Assembly (NCBI RefSeq): GCF_020630935.1
Contig: NZ_JAHDIG010000025.1
Span: 1-57,930, forward strand
DNA length: 57,930 bases
Reading direction: 5' to 3'
From: Bernardetia sp.
Lineage (GTDB): Bacteria; Bacteroidota; Bacteroidia; Cytophagales; Bernardetiaceae
The notes under the pieces were generated by a model. The model searched no databases. It had not been told where the DNA came from and saw only the letters and a program-made list of their open reading frames with translations. Position 1 is the stretch's first letter. Each line of letters opens with the position of its first letter. Position numbers and translations under genes: made by a program. Positions 1 through 57,930 of this stretch are shown here, in pieces.

Positions 1-71
1 AAATTGAAAATTAATCCCTAATTTACGATTTTGCAACTAAAATCATATAGTGCCAGGATTTTTTTAAAAAT

Positions 72-908
72 ATGAAATACTTAAGCGAAATTTATAAGAG
101 AATTATCAGCCGAGAGCCTTCTCTACTAATTTTCATTTGTCTTATTGGCTCTTTTTTAATGATTGTGGATTCGTTTTTTATAGAAATTAAGCCTTTAGTT
201 GATAATTTCAGAAGTGAAATAGTATTATGCTGTCTTCTGTTCGTTATTGTGCTATCTGTATTAATAGATTTACATAAGAAAAACTATCAAATATACAGAT
301 GGTTGATAGTATTAGTGATCGGAATACTGATTGCTACTCAAGTAATTTTCAATAACGGGAATATCAATGTACTTCATATTGTTCTCTTTGCTGTATTATT
401 ATTAGCAATAAACAAAAGAGCATTCATTAAACTTGTAAAAAATATGCCATCTGTAGGGCTTCCTGCTATGTATATTTTGACAAAAGTGGAGCAAGAAATA
501 GAGCTAGAAAGTAAGCAAATAATAGATAAAAACATTTATGATAGCTATAAAAAAGCCATTAATCATAATAATACAATAGACTTAGCAATAATTGATATAA
601 AGTTTAAAATAAAACAAGAACTCAAAAACTTCTACGACAAACACAATGAAGTAACAACCACAGAACTAAGCAAGTTACTAGAGTTTTTATACCCAAGAAT
701 TGAAGAAAGTTTAGAAGAAAATATTTTTCAGAAATTTTTAGAATTAAAAACAATAAAGGACGAGAATAAAATTCGTTTTTGGGAAATAGGATATGAAATG
801 TTACTGCTAACCAAAAGGTTAGCAGCAGATGATTCTTTAAATGTTCAGAAAGCTCATAAAGATTTTATAGATAAACCAAAAGGGATTGAAATTCAAAAAA
901 ATCCTTAG
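72..908 (+). CDS. Membrane protein, N-terminal half of a nonsense-split VWA gene
   Basis: A 278-residue reading frame with four predicted membrane segments near residues 17-37, 50-67, 76-94 and 99-114, followed by about 160 hydrophilic, lysine/glutamate-rich residues likely in the cytoplasm. I do not recognise the family of this half. It ends at TAG (906-908), but the same frame stays open through the VWA domain downstream, with no spacer and no conventional start codon before position 1038. The simplest reading is one gene of about 570 codons interrupted by a single amber codon. The first ATG at 72 follows an A/T-rich leader. The function of the intact protein cannot be assigned beyond a membrane-anchored VWA protein. 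Confidence 0.7.
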   Translation: MKYLSEIYKRIISREPSLLIFICLIGSFLMIVDSFFIEIKPLVDNFRSEIVLCCLLFVIVLSVLIDLHKKNYQIYRWLIVLVIGILIATQVIFNNGNINVLHIVLFAVLLLAINKRAFIKLVKNMPSVGLPAMYILTKVEQEIELESKQIIDKNIYDSYKKAINHNNTIDLAIIDIKFKIKQELKNFYDKHNEVTTTELSKLLEFLYPRIEESLEENIFQKFLELKTIKDENKIRFWEIGYEMLLLTKRLAADDSLNVQKAHKDFIDKPKGIEIQKNP

Positions 909-1037
909 CCAGAGTTCATCTCAGAAAATGAAATTGTTTGCAAAGTAAGTCTTTTAGATTCTAAAAGGAATCGTTTTCCTTTACAAACCCTAAATGAGAC
1001 ACATTTTGAAGTTTGGGAAGATGGTAAAAAAGTTGAA

Positions 1038-1784
1038 GTGATATCAGTAAAGCCAACTGATGAGCCAATTAAACTTAAAGTATTAATGGTAATAGATTCA
1101 AGTCGCTCCATGTTTTTTGAAGATGACACAAATAATCCTGTAGATAGGTATAAAAATGTAGAAGAAGCAATAGAAAAGCTTACAGTTAATTTAAATAGTT
1201 TATCTAAAATAGATTGGTATATTTCATTACTTTTATTTAAAGTTGATTCTCAATTTGTTTTAGGAGATGGCATTTGGTCTAACAAGACTGAAGATATAAA
1301 GAGGGGACTAAAGAAACATACAAAATTAGTAAATGAGGGTACAGCTATATGGGATACCCTATATAAAGCCGTCAATGTTATTGAGAAGGAAAAAATAGGT
1401 TATAGAGTAATAGTATGTTTGACTGATGGAGAGGACAATAGAGATAGTACAGGAGAAAAATTTCAATTAGTTAAACGTAAAGTTGAAGAAGTAAGTATTC
1501 CAATATACACAGTTGGATATGGTTTAAAATCTAATTTACTAAAAGAAATAGCTGTAGCTTCTAGATATGAGGGAGGAACTAGCAAGTATTATGGAGGGAC
1601 AGATATAGAAGGCATCAAGAAAATGTTTAATGAATTACCAAAATTAGCTTCTCACGCATATAATATAAAATTTAATCGTAAAAAAAAGGACAGTAAGATT
1701 GAAATCATGGTAAAACTCTATGATATCTATGAAAAAGAATACTTTAAGGATAAATTTGAAGTGCCAATAAAGGAGATTAGTTAG
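1038..1784 (+). CDS. VWA domain protein, C-terminal half of the split gene
   Basis: A von Willebrand factor A domain with a complete MIDAS metal site: DSSRS at about residues 18-22, the Thr in EGTAIW and the Asp in LTDGED. The first conventional start is GTG at 1038, but coding sequence clearly extends upstream: codons 909-1037 are open and encode a stretch (DSKRNRF, then HFEVWEDGKKVEV) typical of the strand that precedes the VWA core in 'VWFA-related' proteins. No ATG, GTG or TTG lies in frame between the TAG at 906 and 1038. The fragment alone would lack that strand, so it is probably the 3' half of the gene beginning at 72. VWA domains usually mediate metal-dependent protein contacts; the partner is unknown. 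Confidence 0.75.
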   Translation: MISVKPTDEPIKLKVLMVIDSSRSMFFEDDTNNPVDRYKNVEEAIEKLTVNLNSLSKIDWYISLLLFKVDSQFVLGDGIWSNKTEDIKRGLKKHTKLVNEGTAIWDTLYKAVNVIEKEKIGYRVIVCLTDGEDNRDSTGEKFQLVKRKVEEVSIPIYTVGYGLKSNLLKEIAVASRYEGGTSKYYGGTDIEGIKKMFNELPKLASHAYNIKFNRKKKDSKIEIMVKLYDIYEKEYFKDKFEVPIKEIS

Positions 1785-1827
1785 CCCTAAGTATTTTTCA
1801 ATATATTACTTTATAATGTAAAAAATA

Positions 1828-2550
1828 TCAACTAAACTCAATTTTATACTCTAATCCAATTTGCTCAAAAAAACTTTCTTTCTGATAAAATATTTCCTTC
1901 TGTTCTTCTGTGAGTTCTTTTGCCTTGCCAACCACAACAAAATCTATGGCTTTCTGTGGATTTCCTTTGCCATCACAGACTAAAAAACTAATGATTTCAT
2001 TTTCAAGATTCTCAAATTCTTCAAAATTTTGTTCTTCTAAAAAGACAGAAATAGCAATTTGAGGATAGACAAAATGTTCCTCTCTACGAAGCTGCTTAAA
2101 AAACTGTAAGTGTTGAGAGGTAGGAAAAATAGATTTTATCTTTCCAGAAAATTGTAATGAATTTTTTGTCTTTGCTTTTTTAGCTTGTCTTTTTTCTAAG
2201 GCACCTTTACAACTTTCACACAAATAAGGCACAGGATTTTCCCACGGCTGATATTCATACACTTTTCTGTTAGAGTAGAAATCATTTCTGCGATTGAGAA
2301 AATGAGTAGGTATACCACATAAATCACATTTTGACTTTTTGATATAAGCACGACTATACTGAGCAACCTTATTATGAATCTGACGAGGCTTTAGACGAAA
2401 ATTCAGAGCCAGTTCAGAAAGTGTATAACGAAATTTTTCTTTGGCATCGAAAAGTTCTTGTTCTTCTGTGTTGAGCAGCCAATAACAACGACAAAGTTCT
2501 CTTTCGTCCTCATCTTCGGTCAAATAATCTATTTCAATCTCTGGTAACAT
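1828..2550 (-). CDS. HTH/zinc-ribbon protein with possible degenerate DUF2726-like C-terminus
   Basis: A 240-residue protein I cannot name with confidence. It has an acidic N-terminus, a helix-turn-helix-like stretch near residues 45-70 (SELALNFRLKPRQIHNK), then two CxxC pairs (CDLC and CESC, about 35 residues apart) suggesting a zinc ribbon, followed by a basic linker (KRQAKKAKTK). The last 100 residues resemble in pattern the DUF2726 type of PD-(D/E)XK nuclease fold (hydrophobic strand, FLVCDGKGNP, AIDFVVVG, then KESFFEQIGL), but the acidic catalytic residues expected in that fold look replaced. A nucleic-acid-binding role is an inference. It converges with the VWA gene and starts with ATG at 2550. 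Confidence 0.6.
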   Translation of the reverse strand: MLPEIEIDYLTEDEDERELCRCYWLLNTEEQELFDAKEKFRYTLSELALNFRLKPRQIHNKVAQYSRAYIKKSKCDLCGIPTHFLNRRNDFYSNRKVYEYQPWENPVPYLCESCKGALEKRQAKKAKTKNSLQFSGKIKSIFPTSQHLQFFKQLRREEHFVYPQIAISVFLEEQNFEEFENLENEIISFLVCDGKGNPQKAIDFVVVGKAKELTEEQKEIFYQKESFFEQIGLEYKIEFS

Positions 2551-2611
2551 AAACTAATTATAAGTTTTTAATGATTAGTGATTAATAAATACAAGTAGCT
2601 AGAGTACGAAC

Positions 2612-2650
2612 AGATATTTGTTGTTTTCTGTGTTACAGAACAGGGAAAAG
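2612..2650. repeat. Dispersed hairpin repeat R1, copy A
   Basis: AGATATTTGTTG followed by a palindrome TTCTGT-GTT-ACAGAA and then CAGGGAAAAG. The same arrangement recurs at 26846-26885 and 48916-48954, always between genes. It sits downstream of the ftsA stop codon, outside the probable terminator. Confidence 0.75.
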
Positions 2651-2654
2651 ACTT

Positions 2655-2676
2655 AAATGCAGTCATCAACGAGGAT
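2655..2676. repeat. Dispersed repeat R2, copy A
   Basis: AAATGCAGTCATCAACGAGG followed by AT matches 18 of 22 positions of 33834-33855. It directly follows hairpin repeat R1 copy A. Related sequence lies at 55323-55356. Confidence 0.55.
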
Positions 2677-2712
2677 AAAAAAACAGACTTAAATTTCACT
2701 TTAAATCTGTCT
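2677..2712 (-). terminator. Intrinsic terminator of ftsQA
   Basis: Read on the minus strand, an 11-bp stem (ACAGATTTAAA / TTTAAGTCTGT, one G-U pair, 6-nt loop) runs into a tract of seven U. It lies about 60 bp after the ftsA stop codon and closes the ftsQ-ftsA transcript. Confidence 0.7.
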
Positions 2713-2771
2713 TCATAATTATAAAAATATGAATTGTATTCATTAATCATTAATAACTAACAATTCATCAT

Positions 2772-4106
2772 TTAGTAGGTGCTTTTATCATCAAAATCAT
2801 CAATCAAGAGTTCTTTGGTTTTTTTCAAAATATTAGCAAAAAATCCTCCTGTTGGTTTTGCAGCTTGTTTCTTTACTTCTTGTCCTTGGCTATTAATCTC
2901 ATAACCTACGTCTAATGCCTTATCGTAATCTCTTTGATAAACATCTCTATCATCTAAAGTTCTGAAACCAGCCAACACCAAACCTACACCAGTAGCGTAC
3001 ATCGGATTCTTGACACTTTCAGATTGACTTCTTCCTAAATATTCATTCGGATAACCAATACGAACATCTAAGCCTGTTTTGTATTCAAAAAGTTCTTTCA
3101 AATATTGCAAAAGAGAACCTCCACCCGTCAAGACCACTCCACCAGCCAAACGATTTTTATAGCCCGAACGCACAATCTCTCCATAAACAAGCTCTACAAT
3201 TTCTTCCATTCTCGCCTCAATAATATACGACAAGTTTTTGATAGAAATTTCTTTTGAAGAACGATTGCGAAGCCCTGGGATTGATACAACTTCATTGTCT
3301 GGAGCATCTTTTGCCAAACAGCGTCCGAATTTTACTTTCAAAAGTTCAGCTTGATTTTGCATCACAGCACAGCCTTGCTTTATGTCGGAAGTGATAATAT
3401 TTCCACCAAAAGGAATCACAGAAGTATGACGAATAATTCCATCAATAAAAATGGCTAAATCAGTCGTTCCTCCTCCAATATCCACAATGGCAACACCCGC
3501 TTCTTTTTCTTCTTCACTCAGCACTGAAAGTGCAGATGCCAAAGGCTCAAGAATTAGATTATCAATCTCCAAACCTGCACGCTGCACACATTTTTTAATA
3601 TTTCGAATCGCATTGGTTTGAGCTGTAATGATATGAAAATCAGCTTCTAGCTTTACACCAGCCATTCCGACAGGGTCTTTTATATTTGGTTCATAATCAA
3701 CAGTATAATGTTGTGGCATTACGTGAATTATGTCTGTACCAGGTTCGGTTACGATACGATACATATCGTTGGTTAGGCGATTTACGTCAGAAGGTGTAAT
3801 TTCTCCATCTTTAGAATTTCTTGTAATCCCTCCGTGATGTACCGAACTTTTGATATGCTTACCTGCAATTCCTACATTTACAATACGAAGATTTACGCCC
3901 GAATTGCGCTCGGCTTCCTCAACAGCTTGTGTTATAGCTGCTACTGTTTTATTGATATTACTGATTATTCCTTCTTTCACACCTTCAGAAACGGCTTGTC
4001 CCATTCCCAAAACTTCCAATTTATCGTATTCATTCATTCTGCCTACGATAACACAAATTTTTGTTGTTCCGATGTCTAGTCCTGCTACTATTCTTTGATT
4101 TTGCAT
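2772..4106 (-). CDS. ftsA: Cell division protein FtsA
   Basis: Actin-like ATPase that tethers FtsZ filaments to the membrane and recruits later divisome proteins. 444 residues, near normal length. The nucleotide-binding motifs are visible: DIGTTK at residues 11-16, VDIGGGTTDLA near 208-218 and the adenosine motif LTGGGSLLQ near 327-335. The C-terminus carries a short amphipathic segment (FFANILKKTKELL) suited to membrane binding. It lies 75 bp after ftsQ in the same direction. In most Bacteroidota ftsZ follows directly; here a terminator and an unrelated gene follow instead. The start at ATG 4106 gives the expected N-terminal sheet. Confidence 0.95.
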   Translation of the reverse strand: MQNQRIVAGLDIGTTKICVIVGRMNEYDKLEVLGMGQAVSEGVKEGIISNINKTVAAITQAVEEAERNSGVNLRIVNVGIAGKHIKSSVHHGGITRNSKDGEITPSDVNRLTNDMYRIVTEPGTDIIHVMPQHYTVDYEPNIKDPVGMAGVKLEADFHIITAQTNAIRNIKKCVQRAGLEIDNLILEPLASALSVLSEEEKEAGVAIVDIGGGTTDLAIFIDGIIRHTSVIPFGGNIITSDIKQGCAVMQNQAELLKVKFGRCLAKDAPDNEVVSIPGLRNRSSKEISIKNLSYIIEARMEEIVELVYGEIVRSGYKNRLAGGVVLTGGGSLLQYLKELFEYKTGLDVRIGYPNEYLGRSQSESVKNPMYATGVGLVLAGFRTLDDRDVYQRDYDKALDVGYEINSQGQEVKKQAAKPTGGFFANILKKTKELLIDDFDDKSTY

Positions 4107-4181
4107 ATTTCTTTATGTCGGAATGAATATAGTGTCTTTAAAAAATTACCATATTCATCAATTAATTTTATGTTTTACTAT

Positions 4182-4952
4182 TTATTTACAGACAATCTGA
4201 TTGTCGTATCTAACACTTACCATTTGATAACTTCCCCAGCCTTTCAGAGGAACAACTTTATCATAAAAAGTCTTCAAACGAGCTAGTTTGTCTTCCATAT
4301 TTTCTGGTGTACCTAGCTCAATGAGTTGCTCGCCCACCTGTGGATAAGCTACCAAATTTCCCTTTGTATCTCGCTCTAGCTGCGTAATTTGGGCTTTCCA
4401 AAACGGCTGTTTGTCTATTTCTTTGAGTGCATTTATAAATACTTTTCCCTCTGGCATCTTCCAAAAAGCAGTATCTAAAAGTTCTGTATCACTCTTTTTT
4501 TCACTTGAGAGCAACATTACTCTTGCTGTAAAATTAGGAGAAAGTGGAATTAACTTTCCTGTTTCGGTAATATAAGCACCTTTAGATGTATTTTTGTTCA
4601 AAATTCGTGCAAGAGGCTTTAATTCTTCTACCTCTATACGTAAGACTCCTTTCGAATCTATTGTTACCTGACACTCATCTACAAAGTTATTAGTTTTTAT
4701 GGAGTTTTCAATTTTTTTAGTGTCTATCTCTTTTATTTTGAGGTTGTTTACATCAATTTTGGCATCCTGCCGAACCAATTTCAAAATCTCTACATCTGTC
4801 AGAAAGTGAGAAGTATCTTGAGGATTTTGGGCTGCATTCTTTACTAAAATATGTACATTTTTTACCATCTGTCCACGCTGATAGACTTCTGTAACTGCCA
4901 CAACTACACAGATAGCCAAAACAAACAAAATTATTTTTATAGGGATTTTCAA
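4182..4952 (-). CDS. ftsQ: Cell division protein FtsQ
   Basis: Bitopic divisome protein of 256 residues. It has a short cytoplasmic tail, one membrane segment (about residues 5-21), then a periplasmic POTRA-like region followed by the beta domain. The stretch near residues 70-112 (INTKKIE-like helix, CQVTIDSKGVLRIEVEELKP) matches the start of the FtsQ fold, and ITETGKLIPLSP matches the conserved YVDETG-like region of other FtsQ proteins. It precedes ftsA by 75 bp, the classic order. murC/murG, usually found upstream, are absent; the upstream neighbours are the skp/bamA operon, separated by a terminator. Confidence 0.88.
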   Translation of the reverse strand: MKIPIKIILFVLAICVVVAVTEVYQRGQMVKNVHILVKNAAQNPQDTSHFLTDVEILKLVRQDAKIDVNNLKIKEIDTKKIENSIKTNNFVDECQVTIDSKGVLRIEVEELKPLARILNKNTSKGAYITETGKLIPLSPNFTARVMLLSSEKKSDTELLDTAFWKMPEGKVFINALKEIDKQPFWKAQITQLERDTKGNLVAYPQVGEQLIELGTPENMEDKLARLKTFYDKVVPLKGWGSYQMVSVRYDNQIVCK

Positions 4953-5093
4953 ATCAATTAAAAATTAAAAATTAAAAATTACGAATGAAAAGACCTTTTC
5001 ATCAGTTGATTTATTTTATTCAAATCATATTGTAATTTAGCCATACTAATTCTAATTGTCTAAATTTATCATTTAGTTTTCATCAAAAATACA

Positions 5094-5126
5094 AAAAACC
5101 TTATTCTTTTTCAGAATAAGGTTTTT
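5094..5126 (-). terminator. Terminator of the uppS-bamA-skp operon
   Basis: A perfect 14-bp stem (AAAAACCTTATTCT / AGAATAAGGTTTTT) with a 5-nt loop, followed by a T-run on the minus strand. It begins 24 bp beyond the stop codon of the last skp-like gene. Confidence 0.85.
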
Positions 5127-5149
5127 CAAGAATCAAAAATAAAGATTTT

Positions 5150-5758
5150 TTAGTTCTGTGCTTTCTGTGCAGCTTCCATTTGAGCTTTTAGCTCGTCTTC
5201 TAGCTTCTTGTTAGCAGCAGCTAATTCTTCTGCTGTCATTTTCACGCCTAATTTGTTCAAAACTAAAAGTGTTACATCAATTTGGTCAGTAGAGTAAAGG
5301 AAGTTGTCTTGTCCCATTCCGTCTTGGCTACTCAAAATGAATGTATAACCATTTTCTTTTCCTACTTCTTCGATAGCTGTTTTTACTTTTTTCAAAATAG
5401 GCGTTTGAAGACTCGTTTGCATTTTTTGAAGCTCTCTAGTGTAGAGTTCTTGCTCTTGTTGAAGTTCTTGCTGGAGTTTTTGAAGTTCTGCTGCCTTAGT
5501 TTGAAGTGCAACAGGAGGAATATTTGGGTCTTGACGGTCTTTCTCAAACTTTGCATATTTTGCTTCAAAATCTTTTTGCTTATCTGCTAAAATACCACTA
5601 AGTGCAGCTTCTGTTTTCTTGAGAGAATCTTGCGCTTTTTGATATTCAGGAACGTGAGGCAAAATAAGATAAGCACTTGTATAACCAATCTTTACATTTT
5701 GTGCATTGGCAGCAAAACCAAATGCAAATAGTGTGAGTAGAAGAAATATCTTTTTCAT
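5150..5758 (-). CDS. OmpH/Skp family periplasmic chaperone (third paralogue)
   Basis: Skp-type proteins hold unfolded outer-membrane proteins in the periplasm for the Bam machine. I start the gene at ATG 5758, giving 202 residues with a clean signal peptide (MKKIFLLLTLFAFGFAANAQ). The 22 extra codons upstream would place hydrophilic sequence before the signal. The mature part begins with KIGYTS, the usual Skp strand, then a long glutamine/lysine-rich coiled coil (about residues 50-130) forming the tentacle, and returns to the fold with YTFILSSQDG. A charged tail of about 20 residues (KKLEDELKAQMEAAQKAQ) follows. It is the last gene of a tandem triplet. A TAccTTTG motif upstream (minus strand, 5836-5843) may give it its own promoter. 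Confidence 0.87.
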   Translation of the reverse strand: MKKIFLLLTLFAFGFAANAQNVKIGYTSAYLILPHVPEYQKAQDSLKKTEAALSGILADKQKDFEAKYAKFEKDRQDPNIPPVALQTKAAELQKLQQELQQEQELYTRELQKMQTSLQTPILKKVKTAIEEVGKENGYTFILSSQDGMGQDNFLYSTDQIDVTLLVLNKLGVKMTAEELAAANKKLEDELKAQMEAAQKAQN

Positions 5759-5835
5759 CGTTTGTTTTGTCTTGTATATAGAATTATAGTTTTTCTTTGA
5801 GCTATTGAAATTAGCTGCACTCAAAAATAATTCTG

Positions 5836-5843
5836 CAAAGGTA
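5836..5843 (-). promoter_or_regulatory. Possible -7 box (TAccTTTG) before third skp-like gene
   Basis: Minus-strand TACCTTTG matches the Bacteroidota -7 consensus, 78 bp before the ATG at 5758. I see no TTG at the usual -33 distance, so this is weak. Confidence 0.35.
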
Positions 5844-5890
5844 AGTAATTAATTAATTTTAATTGTTGTAAGGGTCAGAATTGATTTTTA

Positions 5891-6409
5891 TTATTGAAGT
5901 CCTAACTTTTTGATTACTAAGTCTGTAATATCTGTTCCTTCTGCCGAATAAAGAATATAAGCTGTATTTGTACCATCTAATTCATTCAATATCAGAACAT
6001 AATTTCCTTCCTTTCCAACTTCTTTTATGGCTTCACGGATTTTTTCATAGATAGGAAAAAGTAAATCGTTTTGTTTTTTCTGAAAACGCTCTTCTGCTTG
6101 TTTTTCCTGCTCTTGAATTGCAGCATACATGGTTTGAAGTTCTTGTTGTGCAGCTTGTTGTTGTGCTTGATTAGTTACAGTTTTTTCCAACTCTGCTTGT
6201 CTAGCTTGGAGTTTCTGATATTCTCCTTGTAAGTTTTTCTGAATTACTTTTTGTAATCCTTCTAGTTCAGAAGTTGCAGCTTTGTAAGCTGGCATCATAC
6301 TAGCCACAGAATCTACTTGTACATAGCCTATTTTTTGAGCATTTGCTTGTGTATTGATAAAAAATGCAAAAGCAAATAAAAGGCTTAGAGATAAAATTAT
6401 CTTTCTCAT
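5891..6409 (-). CDS. OmpH/Skp family periplasmic chaperone (second paralogue)
   Basis: 172 residues: a signal peptide ending at ANAQ (residues 1-24), the Skp strand KIGYVQVDSV, a glutamine-rich coiled coil (residues about 45-125) and the returning strand NYVLILNELDG. It lacks the charged tail of the third paralogue. It should act as a periplasmic holdase for outer-membrane proteins. It lies 74 bp after the first skp-like gene and about 130 bp before the third, all on the same strand behind bamA. Bacteroidota often carry two such genes here; three is one more than usual in my experience. Confidence 0.9.
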   Translation of the reverse strand: MRKIILSLSLLFAFAFFINTQANAQKIGYVQVDSVASMMPAYKAATSELEGLQKVIQKNLQGEYQKLQARQAELEKTVTNQAQQQAAQQELQTMYAAIQEQEKQAEERFQKKQNDLLFPIYEKIREAIKEVGKEGNYVLILNELDGTNTAYILYSAEGTDITDLVIKKLGLQ

Positions 6410-6483
6410 AATTTGAATAAGTTTTGTTTTAAGTGAGTTTGAAGGGTATTTTTTTATTTGTTGGAGATTTTAAATATTTAAGT

Positions 6484-7062
6484 TTATCCTTTATCGATAG
6501 AAATATTAGGGTCTTGAATACCTAGTTCTTCCAAAACGAAGTCGGTAAAGTTGTATGTCTCATCGTAGAAAAGCATGTGCAAGTCACTAGCTTTGTCAAA
6601 CATAAAATGCAGTTTCTTTTGCAACGAAACAATACGTACAGCTTCCATAATTTTGTCTTGAATCGGACGAATAAGTTCACGCCTTTTCTTAAAAAGAAGT
6701 CCGTTTGCACCAAAAATACTTTCTCTGTATGTAATTAAGTCTGTTTCTTTTTGAGCAATTTCTTTTTGTTTTTCAGCATACATTTCTTCTGTCAAGAGTA
6801 CTCTTTCAGCTTCTAATTTTGTACGACTGTCCAAAATCTCTTGTTGTTTTTTGGCTAGTTCAGCCTTCCACTGCTTGGTCATTTCTTCTAATTCTGAATT
6901 GGCTTGCGAATATTCTGGCAAACGCTCCAATATTTTTTGAGAATCGATATAACCAAAACGCTGAGCAGAAGCTATATTCGGATTTACTAAAGATACTAGC
7001 CCTACCAAAAATAGAGCAGAGACAGCAAAACGAATAGTTGTATTAAAAAAGGTTTTCATCAT
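6484..7062 (-). CDS. OmpH/Skp family periplasmic chaperone (first paralogue)
   Basis: 192 residues, the bamA-proximal member of the triplet. The signal peptide runs to SAQ near residue 34, then RFGYIDSQKILERLPEY, the canonical OmpH opening in this phylum. A charged coiled coil (about residues 55-115) follows and the C-terminal strand LHFMFDKASD returns to the core. It is more lysine/glutamate-rich and less glutamine-rich than its two neighbours, so the three copies have diverged. It is separated from bamA by about 195 bp holding an inverted-repeat element. Confidence 0.9.
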   Translation of the reverse strand: MMKTFFNTTIRFAVSALFLVGLVSLVNPNIASAQRFGYIDSQKILERLPEYSQANSELEEMTKQWKAELAKKQQEILDSRTKLEAERVLLTEEMYAEKQKEIAQKETDLITYRESIFGANGLLFKKRRELIRPIQDKIMEAVRIVSLQKKLHFMFDKASDLHMLFYDETYNFTDFVLEELGIQDPNISIDKG

Positions 7063-7099
7063 ATATAGGGATAAAATTCAAAATCATTGCCAAATTTTT

Positions 7100-7248
7100 C
7101 AGTTACCAGTTATCAATTAGCAGTTATCAGTTTTTAACAGTTATCAAATTTAAAAAAATAAAGTAAGCTCTTTATATCATTCTGAAAAACTTTTATCTAA
7201 CAAAGTCTTCCATTTCGAATTTTATTGGTAATTGATAACTGTTTACTG
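7100..7248. repeat. Inverted-repeat element between bamA and skp genes
   Basis: 7100-7123 (CAGTTACCAGTTATCAATTA then GCAG) recurs in inverted form at 7225-7248, about 20 of 24 positions matching, giving a roughly 149-bp unit with inverted ends. A further CAGTTATCAGT copy lies at 7121-7131. Related 14-mers occur at 48827-48854. Confidence 0.5.
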
Positions 7249-7257
7249 ACGACTGAT

Positions 7258-9888
7258 TTACCTAAGCATTTGTCCGATAGTAAAGTGGAACTGAGGACCG
7301 TTTGCAGCAGGATTGCCTGGTATTTGGTCAAATCCATACGCCCAGTCTATTCCTAAAAGACCAAATGCTGGCATAAAAATACGTGCGCCTACTCCAGCAG
7401 AACGTTTCAAATCAAATGGTTTGAAGTCTTGAAAACTTCCCCAGTTATTCCCACCTTCTGCAAACGCAAGAACAAAAATAGAGGCTGCTTGATTGAGGGT
7501 AACAGGATAGCGAAGCTCCATTACAAACTTATTGTATGCTACACCACCTTCTCTTTTTGAATCACTTGGAACAACAGAATTATCTTCATAACCTCTCAAA
7601 CCAATAATATCAGAACCTAAAAGTAAGTTACCAAAACCAAGACCAGCACCACCCAAAATAAATCTTTCAAATGGACTTGTCGGAGCATTTTTATTGTATG
7701 AGCCTATGAATCCCATGTGTGCTCTTGCACTAAAGACAAGGTCTCCAGCTATTGGCGTGTACCAAGTATTGTCAAACATCCATTTGTGATATTCTACAAA
7801 CTTAAATATATCAACATCTTCAGCTGTTTGGTAATCTATATTTCTGAACGAAGAGTATGGAGGAGTGAGTCCTAAACTAAGAGAAATAGTAGAACCATTG
7901 CGTGGGTAAATCGGACTATCTACACTAGAGCGAGAAAGTGTTGTATTGAAAACAATATTATTGAAAGAACCATCAATGATATTTCTAAAACCTGCTCTTG
8001 TGTAATTATTCAAACTATAACGCAAGAAAGATAGTGAGTTGCTAAGTGTAAAGTAGTTATCTGGCACTCTCAAACGGCGACCTAAAGCAAGTGTAATACC
8101 CGAGACTTGGAAATTACCTGTAATTTCTCTACTAAAATTGAACTCGCTTTGCTTTGAGTGTTGTAAACTAATAGAGAACGAGTTTGGCTTTTTGCCTCCC
8201 AACCAAGGCTCAGTAAATGAGAAAGAATACGTCTGGAACTGACGCCCACTTGCTTGAAAACGCAATGAAACTTGCTGTCCATCGCCTTGTGGAAGTGGCG
8301 ACCACGAACTAAAATCTAACAAACGACTAGAAGAGAAATTATTAAATGTTAGTCCAAGAGTTCCGATGAAACCAATAGTTCCACCTCCCCATCCCCCAGA
8401 GAGTTCAATTTGGTCGTTTGGTTTTTCTACTACTGAATAGTGAATATCTACTGTTCCGTCTGCCATATTCGGAATAGGATTTATACCTATTTGTTCAGCA
8501 TCAAAATATCCGAGTTGAGAAAGTTGTTGTTGTGTTCTTAATAATGCTGAACGGCTAAATTTCTGCCCTGGAACGGTATAAACTTCTCTTAAAATAACAT
8601 GGTCTCTTGTACGAGTATTTCCTGTTACGATGACTTTACTTATAGTTGCTTGGTCTCCTTCAAAGATTCTCATTTCTATATCAATAGAATCATTTTCTAC
8701 TCTTACCTCAATAGGCTGAATATTGAAGAATAAATATCCATCATCCATATACAGAGAAGTAATATCTAAACCTGTTGGGTTATACGACATACGTTTCTGT
8801 AAATCTTCTGGGTTGTAAACATCTCCTTTTCTGATACCTAAAACTGAACTCAAAAGTGTATCTGAATGAATATAGTTACCCGACCAAGTAATATTTCTAT
8901 AATGATATTTATTTCCTTCGTTTACAGTCAATTTAATTTTGACATTGTCTCCTTCTTTCTTGACTGTATCCGAAATAACATAAGCATCTCGGTAACCTTG
9001 TTTGTTGTAGTAAGCAATAAGAGATTGTTTGTCGTTTTTAAATTCTTTAGGGATAAACTTAGAAGAGCGAAATATATTCCACGCTACAAACTCCTTTGTT
9101 TTTTTCATTTTACGCTTTAACTTCTTATCTGCAATCGCCTCGTTGCCTTCAATTTCAATATCTTCTATTCTTACTTTCTTGCCTTTATCTACATCGATTT
9201 CTAATCTAATACTGTTGGCTAGTGTAGTATCTTTTTTCTGAACGATATTTACCTTGATATTATTAAAGCCTTTTTGAATGTAGTGTTGTTTAATGGCAAC
9301 TTCTGTATTTTTGATAATAACATCGTTTACAATACGTCCACGCACGAGCGTTACTTTGTCTTTCAACGTATTCTGTTGTCCTTTTGGAATACCTGTAAAA
9401 TCAAAACGAGATAACCTTGGTCGTTCGGTCAAGATAAGTTTTAGAAATATTTTTTCTCCCTCTACTTTATCTACTTCAATACTCACATCTCCTAGAAGTC
9501 CTTGTTTCCAAAGTTTACGAATAGCAAGTCCGATAGTCTCTCCTGGAACGATTATTTTGTCTCCAATACGTAATCCTGTAAGTGAAATGAGTGCATTTGG
9601 GTCAAGATAGCTTGCTCCTTCTACACTAATTCCTCCAATAGTATATTCTTTAGGGTTTGCATAATCAAAATCTTTCTTAGAAGAAGTTCCAAAACTGCCT
9701 AATCCTTTAAACGGTGTAGTTTGGGCAACAACTGAAATTACATTTCCGAAGAATAAAGAGAAAAACAATAAAGAAAAAACAATACCTTTCGTAATGTTTT
9801 TTTCTGATAGAGAATGAATAAATTTATTATGAGAATACATAGATTCAAACAAGGATAATGAATGAGTAGAATAGCGTAGCTTTTTCAT
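7258..9888 (-). CDS. bamA: Outer membrane protein assembly factor BamA
   Basis: Omp85-family insertase that folds beta-barrels into the outer membrane. 876 residues. After an unusually long N-terminal leader (hydrophobic signal core at about residues 34-55, cleavage near VVAQ) come several POTRA repeats (about residues 80-480), recognisable by motifs such as ISVEGASYLDP, IEGNEAIADKKL and VTGNTRTRDHVI. The C-terminal 16-strand barrel contains FILGGAGLGFG, GLRGYEDN (the conserved RGF/Y lid motif) and ends in FTIGQMLR. It sits between uppS and three skp-like genes, the standard Bacteroidota arrangement. ATG codons at 9888 and about 50 nt inside are both possible starts. Confidence 0.95.
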   Translation of the reverse strand: MKKLRYSTHSLSLFESMYSHNKFIHSLSEKNITKGIVFSLLFFSLFFGNVISVVAQTTPFKGLGSFGTSSKKDFDYANPKEYTIGGISVEGASYLDPNALISLTGLRIGDKIIVPGETIGLAIRKLWKQGLLGDVSIEVDKVEGEKIFLKLILTERPRLSRFDFTGIPKGQQNTLKDKVTLVRGRIVNDVIIKNTEVAIKQHYIQKGFNNIKVNIVQKKDTTLANSIRLEIDVDKGKKVRIEDIEIEGNEAIADKKLKRKMKKTKEFVAWNIFRSSKFIPKEFKNDKQSLIAYYNKQGYRDAYVISDTVKKEGDNVKIKLTVNEGNKYHYRNITWSGNYIHSDTLLSSVLGIRKGDVYNPEDLQKRMSYNPTGLDITSLYMDDGYLFFNIQPIEVRVENDSIDIEMRIFEGDQATISKVIVTGNTRTRDHVILREVYTVPGQKFSRSALLRTQQQLSQLGYFDAEQIGINPIPNMADGTVDIHYSVVEKPNDQIELSGGWGGGTIGFIGTLGLTFNNFSSSRLLDFSSWSPLPQGDGQQVSLRFQASGRQFQTYSFSFTEPWLGGKKPNSFSISLQHSKQSEFNFSREITGNFQVSGITLALGRRLRVPDNYFTLSNSLSFLRYSLNNYTRAGFRNIIDGSFNNIVFNTTLSRSSVDSPIYPRNGSTISLSLGLTPPYSSFRNIDYQTAEDVDIFKFVEYHKWMFDNTWYTPIAGDLVFSARAHMGFIGSYNKNAPTSPFERFILGGAGLGFGNLLLGSDIIGLRGYEDNSVVPSDSKREGGVAYNKFVMELRYPVTLNQAASIFVLAFAEGGNNWGSFQDFKPFDLKRSAGVGARIFMPAFGLLGIDWAYGFDQIPGNPAANGPQFHFTIGQMLR

Positions 9889-9993
9889 AAACTAAATGAT
9901 GCAAAACCTAGTGATAGATTCTGCCAATTTTATATTTTCTTTTAATCTAAAGATTGATATTTTATTTTCTTATTAAAACTTGTTGTCGTTGTT

Positions 9994-10791
9994 TTAAATT
10001 TGGTCTTCTGTTTTTCCAAAACGCCTTTCTCTATTCTGATAACTAAGAAAAGCCTCAAACAAATGTACTTTTCTGAAATCAGGCCACAACACGTCTAAAA
10101 AAGCAAGTTCGGAGTAGGCTAACTGCCAAAGCAAGAAGTTACTAATTCGCATCTCACCACTTGTACGAATCATAAGTTCTGGGTCTGGAATAGATGTAGT
10201 GTAAAGATGTTTGGCTATCAGTTCTTCATCTATTTGGCTTGCCTTAATTTCTCCTTGCTCTACTTTTTGAGCAATTTTTTGAATCGCTGTTTTCATTTCT
10301 GTACGCCCACTATAACTTAGAGCCAGTGTCAAGACCAGTGTGTCGTTATGTGCCGTTTTGGCAATAGATTCATCAAGTTGTAGCTGACATTTATTAGGAA
10401 GTGAAGCTAGTTCACCAATCGCTCCTAGTTTTACACCTTTTTCGCTCAATTCCTTTACTTCACTTCGCAATGTTGAAACCAAAAGTTGCATCAAGCTATT
10501 TACCTCATCGGCTGGGCGTTGCCAGTTTTCAGTAGAAAATGTATAAAGTGTAAGGTATTTTACTCCCATTTCCACACATCCTTCTATCGCTTCTCTGACA
10601 GCTTTTACAGCATTCTTGTGTCCAAAAACTCTAGAAAAACCTCGTTGTTTTGCCCATCTTCCATTACCATCCATAATAAGCGCAACGTGAGAAGGTATCC
10701 GATTTTTATCTAATAGTTCCTTTACCTCTTCTTTCGTACGAGAAGAAGTTGGAACGAGTGCTGTAAAATTTTCTACTTTTTCTGGTTTCAT
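9994..10791 (-). CDS. uppS: Isoprenyl transferase (undecaprenyl diphosphate synthase)
   Basis: Cis-prenyltransferase that builds the C55 lipid carrier for peptidoglycan and surface polysaccharides from farnesyl and isopentenyl diphosphate. 265 residues. The catalytic Asp lies in MDGNGRWAKQRG (near residues 40-51), followed by GHKNAVKAVREA, STENWQRP, and the C-terminal RTSGEMRISNFLLWQ and ELAFLDVLWPDF motifs. All hallmark residues are present. It is first in the operon leading to bamA and the skp-like genes, about 105 bp upstream of bamA. The first 30 residues are a family-variable extension. Confidence 0.95.
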   Translation of the reverse strand: MKPEKVENFTALVPTSSRTKEEVKELLDKNRIPSHVALIMDGNGRWAKQRGFSRVFGHKNAVKAVREAIEGCVEMGVKYLTLYTFSTENWQRPADEVNSLMQLLVSTLRSEVKELSEKGVKLGAIGELASLPNKCQLQLDESIAKTAHNDTLVLTLALSYSGRTEMKTAIQKIAQKVEQGEIKASQIDEELIAKHLYTTSIPDPELMIRTSGEMRISNFLLWQLAYSELAFLDVLWPDFRKVHLFEAFLSYQNRERRFGKTEDQI

Positions 10792-11130
10792 AATGTACTT
10801 CCCTTCTGATGCTCAAATCGTATTTAATAGATTATAATTTCAAACAAAAAACTGTTTTGTTTGTATTTTTTAGATTCAAGCTATTTCAATTTGGGGCGCA
10901 AGTTACGAAAAGATTAGCCAAATTCAGTTTTATATCTTCTTAAAACCTTCAAAAAAGGTATTTATAATGATAAATAACCAAATTAATTTAAAATTCTTTT
11001 TAAGAATCTCGTAATCAAAAACTTAGACAACTGGTAGAAAGACGAAGCTAAAGGGGGAAGTGTCGCAGAAAGTTTGGCAAGTCTTTTATTAAAAAATGTA
11101 AAACAGGAGTTCAATAGACAGTGTGCCTGT
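10792..11130. other. Gene-free stretch upstream of uppS
   Basis: A 339-bp AT-rich gap. It must contain the uppS promoter, but I find no convincing TAnnTTTG box. Its far end holds the terminator of the phosphatase gene. No plausible small gene is visible. Confidence 0.5.
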
Positions 11131-11132
11131 TT
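11101..11132 (-). terminator. Weak terminator after PP2C gene
   Basis: AAACAGG (11101-11107) pairs with CCTGTTT (11126-11132) around an 18-nt loop; the stem begins at the stop codon of the phosphatase gene. The T-run is short. Confidence 0.4.
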
Positions 11133-12300
11133 AGGTTCTGATGCCTACCACCACTACATCATCGGTTTGGCGAGTTATTTTTTTCCAGTTTTCAAATGCC
11201 GAATATATTTCTGTTTGCATTTGAAACATAGATATGGAATGGCGTTCGTTGAGAAGCTGTCTAAAACGACGACTACCAAATTTTTTATCATTCTTTCCTC
11301 CAAACTGGTCGGTATAACCATCTGAAAATAGATAAAAATGAGTGTTTTTTACATAATCAAAGGTATTGATAGTAAATACTTTTGTTTTTTTTCTTCTTTC
11401 TCCTCCTAGAGCAGCACGACTACCTTTAATCACTTGGATATGTTCATCATTTGGAGTTCTATAATACAAAGGACGGTTTGCTCCTGCATAATGCACCTTT
11501 TTGCTTTCTTCATCAAAAACAAGTATTGAAGCATCCATTCCCTCTCTTACTTTTACAGCCTTGCTACTATCAGTATGTTGTGAGGAGGTAAATGCCTCTG
11601 TAATTCCTTCATCTAAGGCTTCTAAAATGTTATGAGGCAAGACTACTTTTTCTTTCTCTATAATTCGCTCTAAAAGAAAATAACCCACAATAGTCATAAT
11701 AGCTCCTGGAACGCCATGTCCTGTACAATCTGCCACAACCATCACTTTATATTTTTTTGTATCTAATTCTATATTTCTAAACCAATAGAAATCGCCACTG
11801 ATAATATCTTTTGCCTTATAAAAAACAAAGGCTTCTTCAAAATTAGACTTTAACAAGGATGGGTCTGGCAAAAGAGCAAGTTGTAACCTTTCAGCAGTAC
11901 GAACACTTGATTGAATGTCAGCAAATAATTGTTCGACCTGTACACGCTGTTCTTTTATCTTTTCACTTTGGGCTTCTAATTCATGAGAGTATTGTGTTAC
12001 AATCTGATTTTGTTGAACAAGTTCCTCATTGTAAGTTTCTATATCTCTCTGAACTTTAGTTACTTTATCCAAATTGCGTCCAGCAAACCCAAAAGCTATA
12101 CCCAAAAAAATGGGCGCACTATCAATAATGAAATGTAAAGGATTTAAAGAATGCACACTTACCAACCCATTCCAACTAATGGGCAATTCTTTTAGAAATA
12201 TACCATCAAAAAGTAGAGCAAAAATAGGAAAGCAAAAACCAAAACCTATACCAAATAAAGCATATTCGAGTGTATATGATTTTTGTAATGATAATTTCAT
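11131..12300 (-). CDS. Membrane PP2C/SpoIIE-type serine phosphatase
   Basis: 389 residues. Two membrane segments (about residues 10-33 and 55-74), then a coiled coil (about 80-140), then a SpoIIE-type PP2C phosphatase domain. The domain shows SGDFYWF, VVADCTGHGVPGAIM (metal-binding Asp and Gly), GANRPLYY and YLFSDGYTDQFGG, all typical of the Bacteroidota RsbU/SpoIIE group. It likely dephosphorylates a serine on a regulator such as an anti-sigma antagonist, but no partner is encoded nearby. A paralogous phosphatase domain lies in the TPR protein at 31054. Start is ATG 12300. Confidence 0.9.
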   Translation of the reverse strand: MKLSLQKSYTLEYALFGIGFGFCFPIFALLFDGIFLKELPISWNGLVSVHSLNPLHFIIDSAPIFLGIAFGFAGRNLDKVTKVQRDIETYNEELVQQNQIVTQYSHELEAQSEKIKEQRVQVEQLFADIQSSVRTAERLQLALLPDPSLLKSNFEEAFVFYKAKDIISGDFYWFRNIELDTKKYKVMVVADCTGHGVPGAIMTIVGYFLLERIIEKEKVVLPHNILEALDEGITEAFTSSQHTDSSKAVKVREGMDASILVFDEESKKVHYAGANRPLYYRTPNDEHIQVIKGSRAALGGERRKKTKVFTINTFDYVKNTHFYLFSDGYTDQFGGKNDKKFGSRRFRQLLNERHSISMFQMQTEIYSAFENWKKITRQTDDVVVVGIRT

Positions 12301-12414
12301 TTATAAGGTAAAAGTAACGTAATAACAGAAATAAGCAATTTTGAATAGGAACTAGCCTATTAAAGTACGAATTTTTCACTTAAAATGTTAATTTTTTTCG
12401 ATTTTAATCATCAT

Positions 12415-14094
12415 CTAACTTCCTAAATCTATATTGATATCTTCAAATTCCCAGTTGGGTTTGACTTCAATTTCTCTGTTTAAGTTTATGACAGGTTCAG
12501 GCAATACTCTATTTTCAAAATCGCCATTATCCCATTTTCCATTTGCATTTATATCTACCAAAACTCTGATGGTTTTGTTGCCCTTTGTTAGATTTTCAAA
12601 TCTGTATTTGCGTTCATTTTTTATAGTCTGTTCTACTTTACCCTTATCATTAAGTACTTCGATGATGAAATTATCATACGCTCCTAAAACTTGTCCACTA
12701 ATAACACCATAATTTGATTCTGCCCCTTGTGTGTACTCTAAGTTTTTAGCATCTTTCAAGGTATCATTTTCTACGGAAACAAACGTATTTGGTCGTATTT
12801 GTAACTGAAAGGCTTTTTCCCTGTCTGTGGAAAGTTCTATTTCTTTTATAAAGGAAAGTTCTGTTTTATTCTTATTAAATTTCCAATCGGCTGCTGTAGT
12901 TAGTGTTCCTGTACTGTCTCCTTTAAAACCAGTAACGATACTGTCATATTGAATATGAACAACTGGCTTATTGAAAAATAATTTGAGTTCTAATTCTTTA
13001 TTTGGTAAAATAGGCGTTGCAGAAGGTGGCTCTTCTCTCATTGTAAAAGCATTTTCACGAAGTTTTCTAACTTTTCCAAACTGTACTGTCAGAGTAGTAT
13101 CGATAGTATTTCCTATGGAATCAGTAAACGACATTTTTGCCACAACAGAATCTTCAGTGTTTATATTTTTATTATAAAAATTGATATATTCTTCTTGCAA
13201 AACGGGATAAAATAAAGTGTCATAATCTTTGTCTAATCCTTCATCTTGATATTCAATCGTATAATCAGCTAGTGTTTTATTGAATTTTATTTCAAAATAC
13301 TGTCCTCTCTGCCTAGCTCCAGACACACGAAAAGGCAAAATATCGTATCTCAGCACTTCAAAATCAACTCCAGAATAACTTGCTCCTATTTGTAAAGGCT
13401 CTTCATAAAAACCTATCATTTCTGTATTTTTGTTGTACACATAGTCTCTTTTATCTTTTGGCTCTGCTAATGCATATACTTTATAATTTCCTGCTTTTAT
13501 ATTTTCGATAGCATATCTTCCTGTTGAGTCTGTAAGAGAGAAATAAAGAGGGCGACGATTAGTTATATCAAAAGAATCTGCTTCTACATCATTGAAAGCA
13601 TACAAACCCACCATTGCATTTTCCAATTTCCTACCACCCATCAAATCAGAGACTGTTCCTGTAATAAGCAAAGAATCTATTTTATCGCCTGTACTGAAAG
13701 CCAGTTTGATATTTTTGGGAACATTTTTTTCATTAAAATCAACAACTCCTTTTCCAAAAGAAAAAGTATAGGTAGTATTTTCAGCAAAAGGCTGGTCAAA
13801 TTTTAGTGTTAGACGATTTCGCTTTACTGTTGATTTATATGTTCCATCAATAAAAGGGGAAATTTGTAGCTCTTCTTGCAGTCTTTGTGTGGCTATGTCT
13901 TCGTCAAACTCCAAAATAATAATATCACCATTGAAATTAGTCGACTGGTCAATTGGGTAAGTAGAAATGAGCTTAGGGGGAGTAATATCTTTTGGTCCTC
14001 CTGAGGGCATACTTTGACTGGCACAAGCTGCTAAAAAAACAACAAACGAAAAAGATACTAGGATATATACAAGGCGATTGAGCTTCATAAACAA
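12415..14094 (-). CDS. Big_5 (Ig-like) domain outer-membrane lipoprotein
   Basis: 559 residues with a textbook lipobox (LAAC, lipidated Cys near residue 24). The opening MPSGGPKDITPPKLISTYP marks the widespread Bacteroidota lipoprotein family with a bacterial Ig-like (Big_5/SbsA type) domain over about residues 35-135 (STNFNGDIIILEFDEDI, TYTFSFGKGVVDFNEKN). Later regions include a carboxypeptidase-regulatory-like strand set (TDSTGRYAIENIKAGNYKVYA) and a C-terminal domain with VDINANGKWDNGDF, which resembles a calcium-type loop. It is probably surface or periplasm exposed. Role unknown. Two ATGs (14094 and 14088) are equally possible starts. Confidence 0.88.
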   Translation of the reverse strand: MFMKLNRLVYILVSFSFVVFLAACASQSMPSGGPKDITPPKLISTYPIDQSTNFNGDIIILEFDEDIATQRLQEELQISPFIDGTYKSTVKRNRLTLKFDQPFAENTTYTFSFGKGVVDFNEKNVPKNIKLAFSTGDKIDSLLITGTVSDLMGGRKLENAMVGLYAFNDVEADSFDITNRRPLYFSLTDSTGRYAIENIKAGNYKVYALAEPKDKRDYVYNKNTEMIGFYEEPLQIGASYSGVDFEVLRYDILPFRVSGARQRGQYFEIKFNKTLADYTIEYQDEGLDKDYDTLFYPVLQEEYINFYNKNINTEDSVVAKMSFTDSIGNTIDTTLTVQFGKVRKLRENAFTMREEPPSATPILPNKELELKLFFNKPVVHIQYDSIVTGFKGDSTGTLTTAADWKFNKNKTELSFIKEIELSTDREKAFQLQIRPNTFVSVENDTLKDAKNLEYTQGAESNYGVISGQVLGAYDNFIIEVLNDKGKVEQTIKNERKYRFENLTKGNKTIRVLVDINANGKWDNGDFENRVLPEPVINLNREIEVKPNWEFEDINIDLGS

Positions 14095-14401
14095 ACGAAA
14101 CAGACTAAAATTTGGATAAAATTATTTTCAAAATTACTAAATTCATTTAGCAAGAATAGTATTTCTTAAAATTAAAGATCTTTAAAAATTAGAAAAACTG
14201 TCAAACAAAAAAGATGAGGAACTATTTTCACTCATTAATCATTGATAATGAACAGTTTACAAAAAACATGAAAAAATAAACACTTTTTTTTAAATAATTA
14301 CTTGACTGATATTAGTTTTGTGCATACCTTTGCATTCTCAATTCGGACAAAGAGATGATAAAAAGAATGTCAAAATTTGTCCAATGTAAAGATTAAAGAA
14401 T
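14095..14401. other. Divergent intergenic region with tRNA promoter
   Basis: A 307-bp gap between the lipoprotein gene and the tRNA-Val pair. It includes an ATTAATCATTGATAATGAA stretch like those in other gaps and the tRNA promoter. No small gene seen. Confidence 0.5.
14302..14332 (+). promoter_or_regulatory. Bacteroidota promoter for tRNA-Val pair
   Basis: TTG at 14302-14304, 20-nt spacer, then TACCTTTG at 14325-14332, matching the TTG/TAnnTTTG consensus used by the Bacteroidota primary sigma factor. The first tRNA begins 69 bp downstream. Confidence 0.75.
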
Positions 14402-14476
14402 GGGCCTATAGCTCAGCTGGTTCAGAGCACCTGCCTTACAAGCAGGGGGTCATAGGTTCGAATCCTATTGGGCCCA
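14402..14476 (+). tRNA. tRNA-Val (anticodon UAC)
   Basis: 75 nt. The acceptor arms GGGCCTA/TGGGCCC pair (one G-U), the anticodon stem CCTGC/GCAGG encloses loop CTTACAA with anticodon TAC, and the T-arm ATAGG-TTCGAAT-CCTAT is perfect. Discriminator A; CCA not encoded. First of two identical tandem copies. Confidence 0.97.
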
Positions 14477-14519
14477 CATTTTTTACTTTACAATTTCAAA
14501 ATTGAGAAAACTATTAAAA

Positions 14520-14594
14520 GGGCCTATAGCTCAGCTGGTTCAGAGCACCTGCCTTACAAGCAGGGGGTCATAGGTTCGAATCCTATTGGGCCCA
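14520..14594 (+). tRNA. tRNA-Val (anticodon UAC), second copy
   Basis: Identical over all 75 nt to the copy at 14402-14476, 43 bp downstream in the same direction, so probably co-transcribed from the promoter at 14302. Confidence 0.97.
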
Positions 14595-14691
14595 CACTTT
14601 TAAAAAGGTTTTAAGAAAATTAATTTTGATTAGTTTTTTTAAAGCCTTTTTTTTGTGTCTATATTTTACATCCACCAATTTTTATTCTCTT

Positions 14692-15327
14692 ATGTCTGAA
14701 TCCACTCCAAAATTATACGATTATGAAGCTATTATTTTTGATTTAGGAGGTGTAATTATCAATTTGAGTTATAAAAAAACAGAGCAAGCCTTCAAAAAAA
14801 TCTTTGGAACTGATTTTTCAGAAGCGTATTCGAAGCAAAGTCAAACAGAAATTTTCAATCAGTTAGAAACAGGACAGATTTCAGAGAAAGAATTTGTAGA
14901 GGCAATGCAAAAATCCTCTTCCAAAGAAGTGAAATATCAAGAAATTATTGATGCTTGGAATGCAATGCTTTTAGATATTCCTAAAGAAAGAATTGAGTTA
15001 TTGAAAGAGATAGGGCAAAAAAAACGTATTTTTCTTTTGAGCAATACCAATGAAATTCATAAAAAGGCTTTTGATAACATTATTTTTCAAAGTCACAATA
15101 TGGACGGTTTAGAACCTCTTTTTGAAAAATCTTATTTTTCTCATTTGGTAGGAATGCGCAAACCCAACAAAGAGATTTTCGATTTTGTTATCAAAGAAAA
15201 CAATCTTAATCCTCAAAAAACACTTTTCATAGACGACAGTCCACAGCATATCGAAGGCGCAAGAAAAGCGAACTTAAAAGCCTATCATTTAGAAATCAGT
15301 ACACATTCTGTTTTGGATTTGATATAA
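14692..15327 (+). CDS. HAD-superfamily hydrolase (HAD-IA)
   Basis: 211 residues from ATG 14692; a longer frame from a TTG at 14626 would run back almost to the tRNA and is unlikely. Motif I appears as FDLGGVIINL (nucleophile Asp followed by LGG, as in the YihX/epoxide-hydrolase-like group), motif II as LLSNTNE, motif III as the Lys in GMRKPNKEIF, and motif IV as FIDDSPQHIEGA. A helical cap lies between motifs I and II. It probably removes phosphate from a small sugar or nucleotide phosphate; the substrate is not predictable. It ends before a bidirectional hairpin. Confidence 0.9.
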   Translation: MSESTPKLYDYEAIIFDLGGVIINLSYKKTEQAFKKIFGTDFSEAYSKQSQTEIFNQLETGQISEKEFVEAMQKSSSKEVKYQEIIDAWNAMLLDIPKERIELLKEIGQKKRIFLLSNTNEIHKKAFDNIIFQSHNMDGLEPLFEKSYFSHLVGMRKPNKEIFDFVIKENNLNPQKTLFIDDSPQHIEGARKANLKAYHLEISTHSVLDLI

Positions 15328-15330
15328 AAC

Positions 15331-15370
15331 AATATCCCTAACCAAAAAGAAATTGATAAGGGATATTTTT
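15331..15370 (+). terminator. Terminator after HAD hydrolase gene
   Basis: AATATCCCT (15331-15339) pairs with AGGGATATT (15359-15367), followed by TTTTATA. It lies between convergent genes. Confidence 0.65.
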
Positions 15371-15385
15371 TATAGTTTGAAACCA

Positions 15386-18300
15386 TTATTCTTTTTCTAT
15401 TTTCACAAACTTGGTGCGAGTAGGCGTAATAACTTTTACTAAGTACATTCCTTTTGATAAACCTTCTAAAGACATTTTTATTTTAGATGAATTACCACTG
15501 GTCTTAGTTTTTAAGAGCATTCCCACACTATTATAAATTTCAGCTTTATAAATAGTGTTAGCTAGATAAATTTCGTTCAAGTCAATCGTAAATTCATTGC
15601 TAGTAGGGTTTGGATAGATTTTAATTCCACCTTCCACTCCTCCTTCTATTTTGGCACTCACTACTGGACTAGCTTTATCTTGTGCGTTATTACTCATTTG
15701 TTTCAGATAATAATAATAAACTAAGTTAGTTTTTACTTCTTCATCTTCAAAAATATATCTATTAGCACTCTTTGCTTCTACCCAGCCTACTTTTGCAAAC
15801 GTTTGGTTGTCATCCGAACGCCAAATTTCATACCCTTCAATATCTATTTCATTAGCTGTTTTCCATTCTATCAGAATAGAATTATATAATGGCTTTGCTG
15901 TGAGAGAAAGTAGTTCTACTGGCAGAATTACAGGGTCTAAAGTCATTGGTACGCCAAAATCTGAAAATCCACTCATCCATTCCATAGCCGTCGAAACAAC
16001 TGAATTATCATAGCAAAGCGCAGGTAAATTAGGGATTGACCAAGGGTCTGCACTTGTATTACGCTTCATAATAGCTGTTTGGGGACTTCCACATGCTCCA
16101 GCATTGGTATAGGCGTTATTGAAAAGTGTAAGACGATATTTTCCATCGCCTGCTACTTTTGTAGAAAGAGTAGAATCTGAATATGCTGAAAGTGTCCAAA
16201 AACCATGGTCAAGTACAGGACAGCTTCCAAAATTGGCTTGACAACGACGCTCATTTGGAGAGTTAGGCACACTTCCATACTGATTGAAATAACTCAAAAT
16301 GTATTTTCCATCTGTAATCGGATTTTGAAACTCTACCTTTGCTTGCTCATATTGTAAAGGATTGACTGTACAGTTTCTTAGCTTGTGGTCTGCTATTCCA
16401 AAACCATCTTCTAAGTCATAATTTCCTATCAGTTCTGGAGGAATCGTACACTCATAACGTACACAGTAATTTGAAGCTATTTCGGCTTGCGCTCTAGCTA
16501 CATTCCAAATACGAATATTATCATATTTTCCAGACAAGTACCAATTGTTTCCTGCATCACTTCTGTACCTGCCCACATAAAATTTATTATTTGTAGCTGA
16601 TGTGATGGTGGTATTCAAATCTGTAACGTTGTAATTAGCTGTCGGAACTTCATTTCCATCAATGTAAACAACGATTTCTGAGCCATTGTATGTCATAGCA
16701 AAGTGATGCCAGTTATAGGTTGTGGTAGAGGAGCTAAGTAGTCCACTGTATGTAAAATCTTTTACAACTCCTCCTCCTAAATCAATTCTAAAACCAGTAG
16801 TTGTTCCATTTTTGCGAAGGGCAAATAACTGTTTAGGCTTATCTGTTCCCATATAAAAAATAGCTCCGTTGCTAGGGCTAGGATTAATAGAGACCCAAGC
16901 CTCCAAAGTACGTGGGTTATTACCCAAAATAGCTACATCAGCAGGAAACTGTAAATGCCTAGCTGCCACAGCATCTGGAACAGAAGATTGATTATCTGTC
17001 AAGTGAATAATACGATTATTGAGTAATGGATTTAACTGACAGAACTTATCACTTGTAGCAGTAGGAGTTACCCAGTTGGCAGCTGTTGTATTGACAATAT
17101 TTGCTCTTTTAGTAGCTACCACAGTAGCAACACCTAGATTTTCAACTGCCAAACCAACAGGAAAATTATATGTTCCCATTGTATTTATGGCTCTTCGCAA
17201 CCTTCCACCTACAAAACGGTCAGTAGAGTTGTTGGTAAGTACGAACCCTGTTACTGAATTTGAGTTCGGATTTTGTATCACAACTTCTTTATTTCCTTCT
17301 GTTTGTAGTATTCCTCTGATAAAAGTAAGTGAACCTGTCTTGCTAACCACCATATTTTGAGTGCCTGCATCAGATACTTTTACTCTAGGAACATTTGGAG
17401 AAGGTGTTTGATTATTGACCCATAAGTTCTCAAAATTACCTTTTCCTGTGGCAGTTCTTGTATAGGTTTGTGGTTGTAAACCTATAAACTGTAATGTAGA
17501 ATTAGTAGGCATAAAAAGAGTTCCTGAATGCACCATATCTCCACAGACGTCCAAACGCTGATTTGGATTGATAGTAATGCTTGCCCCATTTTCTATAATA
17601 ATATTTCTACACGAACGATTTGCCTTGATAATAGGAAATGAAAACGGTGGAATACCATTTACGAGTGCTGGAATTACAATATCTTGACTACAATCTGGAA
17701 TACTTGATTGTCCACAAGGCGCACTCCAGTTTTTAAAATCTCCATATTCTCCTGTATAAATCCCTGTTATAGGGTCTTTTTGGTCGCCTACCCAAACATA
17801 TTCTACCGTTCCGACACAAATCGTATCATAGACATAACATTGTCCTAAGTTCACCCTTACAATATAATCTCTTGTTCTGCGTACATCAACAGTAATTTGA
17901 GGAGTAGTTTGCAAATCTGGATACCACAAATAGTCTAATGCTCCAAATGTTTCAGCATCTAAGGTCGCATTCGAACCATAAAAAATAGAAATATCAGGTC
18001 CTAAATTGAGCGAGTTGAAGGCAGAAAAATAACCATAACGACATCCTCCAGTAGCATTTCCGTTGGTTACGCCCATGTGAAAAAGTGTAGTTGTGTTACG
18101 AACAGAAGCAATCGCTCCAGATGCTACTTGTGCTGTGGTAAGTGTAATTCTTGCCGATTTCCAAGCTGTTGTTCCACTTACATTGGTAAATGAGCTTGCT
18201 GGAATAGCTGTATTAACTGCTCCTCCATTCAAAGAAAAGTTGGCTTCTCCTCCAGCTTTCACTAAAATAGTGAGCGTAAAGTTGTCTGTTGTAGAACGTC

Positions 18301-19459
18301 GCACTTGTGTTAGACGAGACCCTGTACATTCAATAGGAGGCAAAATAGCTGCTCCTGTTTCGCATCCATAACCAGACATGTGAAGTACATAAACAGGCTT
18401 ATTAGAAGTAATGTAAGCACTCGGATGTGTACCTTCAGTTAGATCAAAAGCATACTGCTGTCCTGCTGCTAAAGTAGGAATACCTGCAATACTTGCCCCT
18501 CCTCTATTGATGGTTAGTGTTGTTCCTGCTTGAGTAGCCAAAACATATACTTTCTCGGGTTGGGCTGTACCTCCAACACCTAATGAACCACGCATAACAA
18601 TATATTCTGTTCCCAAAACATTTGTAGGTACAAGCTGATCGCCAGCCAAATCATAACAACTGCCCTGTCCAGTCAGAATGGTGTCATGGAATAGTGTAAC
18701 TGCAACAGGCTTATCAGAAACTACACGAGAACCTACTGGAGCATTTCCTGCTGTGGGTTGCTGTGAAGCTACGTTAAATGTTTCTCCTCTATTGAGCATA
18801 ATAGTACGTGTTCCTGCTGCTGCAGTTGTGCCAGATGCACCTGTTGCACTAAAAGTACGAGTAGGTCTAGTAGTAGTGATAGTAACAGAGGTATTGTCTT
18901 CTGTTGCTACAATGACAAATCCAGAATAAGCATTTGGAGTTCTGGACTGATGATTCCAAGCTGTCTGCATAGGAATCCAAAAATCTTTACCCAAAGCATT
19001 TTTACCCTTTAAAGCAAACATTTCAGGATTGTTAGTAGAAGATGCTTCATAGTATGCTGTTATTTTAGCAGTAGATTCTATGAGTATTCCATTCGGAAAT
19101 TTATTATTGTAGTTTCTATTTGCATCAACTTCATCAGTAGCTTGTACTCCAGTAATGGTAGTCATGCGAGGAGTTTCTACCAAGTTTATCCATGTTGTTA
19201 AATCCAGTTCTCCAGTAGAGTAAGCAGCTAAGTTGATTACCTGTGTAGGAAAAGCAGCATCTCTTGGCATACTAACTACTACTGTGGCAGGCTTATCTAA
19301 AGTAGAAAAGCGTAAAAAAATGGGTCTATCATTATGCCCTCTCGTAATATCTGGGGCAGCAAACCAAAAACGGTCATCGATTTGAGCAAAGCTATCATTA
19401 GCCTTTACAACACAGAGAAGCAATACAAAAAACACTAAAAAGTTGTATATATTTTTCAT
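15386..19459 (-). CDS. Giant secreted surface protein, IgGFc-binding-like and LamG domains, T9SS sorting domain
   Basis: About 1357 residues from ATG 19459 (the upstream TTG adds four residues before the signal peptide and is less likely). The signal peptide ends at SFAQ. The N-terminal third (about 30-480) is threonine/alanine-rich and resembles the IgGFc-binding N-terminal family (FWIPMQTAWNHQ, VTLFHDTILTGQG, YVLHMSGYGCETGAAILPP). A laminin-G-like (concanavalin) fold spans about 850-1010 (LEAWVSINPS, WHHFAMTYNGSEIVVYIDG). The end carries a type IX secretion sorting domain: KIYPNPTSNEF, AEIYNSVGMLL, LSKGMYLVKV. It is likely exported by T9SS and anchored at the surface, perhaps an adhesin. 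Ligand unknown. Confidence 0.9.
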   Translation of the reverse strand: MKNIYNFLVFFVLLLCVVKANDSFAQIDDRFWFAAPDITRGHNDRPIFLRFSTLDKPATVVVSMPRDAAFPTQVINLAAYSTGELDLTTWINLVETPRMTTITGVQATDEVDANRNYNNKFPNGILIESTAKITAYYEASSTNNPEMFALKGKNALGKDFWIPMQTAWNHQSRTPNAYSGFVIVATEDNTSVTITTTRPTRTFSATGASGTTAAAGTRTIMLNRGETFNVASQQPTAGNAPVGSRVVSDKPVAVTLFHDTILTGQGSCYDLAGDQLVPTNVLGTEYIVMRGSLGVGGTAQPEKVYVLATQAGTTLTINRGGASIAGIPTLAAGQQYAFDLTEGTHPSAYITSNKPVYVLHMSGYGCETGAAILPPIECTGSRLTQVRRSTTDNFTLTILVKAGGEANFSLNGGAVNTAIPASSFTNVSGTTAWKSARITLTTAQVASGAIASVRNTTTLFHMGVTNGNATGGCRYGYFSAFNSLNLGPDISIFYGSNATLDAETFGALDYLWYPDLQTTPQITVDVRRTRDYIVRVNLGQCYVYDTICVGTVEYVWVGDQKDPITGIYTGEYGDFKNWSAPCGQSSIPDCSQDIVIPALVNGIPPFSFPIIKANRSCRNIIIENGASITINPNQRLDVCGDMVHSGTLFMPTNSTLQFIGLQPQTYTRTATGKGNFENLWVNNQTPSPNVPRVKVSDAGTQNMVVSKTGSLTFIRGILQTEGNKEVVIQNPNSNSVTGFVLTNNSTDRFVGGRLRRAINTMGTYNFPVGLAVENLGVATVVATKRANIVNTTAANWVTPTATSDKFCQLNPLLNNRIIHLTDNQSSVPDAVAARHLQFPADVAILGNNPRTLEAWVSINPSPSNGAIFYMGTDKPKQLFALRKNGTTTGFRIDLGGGVVKDFTYSGLLSSSTTTYNWHHFAMTYNGSEIVVYIDGNEVPTANYNVTDLNTTITSATNNKFYVGRYRSDAGNNWYLSGKYDNIRIWNVARAQAEIASNYCVRYECTIPPELIGNYDLEDGFGIADHKLRNCTVNPLQYEQAKVEFQNPITDGKYILSYFNQYGSVPNSPNERRCQANFGSCPVLDHGFWTLSAYSDSTLSTKVAGDGKYRLTLFNNAYTNAGACGSPQTAIMKRNTSADPWSIPNLPALCYDNSVVSTAMEWMSGFSDFGVPMTLDPVILPVELLSLTAKPLYNSILIEWKTANEIDIEGYEIWRSDDNQTFAKVGWVEAKSANRYIFEDEEVKTNLVYYYYLKQMSNNAQDKASPVVSAKIEGGVEGGIKIYPNPTSNEFTIDLNEIYLANTIYKAEIYNSVGMLLKTKTSGNSSKIKMSLEGLSKGMYLVKVITPTRTKFVKIEKE

Positions 19460-19599
19460 TACAAATGACAAGTAAAAAGTAAAAAAAAAGTACCTACCAA
19501 ACCAAAATCAGAATGCTAGATACCACATTTTTTATAGTCAAATCTTATGCTAATATGTAATGATTATTGCTTACAATTCAAAATATTCGTCGAATATTT

Positions 19600-20094
19600 T
19601 TACTCTATATTCAAGCTACTTTTAGAAAACTTTAAAGGCAATAAATCAGCTATCGAATGAATAACATAAATAGATTTGTTTTCGCCTTCCATAATCATTC
19701 GTATAGGTTTTTCTTGTTTGTTTTCGTATTCTGACATTACCTGTCGGCACGAACCACAAGGAGAAATTGCTATAAAATTAGTTGCCTTTTGTGGCTTGGC
19801 TGCAATAGCAATCGTTTCGATAATTTCATTGGGAAACTGATTGGAAGCTGAAAAAATAGCTGTTCGCTCAGCACAAAGTCCAGAAGGGTAGGCTGCATTT
19901 TCTTGATTACTTCCCAAAACAACTTCTCCATTTTGTAACTTGATGGCAGCTCCTACTGAAAATTCTGAATAGGGTGCATAAGCTCTTTTGGTAGCTTCTC
20001 TAGCTTCATTTAGCAATGAAACATCTTCTTTTGAAAGCTCACTTTCATTTTCATAAACCGTAATCTGTATTTGTATTTGATGTGTTTTTGACAT
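19600..20094 (-). CDS. cdd: Cytidine deaminase
   Basis: Zinc enzyme that converts cytidine and deoxycytidine to the uridine forms in pyrimidine salvage. 164 residues. The zinc-binding and catalytic motif is present as CAERTAIF (Cys and the proton-shuttling Glu) with the second half PCGSCRQ (two Cys). The substrate-binding FSVGAAI and NQENAAYPSGL segments are also visible, as is the YAPYSEF opening typical of the tetrameric family. The N-terminus is about 25 residues longer than in the shortest homologues. It stands alone, converging with nothing and diverging from the glycosyltransferase gene. Confidence 0.95.
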   Translation of the reverse strand: MSKTHQIQIQITVYENESELSKEDVSLLNEAREATKRAYAPYSEFSVGAAIKLQNGEVVLGSNQENAAYPSGLCAERTAIFSASNQFPNEIIETIAIAAKPQKATNFIAISPCGSCRQVMSEYENKQEKPIRMIMEGENKSIYVIHSIADLLPLKFSKSSLNIE

Positions 20095-20109
20095 ATTTAT
20101 TTAATTGAT

Positions 20110-20152
20110 AATTAGCTTCGCTCGCTTTTAGATGGCTCTGCTGAGCTAAAGG
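20110..20152 (-). repeat. Dispersed repeat R3, copy A
   Basis: On the minus strand this reads CCTTTAGCTCAGCAGAGCC, then ATCT, then AGCGAAGCTAATT. It aligns over most of its length with 43055-43098 on the plus strand, including an exact 13-mer AGCGAAGCTAATT. Confidence 0.6.
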
Positions 20153-20210
20153 TTAATGATGAATAATGAGGAAGATAAAAAAGCGTGTTCTGTCAGAATA
20201 TAAAAAAAGC

Positions 20211-20218
20211 TATTTTTG
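20211..20218 (+). promoter_or_regulatory. Possible -7 box before glycosyltransferase gene
   Basis: TATTTTTG fits TAnnTTTG and lies 68 bp before the TTG start. No clear TTG at -33. Confidence 0.35.
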
Positions 20219-20285
20219 TAACTTCAAATGATTAATTTTTTCTCAAAAAAATCACTCATTAACCATTCATCACTAATAATTAGCC

Positions 20286-21536
20286 TTGAAACAAATAGCT
20301 ATTTTTTCACCCAATTATTTCCCCGAACTCGGTGCGTGTTCGTCCCGTATTCAATATTTGGCAGAGCGTTTGAAAAAGGAAGGCAATAGTGTAACCGTTT
20401 ATACTACGTTTCCAAATTACCCCACAGGAACAGTTTTTTCTTCATATAGAAGGTTTCTTTTCAGAAAGTTTATACATAAAGAAAATATAAATGGAATAAC
20501 TGTAATTCGTTTTTCTTTTTATCCTTCCAACTCCTCGTCTGCCTTGGTTCGTCTTTTTAGTATGGTAAGTTTAGCTTTGAGTTGGTTTTTAGCATTTCCA
20601 TTTCTCAAAAGACAGCAACCTAATATTATTTTTGTTCAAAGCCCTCCACTTTTGCCTGTCCTGAGTGTTTGGATGTTATCAAAAATGATTAGTAAGAAAG
20701 GCTATATTCCTTCGCTTATCTTGAATCTTTCCGACCTTTATCCTCGTGTTCTTTTAGACCTAGACAAAATAAAAGGGCAGACAATATACAACCTCCTTTT
20801 GAAAATTGAAGCATTTTTATACAAAAAAATGGATTTTATTGTTGGTCAGTCAGAGGAAATTATAAATTATGTACAAGAAATTGTTCCTCATAAACCTATT
20901 TTTCTGTATCGCAATGGTGTAGATACAGATAGTTTTAAGGTCAAAGAAAATTATGAGATTGAAAAAGATAAGCCAATAAAATTAGTCTATGCAGGGCTTT
21001 TGGGAGTAGCACAAGGAGTTTTGGAAATGATAAAAAATGTAGATTTTGAGGAAATAAATGCAGAACTACATTTATATGGAAATGGAAACGAAAGAAATCA
21101 GATAGAGCGATTTCTTATAGAAAATTTTAAAGATAAAAAACAAACTGTATTTCTTTATGATGCTATTCCCTCAAAGGAAGTAGCTCAAAAATTAGCTGAT
21201 TACGATGCAGCTATTATTATTCAGAAAAAACAAATTTTGGGAACTGTTCCCTCCAAAATATATGAAGCAATGGCAGCAGGATTGCCTATTTTATTACTTG
21301 GAAGGGGCGAAAGTGCAGATATAGTCAGAAAATACAGCACTGGAATTGTGATAAAAACAACGATGAATAAGCAAACTAATTCGACGAATTATGAACTATT
21401 GCCTAAAGAAATTCGTACCTTGAAAAAAATGACTTTGAAAGAAAGAAAAGCCTTTGGAGAAAATGGAAGAAGAGCAGCCCAAGCTGTTTTTGATAAAAAA
21501 AATCAATTCAAGAATATTAAAAAGTTATTTGAATAA
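20286..21536 (+). CDS. Glycosyltransferase family 4 protein (WbuB-like)
   Basis: 416 residues, GT-B fold. The start is TTG at 20286: the first strand of the N-terminal Rossmann domain (KQIAIFSPNYFPELGACSSR) begins at the second codon and no ATG fits. The N-domain includes RIQYLAERLKKEGNSVTVYT; the C-domain has KLVYAGLLGVAQGV, the YDAAI strand and the nucleotide-sugar motif PSKIYEAMAAGLPIL. This matches retaining family-4 enzymes that build O-antigen or capsule units (WbuB-like). The acceptor is unknown and no other polysaccharide genes are adjacent. It is followed 139 bp later by glmM. Confidence 0.9.
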   Translation: MKQIAIFSPNYFPELGACSSRIQYLAERLKKEGNSVTVYTTFPNYPTGTVFSSYRRFLFRKFIHKENINGITVIRFSFYPSNSSSALVRLFSMVSLALSWFLAFPFLKRQQPNIIFVQSPPLLPVLSVWMLSKMISKKGYIPSLILNLSDLYPRVLLDLDKIKGQTIYNLLLKIEAFLYKKMDFIVGQSEEIINYVQEIVPHKPIFLYRNGVDTDSFKVKENYEIEKDKPIKLVYAGLLGVAQGVLEMIKNVDFEEINAELHLYGNGNERNQIERFLIENFKDKKQTVFLYDAIPSKEVAQKLADYDAAIIIQKKQILGTVPSKIYEAMAAGLPILLLGRGESADIVRKYSTGIVIKTTMNKQTNSTNYELLPKEIRTLKKMTLKERKAFGENGRRAAQAVFDKKNQFKNIKKLFE

Positions 21537-21629
21537 ACCATTTTATCTCTTAAAATGTATATCTGTAAAAAGCAAATCTATCAAAAAAATAAAGCTGTTT
21601 TTTTACTATGAAAATTGCTTTTTGCTCAC

Positions 21630-21637
21630 TACTTTTG
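21630..21637 (+). promoter_or_regulatory. Possible -7 box before glmM
   Basis: TACTTTTG fits TAnnTTTG, 38 bp before the glmM TTG start. No well-spaced TTG upstream. Confidence 0.35.
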
Positions 21638-21675
21638 CAAGTCTGAAAAACTAGCTAATATAAAATACTGAAATT

Positions 21676-23112
21676 TTGAGTTTAATAAAATCAATATCTG
21701 GAATACGTGGAACAATCGGTGGGAAAGTGGGCGAAGGTCTTTCTCCGATTGATGTTGTAAAATTTGCAGCAGCTTATGGAAAATGGGTAAGTAATGCTAC
21801 AGCCCAAATGACAGAGGAAAACGCAGAAGAAACTACATCACAAAACCAAAAGATAATCATTGGGCGTGATGCTCGTGTGTCTGGAGAACTTGTTTCGCAA
21901 CTTGTTAGCTCTACTTTACAAGCAATGGGTTTTGATGTCTTAGATTTAGGACTTTCAACAACACCAACCGTTGAAATGGCTGTTCCGATGGAGAATGCAA
22001 ATGGTGGAATTATCCTTACAGCAAGTCATAACCCTGGAAATTGGAACGCTCTCAAACTTCTAAACCAAAAAGGAGAATTTATTTCAGCAAAAGAAGGCGA
22101 GGAAATTTTGAGAATTGCTGAAAGTGATGATTATGAATTTGTAAAAGTATCTGACTTAGGAAGCTATTCTACTGATGATACTTACCTTCAAAAGCATATT
22201 GAGAAAATATTAGAACTGCCTTTAGTAGATAAAGAAGCTATTGCTGCAAAAGATTTCAAAATTGCTGTTGATGGGGTAAATTCTAGTGGAGGGATAGCCG
22301 TTCCAATGCTTTTGGAAGCTCTAGGCGTAAAACAGGTAGATAAGTTTTATTGCGAACCAACAGGCATTTTTCAACACAATCCTGAGCCACTTCCAGAAAA
22401 CCTAACACATATTTGTTCTACTATTAAAAGTGGAAATTATAATTTAGGAATTGTCGTTGACCCAGATGTAGATAGATTGGCTCTTATTTGTGAAGACGGA
22501 ACGCCTTTCGGAGAAGAATACACATTGGTTGCCATTTCAGACTATGTATTGCAGCATCAAGACGAAGGACAAACAAAAAATACAGTTTCGAATCTTTCTT
22601 CTACACAAGCACTCAAAGATATAACACTAAAAGCTGGAGGTGAATACCACGCTGCTGCCGTTGGAGAAGTGAATGTGGTAGAAAAGATGAAAGAATGTAA
22701 TGCTGTTATTGGAGGCGAAGGAAATGGGGGAATTATCTATCCAGAATTACACTACGGACGTGATGCACTTGTTGGGATTGCCTTATTTTTGACGCAATTA
22801 GCAAAGTTTAAGGGAAGTACAAAAATGCTCCGTGCAAAATACCCAAGTTACCATATCTCAAAGAATAAAATTGAACTTACTCCAGAGATAAATGTAGATA
22901 ATGTTTTGGTTGAGATTTCTGACAAATACAAAAGCTATCCAGTCAATAAAATTGATGGTGTCAAAATTCAGTTTGATAGCGAATGGGTACATCTTCGTAA
23001 GTCAAATACAGAACCTATCATTCGCATCTATTCAGAATCACAATCCGAAGCCACAGCCGAACACTTGGCAAAGAAAATTATGCAGGATATAAAAGAGATT
23101 ATTACGCAGTAA
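21676..23112 (+). CDS. glmM: Phosphoglucosamine mutase
   Basis: Alpha-D-phosphohexomutase that converts glucosamine-6-phosphate to the 1-phosphate for UDP-GlcNAc, feeding peptidoglycan and lipid A. 478 residues with all four family signatures: the phosphoserine loop TASHNPGNWNA (Ser near 117), the metal loop VDPDVDRLA (Asp 262/264/266), the sugar loop GGEGNGG (346-352) and the phosphate loop RKSNTEPIIRIY near the C-terminus. The start is TTG at 21676, needed to keep the conserved ISGIRGT opening. It could act on other hexose phosphates; GlmM is the usual assignment for this Bacteroidota group. A strong terminator follows. Confidence 0.92.
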   Translation: MSLIKSISGIRGTIGGKVGEGLSPIDVVKFAAAYGKWVSNATAQMTEENAEETTSQNQKIIIGRDARVSGELVSQLVSSTLQAMGFDVLDLGLSTTPTVEMAVPMENANGGIILTASHNPGNWNALKLLNQKGEFISAKEGEEILRIAESDDYEFVKVSDLGSYSTDDTYLQKHIEKILELPLVDKEAIAAKDFKIAVDGVNSSGGIAVPMLLEALGVKQVDKFYCEPTGIFQHNPEPLPENLTHICSTIKSGNYNLGIVVDPDVDRLALICEDGTPFGEEYTLVAISDYVLQHQDEGQTKNTVSNLSSTQALKDITLKAGGEYHAAAVGEVNVVEKMKECNAVIGGEGNGGIIYPELHYGRDALVGIALFLTQLAKFKGSTKMLRAKYPSYHISKNKIELTPEINVDNVLVEISDKYKSYPVNKIDGVKIQFDSEWVHLRKSNTEPIIRIYSESQSEATAEHLAKKIMQDIKEIITQ

Positions 23113-23142
23113 TTTTACTTTTTTCTATAAATAAACCTTTTG

Positions 23143-23180
23143 AAAACCGTTTTGCTTACAAAGAGTAAAACGGTTTTTTT
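23143..23180 (+). terminator. Terminator of glmM
   Basis: An 11-bp stem AAAACCGTTTT (23143-23153) / AAAACGGTTTT (23167-23177) with a 13-nt loop and a T-run. Confidence 0.85.
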
Positions 23181-23296
23181 ACACATATAAAACACAAATT
23201 ATCAAAAACTTGGTTCTTCTGATTTCTTATTTTAAACAACATGTGTTAAGGTAAATTTTAAGAGATAAACTTATACACAATCATTGATACACGACT

Positions 23297-23686
23297 ATGA
23301 AATTCTTTAAGCAGTTTATAATTCCATTGTTATATCTTATACCAGTTTTTTACGAAATCGGATATACTTTTTTGAATATCAATGTAACAGAAGACTCAGT
23401 ACATCTGATATATGGTATCGGAGTAATTTTCTTTATTGTCCTTTCTTTTGGGATGATATGGAGTAAGGATTGGTATAAAATGTATAGCGAATCTGGAGTT
23501 ATAATCAAACTACCAAATAAACAAGAGATAGAAATTTGGAACTTGGAGAATGTGTTTGTCGTTTTTGTACTTACACTAAGTTATCCTAGTGATATGATTC
23601 ACTCTTGGACACTTTATTATTTATTTGCTTTTGGAACATTTACTATAGCTTCGATAAGAATTTTTCGTATCAATTCAGACAAATAA
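23297..23686 (+). CDS. Small hypothetical membrane protein
   Basis: 129 residues, not recognised. Four hydrophobic stretches (about 6-26, 34-55, 84-100 and 107-122) suggest a small integral membrane protein with a short polar loop (residues 56-80, including SESGVIIKLPNKQEIEIW) on one side. It starts at ATG 23297 and lies 43 bp before the PAP2-like gene in the same direction, so the two may be co-transcribed. No functional residues stand out, and length and composition are ordinary for such proteins. Confidence 0.6.
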   Translation: MKFFKQFIIPLLYLIPVFYEIGYTFLNINVTEDSVHLIYGIGVIFFIVLSFGMIWSKDWYKMYSESGVIIKLPNKQEIEIWNLENVFVVFVLTLSYPSDMIHSWTLYYLFAFGTFTIASIRIFRINSDK

Positions 23687-23729
23687 TACTAGATTCAATT
23701 TTAAAATAAAAGATTTGTATTTTTGATAT

Positions 23730-24356
23730 ATGATTCAAAAACTATGTAAACTTATTTCCTATATCTTTCATCCTGCTATTATGCCAACAGTAGGGTATTT
23801 GTTGTTTTTCTTTTTGTTGAGTAGCGAGCCTTTTGGAAAAAGACAGATACTGCTTCTAAGTTTGATTTTCTTAGGAACTTTTATTGTACCTGCATTTTTT
23901 ATACTGACACTTCGCTATACAGGCTTTATCTCTTCTCTAAATGTGGGAAGTAGAAAAGAGAGGATTGTTCCGTTTATGTTTACTACCATTTTTTATACAC
24001 TATTGGCTTACTTGATGATGCAAAAAGTGGGATATGATATTCAAGTAGTACTCTTGACAGGAGGTGTGGCACTGTCTATGTGTCTTACTACATTGATTAC
24101 ACTTTTTCACAAAACGAGTGTCCATACCATCGGAATTAGTGGACTACTAGGTTTTTTGTTTAGTTTTCAAGCTGCTAATACTTCATTGGAACTACTTTTT
24201 CCTATTGTGATATTTTTTATCTTGACAGGCATAGTCATGAGTTCTAGGCTCTATTTAAAAGCTCATACTCCCAACGAAGTTTGGAGTGGCTTTTTGATTG
24301 GTTTTGGAACATGTTTTGGAGTTGTGGCTGTGGTTTTGCAAAATATTTCCATCTAA
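23730..24356 (+). CDS. PAP2-like integral membrane protein
   Basis: 208 residues with about six membrane segments. It carries a degenerate form of the PAP2 acid phosphatase signature: SRKERIVPF (residues about 72-80) for the first motif, a His in KTSVHTIGISGL for the second, and SSRLYLKAHTPNEVWSGFLIG for the third (SRxYLxAHTxxEV). This combination is common in Bacteroidota proteins annotated as PAP2 family. It may dephosphorylate a lipid phosphate such as undecaprenyl diphosphate or phosphatidate; without the canonical PSGH this is uncertain. It begins at ATG 23730, just after a TATTTTTG stretch. Confidence 0.7.
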   Translation: MIQKLCKLISYIFHPAIMPTVGYLLFFFLLSSEPFGKRQILLLSLIFLGTFIVPAFFILTLRYTGFISSLNVGSRKERIVPFMFTTIFYTLLAYLMMQKVGYDIQVVLLTGGVALSMCLTTLITLFHKTSVHTIGISGLLGFLFSFQAANTSLELLFPIVIFFILTGIVMSSRLYLKAHTPNEVWSGFLIGFGTCFGVVAVVLQNISI

Positions 24357-24376
24357 AAGAATCATATTTTAAAAAG

Positions 24377-24391
24377 ATATTGGACCAATAT
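24377..24391. repeat. Short palindrome downstream of PAP2-like gene
   Basis: ATATTGG-A-CCAATAT, a perfect 7-bp inverted repeat with a single central base, 21 bp after the stop codon. It has no T-run, so it may be a protein-binding site or chance. Confidence 0.35.
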
Positions 24392-24607
24392 TTTGATATA
24401 AATCAGTTTTTTTAGAAAAAACAGAACTTTTATACAAAAAAAATTGCAAAAAACTTGCATGATAATCATTTTTTTTTGAATATTTCTGTATAAGCACTAA
24501 AGTTGCCTATTGTGTAGCTTTTTTAATAAAAAAACTAAAAAGAGATACTCTATCCTAGTTAAAAATAAATCTTTCAATTTATAGCTCACTACATAAGCGC
24601 AAAAAAA

Positions 24608-25540
24608 TTGGCTAAAAAAACTATCAAAATCGGAACAAGAAACAGTCAGCTTGCGATGTGGCAGGCAGAGCATGTGCAAAGTTTACTCGAATCACATGGC
24701 TTAGCGACTGAAATTATTGCCATCGAAACCAAAGGAGATAAAATTTTGCATAAAGCTATCTCCAAAATTGGTAGTAAAGGCGTTTTTACAGAAGAATTAG
24801 AAGAAATGCTTCATACTGGCAAGGTAGATTTGGCTGTTCATAGTGCAAAAGATATGGCTTCTACACTTCCTAATGGACTTGAACTAATAGCTTATACAAA
24901 GAGAGAAAAAGCGCACGATGTAGTAGTAAGTTATAATTCAGATTTTAAACTAGACGCTGCCGATAAGTGGCTTGTAGGAACTTCTTCTACACGCAGAATA
25001 GCAATGCTCAAACATTACTATCCTAACATTAGAACAACGAATATGCGTGGAAACTTACAAACACGTATGAGAAAACTAGAGGAAGGACAATGTGATGCGC
25101 TTCTTTTGGCTTATGCTGGCGTGCACAGGATGGGATATGAAGAATTTATTGTCGAACATCTGACCCTAGATGAGTTTACTCCACAAGCAGGGCAAGGCTC
25201 TGTAACGATTGAAGTTTCTAGCAAAATAAGTGATAAACTGAAAGCTGCTATTCGTGAGGCAATAAATGATGAGGAAACCGAATATTGTTTGCTTGCAGAA
25301 CGTGCCTATTTAAAATATTTAGACGGTGGTTGCAGTATTCCTTCTTTTGTATTGGCAAAAGTAGAAGGAGATATGCTCCGTATTGATGCAGGACTCATCA
25401 GTCTATCAGGAAAAAAAATCATACGTAAATCAGGAGAAATTCATAAAGAAAAAGGACAAGAACTGGCTGTCAAACTTGCACAAGAAGTGTTGAAAGCTGG
25501 GGGTGATAAAATTTTAGAAAAAATAAAAAATAAGAAATGA
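24608..25540 (+). CDS. hemC: Porphobilinogen deaminase (hydroxymethylbilane synthase)
   Basis: Polymerises four porphobilinogens into hydroxymethylbilane in haem synthesis. 310 residues. The catalytic Asp is in HSAKDM (Asp 82) and the dipyrromethane-cofactor Cys in GGCSIP (Cys 242). The GTRNSQLA opening, TSSTRR and AYAGVHRMG segments are typical. The start is TTG at 24608: the conserved first strand begins at about residue 5 and the next ATG is inside it. The stop codon overlaps the start of the next gene by 4 bp (ATGA), which implies translational coupling with a dioxygenase outside the haem pathway. Confidence 0.95.
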   Translation: MAKKTIKIGTRNSQLAMWQAEHVQSLLESHGLATEIIAIETKGDKILHKAISKIGSKGVFTEELEEMLHTGKVDLAVHSAKDMASTLPNGLELIAYTKREKAHDVVVSYNSDFKLDAADKWLVGTSSTRRIAMLKHYYPNIRTTNMRGNLQTRMRKLEEGQCDALLLAYAGVHRMGYEEFIVEHLTLDEFTPQAGQGSVTIEVSSKISDKLKAAIREAINDEETEYCLLAERAYLKYLDGGCSIPSFVLAKVEGDMLRIDAGLISLSGKKIIRKSGEIHKEKGQELAVKLAQEVLKAGGDKILEKIKNKK

Positions 25541-26058
25541 AAAAACCATTCAATCTCCAAAAATGGATAGATGATAACCGACACCTTTTAAAACCTCCTG
25601 TTGGAAATCAGCAAGTTTATTTAGATAATGAAGATTATATTGTGATGGTGGTGGGAGGACCAAATAGCCGAAAAGATTATCATTACAATGAAAGTGAAGA
25701 ACTTTTTTATCAGTTGGAGGGAAATATTGTCGTTAAGATTATAGAAGATGGCAAATTTGTCGATATTCCTATTAAGGCAGGAGAGATGTTTTTACTTCCT
25801 CCGAAAGTGCCTCACTCTCCACAACGTACAGAGGGTTCTATCGGACTTGTCATTGAAAGATATAGGCGAGAAGGCGAAGAAGATGGCTTTATGTGGTATT
25901 GTGAAAATTGTGGAAATAAACTCTATGAAGAGCGTTTCGAACTCACTGATATTGTTGCCCAACTACCCAAAGTGATGCAAACGTTTTATAATTCAGAAGA
26001 ACTAAGAACTTGTAACAAGTGCAATACAGTAATGCAACCTCCTCAAAAAATTAAATAG
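25537..26058 (+). CDS. 3-Hydroxyanthranilate 3,4-dioxygenase
   Basis: Cupin dioxygenase that opens 3-hydroxyanthranilate in the kynurenine route from tryptophan to quinolinate/NAD. 173 residues, the bacterial length. Expected residues align: Arg45, His49, Glu55 and His93 as iron site and substrate contacts, Arg97 and Glu107, plus two CxxC pairs (Cys122/125 and Cys159/162) forming the second, rubredoxin-like iron site of bacterial enzymes. It overlaps hemC by 4 bp. No other kynurenine-pathway genes (kynureninase, monooxygenase, nadC) are in the window. Gene symbols nbaC or haaO are used elsewhere; I leave it blank. Confidence 0.92.
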   Translation: MKKPFNLQKWIDDNRHLLKPPVGNQQVYLDNEDYIVMVVGGPNSRKDYHYNESEELFYQLEGNIVVKIIEDGKFVDIPIKAGEMFLLPPKVPHSPQRTEGSIGLVIERYRREGEEDGFMWYCENCGNKLYEERFELTDIVAQLPKVMQTFYNSEELRTCNKCNTVMQPPQKIK

Positions 26059-26253
26059 ATAAAAAATTGATAATGAAAATCAGCCAAATATTTTTGGTCT
26101 CATACTATGAAATGTCGTTATACAACACGCCTCATAAACATTTGATTTTCAAGCAAATACACTAAAAATACACTCCAAGTAGTTTTTAAAATAAAATTTT
26201 TACAAATTTTGAAAAATAGTTGAAAGAAATAGTAGTTTTCTTATAATTTATCG

Positions 26254-26261
26254 TATCTTTG
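26254..26261 (+). promoter_or_regulatory. -7 box of the RRM gene
   Basis: TATCTTTG matches TAnnTTTG and lies 58 bp before the ATG, leaving a leader of about 50 nt. I find no TTG at the normal spacing. Confidence 0.5.
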
Positions 26262-26318
26262 GAGCGAAGGCACAACTTAGAGCCTTCAGTTTATTAGTTT
26301 TTTTCGTTAATTAGTTTT

Positions 26319-26603
26319 ATGAATCTTTACGTATCAAACTTGCCTTATTCTATTTCAGAAGAAGAATTAGAGGCAGTATTTTCAGAGCTTGGTGTAGTTA
26401 CATCAGCAAAAATCATCACAGACCGTGAAACACGTCGTTCAAGAGGATTTGGTTTCGTTGAAATGGAAACTGAAGAAGATGGTCAAGCAGCCATCGAAGA
26501 ATTAAACGGCATCGAACTTAAAGGTCGTGAAATCCAAGTAAAAAAAGCCATTCCTAGAGAAAACAGAGGTGGAGGAAATTTCCGTCCATCACGTGAATAC
26601 TAA
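26319..26603 (+). CDS. RRM-domain RNA-binding protein
   Basis: 94 residues forming a single RNA recognition motif. RNP2 is LYVSNL (residues 3-8) and RNP1 is RGFGFVEM (42-49), both with the aromatic residues that stack on RNA. A short glycine/arginine tail (ENRGGGNFRPSREY) follows. Such small RRM proteins are common in Bacteroidota and Cyanobacteria and are thought to act as RNA chaperones, roles filled elsewhere by Hfq or cold-shock proteins. It is monocistronic: it has its own -7 box, a leader and a strong terminator. Codon use looks like that of an abundantly expressed gene (several CGT arginines). Confidence 0.95.
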   Translation: MNLYVSNLPYSISEEELEAVFSELGVVTSAKIITDRETRRSRGFGFVEMETEEDGQAAIEELNGIELKGREIQVKKAIPRENRGGGNFRPSREY

Positions 26604-26712
26604 ACACAACAATTGAGTTAGTTATCAATAGTTAGTTTCATCATCTGTTTTTAATTGAATCAATATACGTTTGGCACAATGTAAATTTTATTTTTTCTAC
26701 ATTGGCGACAAA

Positions 26713-26745
26713 AAAAAGCAACTTTCTAAAGAGAGTTGCTTTTTT
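26713..26745 (+). terminator. Terminator of RRM gene
   Basis: AAAAAGCAACT (26713-26723) pairs with AGTTGCTTTTT (26734-26744), ending in a T-run. Confidence 0.85.
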
Positions 26746-26845
26746 ATTGCTTCATATTTTTCTAAGTATATGAGCTTTTCAAGAGTATTTTATTGTATGT
26801 ACATATAGATGAAATTATATTTTTTAATAGATACTGGATGCCGAT

Positions 26846-26885
26846 AGATATTTGCTGTTCTGTGACTCACAGAACAGGGAAAAAG
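26846..26885. repeat. Dispersed hairpin repeat R1, copy B
   Basis: AGATATTTG, then CTGTTCTGTGA-C-TCACAGAACAG (11-bp near-perfect arms), then GGAAAAAG. It is the best-formed of the three copies. A second independent hairpin follows immediately. Confidence 0.8.
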
Positions 26886-26966
26886 TACCATTCGTTGGTG
26901 TATCAACACCAACAATTTTTTATCTCAAGTCCAGTACTCTAATTTTTTAACTTTATTAATTCAACT

Positions 26967-27590
26967 ATGTCAATTTCAAATAAAACAACTCGTTTTTTCA
27001 ATTTTTTATGTATCTCTTTATTTAGTATTTTATTTTTATTTTCCTCTTGCAAAAAAGAAGAAGAAATTCCTCAAGTAGAAACAGATTATTTTCCACTCCA
27101 GACAGGTTCTGTATGGACATATCAAACAGAAAATGGAAACTTTGTCCATACACTTACCAATCAAACCAAAAATGTGGGTGGTTTTGATTGGAAAATACTA
27201 ACAGTAAGTCCAAATGTAGCAGATGAAAATATTTTACTTCGTATAGACCCAGCTTCTAAAATTGTCTATCGTGCTATTGATTTGTCAGATAATGGAGGGA
27301 TTTTACTTATTGAAGCCATCACAGACCTAGACGCTAAAGTAGGTGATACATGGACACAAAATAATGAACAAGATGGTGTGTTTTTAAATTTCTCGTACAA
27401 AGTTTTGGAAAAGGATGCAAAAAAGACTGTTGGTGGAACAGAATACGATAAAGTAATGGTTGTAAAAGTTGATGCAAGTAGTAATTTTTTTGATACGGAA
27501 AGTTCTACACTTTATTTTGCAGATGGCGTGGGTCTGATTGCAGAAGAATTTGAAGATGGGGATTATATTCATCTGATAGATTTTAAATAA
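26967..27590 (+). CDS. Hypothetical secreted lipoprotein
   Basis: 207 residues. A hydrophobic signal ends in the lipobox-like FSSC with the lipidated Cys near residue 28, followed by a KKEEE spacer. The mature protein opens with YFPLQTGSVWTYQT, a pattern seen in many Bacteroidota lipoproteins of unknown function, and is rich in beta-strand-type sequence. Such proteins usually sit in the outer membrane. No catalytic motifs are visible and no operon partner is adjacent; it ends at a bidirectional terminator facing the biotinyl gene. Confidence 0.75.
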   Translation: MSISNKTTRFFNFLCISLFSILFLFSSCKKEEEIPQVETDYFPLQTGSVWTYQTENGNFVHTLTNQTKNVGGFDWKILTVSPNVADENILLRIDPASKIVYRAIDLSDNGGILLIEAITDLDAKVGDTWTQNNEQDGVFLNFSYKVLEKDAKKTVGGTEYDKVMVVKVDASSNFFDTESSTLYFADGVGLIAEEFEDGDYIHLIDFK

Positions 27591-27595
27591 ATTTC

Positions 27596-27633
27596 AAAAA
27601 AATAGGGAAAAGTTGCTTTTTCCCTATTTTTTT
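27596..27633. terminator. Bidirectional terminator
   Basis: An 11-bp core stem AATAGGGAAAA / TTTTCCCTATT extended by A/T pairs, with poly-T in both orientations. It serves the convergent genes ending at 27590 and 27639. Confidence 0.85.
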
Positions 27634-27638
27634 ATCTA

Positions 27639-28151
27639 TTACTGAAACTCTATCAGAACAGCTCCTTTTTCTACGTTTTGTCCTTTATTTACTGGAATAC
27701 TCTTTATCTCGCCTTCTCCTGCTGCTTTCAAAACATTTTCCATTTTCATAGCTTCCAAAATCATTAGAGGAGTTCCTTTTTCTACTTTTGCACCTTCCTC
27801 TATCAGAATATCCAAGACAAGTCCAGGCATTGGAGCTTTAAGGTCAGTTACTTTGGCAGAGGCAGCATTTTCCATACCTAAACTTTCCAAAAGTAAATCC
27901 ATTCTATCTTTTGCTTTTAGTGTATGAATATTTCCATTGATACGAATTTCAAATTCTTTAGCTTCATAGTCTGCCTTCAAAACTTCCACTCGGTAAGAAA
28001 CATTATTTCTCAAAACGTGAAACTCTCTTTCAGAAATTTGTTGAATATCTGATTCGATTAAATTATCATTCAAAAAAAGAGAAGTTGTTTTAGAAGATGT
28101 GTTTTTTTCTTTACGAACTTGGTAGGTATTTGATTGGGTTGTGATTTGCAT
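27639..28151 (-). CDS. Biotin carboxyl carrier domain protein
   Basis: 170 residues. The last 75 form a biotinyl/lipoyl domain: KAPMPGLVLDILIEEGAKVEKG, then the biotinylation motif EAMKMEN (target Lys), then GQNVEKGAVLIEFQ. The N-terminal half is a small beta-rich region also found in carrier subunits of propionyl-CoA/acyl-CoA carboxylases in this phylum. It likely carries carboxybiotin between a biotin carboxylase and a carboxyltransferase; neither partner is in the window. Start is ATG 28151. Confidence 0.9.
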   Translation of the reverse strand: MQITTQSNTYQVRKEKNTSSKTTSLFLNDNLIESDIQQISEREFHVLRNNVSYRVEVLKADYEAKEFEIRINGNIHTLKAKDRMDLLLESLGMENAASAKVTDLKAPMPGLVLDILIEEGAKVEKGTPLMILEAMKMENVLKAAGEGEIKSIPVNKGQNVEKGAVLIEFQ

Positions 28152-28216
28152 GAAATGAATGATAAGTGGTAAGTGATGAATGATAAATTACTTTCTATAG
28201 CTTGGAGTTAAATTGA

Positions 28217-28627
28217 CTACTCTCCTTGTGCTTCCCAAACTTTAGGGTCATTGCTGTACTTGACATTCGAAAAAACAGGTAAGTGTAGAGTAATGACTCT
28301 TGAATATCTGAAATAGAAAGGAATGAAAAAAATAAATGTACCTAAAATAGACGCAAAATAAACCCACAAATCAGGACGATTTTCCGATAAAATATTGACA
28401 GCAAATAATACCGTAATAACATGGGCTACATTGAAAGCATAACTGATATACATAGCTGTCCACCAAAAGCCTAAAGTACGTTCATATTTTAGATTGCATA
28501 CAGGACAATTTCTATGAGTTTTGGCAAACTTATAATGAAAAGCAGATTTTACAAATATATCTCCTTGTCTGCATCTAGGGCATTTACATTGAAGGATGGC
28601 TTGAAATTTTGAGCGTTCTTTTCCCAT
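28217..28627 (-). CDS. DUF983 family membrane protein
   Basis: 136 residues from ATG 28627. The family opening KCPRCRQGDIF is present, followed by a second Cys pair (CPVC) to form a zinc-ribbon-like unit near residues 15-50. Two or three membrane segments follow (about 60-80 and 86-106). DUF983 proteins are small inner-membrane proteins of unknown function, often near cytochrome oxidase genes; that context is missing here. The start lies inside the preceding gene, whose last 44 bp overlap it in another frame. Confidence 0.85.
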   Translation of the reverse strand: MGKERSKFQAILQCKCPRCRQGDIFVKSAFHYKFAKTHRNCPVCNLKYERTLGFWWTAMYISYAFNVAHVITVLFAVNILSENRPDLWVYFASILGTFIFFIPFYFRYSRVITLHLPVFSNVKYSNDPKVWEAQGE

Positions 28628-28913
28628 TTTTTTTATTTTTTTGTTTGTTTCTGTACCAAACGAAAGCGACTGTTCCGATAAGTACATACGGCATACAAAG
28701 CAAATACAAAATGCCTGAATTGAGGCGTGTACTTGCTTCTCCTGCTCCATTATTAAAATTATTTTCTACGGTTGCTCTACACATAGCACACTGTGCTTCT
28801 GCATCTATGATTCCGAAAGTAAAAGTAAATACCATCAGAACAACAAATACAAAGAGTAGTTTTGAAACATTTGAGTTATTCAATGAATATGTATATTGAT
28901 GTATTTTTTTCAT
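28584..28913 (-). CDS. Small conserved membrane protein with CAMCRA motif
   Basis: 109 residues. A hydrophobic segment (residues about 20-42, with the signal-like end DAEAQ) is followed by CAMCRATVENNFNNG and a second membrane segment (LNSGILYLLCMPYVLIGTVAFVWY in the second half), then a basic tail. I recognise the pattern as a conserved Bacteroidota family with no assigned function. The CxxC could bind metal or haem or undergo redox chemistry. It overlaps the DUF983 gene by 44 bp, so the pair is probably coupled in translation. Confidence 0.78.
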   Translation of the reverse strand: MKKIHQYTYSLNNSNVSKLLFVFVVLMVFTFTFGIIDAEAQCAMCRATVENNFNNGAGEASTRLNSGILYLLCMPYVLIGTVAFVWYRNKQKNKKNGKRTLKISSHPSM

Positions 28914-29019
28914 TAAACTATGTATGATTAGTTTTATTGTTATTTATTTTATTAACATCTTGACAGAAACAAAGTTCGGTATTTTTTATTATTTATTCTA
29001 TGATAAACATCATAACATT

Positions 29020-29676
29020 CTAAAAATCACCGTGTTCTCTGAGTTCTTTTTCGGTTTCACTTAATGCTCTAACCACCAAAATTGTAAATAAAGCATCTAA
29101 ACAATTTATTATGTTTTCAAAAACAGTTCCCCAAGTCGGTTCGTGTAATTGACTAGAAAAAGTCAATTCTACTCCTGTTTTAAATGAGATATAAGATACG
29201 ATAAAACTAAGAAGCCAAATAAACCACCACCATCCGTGTATTCCTCCCCACAAATGATGTTTTATATCGTTTCCTTCTGCTGTGAGTTTCATTTTCTGCC
29301 AAATTTCAGTCATTATGTTATATGGATAGTATAGACCAATAATAGGAACAAAAAAACCTCCTACAGCCCATCCGTCTCTATGTCTTGTCTCATATCCTAT
29401 AATTTGGATATTTTTATATGCTCTTCTAAACCAAAAAAGAAAAGATATAAAACCAACAAGAATACCTAAGCCATAAATCATTGAGAGCAAAGCATTCGGA
29501 AGTGCTATATCTACTCCTCCTAAAATAGCATATATATCACTAAGAGTAAGACCAATAGCACAAACAAGAACAACTATATAAGTATAAATAGTAAATTTTG
29601 CTCTGCCAATGTTATTACGCATTGTGCCTTCTTGCTTATTACCAAAATTATTGTCGTCTAAAATCTGACTTTCCAT
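29020..29676 (-). CDS. DUF4328 family membrane protein
   Basis: 218 residues with about four membrane segments. The family core is visible: FLFWFRRAYKN, then TRHRDGWAVGGFFVPIIGLYYP, then EIWQKMK, which together identify DUF4328. The function is unknown. It begins 17 bp downstream of the trpA stop on the same strand, so it may ride on the trpA transcript; there is no known link with tryptophan synthesis. The N-terminal 20 residues are hydrophilic and variable. Confidence 0.85.
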   Translation of the reverse strand: MESQILDDNNFGNKQEGTMRNNIGRAKFTIYTYIVVLVCAIGLTLSDIYAILGGVDIALPNALLSMIYGLGILVGFISFLFWFRRAYKNIQIIGYETRHRDGWAVGGFFVPIIGLYYPYNIMTEIWQKMKLTAEGNDIKHHLWGGIHGWWWFIWLLSFIVSYISFKTGVELTFSSQLHEPTWGTVFENIINCLDALFTILVVRALSETEKELREHGDF

Positions 29677-29693
29677 TTTTTTATTGGTTTACC

Positions 29694-30491
29694 TTATATG
29701 ATTGATGTTACAAATTCTTTTACTGATTTTCCACTTTCCAAATGACGAATAAAAGCAGAGCCGATAATTGCTCCATTGGCATAAGAAGTTGCTTGCTGAA
29801 AAGTTTTTTTATCTGAAATACCAAAGCCAATTTGTGTTGGATTTTTGAGTTTTAGATTTTTAATTTTATTGAAATATTCGCTTTGCTTTTCAGATAATTC
29901 TGAACTATTTGTTTTACCTGTAGTGCTGTTAGAAGATACCATATAGACAAAGCCACTACTCAAATCATCAATTTTTTTGATGCGTTCATCAGATGTTTGT
30001 GGTGTAATGAGAAAAATGGTGTGTAGTCCATATTGTTTGAAAATAGATTTGTAGGTGGTTTCGTATTCAAAAACAGGTAAGTCTGGCAAAATTAGTCCAT
30101 CAATTCCGATTTCTTGGCACTTTTTACAAAAATTTTCAATTCCAAACTGCAATACAGGATTGATATATCCCATCAAAACAATAGGAGTATCTTTGATTTT
30201 TCCACTCTCATTTCGGATTCCCTCTAGCTGTTCGAACATTTTTTTGATACTCATTCCGTTGTCTAAAGCTATTTTATTGCTGTACTGGATTGTTTCTCCA
30301 TCTGCAATAGGGTCAGAAAAAGGCATTCCAATTTCTATCAAATCAGTTCCTGCTTCTGCTAGTTCTGTCAAGATTTGGCGAGTGTCGTCTAGTTTTGGAA
30401 AACCTGCTGTAAAGTAAATGGTCAGAACACCATTTGATTTATTTTGAAATAAAGAATCTATACGATTTTTTGTGGTTGTTGCTGTTTGCAT
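29694..30491 (-). CDS. trpA: Tryptophan synthase alpha chain
   Basis: TIM-barrel lyase that splits indole-3-glycerol phosphate to indole and glyceraldehyde-3-phosphate and passes indole to TrpB. 265 residues. The catalytic acids are in place: Glu53 in IEIGMPFSDP and Asp64 in PIADG. Other signatures: GYINPVLQFG, DGLILPDLP, the flexible loop VSSNSTTGK and GFGISDKK. trpB, which normally abuts trpA, is not present on either side; a DUF4328 gene follows instead. Start ATG 30491 lies after a long leader with inverted repeats. Confidence 0.95.
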   Translation of the reverse strand: MQTATTTKNRIDSLFQNKSNGVLTIYFTAGFPKLDDTRQILTELAEAGTDLIEIGMPFSDPIADGETIQYSNKIALDNGMSIKKMFEQLEGIRNESGKIKDTPIVLMGYINPVLQFGIENFCKKCQEIGIDGLILPDLPVFEYETTYKSIFKQYGLHTIFLITPQTSDERIKKIDDLSSGFVYMVSSNSTTGKTNSSELSEKQSEYFNKIKNLKLKNPTQIGFGISDKKTFQQATSYANGAIIGSAFIRHLESGKSVKEFVTSII

Positions 30492-31053
30492 AAAAAATAG
30501 TCAGAATTTAATTTTATTATTGATAACATTACCAATAATGGTAACACTAGTATAATATCTGTTCTCCTAAACTTGTATGTAAAAGATTACAAACAATTAC
30601 ACTCAAGATTAATTTTTTTAAAGACTCTAACGATTTTAGAAAGTTTTTTTGCAAAATAATTTTGCAATTTTCATTTACCTTGAGCATATTACAGGTAAAG
30701 CAACAAAGATAGTTATTTTTAAGCTATCGAAAACACAGAATGGAATGAAGTCGTAAAAGTAACCTTGGCTTTAATAGACTTTTTAAATAATGTTAGTAGC
30801 AAAAAAATTAGACATTTTTTTATTTAGTAATAATAATTTTGGTTATCCTCAAAGCAAATATTTTTTTATACTAAAATTGCTTTTTTTCCAAATTTTAGCT
30901 ACCTTATAAGGCATGTTATTGTATAAAAACTTTTGTCAAGCTTTTTAAATAGTAGATAAAGTTAAAATGCTCTTTCCTTATCCAACACTATGGTTTTAAG
31001 ACACTAGTAAAGTAATTTTTTATTTATTATTCTTTGAGTTCAATTAATTATTA
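30492..31053. other. Large gene-free stretch upstream of trpA
   Basis: A 562-bp divergent gap, the largest in the window. Near trpA lies the palindrome TTACCA-ATAA-TGGTAA (30529-30544). Further up are TTGCAAAAT/ATTTTGCAA arms (about 30651-30671) and a minus-strand TATCTTTG box (30704-30711). GTAAAAGTAACC (30753-30764) also occurs at 33809-33820. I see no small gene. Confidence 0.55.
30704..30711 (-). promoter_or_regulatory. Possible -7 box of trpA
   Basis: Minus-strand TATCTTTG fits TAnnTTTG. If used, the trpA leader would be about 200 nt and could hold regulatory structure. A spaced TTG is not evident. Confidence 0.4.
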
Positions 31054-33258
31054 ATGAGTATTTTGTTACGTTTCATATATACTTTTATATTTTTATGGTT
31101 TAGTTGTCAAGTTTTTGCCCAATCTCAAAAAATAGATAGTTTGAAGCAAATTGTTTGGCATCAGACTGTATCTGACACTTCGCATTTGCGTACTCATGTA
31201 GAACTGGAAGCCTTATTATTAGAGCAACAATTAGATTCAGCACTAGTATATATGCAAAACTCCTTAAAAAAAGCTCAACAATTAAAAAGTTTAAAATGGG
31301 AAGGAGAATTTAAGTTACTGATGGGTAGATATTATTGGTACAAAACTGAAAATCAAGAAGGAACAAAAGTATTTGAAGAAGTATTGGCATTAGCAAAGAA
31401 AATTGATGATAAGGATCTACTCGCCCGAGCTCAGCATCAGAGTGGAGTGTTTTATTCAGAAATGGGAGATAATCAGAAAGCTCTCAACAATTTATTTGGA
31501 GCATTAAAATATTATGAAGAAAATAAAATCTCTAATAGCTTACCTTCTATTTATACTGACATTGGTGTACTTTATTATGAACAACAATTGCTAGAAAAAG
31601 CAAAACTATACCATCAAAAAGTGCTTGATATTAGCAAAAAAGAAAATAAACTCGCATTTAAAATGCGTGCTTATAATAATCTTGGTATTATTTATTTGGC
31701 AGAAAAAAATTATCAAGAAGCACTCAATAATTATAAAGCAGCCCTAAAAATCAATGAAACAATCCGTCATAAACAGGGAGACGTTATTATTTTTGGAAAT
31801 GTGGCAGAATCGTTCAATTATTTAGAACAATATGACTCAGCTATTTTTTATGCACAAAAAAGTATTGAAATAGCTAAAGAAACGGACTTCAAGCGTGGCT
31901 TGGTTCGAAGCAAGACTATTTTGGGAGATGCTTACCTTAAAACGAATGCACTTTCAAAAGCACTTAGAGAGTTGGAAGAAGGTTTGTACGTTGCTAAAGA
32001 AACACAGCAGAGTAGAGAAGGATTGAACGTTCTTGAAATACTTTATCAAGCGTATGAAAAAGATGGAAATCCTCAAAAAGCCTATCAGACCTATAAAGAA
32101 TACATTGTTTTGAGAGATAGTCTTTCCAAACTAGACGATGTAAAACAACTCTTACAAAAAGAAGCAATCTATAAAGAAGAGCAACTCAAAGCCGAAGAGG
32201 AACGAAAAGAGTTACAACGACGCACAGAACGAGCAGAAGAAGCACGAGTTAGAAATATGTATTTGGGTGGGCTTTTTATGGTTAGTGTTGTATTGCTACT
32301 TTTGGGAATTGGTTATCGTCAAAAGAAAAAAAGTAATACCAGACTAGAAGAGCAAAATCAAGCTATCAAGCTTCAGCAGATACGGATAGAAACCCAAAAT
32401 GAAGAATTAAATGTAACCAATGAAGAACTACAAACACAACAAGAAAAACTAGAGCAAACCTATAATAGACTCCGAACAACCACAGAAAAACTTGACGCAA
32501 GTATAAGATATGCCTCTGATATGCAGGAAGCAGTATTACCAAAATTAGATACACTTACCTCTTTTTTTAATAATTTATTTCTGATTTATCGCCCTAAAGA
32601 TATAGTTTCTGGAGACTTTTATTGGTTTTCTCAAATCAATCAGCAAGTGGGAATATTGGCATTAGCAGATTGTACAGGACACGGTGTACCGGGCGCATTT
32701 ATGTCTATGTTAGGAGCGACACTTTTACATGAAACCATAAATATCAAAAAAATACAAGATGACCCTGCCCGTATTTTGAATAACCTAAACTCAGGAATAC
32801 GTAAAATACTAAAACAAGAAACAGGACAAAATGATGATGGAATGGATATATCCATCGCTATTTTTGAAAAAATGCCTACTCAAAATAAAATTAAAGTCAT
32901 ATTTGCAGGTGCAAAATCAACTATGTATTTTGTAGAAAATAATGAGCTTACCGAAATAAAAGGGAACAACAAACATATTGGAGGAAGAAATAAAACATCA
33001 GTTACATTCCAAAATACTATATTTGAAGTGAATAGTGATACACTTTTTTATCTCTTTACAGACGGACTTTCTGACCAACACAACGTTAATCGAAAAAAGT
33101 TTGGTTCGTCTCAACTCAAAACATTTTTATTAGAAAATCATCAAAGACCTATACAAGAACAAAAGCACTATTTGGTAGAAAAATTAAAATCACATCAAGG
33201 TAAAGAACCACAACGTGATGACATTTCGTTTATAGGGTTTAAGATAGGACAAGAATAA
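31054..33258 (+). CDS. TPR-repeat membrane protein with PP2C/SpoIIE phosphatase domain
   Basis: 734 residues. A signal peptide (to about residue 22, ending FAQ) leads to about seven tetratricopeptide repeats (residues about 60-350; e.g. LGIIYLAEKNYQEALNNYKAAL), then a charged coil, a membrane segment (about 401-419), a second coil, and a cytoplasmic SpoIIE-type PP2C domain with SGDFYWFS, LADCTGHGVPGAFM, DDGMDISIA and LFTDGLSDQH. This is the common Bacteroidota layout of a periplasmic sensor joined to an intracellular serine phosphatase. The signal sensed and the target are unknown. The phosphatase half is paralogous to the protein at 11131. Confidence 0.92.
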   Translation: MSILLRFIYTFIFLWFSCQVFAQSQKIDSLKQIVWHQTVSDTSHLRTHVELEALLLEQQLDSALVYMQNSLKKAQQLKSLKWEGEFKLLMGRYYWYKTENQEGTKVFEEVLALAKKIDDKDLLARAQHQSGVFYSEMGDNQKALNNLFGALKYYEENKISNSLPSIYTDIGVLYYEQQLLEKAKLYHQKVLDISKKENKLAFKMRAYNNLGIIYLAEKNYQEALNNYKAALKINETIRHKQGDVIIFGNVAESFNYLEQYDSAIFYAQKSIEIAKETDFKRGLVRSKTILGDAYLKTNALSKALRELEEGLYVAKETQQSREGLNVLEILYQAYEKDGNPQKAYQTYKEYIVLRDSLSKLDDVKQLLQKEAIYKEEQLKAEEERKELQRRTERAEEARVRNMYLGGLFMVSVVLLLLGIGYRQKKKSNTRLEEQNQAIKLQQIRIETQNEELNVTNEELQTQQEKLEQTYNRLRTTTEKLDASIRYASDMQEAVLPKLDTLTSFFNNLFLIYRPKDIVSGDFYWFSQINQQVGILALADCTGHGVPGAFMSMLGATLLHETINIKKIQDDPARILNNLNSGIRKILKQETGQNDDGMDISIAIFEKMPTQNKIKVIFAGAKSTMYFVENNELTEIKGNNKHIGGRNKTSVTFQNTIFEVNSDTLFYLFTDGLSDQHNVNRKKFGSSQLKTFLLENHQRPIQEQKHYLVEKLKSHQGKEPQRDDISFIGFKIGQE

Positions 33259-33265
33259 ATCAACA

Positions 33266-33298
33266 AAACCCTAAGAATCTTAGAGAAACTTAGGGTTT
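33266..33298. terminator. Hairpin between convergent genes
   Basis: AAACCCTAAG (33266-33275) pairs with CTTAGGGTTT (33289-33298). The T-run is short on either strand, so termination may be partial. Confidence 0.55.
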
Positions 33299-33325
33299 GT
33301 ATAATGATATAAATAATTTCAAAAT

Positions 33326-33730
33326 TTAGAATGGCAAATCATCGTCTCCCATTGAAGAAGTATCTTCTGTTGGAGGAGGAATATCGCCAGTAAAAGGACT
33401 ATCATTATTCCCTGTATCTTGGTTTATATCTTGCATCATTGGGTCGGCATGTTCTATCGAACGAGCAGCCAAACTATTGAACCAACGAGGCTCGTCTTGT
33501 GGCGAACGTTGCCACTTTTTACCACGAATCCAACTGCTTACTTTTACTTTTTCTCCTTCTTTGAATTTATCCAAAATATCACAATCATCTTGTGTAAATT
33601 GAAAAATAATTTCTTGTGGATAATTTCCCTCTTCTACATTAAGTACAAATTCTCGTAACTGGAAACGTTCTGATTTTACGCTAGTAGGAAATATTTTTAC
33701 GAGTGTTCCCTCGGTTTCGAATGAAGGCAT
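33326..33730 (-). CDS. DUF3127 family OB-fold protein with SSB-like C-terminal tip
   Basis: 134 residues. The N-terminal 95 match DUF3127 (EGTLVKIFPTSVKSERFQLREFVL, IIFQFTQDDCDIL, GEKVKVSSWIRGK), a small OB-fold-like family nearly confined to Bacteroidota. A flexible acidic linker (residues about 100-128) ends in GDDDLPF. This copies the acidic tip by which single-stranded DNA-binding protein recruits repair and replication proteins (DDDIPF in E. coli). A role in single-stranded DNA handling is inferred from fold and tail only. The gene is single and lies upstream of a convergent hairpin. Confidence 0.88.
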   Translation of the reverse strand: MPSFETEGTLVKIFPTSVKSERFQLREFVLNVEEGNYPQEIIFQFTQDDCDILDKFKEGEKVKVSSWIRGKKWQRSPQDEPRWFNSLAARSIEHADPMMQDINQDTGNNDSPFTGDIPPPTEDTSSMGDDDLPF

Positions 33731-33816
33731 TTTATTTATATTTTTTGTGTTCTGAAATTTTTATTTTGTTTCTTTATCTCAACGATGCTTTTAAGCTCGT
33801 TGACAGCTGTAAAAGT

Positions 33817-33855
33817 AACCGTCGTTGAGGCTCAAATGCAGCCGTCAATGAAGAT
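33817..33855. repeat. Dispersed repeat R2, copy B
   Basis: AACCGTCGTTGAGG (33817-33830) is identical to 55323-55336. AAATGCAGCCGTCAATGAAG followed by AT (33834-33855) matches 2655-2676 at 18 of 22 positions. Upstream, CAACGATG and CTCGTTGA (33779-33802) form a related imperfect hairpin. Confidence 0.65.
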
Positions 33856-33861
33856 ATGTCT

Positions 33862-34878
33862 TTAGAATTGCTTTAAAAAACGCATCTCATTTTCGAAGAG
33901 CATACGAATATCTGGAATATCGTAACGCAAAAGCGCAATTCTTTCAATTCCCATTCCGAAAGCAAAACCATTATATTTTTTAGAATCTATATTTACGTTT
34001 TCCAAAACATTAGGATGCACCATTCCACAACCTAAAATTTCTAACCAACCTGTTCCTTTTGTGAGGCGATAATCGGCTTCTGTTTTTGTTCCTAAATACA
34101 CATCTACCTCTGCACTAGGTTCTGTAAATGGGAAATAAGAAGGACGAACACGAATTTTGGCGTGCTGACCAAAAAACTCCTTTGCAAAATAAAGAAGTGT
34201 TTGTTTGAGTTGTGCAAAACTAACTCCTTCATTTACATAAAGCCCCTCAATCTGATGAAACATACAATGCGAACGAGAAGAAATAGTCTCATTTCTAAAA
34301 ACACGCCCAACAGATAATGTTCTGATAGGTGGTTCTTGGTTTTTCATCACACGAATCTGTACAGGTGATGTATGTGTGCGAAGCAAAATATCTGGGTCTT
34401 TTTCTATGAAAAAAGTATCCTGCATTTCTCTAGCAGGGTGATTTTCTGGAAAGTTGAGTGCCGTAAAATTATACCAGTCTAGTTCTATTTCTGGTCCTTC
34501 GGAAAGATTGAAGCCAATTCTTTCAAAAATCTGAATTATCTCATCACGCACTTGCGAAACTGGGTGCAAACTTCCCAAAGACTCATAAGCAGATGGAAGT
34601 GTAATATCTATATCTGTTCCAGCCGTTGCATCTTGTGCCTCTTCAATTTCCTGTTTTTTGTTGCGAAACTTCTCTTCAGCAGTCTTTTTCAAAACATTTA
34701 TTTGCTGCCCAAGCGTACGTTTTTCTTCTTTCGGTACGGTCTTAAATTCATCAAAAAGCGAAGAGAGTTTGCTGTTTCGGCTAATAAAATCTAAACGGAA
34801 ATTTTCTAACTGCTCAACACTTTGTATTTCAAAATTTTCTACTTCTGAAAGAAGTGAATTTACCTTTTCTTGTAACAT
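33862..34878 (-). CDS. pheS: Phenylalanine-tRNA ligase alpha subunit
   Basis: Charges tRNA-Phe as an alpha2-beta2 enzyme with PheT. 338 residues: an N-terminal coiled coil (about 1-90) that grips tRNA, then the class II catalytic core. Motif 2 appears as RVFRNETISSRSHCMFHQIEG, with the HQ-E signature, and motif 3 as GFAFGMGIERIALL near the C-terminus. NFPENHPAR and the strand TEPSAEVDVYL are also typical. pheT is not adjacent, which is usual in Bacteroidota. Start is ATG 34878, and the stop lies next to repeat R2. Confidence 0.96.
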   Translation of the reverse strand: MLQEKVNSLLSEVENFEIQSVEQLENFRLDFISRNSKLSSLFDEFKTVPKEEKRTLGQQINVLKKTAEEKFRNKKQEIEEAQDATAGTDIDITLPSAYESLGSLHPVSQVRDEIIQIFERIGFNLSEGPEIELDWYNFTALNFPENHPAREMQDTFFIEKDPDILLRTHTSPVQIRVMKNQEPPIRTLSVGRVFRNETISSRSHCMFHQIEGLYVNEGVSFAQLKQTLLYFAKEFFGQHAKIRVRPSYFPFTEPSAEVDVYLGTKTEADYRLTKGTGWLEILGCGMVHPNVLENVNIDSKKYNGFAFGMGIERIALLRYDIPDIRMLFENEMRFLKQF

Positions 34879-35039
34879 AAAAATTTTATGACTAAATAAC
34901 TGATGAATAAAGACTTTTTTCTATAAAATTAGGTTGCAATTTCGTTAAAAAAGTGGTTTTGTGCAAATCAATACCACCTTACTATTTTGCATAAACATTT
35001 AACGAAAAAATAATCTAATTTTCTCTATACAATTTGCTT

Positions 35040-37718
35040 TTAAACCAACTCCACCTCATTTTTAGGCTTTTTAGCGTCTGTTTTTTTAGAAACAGTTACT
35101 TTTTTAGCTTCTATATACCTTCTCCACATTGCCACCAAAATACCGAGTGTCATTACACTTACACCAAGCCAAAGCAAACTGATATACGGTTTTTCTAGGG
35201 CTTTCATAATTATCCAGTCTCGTTGTGTTGTTCGAATTTTGAAAGTAAACTTTTCTTGTTCTGGATTAATGTTGATCAGAGTAATTTCTACTCCTGCTGA
35301 CTCTACAATTTCAGGGATGCTTCTCGCTGTTGCACCTTCGCCTTGCATTTTTATTTGATATTTTGGTTTGACTGTATAGGTTTCCTCTCTGTCTAAAATT
35401 CTAATTTCAGCATACACCATTATATCTTCGTCTGCCAAAGGCTTTCCACGATGAACACCATCAAAAACAGCCACAAAATCATTCACAATAAACGTATCTA
35501 AAGGAGCTAGTATTTTTTCTTCTGGATTACTCCACGTACGCTCTTCGGCTGGGTCTGGCAAACTACTCAAATGCGTATAAAGGTCACTTTTTATACCTTG
35601 TGAAATATCTGGACTGACCACAAAACCCATCTGTGGATTTTGCTGAACACGAGGAAAAAGTGTAAACATCTCTTTTGTAAGTGTATCTACATAATCAATT
35701 TTGTAATAGGTATTTTCTTCAAAAATTTGGAGCGTATCGCCTGCTTTTACCTTTACTTCCTCATTGTGAATCAAATCTTTTTGAGCTACTACTTTATGAG
35801 AATAAGCTGTTGCTGTCACATCTTCTTTATTCACATACGTAGGAAAGCTAGGCGAATCCCAATATTGTCCTTTATAAGTAACAATATATTTACTCATTTT
35901 GGTAGGCTGGCTACGGAAAAGCAATACATTTTCTCTATTGACCTCATCAGAAAACTCTTTGTTGTATAAAAGCCCAGACATATTCATAGAAACAATATCG
36001 TCATATCCAGAAGAAGACAAAATACCAAAAAACATGAGTGCAACACCAATATGCGCCAATGCGCCACCTGCTAGTTTTGGATTAAATTTGATAGTTCTGA
36101 AAACTGACATTACATTTGTAATAACTGCATACACCGAAGTCAGAATCAGAATGATATATGGAATTTCTTTTGCTTTAATGATTGCCTTTACCAAAGAATA
36201 GAAAGTTGTATAGGTATAATCTTTAGGCAGAGTTAGTTTTATTTGAGCTATCGCAATAATAGCTGTCGTAATAATGGCAGTCAAGACCAAAGGAAGGATG
36301 AAATTATCTTTCACATTTGATTTTTCAATACGTTTCCACCAAAATATTTGTGCTGTAGCTGAAAGAAATGCAATTCCTATACTAAACCAAATTTGCCATT
36401 TTGTATAAAACATTTCTGGGTCGGCTGGAGGAGCAACATTTGAATCTATTCCCAAACTATCTAAAATAGCATTATAAACAGGAATAGACGTTGGAACTAA
36501 TACTTGCAATGCAGAAAGTCCTAAAACTAATACACCAAGCGTTGCCCAAAACTCACCAGAATATAATTTAGAATCTTCTTTTGCCTTTGGGAAATTATTC
36601 CAATTCATAAAGAACAAGACTGTTGCCCCACCAACAAAAAACAAAAGATAAATCAGAAGCTGCCCTGAAAGCCCTAAGTCAGTAAAAGAGTGAACCGAAG
36701 TATCTCCCAAAATTCCACTACGAGTAAGAAATGTAGAATATAAAATCAGAAGGAAGCTAGAGAGCATCAAGATAGCTGAAAGTTTTGCCATAGAAGGGCG
36801 TTTTTGTTGCATCGTCATGGCATGAATGCCTGCAATCAAGACGAGCCAAGGAATAAAAACAGCATTTTCCACTGGGTCCCAGTTCCAATATCCTCCAAAA
36901 TTTAGCGTTTCATACGCCCAATATGCTCCCATTACAATACCTACGCCTAAAACAGCAGCAGCAAGCAATGACCATGCAAAGGTTGGTTTGAGCCACTTTG
37001 TAGTCTCTTTTTTCCAAAGACCAGCGATTACGAAAGCAAAAGGGACAAGACAGAGCGCAAAGCCTAAAAACAATGTAGGAGGATGAATTACCATCCAATA
37101 GTTTTGTAAGAGTGGATTCAGACCTGTTCCATCGACAGGAATATAGTCAGGTTGTGTTTGGAAAATAGGAGCATCCATTGCATCACGCAATAAAATAAAA
37201 GGAGAACTTCCAATCTTTACTTGTTTCCAAGGGATTATAACACCTAAAATCATAGAAGCCAAAAATGCTTGTACGGCAGAAAAAACCATCATTACAGGAG
37301 CTTCCCAAGTGTTATTTTTCTTATGTCTGACAAAAATAGAACGCAGAATAATCACTCCACCAATACATACATGCCAAAAAATCCAAAGTAAGAAACTTCC
37401 CTCTTGTCCTTCCCAAAAACAGGAAATCATATAATAATAGGGCAAATTATTGGAAGAATGACTCCACGCATAATGATATTCGTACTGATGATTATAAATA
37501 ATAGAAAACAAAACTACCACAACACCAATCACAGCCAAGCCATGCAAACCAAACATCGCACGAGCCATGTTTTTCCAAGACTTGATTTCTCTATCTTTTC
37601 TATCTGAAGAAAATTCGTTGTTTTGGCTCGCAAAATAATATGAAATAGCTGCTACAATAGAAGTAACAAAAGAAATAATGACGAGTAGGTGTCCTATCTG
37701 ACCGATGAGTAAGTTCAT
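35040..37718 (-). CDS. CcmF/NrfE-type cytochrome c haem lyase
   Basis: 892-residue multi-pass membrane protein of the CcmF/CcsA family that attaches haem to apocytochrome c in the periplasm. The tryptophan-rich WWD haem-handling motif is present (YWAYETLNFGGYWNWDPVEN, about residues 264-285), as are CFWEGQEGSFLLWIFWH and MVIHPPTLFLGF with conserved histidine. There are about 14-15 membrane segments with a large periplasmic region (about residues 590-850) before the last one, then a basic tail. ccmE and ccmA/B partners are not in the window. A consensus promoter lies about 150 bp upstream, so it may be transcribed alone. Confidence 0.93.
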   Translation of the reverse strand: MNLLIGQIGHLLVIISFVTSIVAAISYYFASQNNEFSSDRKDREIKSWKNMARAMFGLHGLAVIGVVVVLFSIIYNHQYEYHYAWSHSSNNLPYYYMISCFWEGQEGSFLLWIFWHVCIGGVIILRSIFVRHKKNNTWEAPVMMVFSAVQAFLASMILGVIIPWKQVKIGSSPFILLRDAMDAPIFQTQPDYIPVDGTGLNPLLQNYWMVIHPPTLFLGFALCLVPFAFVIAGLWKKETTKWLKPTFAWSLLAAAVLGVGIVMGAYWAYETLNFGGYWNWDPVENAVFIPWLVLIAGIHAMTMQQKRPSMAKLSAILMLSSFLLILYSTFLTRSGILGDTSVHSFTDLGLSGQLLIYLLFFVGGATVLFFMNWNNFPKAKEDSKLYSGEFWATLGVLVLGLSALQVLVPTSIPVYNAILDSLGIDSNVAPPADPEMFYTKWQIWFSIGIAFLSATAQIFWWKRIEKSNVKDNFILPLVLTAIITTAIIAIAQIKLTLPKDYTYTTFYSLVKAIIKAKEIPYIILILTSVYAVITNVMSVFRTIKFNPKLAGGALAHIGVALMFFGILSSSGYDDIVSMNMSGLLYNKEFSDEVNRENVLLFRSQPTKMSKYIVTYKGQYWDSPSFPTYVNKEDVTATAYSHKVVAQKDLIHNEEVKVKAGDTLQIFEENTYYKIDYVDTLTKEMFTLFPRVQQNPQMGFVVSPDISQGIKSDLYTHLSSLPDPAEERTWSNPEEKILAPLDTFIVNDFVAVFDGVHRGKPLADEDIMVYAEIRILDREETYTVKPKYQIKMQGEGATARSIPEIVESAGVEITLININPEQEKFTFKIRTTQRDWIIMKALEKPYISLLWLGVSVMTLGILVAMWRRYIEAKKVTVSKKTDAKKPKNEVELV

Positions 37719-37866
37719 ATAAGGAACAAAGTCTATAATAAATTTTTATATATTTTTATTCACTCTTTAGAGTGAACTACAATTTCAGAAGAAATAAGTC
37801 ATCAAGCTATTCTGTTTGACTAGCATTTTGATAATCAACATCTTAGCTTGCCTTTCTAATTTTTTG

Positions 37867-37897
37867 CAAAGGTACGACCTAAAACATTCATTATCAA
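37867..37897 (-). promoter_or_regulatory. Promoter of the ccmF-like gene
   Basis: On the minus strand TTG (37897-37895), 20-nt spacer, TACCTTTG (37874-37867). The leader would be about 140 nt. The sequence around the TTG (TTGATAATGAATGTTTT) is repeated before the gene at 38413. Confidence 0.7.
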
Positions 37898-37935
37898 TTA
37901 AAAAAATGTTATACGAGCTTTAAAGTCAAAACTTT

Positions 37936-37943
37936 TATCTTTG
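37936..37943 (+). promoter_or_regulatory. -7 box of the lipoprotein gene
   Basis: TATCTTTG, 42 bp before the ATG at 37986, diverging from the ccmF promoter about 40 bp away. Confidence 0.5.
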
Positions 37944-37985
37944 TTTTTTTGTATTCAACTCTATTCCAAACAAAAATATAATCTT

Positions 37986-38408
37986 ATGAGATTTTCTATT
38001 CATCATCTAACATACAGCGTACTTTTCATAATTACGACCCTATTTTTTTCTTGTTCCAATCCAAATGGAATCACAGAAGAAGAGTTTGATAGAAAGGCTT
38101 GGCAACTTGATAGAAATGGATGTGAGACTGTACGTGCAGGGTTGTTAGATGACTTAGAGAAAATAAAACCCAAGTTGGAAGGGTTAGATGAAATAGATTT
38201 GAGAAAAATTTTGGGAAAACCAGACTTTACAGAACTATATAGCCGAAACCAAAAATTTTATACCTACTACATAGATGCATCTGAAAAGTGTGAGGATGTA
38301 CAACAAGACCTAGAGCGTGGAGAGCGTAGGCTCGTACAAATTCGTTTTGATGCTATCAATGCAGTCAATGAAATTGTAATAACAAGAGAAGAACGAAATA
38401 AACAGTGA
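37986..38408 (+). CDS. Small hypothetical lipoprotein
   Basis: 140 residues from ATG 37986; the longer frame from 37941 puts 15 residues before the signal and would start too close to the -7 box. The signal ends in LFFSC with Cys near residue 23. The mature part is charged and helical, with a conserved-looking middle (IDLRKILGKPDFTELYSRNQKFYTYYID) reminiscent of small outer-membrane-lipoprotein modules of the SmpA/BamE type that carry a LGKP turn followed by an aromatic strand. This resemblance is weak and the function is unknown. The gene ends 4 bp from the convergent glycosyltransferase gene. Confidence 0.72.
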   Translation: MRFSIHHLTYSVLFIITTLFFSCSNPNGITEEEFDRKAWQLDRNGCETVRAGLLDDLEKIKPKLEGLDEIDLRKILGKPDFTELYSRNQKFYTYYIDASEKCEDVQQDLERGERRLVQIRFDAINAVNEIVITREERNKQ

Positions 38409-38412
38409 TTTT

Positions 38413-39345
38413 TTACCAATAACAACCATCTTCCACTTGATTTGCCTTTTGAGGTACTTCTTCTGGAAGTGGTCTTGTCCAATAATCATTGTATAAGTTT
38501 TGAAAGAATTCTATCTCATCCCAACGTTTGCCTTTTATTCCAAATAAAATTTGTGTTGCTCCTCCCATGTGTACAGCTTTTTTTCCTAATTGTTTTACAA
38601 AAGATGCTAAAGGAAGACCATACGCACCAGCACCAATAATGGCAATATCAAAATCTCGTTTTTCTATTTCTCTACACATAAAATCATAAGCCTCAAACCA
38701 ATCATTAAATGGAGTTTCCTGTGTGGCAATAGATTGTACAGCTTTCAAGGTTTGAAGCTCAAAAGAAGGCAAAATATCTGGATGTTCAAATAAATGCTCT
38801 CTATTTTCAAACTGTTTGTCAATAGAAACTGTAAAAGGATGAATCACTAATACTTTTTTATTTTCTAATGCTTTCGTCCAAGGAATATCATTTTCTCCGA
38901 CTGAATAATAAGATTCGATAGATTTTAATACAAAAAGTTCAGCAGTAGGGCAGTATTTTTTATAAATGGTATCTTCTCCTTCATTAAACCAAACTCCTAA
39001 ACCGTCTATATTTTTTGTGTGATTGAGAAACTCTTCTGAAAAACGAACTAAATTTTTTGGAGTTGGAGGAAATACTCCTGAAGCTACACTAATATTATGA
39101 ACTACAAAATCCCACCATTCTTTTCCTCTTTCTCTTTCATAATTTATAATGCAAGACAGTTCCGTACTACCAAAACGAGCAATCATACAAGGTTTATCCC
39201 CTCTTAATAAGTCATAAATAATTTTGTTTCCCTCTTGAGTCGATTTAATTCTTTTTCCAAAATAACTATCTTTAATAATACGCTCAGGAGAATATTTTTC
39301 TATGCCTAAAATTCTCTTTATTTTTCTCTTTATGGTAGGTATCAT
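38413..39345 (-). CDS. GT-D fold glycosyltransferase
   Basis: 310 residues. The C-terminal half has the hallmarks of the GT-D (formerly DUF1792) family: FDIAIIGAGAYGLPLASFV, then GKKAVHMGGATQILFGIKG followed by KRW. The N-terminal half contains MIARFGSTELSCI, also conserved. Enzymes with this fold transfer sugars in glycan or glycoprotein assembly in other bacteria. The donor and acceptor here are unknown. It has no polysaccharide cluster around it, though a GT39-type enzyme is transcribed divergently. Start is ATG 39345, with a TATCTTTG box about 50 bp upstream. Confidence 0.8.
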   Translation of the reverse strand: MIPTIKRKIKRILGIEKYSPERIIKDSYFGKRIKSTQEGNKIIYDLLRGDKPCMIARFGSTELSCIINYERERGKEWWDFVVHNISVASGVFPPTPKNLVRFSEEFLNHTKNIDGLGVWFNEGEDTIYKKYCPTAELFVLKSIESYYSVGENDIPWTKALENKKVLVIHPFTVSIDKQFENREHLFEHPDILPSFELQTLKAVQSIATQETPFNDWFEAYDFMCREIEKRDFDIAIIGAGAYGLPLASFVKQLGKKAVHMGGATQILFGIKGKRWDEIEFFQNLYNDYWTRPLPEEVPQKANQVEDGCYW

Positions 39346-39393
39346 AATATTTTCTTAGTAAAACTTTGTACATTCAACATTAAACCCTTTCAA

Positions 39394-39401
39394 CAAAGAT
39401 A
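39394..39401 (-). promoter_or_regulatory. -7 box of the GT-D gene
   Basis: Minus-strand TATCTTTG. The nearest TTG is 24 nt upstream, longer than ideal, in a block (TTGATAATGAATGTTTT) shared with the ccmF promoter. Confidence 0.45.
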
Positions 39402-39427
39402 CTCAAAACAAAAAACATTCATTATCA

Positions 39428-40966
39428 ATGTCAATCAAAAATTGGTTTCTGCTTTCTTTTTTTGCACTCCTAAAACTACAAACACCTTTTTTTATTAGTA
39501 AAGCCTATAGTTTTCATAGAGATGAGCTTCTTTATCTTGCACTAGGGAGGCATTTGGATTTTGGCTTTTTGGAAGTTCCTCCAATGGTTGCACTTTTTGC
39601 TTCGCTTGTTCAAAATACAGTTGGCGAGTCTCTTTGGGCAATTCATTTGGTTTCTGGTTTGGCTGGAATGGCTCTAGTTATTCTGACAGGAATGATAGCT
39701 CACCAAATGGGAGGTAAAACCTTTGCAGTTCTTTTTTCTGGTTTTATTGTTATTTTCTCTCCAGCATTTTTGCGTACACACACACTTTTTCAGCCTGTGG
39801 GATGGGATATTTTGGGCTGGACGTGGCTGATTTATTTTTGGATTCGCCATATCAAAACACAAAAAGGACGCTATTTGGTAGGAATGGGGACAATAGCTGG
39901 ACTATTTTTTCTCAATAAGTACAGTATTGTTTTTTGTGTATTAGCTATTCTGATAGCCACCTTATTTTCAACAGAAAGAAAATGGTTTGCCAATAAAAAA
40001 TTATGGCTTGGTATAGGTATCGGACTTTTGATTGTTCTTCCCAATCTGATTTGGCAAGCCTCTTATAATTTTCCTGTAATGAATCACATGAAACAGTTAG
40101 GAGACACCCAACTCAAAAATGTAAATGCTTTAGATTTTATTATTGACCAGTTTTTGATGCACCTACCCATTACTTGGGTTTGGGTTTTGGGCTTTACAGG
40201 TTTTTTAAAGAGCAAAATACTTCGCCCTTTTCGAAACGTAGCTATATTTTTTGTAGTGGTAATCTTGATGCTCTTATTTTTGCATGGAAAAAGCTATTAT
40301 ACCTTAGGAGTTTTTCCAGTGATGTTGGCTGCTGGGGCAATTGCTATCGAACGCCTAACTCAAAACCGTACTTTTCTACGTGTGCCTGCTGTTGTAATTC
40401 CGATAATGCTCATTTTACCTTTGTTGCCTTTCAGCATTCCGATACTTAGTCCAGAAAAACTTACAAAATATACAGCTACCTTTACAGAAAAGACAGGCAT
40501 AGAATCCTTCAACCGTTGGGAAGATGGAAAAATACATCCTATTCCACAAGATTTTGCAGATATGTTGGGATGGCGAGAAATAGCACAATTTACAGCAAAA
40601 GCCTACTATGAAGTCCCTCAAGAAGAGCGAAAAAATACAGTTATTATTGCTGAAAACTACGGACAAGCTGGAGCAATAGATTTGTATGGAAAAGAATCTA
40701 ATCTACCAAATGCGTATAGCTTTTCTAGTAGTTATATGCTTTGGTTGCCAAATGAAATACAAGCCACCAAAATAATTTATGTAAACAACGAAATCTCTGA
40801 AAATTTAGAAAAAACGGTTGGAAAGAAGACCCTCATTGGAGAAATCATGAACGAATATTCACGACAAAACGGAGATAAAATTTGGCTCTTAGAAGACTTG
40901 AAACCTAGTTTTTATGAACTTTATAAAAATGCTGTGCAGCGAGAAAAGGCTTTTTTAAAAAATTAA
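39428..40966 (+). CDS. GT39/ArnT-type glycosyltransferase (PMT_2)
   Basis: 512 residues with about ten membrane segments over residues 1-345 and a soluble C-terminal domain. The first loop holds SFHRDELLYLALGRHL, the acidic DE site of GT-C enzymes that use polyprenyl-phosphate sugars, then FLEVPPMVALFA. This is the dolichyl-phosphate-mannose-protein mannosyltransferase/ArnT superfamily. It probably transfers a sugar from a lipid carrier to a lipid or protein at the outer face of the inner membrane. The acceptor is unknown. It diverges from the GT-D gene with about 80 bp between starts. Confidence 0.88.
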   Translation: MSIKNWFLLSFFALLKLQTPFFISKAYSFHRDELLYLALGRHLDFGFLEVPPMVALFASLVQNTVGESLWAIHLVSGLAGMALVILTGMIAHQMGGKTFAVLFSGFIVIFSPAFLRTHTLFQPVGWDILGWTWLIYFWIRHIKTQKGRYLVGMGTIAGLFFLNKYSIVFCVLAILIATLFSTERKWFANKKLWLGIGIGLLIVLPNLIWQASYNFPVMNHMKQLGDTQLKNVNALDFIIDQFLMHLPITWVWVLGFTGFLKSKILRPFRNVAIFFVVVILMLLFLHGKSYYTLGVFPVMLAAGAIAIERLTQNRTFLRVPAVVIPIMLILPLLPFSIPILSPEKLTKYTATFTEKTGIESFNRWEDGKIHPIPQDFADMLGWREIAQFTAKAYYEVPQEERKNTVIIAENYGQAGAIDLYGKESNLPNAYSFSSSYMLWLPNEIQATKIIYVNNEISENLEKTVGKKTLIGEIMNEYSRQNGDKIWLLEDLKPSFYELYKNAVQREKAFLKN

Positions 40967-41019
40967 TCATTGAAAGTGAGCTACTTATCCAAATATATTA
41001 CAAAATATTCACGAAATAA

Positions 41020-41027
41020 TACTTTTG
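41020..41027 (+). promoter_or_regulatory. Possible -7 box of the head-GIN gene
   Basis: TACTTTTG fits TAnnTTTG, 107 bp before the ATG at 41135. No spaced TTG found. Confidence 0.3.
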
Positions 41028-41134
41028 ATGCAACCCATAAAAAAAAATAGTGTCTTTGATGATAAACCAATTAAGTAAGACTCACTAACTTAAATAAAAT
41101 CATCATTATTATCAACTCAATTTTTTATAGAACT

Positions 41135-41854
41135 ATGAAAACTCTCAATCACAAACTAACTGCCTTCGTATTTGCTTTTGCATTATTTTTTACATTCTCT
41201 ACTGCTTTTGCACAAGAAACACGTAGTGTAGGCAAATTTGATGCTGTTTCTTCAGCAGGAAGCTTTGATGTTAGAATCGTAAAATCGTCTAAAAATGAAG
41301 TCAAGATTGAAGGCGCAGATGATGACTTATTAGAAAAACTGGAAACTGAAGTAACAGGCGACCGTTTGAGAATAGGTATCAAAAAAGGACTTAACTGGAG
41401 GTCAAATGGCTCAAATAGAGTAACCATTACGGTTTATCATACTGAAGAACTAAATGGTCTTTCTATGGCTGGTTCGGGCTCAATAGAATGGGATGGTTCA
41501 CTTCATAGCTCTCGTTTAGACATTAATGTAGCAGGCTCTGGAAAAGTATGTGGACGTGTGGCACTTTCAGATTTAGATGTTGATATTGCAGGCTCTGGAA
41601 AAGTATGTTTGAAAGGGGCAGCAAGCACACAAGACATAAGCATTGCAGGCTCTGGGGACTATGAAGCAGACGAACTCAAAACTGAAAAAACTGAAATTAG
41701 AATTTCTGGTTCGGGTGATGCAGAAGTGTATGTTACCAAATCATTAGAAGCAAAAATTTCTGGTTCGGGTGATGTTCGCTACGAAACTGGAGGTAACAAT
41801 TTGGAAAGAAAAATTGTAAAAGTTAGTGGTTCTGGAAAAGTACGAAAAAGCTAA
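41135..41854 (+). CDS. Head GIN (DUF2807) domain secreted protein
   Basis: 239 residues. A signal peptide (to about residue 27, FAQ) precedes RSVGKFDAVSSAGSFDVRI, the start of the DUF2807 'putative auto-transporter adhesin, head GIN' family. The body is a right-handed beta-solenoid built from turns each containing the motif (A/S)GSG: MAGSGSIEW, VAGSGKV, IAGSGKV, IAGSGDY, ISGSGDAEV, ISGSGDVRY and VSGSGKV. Such proteins are very common in Bacteroidota and their role is not established; surface exposure is likely. It is single, with a terminator just after the stop. Confidence 0.9.
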   Translation: MKTLNHKLTAFVFAFALFFTFSTAFAQETRSVGKFDAVSSAGSFDVRIVKSSKNEVKIEGADDDLLEKLETEVTGDRLRIGIKKGLNWRSNGSNRVTITVYHTEELNGLSMAGSGSIEWDGSLHSSRLDINVAGSGKVCGRVALSDLDVDIAGSGKVCLKGAASTQDISIAGSGDYEADELKTEKTEIRISGSGDAEVYVTKSLEAKISGSGDVRYETGGNNLERKIVKVSGSGKVRKS

Positions 41855-41875
41855 ATCACAACTATTTCTATCTAT

Positions 41876-41916
41876 AAAAACTCTTCAAATTCTGTATAAG
41901 AACTTGAAGAGTTTTT
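41876..41916 (+). terminator. Terminator of head-GIN gene
   Basis: AAAAACTCTTCAA (41876-41888) pairs with TTGAAGAGTTTTT (41904-41916) around a 15-nt loop, followed by further T. Confidence 0.85.
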
Positions 41917-42095
41917 TATTGTGCCAATCTCAACAATGCTGATTGTTCCTGTACAAAACTTTTACTTTGTTAGTCAAACAATTAGCTTTTCATAGCATAA
42001 AAACAAAACAGATAAAAATTGTTTCTACTCACAAAATCTGTTATCTTAGAAAAATTTTATCAAAATAATTCATCAAACTTAACTCTAGCATAGCT

Positions 42096-43007
42096 ATGGA
42101 AAATGGAAAGCCAGCCTACGCACATCCAATGATGCGTGAAGATGCTCTTAAAGGAAAAACAATCGTCGTTACAGGTGGAGGAACAGGTTTAGGACGTGCG
42201 ATGGGAACATATTTTTTGAAATTAGGCGCAAACCTAGTCATTACAAGTCGTAAATTAGATGTTTTGGAAAAAACAGCTAAAGAAATGGAAGAAGAAACAG
42301 GAGGAACTGTACTTCCACTAGCATGTGATGTTCGTAATTACGACCAAATTGAGAAAATGCTCAAAGATTCTGTAGAAAGATTTGGTAGTGTCGACGGACT
42401 ACTCAACAATGCAGCAGGAAACTTTATCAGCCCAACAGAAAGACTTTCTCATCGTGCTTATGATACGATTGTAGATATTGTTTTGAAAGGAACATACTAT
42501 TGTACGCTTGCTTTTGGAAAATATTGGATTGAGGAAGGTAAAAAGAATAATTATGCTGACCCAAAAACTGTGTTGAGTATCGTTACTACGTATGCTGAAA
42601 CAGGTTCTGGATATGTCGTTCCTTCTGCAACTTCAAAAGCTGGTGTAGTTGCTCTTACAAAATCTTTAGCTGTAGAGTGGGCAAAATATGGCATTCGTTT
42701 CAACGGCATTGCCCCTGGTGCATTTCCAACTAAAGGAGCTTGGGAACGCCTAATGCCAGAAAACTTAAAAGATAAATTCGACATCAAAACTCGTGTTCCT
42801 GTAAAACGTGTAGGAGACCATCAAGAACTTGCTAATCTTGCAGCCTATTTGATTTCTGATTATTCAGCCTATATCAACGGACAAATTATTACGATTGATG
42901 GAGGTGAGGTAGCACAAGGTTCGGGTCAGTTTTCTATGTTAGAACACGTCCCAGCACAAATGTGGGATATGGTAGAACAAATGACACGTAGCGCAAAAAG
43001 TAGTTAA
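42096..43007 (+). CDS. SDR oxidoreductase of the 2,4-dienoyl-CoA reductase type
   Basis: 303 residues. The NADP-binding motif is TGGGTGLG (near residues 28-35) and NNAAG follows. The usual SDR Tyr-x3-Lys site is absent: the segment reads YAETGSGYVVPSATSKAG, which is the DECR1-type variant where a Ser/Lys pair replaces the Tyr. The C-terminal PGAFPTKGAWERL also matches that group. It should reduce 2,4-dienoyl-CoA intermediates in the breakdown of unsaturated fatty acids. No other beta-oxidation genes are near. The C-terminus (QFSMLEHVPAQMWDMVEQM) fits bacterial members. Confidence 0.85.
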   Translation: MENGKPAYAHPMMREDALKGKTIVVTGGGTGLGRAMGTYFLKLGANLVITSRKLDVLEKTAKEMEEETGGTVLPLACDVRNYDQIEKMLKDSVERFGSVDGLLNNAAGNFISPTERLSHRAYDTIVDIVLKGTYYCTLAFGKYWIEEGKKNNYADPKTVLSIVTTYAETGSGYVVPSATSKAGVVALTKSLAVEWAKYGIRFNGIAPGAFPTKGAWERLMPENLKDKFDIKTRVPVKRVGDHQELANLAAYLISDYSAYINGQIITIDGGEVAQGSGQFSMLEHVPAQMWDMVEQMTRSAKSS

Positions 43008-43054
43008 TCAATTACGAATAGCTTAATTACGACCTGCCAAAGCAGCGAAGCTAA

Positions 43055-43098
43055 CCGTTAGCTCGGCGAAGCCAAATATCTATTCAGCGAAGCTAATT
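43055..43098 (+). repeat. Dispersed repeat R3, copy B
   Basis: CCGTTAGCTCGGCGAAGCC, a spacer containing ATCT, then AGCGAAGCTAATT. It aligns with 20110-20152 in reverse orientation. A third AGCGAAGCTAA lies just upstream at about 43044, next to the palindrome GCTAAC-C-GTTAGC. Confidence 0.6.
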
Positions 43099-43140
43099 AC
43101 GAATGAAGGCTACTCTATTTGGTTTTCATTCGTAATTTTT
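43095..43140 (+). terminator. Terminator of the SDR gene
   Basis: AATTACGAATGAA (43095-43107) pairs with TTCATTCGTAATT (43125-43137), 13 bp, then TTT. It abuts repeat R3; AATTACGAATGAA also occurs near 4978. Confidence 0.7.
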
Positions 43141-43161
43141 AATTGAACATTGAGAAAAATT

Positions 43162-43704
43162 ATGCAAATCAAAAAAAACGACAGCCTTTTACTTTTTATA
43201 GACGTACAGGAAAAATTATTTCCTCACATCAACCAGCATTTCGAACTAGAAAAAAAACTAGGACAACTCATTGAGGGAATACAGGTTTTAGATGTTCCTA
43301 TAATTATTTCAGAACAGTACACCAAAGGATTAGGAAAAACTATTTCTTCTGTTTCTGAAAAGCTAAATGACGATATTCTTACCTGCGAAAAAATGACTTT
43401 TAGCTGTATGCGAAACCAAGAATTGGCAGCAGCTATTGAGCAAAGTGGAAAAAGAACCATTATTTTAGCTGGCATAGAAGCTCATATTTGTGTTCTTCAA
43501 ACAGCTTTAGACTTGTCTGAAGAAGGTTATGATGTAGCATTAGTACTAGATGCTGTGGGTTCAAGAACAGAAGAAAATAAAAGTATTTCAGTTTTGAGAT
43601 TGCAAAATAAAGTTGCCTTCACAAGTGTAGAATCCATACTTTTTGAGCTTTGTGAGGAAGCAGGAACAGAACAGTTTAAGAAAATTTCTAAGATTATTAA
43701 ATAG
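43162..43704 (+). CDS. Isochorismatase-family (YcaC-like) hydrolase
   Basis: 180 residues from ATG 43162; the TTG at 43150 would add four residues. The cysteine-hydrolase triad is visible: Asp in LLFIDVQEKLF, Lys in EQYTKGLG and the nucleophile Cys in AGIEAHICVLQTAL. The family (isochorismatase-like, YcaC subgroup) includes amidases and hydrolases of unsettled substrate. No enterobactin or phenazine genes are near, so a true isochorismatase function is unlikely. It ends 5 bp before the stop of the convergent gene. Confidence 0.88.
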   Translation: MQIKKNDSLLLFIDVQEKLFPHINQHFELEKKLGQLIEGIQVLDVPIIISEQYTKGLGKTISSVSEKLNDDILTCEKMTFSCMRNQELAAAIEQSGKRTIILAGIEAHICVLQTALDLSEEGYDVALVLDAVGSRTEENKSISVLRLQNKVAFTSVESILFELCEEAGTEQFKKISKIIK

Positions 43705-43709
43705 AAAAA

Positions 43710-44156
43710 CTATCTCAACACCTCTAATTCGCTATTCTCAAAACGTCCAGAATCTTTCAAATAACCAATGATGAACTGACGAAAATTTTTATCAAAATCT
43801 GCTTCATCAAAATGTTGAACCAAAACATCTTTATCTTCTTCAAACTCTCTGTTTTTTCTCAAAAAATCTGGGACATTGTGCTGCACAGAAAAACGTAAAA
43901 AACGAACTTCTACATTTTGAGTATCTTCTTGTATGGCTTTTTCAAAGAAATCAAAGCTCTTATTTACTTGTGATAATTTGGTATAAGGATTCCAAGCAAA
44001 TTGTGCTATCATAGATTCGCAAGCAGCACGATATGCCAACAAAATTGGTGAAGGATTTTTTATCTGTTTGAGTTCTTGGAGTAACTTTTCTATTTTTCGC
44101 TCATTACCAATGGCATCAAAATATTTTTTTCGTACTTCTTTTTCGTCTGTATTCAT
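43710..44156 (-). CDS. Conserved hypothetical protein
   Basis: 148 residues, mostly helical, without signal peptide or membrane segments. The segment NPSPILLAYRAACESMIAQFAWNP and the following FFEKAIQED with VEVRFLRFSVQHNVPDFL give it the look of a short TPR-like (helical repeat) protein. I have seen the pattern in Bacteroidota genomes as an uncharacterised cytosolic family but cannot name it. It lies 85 bp downstream of the RNase HI gene on the same strand and may be co-transcribed with it. Start is ATG 44156. Confidence 0.7.
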   Translation of the reverse strand: MNTDEKEVRKKYFDAIGNERKIEKLLQELKQIKNPSPILLAYRAACESMIAQFAWNPYTKLSQVNKSFDFFEKAIQEDTQNVEVRFLRFSVQHNVPDFLRKNREFEEDKDVLVQHFDEADFDKNFRQFIIGYLKDSGRFENSELEVLR

Positions 44157-44241
44157 AAAATAATTAATTATTAAAGTAGTAATAGTAATTAAGGTTCTTT
44201 TTTACGCTACACGAAAATTTAGAAAGTAAAGTTGTCTATTT

Positions 44242-44718
44242 TTATTTCATCTGATATTTTTCATAATACTCGTCGGCTGGTAAGTCAGATTTAGTAGCAG
44301 CAGCTACAGCTAGTGCATCACAACGCTCATTTTCTGGTATGCCTGCATGTCCTTTTACCCACTGAAATGTAACTTGATGTTTTCTATAAATTTCTAAAAA
44401 TCGTTTCCAAAGATCTGCATTAAGGCGTGGTTCGCCTTTATTCATAAAGTTTTTTTTCTCCCAACCAAAAACCCATTTTTTCTCCACAGCATCTACTACA
44501 TACTTTGAATCTGAATAGATTTTTACTTTCATATTGGGCTTTTTTAGAGCTTCCAATCCAATAATTACAGCCAAAAGTTCCATTCGGTTATTGGTCGTAC
44601 AGCGAAAACCTGCTGAAAATTCCTTTCTCAAGCCTAAAGATTTGGCAAGCAAAACTGTTCCATACCCTCCTTTTCCCGGATTGCCTTGTGCTGCTCCGTC
44701 GGTGTACATTTCTATCAT
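44242..44718 (-). CDS. rnhA: Ribonuclease HI
   Basis: Cuts the RNA strand of RNA-DNA hybrids, for instance primers and R-loops. 158 residues, the standard length. The four catalytic acids are all recognisable: Asp in YTDGAAQGNPG, Glu in NRMELLAV, Asp in YSDSKYVVDA and Asp in ERCDALAVAAA. The handle region (WVFGWEKKNFMNKGEPR) is present, as is HQVTFQWVKGHAGIPENE with the conserved His. The start at ATG 44718 places the first strand at residue 1. Overlapping frames on the other strand show no family features. Confidence 0.96.
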   Translation of the reverse strand: MIEMYTDGAAQGNPGKGGYGTVLLAKSLGLRKEFSAGFRCTTNNRMELLAVIIGLEALKKPNMKVKIYSDSKYVVDAVEKKWVFGWEKKNFMNKGEPRLNADLWKRFLEIYRKHQVTFQWVKGHAGIPENERCDALAVAAATKSDLPADEYYEKYQMK

Positions 44719-44949
44719 ATAGTATTAGTTTTTGTTTAGTCAAATTGTTTCTATCTGCCTACTTTTATTCAAAAAAAAATGTTTCATTTGTCGTAAAAAA
44801 ATATAGCTTGGCAGAATTAAAAAAAGTAAAAATGATTTATTACACAAAATTGTCCGAAAATTGTTTATATAACAATTACAAACAAATCTAAGAAAAATAC
44901 TACATAAAATTTTTAGAGCTTTATTGAAGTAGATTTTTTGCCAACTATT

Positions 44950-46206
44950 ATGAAATTATCCTTTTCTGATACAATACTTCTCGTCTTACTCGTCTTTTGT
45001 TCTTCGTGTAGCACAGAAGAAACTAAAAGCACAGAAGAAATCGTCTTGACAAATTCCTCTGAACCTATTTCTGCCACTACCCCAAAAGAAAATAGAGTTG
45101 AAGAAGACAGCGTTTCTTTCGTAGCTTATAAAGATTCTGTTGAAAATATCCTTAAGGATTTGAAAGTAAGTGAGGCACAGGCAGAAGAACTTTCTGAAAC
45201 AATGAGTGAAATGATACAGGAAGTCAAAAATCTTCAAAAAAGCAATCAGAATGTAGATGCAGCACAAAGTTCTGATTATACAGATGACGAACTGCCAAAA
45301 AATTTGAGTACGTATTTGTATATGAAAATAGATTCTTTCCCTCAAAACTTATTGCCAAAAAATACAAAGCAGCTTTATGTAGGAGGAGCTTCTGACAGCG
45401 AAGACCAATATTTATTTGGACTTAGCAACGAGGGAAATTTGAAAAAACTAGCCAAGTTGCCTACCGATTTTCGCTTTAACTCTACTAAAAAAACAAAATC
45501 GTATTATAAAGAAGGGAAAATTTTTATTTGTTCGGAAGAGAGTTATAAGGCAACTGTCATTTGTGGTATTTTTTCCTTCGACTTAGCTAAAAATATGCTC
45601 ACTTTAGAAGACGAAACAGCCACTGATTTTTCAGTAGAAGCTATTGCAAAAGCACAAGCAGCCTTAGAAAAAGGAAAAATAGTAGAAGCCGTTGGATTTT
45701 ATGAACAAGTAATGTATCCTCACAACTATATGCAGGTAGAAACTGAAACTATTCAGCTTCTCAAAAAAACATATTCTGTCTTACAACAACTAGAAAAAGA
45801 AAAAAATTATGACTCTGCCACACTCGTTTTAGAAAGTGTTTTTGACTTTTGGGGAACAGAGTTTTTACTAAATATTGAAACACCTGAACAACTACAAGAG
45901 CTTTTTAAAAGCAATAATTTTGAACTCTCCAAGAAAGAGTATATTTCTATATTGGAAAAATATGGAACACTTTTGTTACAATCTAGCAACTACATAGATG
46001 CTGTAAAAATCAATAAAAAACTAACTCAAATTACACCTACTTCAGCCCTTGCTTACCTCCAACTTGGGAATGCGTATTACAAATTAGAACGCTTAGAAGA
46101 TAGCCAAAGCGCATACAGAAAATATAAGGAAATTATGAGTAAGACAGGAAAAAAAGTGGATAAAGAAACACTAGCAAAAATTGAAAAAAGACTCTTAGAA
46201 AAATAA
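44950..46206 (+). CDS. TPR-containing lipoprotein, hypothetical
   Basis: 418 residues from ATG 44950; the TTG at 44938 is less likely. A short signal ends in FCSSC with the probable lipidated Cys near residue 20. A serine/threonine/glutamate-rich linker and a coiled coil (about residues 55-100) follow. The middle is an unassigned beta-rich region, and the C-terminal 190 residues look like helical TPR units (ALEKGKIVEAVGFYEQVMYP; ALAYLQLGNAYYKLERLEDSQSAYRKY). Probably an outer-membrane lipoprotein that makes protein contacts; function unknown. It ends 5 bp before the convergent acetyltransferase gene. Confidence 0.78.
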   Translation: MKLSFSDTILLVLLVFCSSCSTEETKSTEEIVLTNSSEPISATTPKENRVEEDSVSFVAYKDSVENILKDLKVSEAQAEELSETMSEMIQEVKNLQKSNQNVDAAQSSDYTDDELPKNLSTYLYMKIDSFPQNLLPKNTKQLYVGGASDSEDQYLFGLSNEGNLKKLAKLPTDFRFNSTKKTKSYYKEGKIFICSEESYKATVICGIFSFDLAKNMLTLEDETATDFSVEAIAKAQAALEKGKIVEAVGFYEQVMYPHNYMQVETETIQLLKKTYSVLQQLEKEKNYDSATLVLESVFDFWGTEFLLNIETPEQLQELFKSNNFELSKKEYISILEKYGTLLLQSSNYIDAVKINKKLTQITPTSALAYLQLGNAYYKLERLEDSQSAYRKYKEIMSKTGKKVDKETLAKIEKRLLEK

Positions 46207-46211
46207 ACATG

Positions 46212-46850
46212 TTAGGAATGAAGAGAGATAAACTTATCAATATTTTCATCAGTCAATAATTGTGAGTTTTCTGTAATTTTTTCTATTTCCCAGTCCCACC
46301 AACTTATTTTCAATAGAGCTTCTATTTGAGCCTCTGAAAAACGTTTTCGTATTAGTTTTGCTGGATTTCCTCCCACAATACTATACGGTTCTACATCGCT
46401 CGTTACAGTAGAATTTGTAGCTATGATTGCTCCATTTCCGACTGTTATACCTGCCATTAGAGTAACATTATGTCCAATCCAAACATCATTTTTAATTTCT
46501 AAATTACCTTTGTTCGGATATGATTTTCCATCCATCGCACTGCTCCAGTCTTTTCCAAAGATAGCAAAGGGATAAGAACTGACAGCCTTTGTGAGATGAT
46601 TTGCCCCATTCATAATAAACTTTACACCAGAAGCAATCATACAAAACTTACCAATAATGAGCGTGTCGTTATTGAAGTCAAAGAAATATTTTACATTTTT
46701 TTCAAAGTTGTGGACATCTTCAAAATCATCGTAATATGTATAATCCCCAACACTAATATTCGGATTCTTGATGACATTTTTTAGAAAACATAGCTTTTCG
46801 TAACCTTCTAAGGGAAAAACAGCGTCTTTATTTGGTATATTTGATTTCAT
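46212..46850 (-). CDS. Vat/CatB-type xenobiotic acetyltransferase
   Basis: 212 residues of the left-handed beta-helix (hexapeptide) xenobiotic acyltransferase family, which includes streptogramin A acetyltransferase (Vat) and CatB chloramphenicol acetyltransferases. Visible signatures: ISVGDYTYYDD, LIIGKFCMIASGVKFIMNGANH with the catalytic His at residue 85, DVWIGHNVTLMAGITVG, and PYSIVGGNPAKLIRKRF. The layout and the C-terminal helix (ISWWDWEIEKI) match Vat closely. Whether it modifies an antibiotic or a natural metabolite cannot be told from sequence. Base composition resembles its neighbours, and no mobile element is adjacent. Confidence 0.88.
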   Translation of the reverse strand: MKSNIPNKDAVFPLEGYEKLCFLKNVIKNPNISVGDYTYYDDFEDVHNFEKNVKYFFDFNNDTLIIGKFCMIASGVKFIMNGANHLTKAVSSYPFAIFGKDWSSAMDGKSYPNKGNLEIKNDVWIGHNVTLMAGITVGNGAIIATNSTVTSDVEPYSIVGGNPAKLIRKRFSEAQIEALLKISWWDWEIEKITENSQLLTDENIDKFISLHS

Positions 46851-46891
46851 CGAATTAAGATAGATATGTATTTCTGAAATAACAACTTGCT

Positions 46892-47941
46892 ATGCTCAAA
46901 AAATTTACTTTATCTGCCATTGCCCACTTATTTCTTGTAGCTAACTTCATCAGCTTGTTACCTATTTGGCTAGGCGATTTGTTTTCTCATTTTAGAATGT
47001 TTTGGACACTTCTAAGCCTATTTTTATTTGTTATCTATTTTCTATTATTAAAGCAAGGAATAGTTAAAGGTAAGTTGGTAGGTATTGTTTTTTTTTCGTT
47101 GTTTATCAATTTTGTAGCTTCTCAACCATTTTGGACAAATTCACAAACATATAGTTACCTATTTTTAGGAAGTCCAGATAAAGTAGAAGTTTCAGAAGAA
47201 ACAGAATACGAAATACAAAATGGAAAGCCTACAAAAAGCCTTCTGCTGATGAACGTACTTAGTTCGAATACAAATTATGAAGAAGTGAAAAGAACTATAA
47301 AAAATACCAATGCAGATTTTATAGTGATTTTAGAGCTTAATCAAAGATGGAAAAAAGAATTCGAAGAGCTAAAAACTACTTATCCTTATAATTTTTTAGA
47401 TGTTAGAGAAGATAATTTTGGAATGGGAGTGTATTCAAAACAACAGTTTCAAGATAGTCTTAAAATACGAATTTCTCAACGTGTCATAAAAGTAGGGGGA
47501 GAAAAGGAAGAGCTTGATGATTTTATCAAAGAAAACTCTAGTAAACCTGCAAGTATGCGTATTGACTATACAATGGATAACCTCACTTTATTAGTAACAC
47601 ATCCTATCCCTCCTATAAATTGGGCTGCTTACAAGGAAAGAAACGGAATACTAAAGTCACTTGCAAATATTCCTAAAAAGAATAGTTCCAAAACTCTTTT
47701 AGTCGGCGATTTTAATTGTTCTCCTTTTTCTGCCGATTATAAAAATTTTCTAGCAAAATCTACTTTAAAAGACTCACAAGAAAACTTTGGTTTTCAGCCT
47801 ACTTGGAATACTTCTTTTCCATTTTTGATGCAAACACAACTAGATCACGTTTGGCACTCTAAAGAAATTGAAATTCTACACCGTCAAACGCTTCCCATCA
47901 AAGGCTCTGACCATAAAGCTGTTTATGTTGTTTTTAGATAA
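46892..47941 (+). CDS. Membrane-anchored endonuclease/exonuclease/phosphatase protein
   Basis: 349 residues. Three membrane segments occupy about residues 8-80, then an endonuclease/exonuclease/phosphatase (DNase I-like) domain. Key residues: Glu in FIVILELNQRW, the His in LLVTHPIPP, the DFN of LLVGDFNCSPFS, Asp/His in QLDHVWHS and GSDHKAV. This is a well-known bacterial membrane family; members may cleave phosphodiesters or phosphoinositide-like substrates, but the physiological substrate is unknown. It diverges from the acetyltransferase gene with only 41 bp between the starts. Confidence 0.88.
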   Translation: MLKKFTLSAIAHLFLVANFISLLPIWLGDLFSHFRMFWTLLSLFLFVIYFLLLKQGIVKGKLVGIVFFSLFINFVASQPFWTNSQTYSYLFLGSPDKVEVSEETEYEIQNGKPTKSLLLMNVLSSNTNYEEVKRTIKNTNADFIVILELNQRWKKEFEELKTTYPYNFLDVREDNFGMGVYSKQQFQDSLKIRISQRVIKVGGEKEELDDFIKENSSKPASMRIDYTMDNLTLLVTHPIPPINWAAYKERNGILKSLANIPKKNSSKTLLVGDFNCSPFSADYKNFLAKSTLKDSQENFGFQPTWNTSFPFLMQTQLDHVWHSKEIEILHRQTLPIKGSDHKAVYVVFR

Positions 47942-48026
47942 AAAATTGTTTTTTCTACCTATCTGTAAGGAAAAGGCATGCCTTTTCCCTAACAACAAAA
48001 AATCATTTTAAAAAAAAATTTAATGC

Positions 48027-48824
48027 TTAGAATAATTTCTCTACTACAAAATCATAAATTCCCAAAAAGCGAACAATAGCAATAATAATAATTCCTATCA
48101 AGATAGCTCGTATCCAATAGTTTGCCTTCGGATGCCCAACGGCAAATTTGGCTGCCCAAACTGCACCTATCATTTGCGCTATAGAAAGGGTAAGTCCTGC
48201 TATCCATTCTATTTGTCCACTCAAAATAAAAATGGCAAAAGCTGGAATATTTAAAAGAAGAGTAAGCAGAAGTTTAACTGCATTGGCGTTAGTAAGGTCG
48301 TAGGTGGTTGCTGACATCAAAACGACAAGCATAATCACACCCACACCAGCTTGTACAAATCCTCCATAAAAACCAACAGCTAGAAAAATAATCATTAGCC
48401 ACGGTAGGGCAAGTTCTTTCGTATTTGTGTTTTCTTGTACCCATTTTTTTGGATTGTTCAAAACCAAAAATAGCATAAAAACCATCACACCACCGATTAC
48501 ACGACTAAGCCAAATATCATTTGCCTTTCCCACTTCCACAGCCGTATATGCACCTAAAATAGAACCCAACACTGTAGGAACAGCTATTTTCCAGATGCCT
48601 TTAAAATCTGTTTTACCACTTTTTAGAAAGGTGCGAAGTCCTACCAAAACTTGAAATGTAACGCCCACTCGGTTTGTTCCATTTGCCATTCCGACAGGAA
48701 GACCAGCCACAGCCGAAAGTGCCGTAATTGTAAGGATAGAGCCATTTCCTGCCAATGTATTGATAATTCCAGCCAAAAAACCTGCTGCTAATAAAACTAC
48801 ATAAACCCAAACTGTATATTCCAT
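48027..48824 (-). CDS. TauE/SafE family membrane transporter
   Basis: 265 residues with about eight membrane segments in two homologous halves, the layout of the TauE/SafE (DUF81) sulfite or organosulfur-anion exporter family. The repeated family motif appears as GFLAGIINTLAGNGSILT in the first half and GFYGGFVQAGVGVIMLVVL in the second, with NGTNRVGV in between. The exported compound cannot be predicted. Start is ATG 48824; directly upstream lies a 14-bp tandem repeat (CAGTTACCAGTAAT twice). Confidence 0.9.
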   Translation of the reverse strand: MEYTVWVYVVLLAAGFLAGIINTLAGNGSILTITALSAVAGLPVGMANGTNRVGVTFQVLVGLRTFLKSGKTDFKGIWKIAVPTVLGSILGAYTAVEVGKANDIWLSRVIGGVMVFMLFLVLNNPKKWVQENTNTKELALPWLMIIFLAVGFYGGFVQAGVGVIMLVVLMSATTYDLTNANAVKLLLTLLLNIPAFAIFILSGQIEWIAGLTLSIAQMIGAVWAAKFAVGHPKANYWIRAILIGIIIIAIVRFLGIYDFVVEKLF

Positions 48825-48826
48825 TT

Positions 48827-48854
48827 CAGTTACCAGTAATCAGTTACCAGTAAT
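48827..48854. repeat. Tandem 14-bp repeat
   Basis: CAGTTACCAGTAAT occurs twice without a gap, beginning 3 bp beyond the TauE/SafE start codon. It is related to the CAGTTACCAGTTAT sequences at 7100-7147. Confidence 0.7.
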
Positions 48855-48915
48855 CACTCAATGACAACTACTAACTGTTTGTACATTTCTTATTTTTAGA
48901 TTACAAAATATTGAG

Positions 48916-48954
48916 AGATATTTATTGTTCTGTGTCTTATAGAACAGAGATAAA
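48916..48954. repeat. Dispersed hairpin repeat R1, copy C
   Basis: AGATATTTATTGTTCTGTG, then TCTTATAGAACAGAG, then ATAAA. The hairpin arms are less perfect than in copies A and B. Confidence 0.65.
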
Positions 48955-48991
48955 TTGCATTTTATCAAAAAATCACTAAACATTTACCTAA

Positions 48992-49804
48992 TTATTTACT
49001 TCCCAGTAAGCCCATACTTAGCTTAATGCGTGTCAGTTCTTGCTTTGTGTTGAGAGGAAAATTATTTTTCATTATCCAATCGTAATAAGAAGGTTCTTTT
49101 GTCAAAACATCTTCTACTTTTTTGTCTCTATGCTTTCCGAAGGCAAAAACAGCTTCATTCTTATCATTATAAACCATTCTACCAGCCAAATCTACACGGT
49201 TAGAGAAGCTAAGTTGGTGTAAAGCTGCCATATCATTTTTGACAGGAACAGTTACATTTCCTTGACTGTCTTTATGTTCTTTGTCTTCATACATCTTTAC
49301 TTGTTCCTTCAAAATATCTACACACGCCACTGTATCTACTTCTGCGCTGTGCGCTCCTTCTAGTTCTTTATCACAATAAAATTTATAAGCTGCTGAAAGC
49401 GTACGAGGCTCCATCATGTGATAGATTCTTTGCAAATCGATGAGTTTTCTACTTGAAATATCAAAATCTACACCTGCTCTCAAAAACTCTTCTACTAGCA
49501 TCGGAACATCAAAACGCAAAATATTAAATCCTGCCAAATCACAACCTTTCAAAATACTGGCAAATGTTTTTGCCATTTGTTTAAAGGTAGGCTTATCTTT
49601 TACATCTTCATCACTAATTCCGTGTATGTTAGTCGTAATTTCTGGAATTGGAATAGTAGGATTTATTTTGTGTGTATGGATTTCCTGCTCGCCATTAGGC
49701 ATAAGTTTGACAATAGAAATTTCTACAATACGGTCGTTGATAGTGTCTATTCCAGTAGCTTCTAAATCGAAAAATGCTAAAGGGTTTTTGAGATTGAGAT
49801 TCAT
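48992..49804 (-). CDS. DnaQ-like 3'-5' exonuclease
   Basis: 270 residues. An N-terminal DEDDh exonuclease domain of the DNA polymerase III epsilon type: DLEATG (ExoI, Asp and Glu near residues 13-15), NILRFDVPML (ExoII Asp) and AHSAEVDT (ExoIII, His and Asp). After about residue 195 a short C-terminal module AVFAFGKHRDKKVEDVL...YYDWI resembles the DUF3820 'quorum-sensing-regulator-like' module often joined to such nucleases. It could proofread, trim RNA or degrade small DNA ends; it is not clearly the replicative subunit. Start is ATG 49804. Confidence 0.88.
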   Translation of the reverse strand: MNLNLKNPLAFFDLEATGIDTINDRIVEISIVKLMPNGEQEIHTHKINPTIPIPEITTNIHGISDEDVKDKPTFKQMAKTFASILKGCDLAGFNILRFDVPMLVEEFLRAGVDFDISSRKLIDLQRIYHMMEPRTLSAAYKFYCDKELEGAHSAEVDTVACVDILKEQVKMYEDKEHKDSQGNVTVPVKNDMAALHQLSFSNRVDLAGRMVYNDKNEAVFAFGKHRDKKVEDVLTKEPSYYDWIMKNNFPLNTKQELTRIKLSMGLLGSK

Positions 49805-49879
49805 AATTTATGAGAAGAGTGCTAGATTTTGAAGTAATTATACAAAAATAGTAAAATATTGATAAGTCTCTTATAGTTA

Positions 49880-50039
49880 AGAGCCTGTTTAAAATTATTT
49901 CTTTGAGCTACAAATGGTAAACTTCAGCTTGTATCTGCATTATTTTTTCGTCAAATAACTGACTATTCTCCTTTAAAATGCCTTGATACGTCAAAAATTT
50001 TCTCATTTTCGCTAGTAAAACAAAATTTAAACAAGCTCT
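49880..50039. mobile_element. MITE-like element with terminal inverted repeats
   Basis: A 160-bp non-coding unit whose ends are inverted copies: left AGAGCCTGTTTAAAATT (49880-49896) and right, read in reverse, AGAGCTTGTTTAAATTT (50039-50023). Weaker symmetry continues to about 33 bp. A TTA-type sequence borders the left end and TAA-like sequence the right, but a target duplication is not clear-cut. It has no coding capacity. It may be a miniature transposable element or the remnant ends of an insertion sequence. Confidence 0.55.
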
Positions 50040-50085
50040 AAGTCATTTATTATAGCTATTCTACTCAACAAAAAATATTTACAAA

Positions 50086-51339
50086 ATGAATGACCTTAAA
50101 AGATTATCTAGGCTGACAGCTATCTTAACTCAACTACAAACCAAACGTATTTTGAGAGCTTCTGAATTAGCTGACAAATTTGAAGTAAGCAAGAGGACAA
50201 TTTACAGAGACATAAAAGCATTAGAGCAAGCTGGTGTACCTATTTTTACAGAAGAAGGGAAAGGCTATTCTTTGGTAGATGGCTATAATGTTCCTCCTAT
50301 TATGTTTACAGAAAGTGAAGCTAATGCACTCATTACAGCAGAGCAACTAATTCTACAAAACAAAGATGCTTCTTTTGCCAAAGAGTATGTAGCAGCGATA
50401 CAAAAAGTAAAATCTGTTTTGAAACATCATACAACAGACAAAGTCAATTTGCTTTCTAACAGAATTCAGTTTCGTCATAATGTTGGAAATCATACTACTA
50501 GCAATTATTTATCTACACTACAACTTGCTCTTACCAACCACCAAGTTTGTTATATTGAATACCTTTCATTAGAAACCAACCACAAAACAAAACGTCAGAT
50601 TGAGCCTTTTGCACTCTACAACACACAAGAAAATTGGTTGCTTATTGCCTTTTGCAGATTAAGAGATGATTTCCGTAGTTTTAGATTAGACAAAATACAA
50701 AAATTAGAAGTCTTGAATGAATACTTTTCTCCACACAATATGACAATTCAAGAATACTTTACGATACATTGGCAAAAATATTTTGAATCTTTTTACACTT
50801 TTATTCCACCCTTGCCACAGGGCTGTCACTCTCCTAGTTTAGATTTGTATTCAAGTTCATCACATAAAAAATCTATACAAATGAATACACAAAAAATTGA
50901 AGCCTTTGATATTATCGGAATTGCCGTTCGTACGACAAATGAGAATCAACAAGCAGCAAAAGATATTCCTGCTCTTTGGGTAAAGTTTATGAAAGAAGCT
51001 ATTTCAGAAAAAATTCCTAATAAAGTTTCTAATGAGATCTATTGTATTTATACAGAGTTTGAAAAAGACCATACAAAGCCCTACACTACTATTTTGGGAT
51101 GTAAAGTAGATAATTTGGAAAATATACCCAGTGGTATGATTGGAAAAAGTATTGAAACATCAAATTATTCAAAATATGTTGCAAAAGGAGATGTTCAAAA
51201 AGGTAGTGTTTATAATGAATGGGTCAAAATCTGGAATTCTGACTTAAAACGCACTTTCACAAATGATATTGAAGTATATGGAGCGAAATCTATGCAGAAA
51301 GACAAGTCAGAAGTAGATATATTTGTTGCTATAGAATAA
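50086..51339 (+). CDS. HTH-WYL transcriptional regulator fused to an effector-binding domain
   Basis: 417 residues in three parts. An N-terminal HTH_11/DeoR-type winged helix (about 1-60: ILRASELADKFEVSKRTIYR), a WYL ligand/nucleotide-sensing domain (about 135-230: VCYIEYLSLETNHKTKRQIEP, NWLLIAFCRLRDDFRSFRLDKI), and a C-terminal GyrI-like/Cass2 effector-binding domain (about 265-417: ITIGIAVRTTNE-like strand, IYCIYTEFEKDH, TTILGCKV, KSIETSNYSKYVAKGDV, EWVKIW). The first two parts match YafY-type repressors; the last is a small-molecule pocket usually found in AraC/MerR regulators or as stand-alone proteins. The target gene is not evident. Confidence 0.85.
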   Translation: MNDLKRLSRLTAILTQLQTKRILRASELADKFEVSKRTIYRDIKALEQAGVPIFTEEGKGYSLVDGYNVPPIMFTESEANALITAEQLILQNKDASFAKEYVAAIQKVKSVLKHHTTDKVNLLSNRIQFRHNVGNHTTSNYLSTLQLALTNHQVCYIEYLSLETNHKTKRQIEPFALYNTQENWLLIAFCRLRDDFRSFRLDKIQKLEVLNEYFSPHNMTIQEYFTIHWQKYFESFYTFIPPLPQGCHSPSLDLYSSSSHKKSIQMNTQKIEAFDIIGIAVRTTNENQQAAKDIPALWVKFMKEAISEKIPNKVSNEIYCIYTEFEKDHTKPYTTILGCKVDNLENIPSGMIGKSIETSNYSKYVAKGDVQKGSVYNEWVKIWNSDLKRTFTNDIEVYGAKSMQKDKSEVDIFVAIE

Positions 51340-51652
51340 GTTAGTAATAAAGTTTATAACAGTTTTTTACAGGTCTGATTTTCAGCAATGTAGCAAAAAT
51401 TAAATTGTGTCTATTTCTACATAGAGTTGAATTTGCAAAATTTAACTGTGATAAGGTTTAATGTAAAAAAACAGTGTTTTTTATCTACCCAAATGCTAGA
51501 AACGCCACAGTATCTAGCATTTTTTATGTTTCCTGTATTCTTATCTGTATTGTTTTTGTGTAAATTTACAAGCTCCTTTTATAGGAAAATGGCATATTAT
51601 TTTCCTGTCTTATCACTTTAAACAAATTCTATACACCAATTTTCAAACAGAT
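51340..51652. other. Gap with a terminator between regulator and secreted protein genes
   Basis: A 313-bp gap containing the hairpin at 51491-51526. A 64-codon frame across it has a TTG start and no family features, so I do not call it. Confidence 0.5.
51491..51526 (+). terminator. Intrinsic terminator
   Basis: AAATGCTAGA (51491-51500) pairs with TCTAGCATTT (51513-51522), followed by T-run. It is 150 bp beyond the regulator stop codon. Confidence 0.75.
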
Positions 51653-52225
51653 ATGAAATTTCGTCCTTTTATTTTAATCCTACTTTTTAATTTGCTTTTT
51701 ATTTCTCAAAATAATCTTTTTGCTCAAAATGCCTCTATTGATTCTGTTCCTATCATAGACCCATATAACTTTGAAGCTACCTTTGATTATCAAGGTTCTC
51801 ATTACAAATACGCTATTTCAGAAAAAGGAAAAGATGGATATAGCTTGGTTATATGGCGAAAAAATACGCTACTAGAAGGAGAAGCCAAAATGATGGAAGT
51901 CTATTCGACAAATGTTCAGATTGAAGATGAAATAGCAAATACAAACAATAAAAACGCTCGTATTCGAATTGAATATGCAGAAAAACAAGGTTATGTTTGG
52001 AAACCTCAACAACACGATTTTATGCAAGTGATGTTTTTATTTGATACAGAAAATATCAACTATGCTCCTTTTGGGGAAAAAATGATTGATAGAAGCAAAC
52101 ACAGTAGCATTACTAAAGAAAACTTGGTAGTAAAGTTTGATAAAGAAAAGTTTACCCTTGCAGATGCTATCCAAACAAGTGTTGAATTTTTCATTATGAA
52201 ATATCCAAAACTATTTTATATGTAA
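51653..52225 (+). CDS. Hypothetical secreted protein
   Basis: 190 residues with a signal peptide (hydrophobic core at residues 5-20, ending LFAQ near residue 24). The rest is soluble and rich in aromatic and charged residues (YNFEATFDYQGSHYKYAI; VMFLFDTENINYAPFGEK). No catalytic motif, lipobox or sorting domain is visible and I do not recognise the family. It probably resides in the periplasm. It stands alone, with a strong bidirectional terminator immediately downstream facing the tRNA operon. Confidence 0.7.
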   Translation: MKFRPFILILLFNLLFISQNNLFAQNASIDSVPIIDPYNFEATFDYQGSHYKYAISEKGKDGYSLVIWRKNTLLEGEAKMMEVYSTNVQIEDEIANTNNKNARIRIEYAEKQGYVWKPQQHDFMQVMFLFDTENINYAPFGEKMIDRSKHSSITKENLVVKFDKEKFTLADAIQTSVEFFIMKYPKLFYM

Positions 52226-52232
52226 AACATAA

Positions 52233-52265
52233 AAAAAGCCATACAATAAAATTGTATGGCTTTTT
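52233..52265. terminator. Bidirectional terminator between secreted protein gene and tRNA operon
   Basis: A perfect 14-bp stem AAAAAGCCATACAA / TTGTATGGCTTTTT with a 5-nt loop. It closes both the plus-strand gene and the minus-strand tRNA transcript. Confidence 0.88.
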
Positions 52266-52281
52266 AATTCAAAAAAAAATG

Positions 52282-52354
52282 TGATCCCGCTGAGGCTCGA
52301 ACTCAGGACCCCAACATTAAAAGTGTTGTGCTCTACCAACTGAGCTACGGAATC
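52282..52354 (-). tRNA. tRNA-Lys (anticodon UUU), distal copy
   Basis: 73 nt. On the minus strand the acceptor GATTCCG/CGGGATC, anticodon arm CAACA-CTTTTAA-TGTTG (anticodon TTT) and T-arm CTGAG-TTCGAGC-CTCAG all fold. Identical to the copy at 52537-52609. CCA not encoded. Confidence 0.97.
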
Positions 52355-52407
52355 AAAACAAATTATCAACTTAATTACTAAACCTTTTATCTATCTAATT
52401 TTTAACG

Positions 52408-52491
52408 TGCTCACGGAGCGATTCGAACGCTCACACACGTACGTGCACCACCCCCTCAAGATGGCGTGTCTACCAATTCCACCACGTGAGC
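52408..52491 (-). tRNA. tRNA-Leu (anticodon GAG)
   Basis: 84 nt with the long variable arm of a class II tRNA. Acceptor GCTCACG/CGTGAGC, anticodon arm CCATC-TTGAGGG-GGTGG giving anticodon GAG (codons CUU/CUC). It lies between the two tRNA-Lys copies. Confidence 0.96.
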
Positions 52492-52536
52492 AAATATAAT
52501 TCTGATTTTGATTATCAGAATTATAAATAATACAAG

Positions 52537-52609
52537 TGATCCCGCTGAGGCTCGAACTCAGGACCCCAACATTAAAAGTGTTGTGCTCTACCAACTGAGC
52601 TACGGAATC
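52537..52609 (-). tRNA. tRNA-Lys (anticodon UUU), proximal copy
   Basis: Identical over 73 nt to the copy at 52282-52354. It is the first tRNA of the minus-strand Lys-Leu-Lys operon. Confidence 0.97.
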
Positions 52610-52711
52610 ATATCTTTATGCAACAACAGCCTTAAATTATAAATGGTTCAAAATATTGCTTAAAATTTTTAAGAAGTTTCTAGGCGATTTTTAAACTGAT
52701 TTATTTCAAGC

Positions 52712-52719
52712 TATATTTG
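52712..52719 (+). promoter_or_regulatory. Possible -7 box of the BatE-like gene
   Basis: TATATTTG fits TAnnTTTG, 92 bp before ATG 52811. No clear TTG at -33. Confidence 0.3.
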
Positions 52720-52789
52720 TCTGCATATTGTATTAGAACAAGCTGAAAATTTTCACAAAAAACAGAGGGCGTTTCCCTCAAATGCGTTG

Positions 52790-52819
52790 CAAAGGTACTA
52801 CAATAATTTTATGATGCAA
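52790..52819 (-). promoter_or_regulatory. Promoter of the tRNA Lys-Leu-Lys operon
   Basis: On the minus strand TTG (52819-52817), 19-nt spacer, TACCTTTG (52797-52790): a full Bacteroidota consensus. The TTG falls inside the first codons of the divergent BatE-like gene, so the two transcripts share this DNA. The first tRNA begins about 180 bp downstream. Confidence 0.75.
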
Positions 52820-53581
52820 AATATTATTACAAAAAAAATCAAAACTCTTCATTTTTTCTGTCAATTCGTATTCAGAACGTGTCTTTTCGCCTTTTTCATT
52901 GGCATTTCTTTTTTTAGCTATGCTCAAAATGATGTACTCTTAAAACGAGGGGACTCTCTGTTTAGTGCTGGTCGTTATCAAGAAGCTCTTACCACCTATA
53001 CACACTTGCTTAGTCAGAAAAAAGAGTTTAGCCCTCAAATGCTTCTCAAGATGGCTTTTGTAGAAGAGAGTAAAAATAATTATCCTAAGGCTCTGTATTA
53101 TCTCAATCTACATTACAGAATTAGCCCAGACAAACAAGTGCTTAGTAAGCTAGAGGAACTTGCCAAAACCTATCAGTTGGATGGCTATGAATATACCGAC
53201 AAAACTTATTTTTTATCGCTCTATGATTCTTATAGGTGGTATATCATTGTATTTTTTGGAATTATGATATTTTTAATGGCTATTTGGCTTATTAGTAGAA
53301 CACGACAAGAACGAACGATTGTTCCTCCACTAGCTGTCGGTTTTTCGTTTGTGGTTCTTTTGCTTATACTTCATAACTTTGCTACTCAGCGTACACTTGG
53401 CATTATTCAGAATGATTATACTACCTTTGTTGAAAATCCTTCGGCTGCTTCTCCTGTTTTGAAAGTGGTAAAAAAGGGAAATCGTTATCCTGTTTTAGAA
53501 AAAGAAGATTCGTGGTACAAGGTAACAATAGATAATCAAGTTGGTTATATACGCTTGCATAACACGCTTGTTGTGCAATAA
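52811..53581 (+). CDS. BatE-like TPR and SH3 domain protein
   Basis: 256 residues from ATG 52811 (a TTG at 52787 lies within the tRNA promoter and is unlikely). A signal anchor (about 20-38, FSYAQ) precedes two TPR-like units (about 45-115: DSLFSAGRYQEALTTYTHLL), then two membrane segments (about 140-160 and 170-190), then a C-terminal bacterial SH3 domain (VVKKGNRYPVLEKEDSWYKVTI, VGYIRLHNT). This order matches BatE of the Bacteroides aerotolerance (bat) group, though the other bat genes (VWA-domain BatA/BatB, BatD) are absent here, so a stand-alone paralogue is more likely. Confidence 0.8.
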   Translation: MMQNIITKKIKTLHFFCQFVFRTCLFAFFIGISFFSYAQNDVLLKRGDSLFSAGRYQEALTTYTHLLSQKKEFSPQMLLKMAFVEESKNNYPKALYYLNLHYRISPDKQVLSKLEELAKTYQLDGYEYTDKTYFLSLYDSYRWYIIVFFGIMIFLMAIWLISRTRQERTIVPPLAVGFSFVVLLLILHNFATQRTLGIIQNDYTTFVENPSAASPVLKVVKKGNRYPVLEKEDSWYKVTIDNQVGYIRLHNTLVVQ

Positions 53582-53609
53582 AACGTCCATTAAAAATTTA
53601 TAATAAAAA

Positions 53610-54146
53610 ATGATAACAATTATTTCTGGAACAAATAGAAAAGGTTCAGTAACTTATAATATGGCTCTCTTTTATCAAAAAAAATTAGAAGAAAAGGGAG
53701 TTCAATCTACCATTTTAGACCTTAAAGAACTTCCTCACGATTTTGCATTTTCTGCATTATATGAAAATACAGGAAAGAGTGAAACATTTAACCGTCTTAT
53801 TTCTCCTATTAAAGATTCTGAAAAACTTATCGTAATTACTCCAGAATACAACGGTTCTTTTCCTGGTATTATAAAAACCTTTTTAGATGGATTGGAATTT
53901 CCCAATACGGTAAAAGGTAAAAAAGTGGCTTTGGTAGGACTTTCATCAGGCTCACAAGGAGCAGTTTTGGCAACTAGCCACTTATCTGATATTTTTGGGT
54001 ACTTAGGAGCTGCTATTTTGCCATTGCGTGCTAGAATGCCATTTATTGAAAAACACTTTGATGGAGAAAAAATCGTTAATGATAATGAATATGCCAAATA
54101 CAACGATTTGATAGATTTACAGATTGAAAATCTTATTGCTTTTTAA
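53610..54146 (+). CDS. NADPH-dependent FMN reductase family protein
   Basis: 178 residues, flavodoxin-like fold. The FMN phosphate loop is ISGTNRKGSVTYNMA (residues about 4-18) and the isoalloxazine segment is VITPEYNGSFPGIIKTFLDG, the classic PEYN motif, followed by GLSSGSQGA. This places it in the NAD(P)H-dependent FMN/quinone/azo-dye reductase family (SsuE/ChrR type). It begins 28 bp after the BatE-like gene and precedes the barrel gene by 20 bp, so the three may form one transcript. Substrate unknown. Confidence 0.9.
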   Translation: MITIISGTNRKGSVTYNMALFYQKKLEEKGVQSTILDLKELPHDFAFSALYENTGKSETFNRLISPIKDSEKLIVITPEYNGSFPGIIKTFLDGLEFPNTVKGKKVALVGLSSGSQGAVLATSHLSDIFGYLGAAILPLRARMPFIEKHFDGEKIVNDNEYAKYNDLIDLQIENLIAF

Positions 54147-54166
54147 GAATTAGCCAATAAAAAGTT

Positions 54167-54955
54167 ATGCACAAAAAACTTCCAACGTCATTATTGCTTC
54201 TTTTTCTTAGTTTTCTATTGATGCTTACTTATACAAATTCTGCTTTTGGGCAGATGATAAAAGTTAAGAAGAATAAGGAGATTTCACATTGGCAACATCG
54301 GTTTACCTTAGCGTTGGGAGTTGGTAACGAACTTGGTGCTGGCTCTTTAGGTTATGCAGCTATGTACGGCTTTGGAGAGTCGCAGCGTTTGCGAATTGGT
54401 GCTGGCGTGCGCTTAAATCTAGCTTTAGGAATTACAGATAGTGTTCCTTATCGCTCTGCCATCATAGATACGCTTGATAATAGATTTAGAGATACTTTGC
54501 TAGTAGAAAAACCATTTCTAGGCAGCGCAAACTTAGGTTTTTATATTAGCTATGATATTAGCGACCGTTTAGAAATTGGAGCAAGCACCGATTTGGTAGG
54601 TCTTGGGTTTGGAGCAGACAAAAACGCCCTTCTCATCAATGGAATAACAAGAGATACACTTTCAGTAGAAGCAGAAGTTCGTTCTTTTGTAAGTGCTTAC
54701 AAAATTAGAGGAACGCTCAACAATGAAATTTTTGTAGGCTACAAGTTCAATCCTCGTTGGCGTTTGCGCTTAGGAATGCAATATCTCATCACAGAATATC
54801 TTACTAAAGAAAAGATTTTCAATAATAACAATGTATTCAAAAACAGAGGCGTGTTAGGCTTTATCTCCATCACTTTTACACCTTTTGGCGATACTGTAAA
54901 CTGCCCTAAATTTAAAAAAGAAAAAGTTCGTTATTTGAAAGAGGGAGAAATGTAA
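54167..54955 (+). CDS. Predicted outer-membrane beta-barrel protein
   Basis: 262 residues with a signal peptide (about 1-29, ending AFGQ) and then alternating amphipathic strands: FTLALGVGNELGAGSLGYAAMYGF, RLRIGAGVRLNLALGI, GSANLGFYISYDIS, RLEIGASTDLVGLGFGA and RWRLRLGMQYLITEYL. This is the pattern of a small 8-10-stranded barrel like those in many Bacteroidota genomes. The C-terminus (after GFISITFTPFG) is a charged tail without a sorting domain. No family name can be given. It follows the FMN reductase gene closely on the same strand. Confidence 0.75.
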   Translation: MHKKLPTSLLLLFLSFLLMLTYTNSAFGQMIKVKKNKEISHWQHRFTLALGVGNELGAGSLGYAAMYGFGESQRLRIGAGVRLNLALGITDSVPYRSAIIDTLDNRFRDTLLVEKPFLGSANLGFYISYDISDRLEIGASTDLVGLGFGADKNALLINGITRDTLSVEAEVRSFVSAYKIRGTLNNEIFVGYKFNPRWRLRLGMQYLITEYLTKEKIFNNNNVFKNRGVLGFISITFTPFGDTVNCPKFKKEKVRYLKEGEM

Positions 54956-54971
54956 AACCTACAAGTATAGG

Positions 54972-55307
54972 CTACCTTTTCTGTTCTTCTATCATTTTCA
55001 TAATGCTCTTTACAGGCAAAATTCCCCTATCAAAAATATGTACTTCTTTATCTTTCATTTGGATATGAAGCTGATTAAAAAGTAACATTACTTTTTGAGT
55101 TGCCATTGCGTTTATTTCTGTTAGGGGAATCACAAACCCACCTTCAATCGCACTTACACTAAGGTTTTCTATCTGAAAATTGCCTTTGAAATATAGATTT
55201 TTATTTGTCAGATACAATACACCATTGTATTTGTTTTGGGCAGGAGAATGATAATGAAAAGTCCATTTTCCCTTTAGAGTTTCGTTTTTTGGAAGTTGAA
55301 AAGCCAT
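54972..55307 (-). CDS. Small hypothetical protein (GRAM/PH-like)
   Basis: 111 residues from ATG 55307; a longer frame from TTG 55349 reaches into repeat R2 and is less likely. It has no signal or membrane segment. The pattern GVLYLTNKNLYFKGNFQIENLSVSAIEGGFVIPLTEINAM is reminiscent of a bacterial GRAM/PH-like fold (a strand, 'lTnkrlyf', then a strand pair with 'ipl..I'), which can bind lipids or proteins. That match is from pattern only. It may be co-transcribed with the OmpA-like gene upstream on the same strand. Confidence 0.65.
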   Translation of the reverse strand: MAFQLPKNETLKGKWTFHYHSPAQNKYNGVLYLTNKNLYFKGNFQIENLSVSAIEGGFVIPLTEINAMATQKVMLLFNQLHIQMKDKEVHIFDRGILPVKSIMKMIEEQKR

Positions 55308-55322
55308 TTTTTTATAAGTTTC

Positions 55323-55356
55323 AACCGTCGTTGAGGTCAAGACCTTCAATGAGGTA
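55323..55356. repeat. Dispersed repeat R2, copy C
   Basis: AACCGTCGTTGAGG (55323-55336), identical to 33817-33830, then an imperfect hairpin TTGAGGTC-AA-GACCTTCAA. It lies between two minus-strand genes. Confidence 0.6.
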
Positions 55357-55362
55357 AGATGA

Positions 55363-56793
55363 TTAATCTACAAAGATAACTTCTACTCTTCTATTTTCCT
55401 TCATTTGTTCTCTACTCATAGTAATTGGACGAGTTCCTCCATAGCCTACCGTTCGAATTCGGTTTTGACTAATTCCTTTTCTGATAAGATAATTTCTAAC
55501 CTCAACAGCTCTTTGTTCGGATAATTCTTGATTTTTCTGTGCATTTCCGATAGGTGCAGTATGTCCTTCTATCAAAATTCTGATGTCTTGATTTTTTTCC
55601 ATAAAACTAGCTAGTTCATTTAGCTCTACTTCATATTCTGGTAAAATATCAGCTTTTGCCGTCTTAAACTGAACTTTAAGTTTTAGTTTTTTTCCTTTTA
55701 TAGTTTCTACTTTTTCAGTTTGAAGCAATTCGGAAATCGTTTTTTCTTCTTCAAGTTCTTCCAAGTTTTCAATCATTTCAATTTCTTGCTCTGTATTTTC
55801 TTCTTTAGCTGTTAATTTTTCTGGATAGTTTACCCTTACAAAAAGTCCTCGTCCTTCTGTTCCGACCCAAATATTATCATTCTTGTCCACAGCTAAAGAA
55901 AGTGCTGACCTACTTTGAAAACCCTGTTTTTCGCCAAACTCTGTCCATTTTTTTGTTGTGAGATTAAACTTTGCCACTCTGTCAGCAGCTACCCACAAAT
56001 TTCCCTCACTATCAAAACTCATTATGTTGGGAACTTGATATTCAAAAGACTCAGAAAGTGAATAGGTTGTCCATTTCTTACCGTCTTTTGTGGTTTTCAA
56101 AACTCCTTTGTCTTTTTTATCATACCCCAAGACCCAAAGCTGATTTTTATAAACTTTCATTTTGTTTCCCTTCGTAAAATCTGAAACTGATTTGAATTTG
56201 TGTTTTTTGTCGTTTAATGCAATATTTTTTGTGTAATAAAGTCCTGTTTCGGTGGCAGTCCAAAGCATTCCTCCGAAAAAAGCAATATCGTTTATATTTT
56301 CATCATTTTTTTCTACTTCTACTTTTGTAGGTTTTGTATTCTGACTTGATGATTTTTTCCAAAGTCCATTTCCTCGGCTGGCTATCCAAATGGCATCAGA
56401 TAAAAAGACTACATTACTCATTATTTTTCCTTTTAGAAAATCAAAGTTTTGTTTTTCTTGCTTTTTAGTTTTGTTATCTACAATAATAATTTCATTAGAG
56501 TATGTAATAAACCATGTCTTGTTTTTTGGAGCTTTTTTGATGTGTAATATGGAAGTTTTGGGTAAAAACTCATTGGCATTGACTAGAGCTTCTTCGGTTA
56601 CTTCTTCAATTTGATACACTCCTTTTTCTGTTCCTATCCATTTATGATTATCTTCGCCTATGAAAATAGAATGAACAGGCAATTTGCCATCTGATAAGGT
56701 TGTATCTAATTCAACAGGTAAAAATACTTGTGAAAAAAGAAACACAGATTTTAAGAAAAAGAAACTTATTAAAATAAAAATTCGTACAATCAT
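55363..56793 (-). CDS. Beta-propeller and OmpA-like domain protein
   Basis: 476 residues. A signal peptide (to about residue 22) leads to a beta-propeller of the two-component-regulator (Reg_prop) type over about residues 30-325, with repeats such as GEDNHKWIGTEKGVYQI, ASRGNGLWKK, SEGNLWVAADRV and DKNDNIWVGTEGRGLF. A glutamate-rich coil (about 335-365) links to an OmpA-like peptidoglycan-binding domain (about 375-476) with IRILIEGHTAPIG, LSEQRAVEVRNYLIRKGI and GGTRPI...NRRVEV. The Asp/Arg residues that hold diaminopimelate are present. It likely anchors a sensor-like propeller to the cell wall. Confidence 0.87.
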   Translation of the reverse strand: MIVRIFILISFFFLKSVFLFSQVFLPVELDTTLSDGKLPVHSIFIGEDNHKWIGTEKGVYQIEEVTEEALVNANEFLPKTSILHIKKAPKNKTWFITYSNEIIIVDNKTKKQEKQNFDFLKGKIMSNVVFLSDAIWIASRGNGLWKKSSSQNTKPTKVEVEKNDENINDIAFFGGMLWTATETGLYYTKNIALNDKKHKFKSVSDFTKGNKMKVYKNQLWVLGYDKKDKGVLKTTKDGKKWTTYSLSESFEYQVPNIMSFDSEGNLWVAADRVAKFNLTTKKWTEFGEKQGFQSRSALSLAVDKNDNIWVGTEGRGLFVRVNYPEKLTAKEENTEQEIEMIENLEELEEEKTISELLQTEKVETIKGKKLKLKVQFKTAKADILPEYEVELNELASFMEKNQDIRILIEGHTAPIGNAQKNQELSEQRAVEVRNYLIRKGISQNRIRTVGYGGTRPITMSREQMKENRRVEVIFVD

Positions 56794-56879
56794 TTTTTTG
56801 TCATTTATTTTTTAATTACGATAGTACAAGGTGAGCCTTGTACCTACAAACTACCTATATCAAACAAAAAACTATCCGA

Positions 56880-57650
56880 ATGAAAAAGCATATTCCTAAC
56901 TTCTTGACGTGTTGTAACTTATTTTTTGGCTGCATCGGAATTATTTTTAGTTTCAAAAATTCTCTTGACATTGCTGCCTACTGTATCGGAATTGCTGCCA
57001 TTTTTGATTTTTTGGATGGTTTTGTTGCTCGTATGCTCAAAGTTAGCTCTCCTATCGGAAAAGAACTAGATTCTTTGGCAGATTGTGTAACTTTTGGTGT
57101 TTTGCCAGCTTTTATTTTGTATCATCTTATGATTAATGCAAGTTTAGAACAGGCTTCTCAAAACTTGGTAGAAGGGCAACTCCCAACAGCTACGGTTTCT
57201 TATTTACCTTATATTGCGCTCTTAATTGCTGTTTTTTCTGCGTTGCGCTTGGCAAAATTCAATGTAGATACTCGTCAGTCAGATTCTTTTATTGGAGTTC
57301 CTACACCAGCTAATGCTATTCTGATTGGTTCGATTCCTCTTATTTTATTACAAAACCCAACATATTCGGAAGCTATTCTCAATCCTATTTTGCTTTCTGT
57401 TTTGGCTGTCGTGATGAGTTTGCTTTTAGTGGCAGAACTTCCACTTTTTGCGCTCAAGTTTAAATCTTTTGGGTTTAAAGGCAATGAAATTCGTTATATT
57501 TTCATTCTTTCAAGTGTTCTTTTACTCGTTTTTCTGCAATATTTAGGCATTCCGTTAGTGATTCTGCTTTATGTTTTGCTCTCTATTGTAAATAATGTGG
57601 TTTCTGTAAAAACAACTGATGGAAGTAAAAAAATGATTGAGAAAGAATAA
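56880..57650 (+). CDS. pssA: CDP-diacylglycerol-serine O-phosphatidyltransferase
   Basis: 256 residues from ATG 56880; a longer frame from 56838 adds 14 non-conserved residues. The CDP-alcohol phosphotransferase signature is complete: DFLDGFVAR...GKELDSLAD (about residues 48-73), with all the metal- and CDP-binding acids. About eight membrane segments follow. The PNFLTCCNLFFGCIG opening and DSFIGVPTPANAI strongly suggest the serine-specific PssA clade, which makes phosphatidylserine for phosphatidylethanolamine. It starts about 87 bp from the divergent OmpA-like gene and precedes a DUF4303 gene by 14 bp. Confidence 0.92.
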   Translation: MKKHIPNFLTCCNLFFGCIGIIFSFKNSLDIAAYCIGIAAIFDFLDGFVARMLKVSSPIGKELDSLADCVTFGVLPAFILYHLMINASLEQASQNLVEGQLPTATVSYLPYIALLIAVFSALRLAKFNVDTRQSDSFIGVPTPANAILIGSIPLILLQNPTYSEAILNPILLSVLAVVMSLLLVAELPLFALKFKSFGFKGNEIRYIFILSSVLLLVFLQYLGIPLVILLYVLLSIVNNVVSVKTTDGSKKMIEKE

Positions 57651-57664
57651 ATAAACTCTAACAA

Positions 57665-57930
57665 ATGACTTTTTTTGAATACCTCCGCCTACAGATAAAA
57701 CATGCTGCTAAAAAGGCTTTTTTAGAAATAGTTGAGCAGCATAAAGATGAAAAAATATATGCTTTTGCTTTGTATAGTGATGGTGGAGCTATGACAGTTT
57801 GTCCTTCTACGAATACCTTAGATTTTTTGGATACGAAAGATAAAAACGATTTCTTGTATTACAAATACGAACCTGCCGAATGGAAATATGAATCAGAAGG
57901 AGCAGAAGCAGAGTTTGATAAAATTTGTAA
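57665..57930 (+). CDS. DUF4303 family protein (partial, cut by window end)
   Basis: An open frame of 88 codons from ATG 57665 that runs off the window. The segment KIYAFALYSDGGAMTVCPST, with a following TNTLDFLD, matches the DUF4303 opening (a YAFALYTDDGAMTVCPS-type pattern). Members are small cytosolic proteins often linked with immunity or SUKH-like contexts, but their function is not established. It starts 14 bp after pssA and could be in the same transcript. The C-terminal part and any neighbour are not visible. Confidence 0.82.
   Translation, partial: MTFFEYLRLQIKHAAKKAFLEIVEQHKDEKIYAFALYSDGGAMTVCPSTNTLDFLDTKDKNDFLYYKYEPAEWKYESEGAEAEFDKIC

Follow-up and report, generated by a model that had tools for sequence, protein, structure and literature searches.

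Single in-frame stop codons in bacterial genes are described by Belinky et al. (2021, PMC7918605), in the sections drawn on here, as widespread, mostly short-lived and commonest in the mobilome category, and the authors argue that many genes carrying them remain under purifying selection and are not pseudogenes. The locus studied here is like these cases, for which an in-frame TAG is shown as an example, in that one stop interrupts an otherwise open gene; it is unlike them in that the published cases were filtered for a stop shared among orthologues, whereas ours comes from a single genome. On the protein side, vWA-MoxR conflict systems form the subject of PMC7159879, which played no part in our classification. 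The TIGR03436 proteins of NCBIfam resemble the C-terminal half of our gene, which aligns with them from its residue 11 (E 0.001) with the region preceding the VWA domain included, but this half scores 18.6 against a curated cut-off of 81.25 and is hence not a member, and the membrane half is unmatched. The only relative with the full architecture that we found is an uninterrupted ORF of 582 aa in Flammeovirga sp. SJP92 (NZ_LQAQ01000107.1; L055:5001-6746).

The window, that is the whole stretch of 57,930 nt that was analysed, is the entire contig C25 of a 153-contig draft genome of Bernardetia sp. Going beyond the earlier note, we found that the window spans a complete contig, which opens with 55 bases from the end of a multi-copy repeat beside the gene. 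The features of the locus are as follows.

1..55, no strand assigned: end of a multi-copy repeat at the contig break, probably an insertion sequence terminus, from shared contig starts
72..905, + strand: N half of the gene, 278 aa, with hydrophobic segments within residues 11-122 and then a region predicted as helical at low confidence, from the ORF, hydropathy and the model
906..908, + strand: in-frame TAG, codon 279, in the linker between the halves, from the sequence, with the linker position taken from the Flammeovirga alignments
909..1037, + strand: 43 open codons without ATG, GTG or TTG, conserved pre-VWA region, from TIGR03436, Flammeovirga and tblastn matches
1038..1781, + strand: rest of the C half, open from GTG, from the ORF list and Pfam
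about 1083-1559, + strand: VWA domain (Pfam PF00092), from the Pfam match
1095-1109, + strand: DxSxS motif, visible in the translation
1782..1784, + strand: terminal TAG of the gene, from the sequence

The ORF list holds a frame of 278 aa at 72-908, which starts at ATG and ends at the TAG of 906-908, and a frame of 248 aa at 1038-1784, which starts at GTG and ends at the TAG of 1782-1784. It had been claimed that the two share one reading frame and are parted by the first TAG only, and the translation of 72-1784 bears this out, as stops occur at codons 279 and 571 only. The TAG at codon 279 is thus the one defect in the 570 codons of the joint frame; no second disabling change and no further stop before 1782 was detected. 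Inspection of the 43 codons at 909-1037 likewise agreed with the claim that they hold no ATG, GTG or TTG, the other starts of table 11 in this stretch being ATC at 918 and ATT at 933. Given the base composition of the window, 7.4% of codons would be stops, and the 291 open codons after the TAG would arise by chance with P of about 2e-10, those 43 alone with P of about 0.04. The codon-usage score was 0.263 for the 43 codons and 0.292 for the part after 1038, to be compared with a mean of 0.316 (sd 0.080) for the 47 ORFs of 150 aa or more in the window, both halves included; codon usage downstream of the TAG is thus gene-like, while the N half, at 0.145, lies about two sd below the window ORFs. 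TAG terminates seven of these 47 ORFs, a count that includes the two halves. As TAG is a normal stop for 5 of the 45 others, a reassignment of the codon was rejected, in line with the earlier note.

The C half matches the VWA model PF00092 with 38.5 bits against a gathering cut-off of 23.8, and the match covers its residues 59-217, which lie entirely downstream of GTG 1038 (residue 44). A search against solved structures gave four weak matches in the VWA region, the best being BatB (3ibs, E 8e-4). The N half had no match in Pfam, NCBIfam, PADLOC or PHROGs at the limits used, and neither window half nor the Flammeovirga protein matched the anti-phage models of PADLOC-DB at E <=0.1. In a structure model of the read-through protein the mean pLDDT was 45, with residues 1-283 below 50 and residues 281-330 at about 50-78 by blocks of ten; this low-confidence model gives a weak hint of strands at residues 281-321, immediately downstream of the stop. 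When both halves were run by tblastn against 30 loci, the C half aligned from residues 1-24, upstream of GTG 1038, in six of them (L015, which holds the Flammeovirga gene, L046, L004, L051, L054 and L047). Together with the Flammeovirga and the below-cut-off TIGR03436 alignments this is in accordance with the claim that the 43 codons encode sequence expected before a VWA core, and from these comparisons we regard them as conserved protein sequence preceding that core. As they have none of the usual starts, they would be expected to continue a coding sequence from upstream; with initiation at GTG 1038 the VWA core is retained and the conserved pre-VWA region (C-half residues 8-43) would be lost.

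The two halves were compared pairwise with the Flammeovirga protein. The C half, from its residue 8, aligns with Flammeovirga residues 295-576 (27% identity, E 1e-22) and the N half with residues 15-280 (25% identity, E 4e-5), while the proteins as a whole are 29% identical in the alignment. The two matched regions are collinear in both proteins, and the site of the TAG falls in a 14-residue linker of the Flammeovirga protein (281-294) where sense codons are found. A hydrophobic N end, a region without family assignment, a short linker, the pre-VWA region and the VWA domain follow each other in the same order in both; the difference is that the Flammeovirga gene is one uninterrupted ORF. The N-half similarity is weak. 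It was missed at E <=0.01 in the search of 390 genomes of the order, where the Flammeovirga gene is absent from the N-half matches, and it was missed by tblastn on the 30 loci, in which L015 was found by the C half alone; the shuffle z-score of 9.8 for the N-half match is overstated, as shuffling breaks up hydrophobic runs. Based on order and spacing together with the strong C half, and with weak support from the N half, we infer that the two halves are one ancestral gene. The claim that a TAG splits one gene thus holds with a reserve as to the N half, and a comparison of orthologues at this position, which the earlier note had proposed, gave sense codons in one relative and no case of two separately starting genes. 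The surroundings are unlike in the two genomes. The Flammeovirga gene is preceded by one for a DNA methylase, one whose ResIII and TnsA-like matches fall below the cut-off, and one with DUF6615, whereas the window copy is flanked by the repeat end and a genus-conserved gene. The Flammeovirga surroundings (L027:1678-9508) suggest an accessory or defence island.

Further relatives were few. Neither half had a homologue at E <=0.001 in six genus mates or four family mates. The C half was found in 6 of the 390 order genomes at E <=1e-6, the own genome included, with one match along nearly the whole length (Flammeovirga); ORFs were examined in L015, L016, L017 and L004 of the five others, L018 being left out. 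At E <=0.01 the N half likewise had matches in 6 of 390 genomes, one of which is the own genome; of the remaining five matches four are short, and the fifth spans residues 42-265 but holds 13 internal stops. A joint profile matched 10 of 395 class genomes at E <=1e-12 (own included), the nine others within profile positions 314-563 only, and ORFs were examined for two of these nine. Of the 18 genomes from the Flammeovirga family two matched, one being the Flammeovirga gene itself and the other confined to the VWA part. Of the 30 loci, which include those without an ORF listing, 14 were matched by the C half in tblastn and two by the N half, none by both; the N-half loci, L011 and L014, hold stretches of 58 and 45 residues from the hydrophobic part (E 1e-5 and 0.001). 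Two scans of named genome contigs gave nothing in one and Flammeovirga only in the other, two scans of viral contigs gave no relative, and neither did tblastn of both window halves and the Flammeovirga protein against plasmids and phages. The order, class, Flammeovirga-family and named-genome searches revealed no relative with the two halves as separate genes. The gene appears to belong to a rare membrane-VWA family with two members found here.

The gene thus has a repeat end on one side and a genus-conserved gene on the other. At the repeat end, the 54-55 identical bases that open the window also open contigs C67, C97 and C70, with divergence right after base 55, which gives the look of a multi-copy element end in a broken short-read assembly. 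The 30-base terminus has four copies in the own genome and is absent, with up to 3 mismatches, from the other 389 order genomes, and the repeat (1-55) had no match in plasmids. We suggest that it is probably the terminus of an insertion sequence, probably mobile, whose body lies outside what was seen. ATG 72 comes 16 bases after the repeat end, so that the insertion sequence end may have replaced the upstream region and probably cut off the native promoter. A promoter scan gave 16 hits, no more than chance (12.8, sd 3.4). In C97 the same repeat end likewise precedes an ATG, at a distance of 22 bases. A stretch of 25 bases that matches contig C32 (E 8.8e-5) lies inside an ORF of another protein and was taken as coincidence.

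On the opposite side, the gene at 1828-2550, next to the VWA gene, is present in all six genus mates with 86-88% identity and has no Pfam match at E <=0.1; genus mate G001 holds a second, partial copy of it. When window positions 1-4200 were compared by blastn with the six syntenic stretches of the genus mates, matches were found only from base 1820-1834 on, and tblastn of either half against the same stretches gave nothing at E <=0.01. One of the six, L028, reaches only about 640 bases beyond the shared gene, and in the two for which ORFs were listed (L029 and L030) the genes adjoining the shared gene differ. Judged by these comparisons no other sampled member of the genus or family has the gene, a distribution that a dispensable gene would be expected to show.

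We consider it most likely that the observation is real and that its cause is ordinary, namely a recent nonsense mutation, the TAG at 906-908, in an accessory gene that is restricted to this genome and encodes a membrane-anchored VWA protein; we give this reading a probability of roughly two in three. One formerly continuous gene would then recently have acquired the single TAG. Ribosomes starting at ATG 72 would halt at codon 279 and release the 278-aa membrane and helical fragment, and the VWA half may be made at background level only, through leakage of the stop or weak internal starts. As a repeat that is probably mobile ends 16 bases before the ATG, the native promoter was probably lost, and since the gene is also restricted to this genome, loss of function may be tolerated; the gene is probably no longer normally expressed. 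In favour of a nonsense mutation is that one continuous ORF of a relative spans the stop position, at the E-values given above for the two halves. Against it, the N-half similarity to Flammeovirga is borderline as judged by alignment, and the stop lies in a linker between domains, the place at which a split would do least harm. The argument of Belinky et al. that many genes with in-frame stops are under purifying selection also counts against it. Further, decay itself lacks a direct sign, as there is no second disabling change. The intact frame, the gene-like codon usage after the TAG and the presence of the DxSxS motif indicate that the change would be recent and do not indicate decay itself. 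An ordinary nonsense mutation would be of little consequence, except as a caution in annotation that what looks like two neighbouring ORFs is a single broken gene; production of the full-length protein would mean that amber readthrough occurs naturally in this bacterial group, at the seam between domains.

The other explanations, a sequencing error, a functional split and readthrough, are less likely. The linker position of the TAG fits a functional split, with a 278-aa membrane protein and a soluble VWA partner started at GTG 1038 or at a rarer start. The Pfam match falls entirely after the GTG, and the N half is only weakly similar to the fused relative, which also suits such a split; on the other hand, the partner would omit C-half residues 8-43, the conserved pre-VWA region according to the alignments and the low-confidence model, and no relative with two separate genes appeared in the searches made, hence we hold the split to be unlikely. 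A sequencing or assembly error, by which the real base differs and the gene is a normal single ORF, gains from the draft state of the assembly in 153 contigs and from the fact that only one defect is seen in 570 codons while the Flammeovirga relative is intact. The error would have to be a substitution, as the frame is kept, and the site lies some 900 bases away from the contig end; the shared contig starts of 54-55 bases suggest a short-read graph assembly, a type in which consensus substitutions are rare. An error is likewise held to be unlikely.

Programmed or regulated readthrough of the UAG, which would yield a short product with the membrane part and a long one that also carries the VWA part, is very unlikely. 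The frame is still coding after the TAG, the split is at a domain seam and a proline codon precedes the stop. The sections of PMC7246954 used here state that termination in E. coli can be stalled by proline at the C terminus; they also give the authors' own assay as showing no significant change of expression with such a proline, which counts against the point. RNA structure at and after the stop did not exceed shuffles in three stretches (z -0.52, 0.01 and 0.77, nested folds only), and no Rfam element was found in 1-3000. Also, the stop is not conserved, as the sole and distant relative is without it and has sense codons; a lineage-specific case is possible. The 42 matches to RF00005, an incomplete list, included no CTA anticodon as read, as a suppressor or pyrrolysine tRNA would have, and one ambiguous anticodon (gcag); 150 of 390 candidates were scored, the list lacks the window tRNA-Leu (52407-52491), and it has no tRNA read as Asp or Pro. 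One of the readings covered 28 of the 30 loci from this tRNA search, the other two, L062 and L074, being contained in L061 and L073. More improbable still is the specific version in which the VWA module of a membrane-bound protein is appended only by UAG readthrough at the linker, with an anchor-only and a VWA-bearing form from one gene. Among the three options that the earlier note had offered, a recent nonsense mutation, a sequencing error and programmed readthrough, the evidence thus favours the nonsense mutation and goes against readthrough, which nothing specific supports.

Some minor observations were made elsewhere in the window and the genome. Three consecutive ORFs at 5150-7062, which we take to be OmpH/Skp-type periplasmic chaperones, lie beside a large ORF (7258-9888) that presumably encodes an outer-membrane assembly protein. 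Two identical tandem tRNA-Val genes are found at 14402-14595, and at 52281-52609 two identical tRNA-Lys genes flank a tRNA-Leu gene. The intron option of ARAGORN reported a 'tRNA-Stop (tta)' with a 478-nt intron wrapping the ends of L093, which was taken as an artefact of circular topology. Two tRNA genes of the own genome, C63:23812-23936 (-) and C2:2051-2169 (-), corresponding to L093:313-437 and L095:252-370, have 52 and 48 extra nucleotides inserted at the anticodon loop; with introns allowed, ARAGORN reads them as Lys and, with less certainty, Val. Hand-picked stretches around these inserts resemble each other, with a score of 34 against 15.1 (sd 5.6) for shuffles, 5 of 2000 of which reach it.
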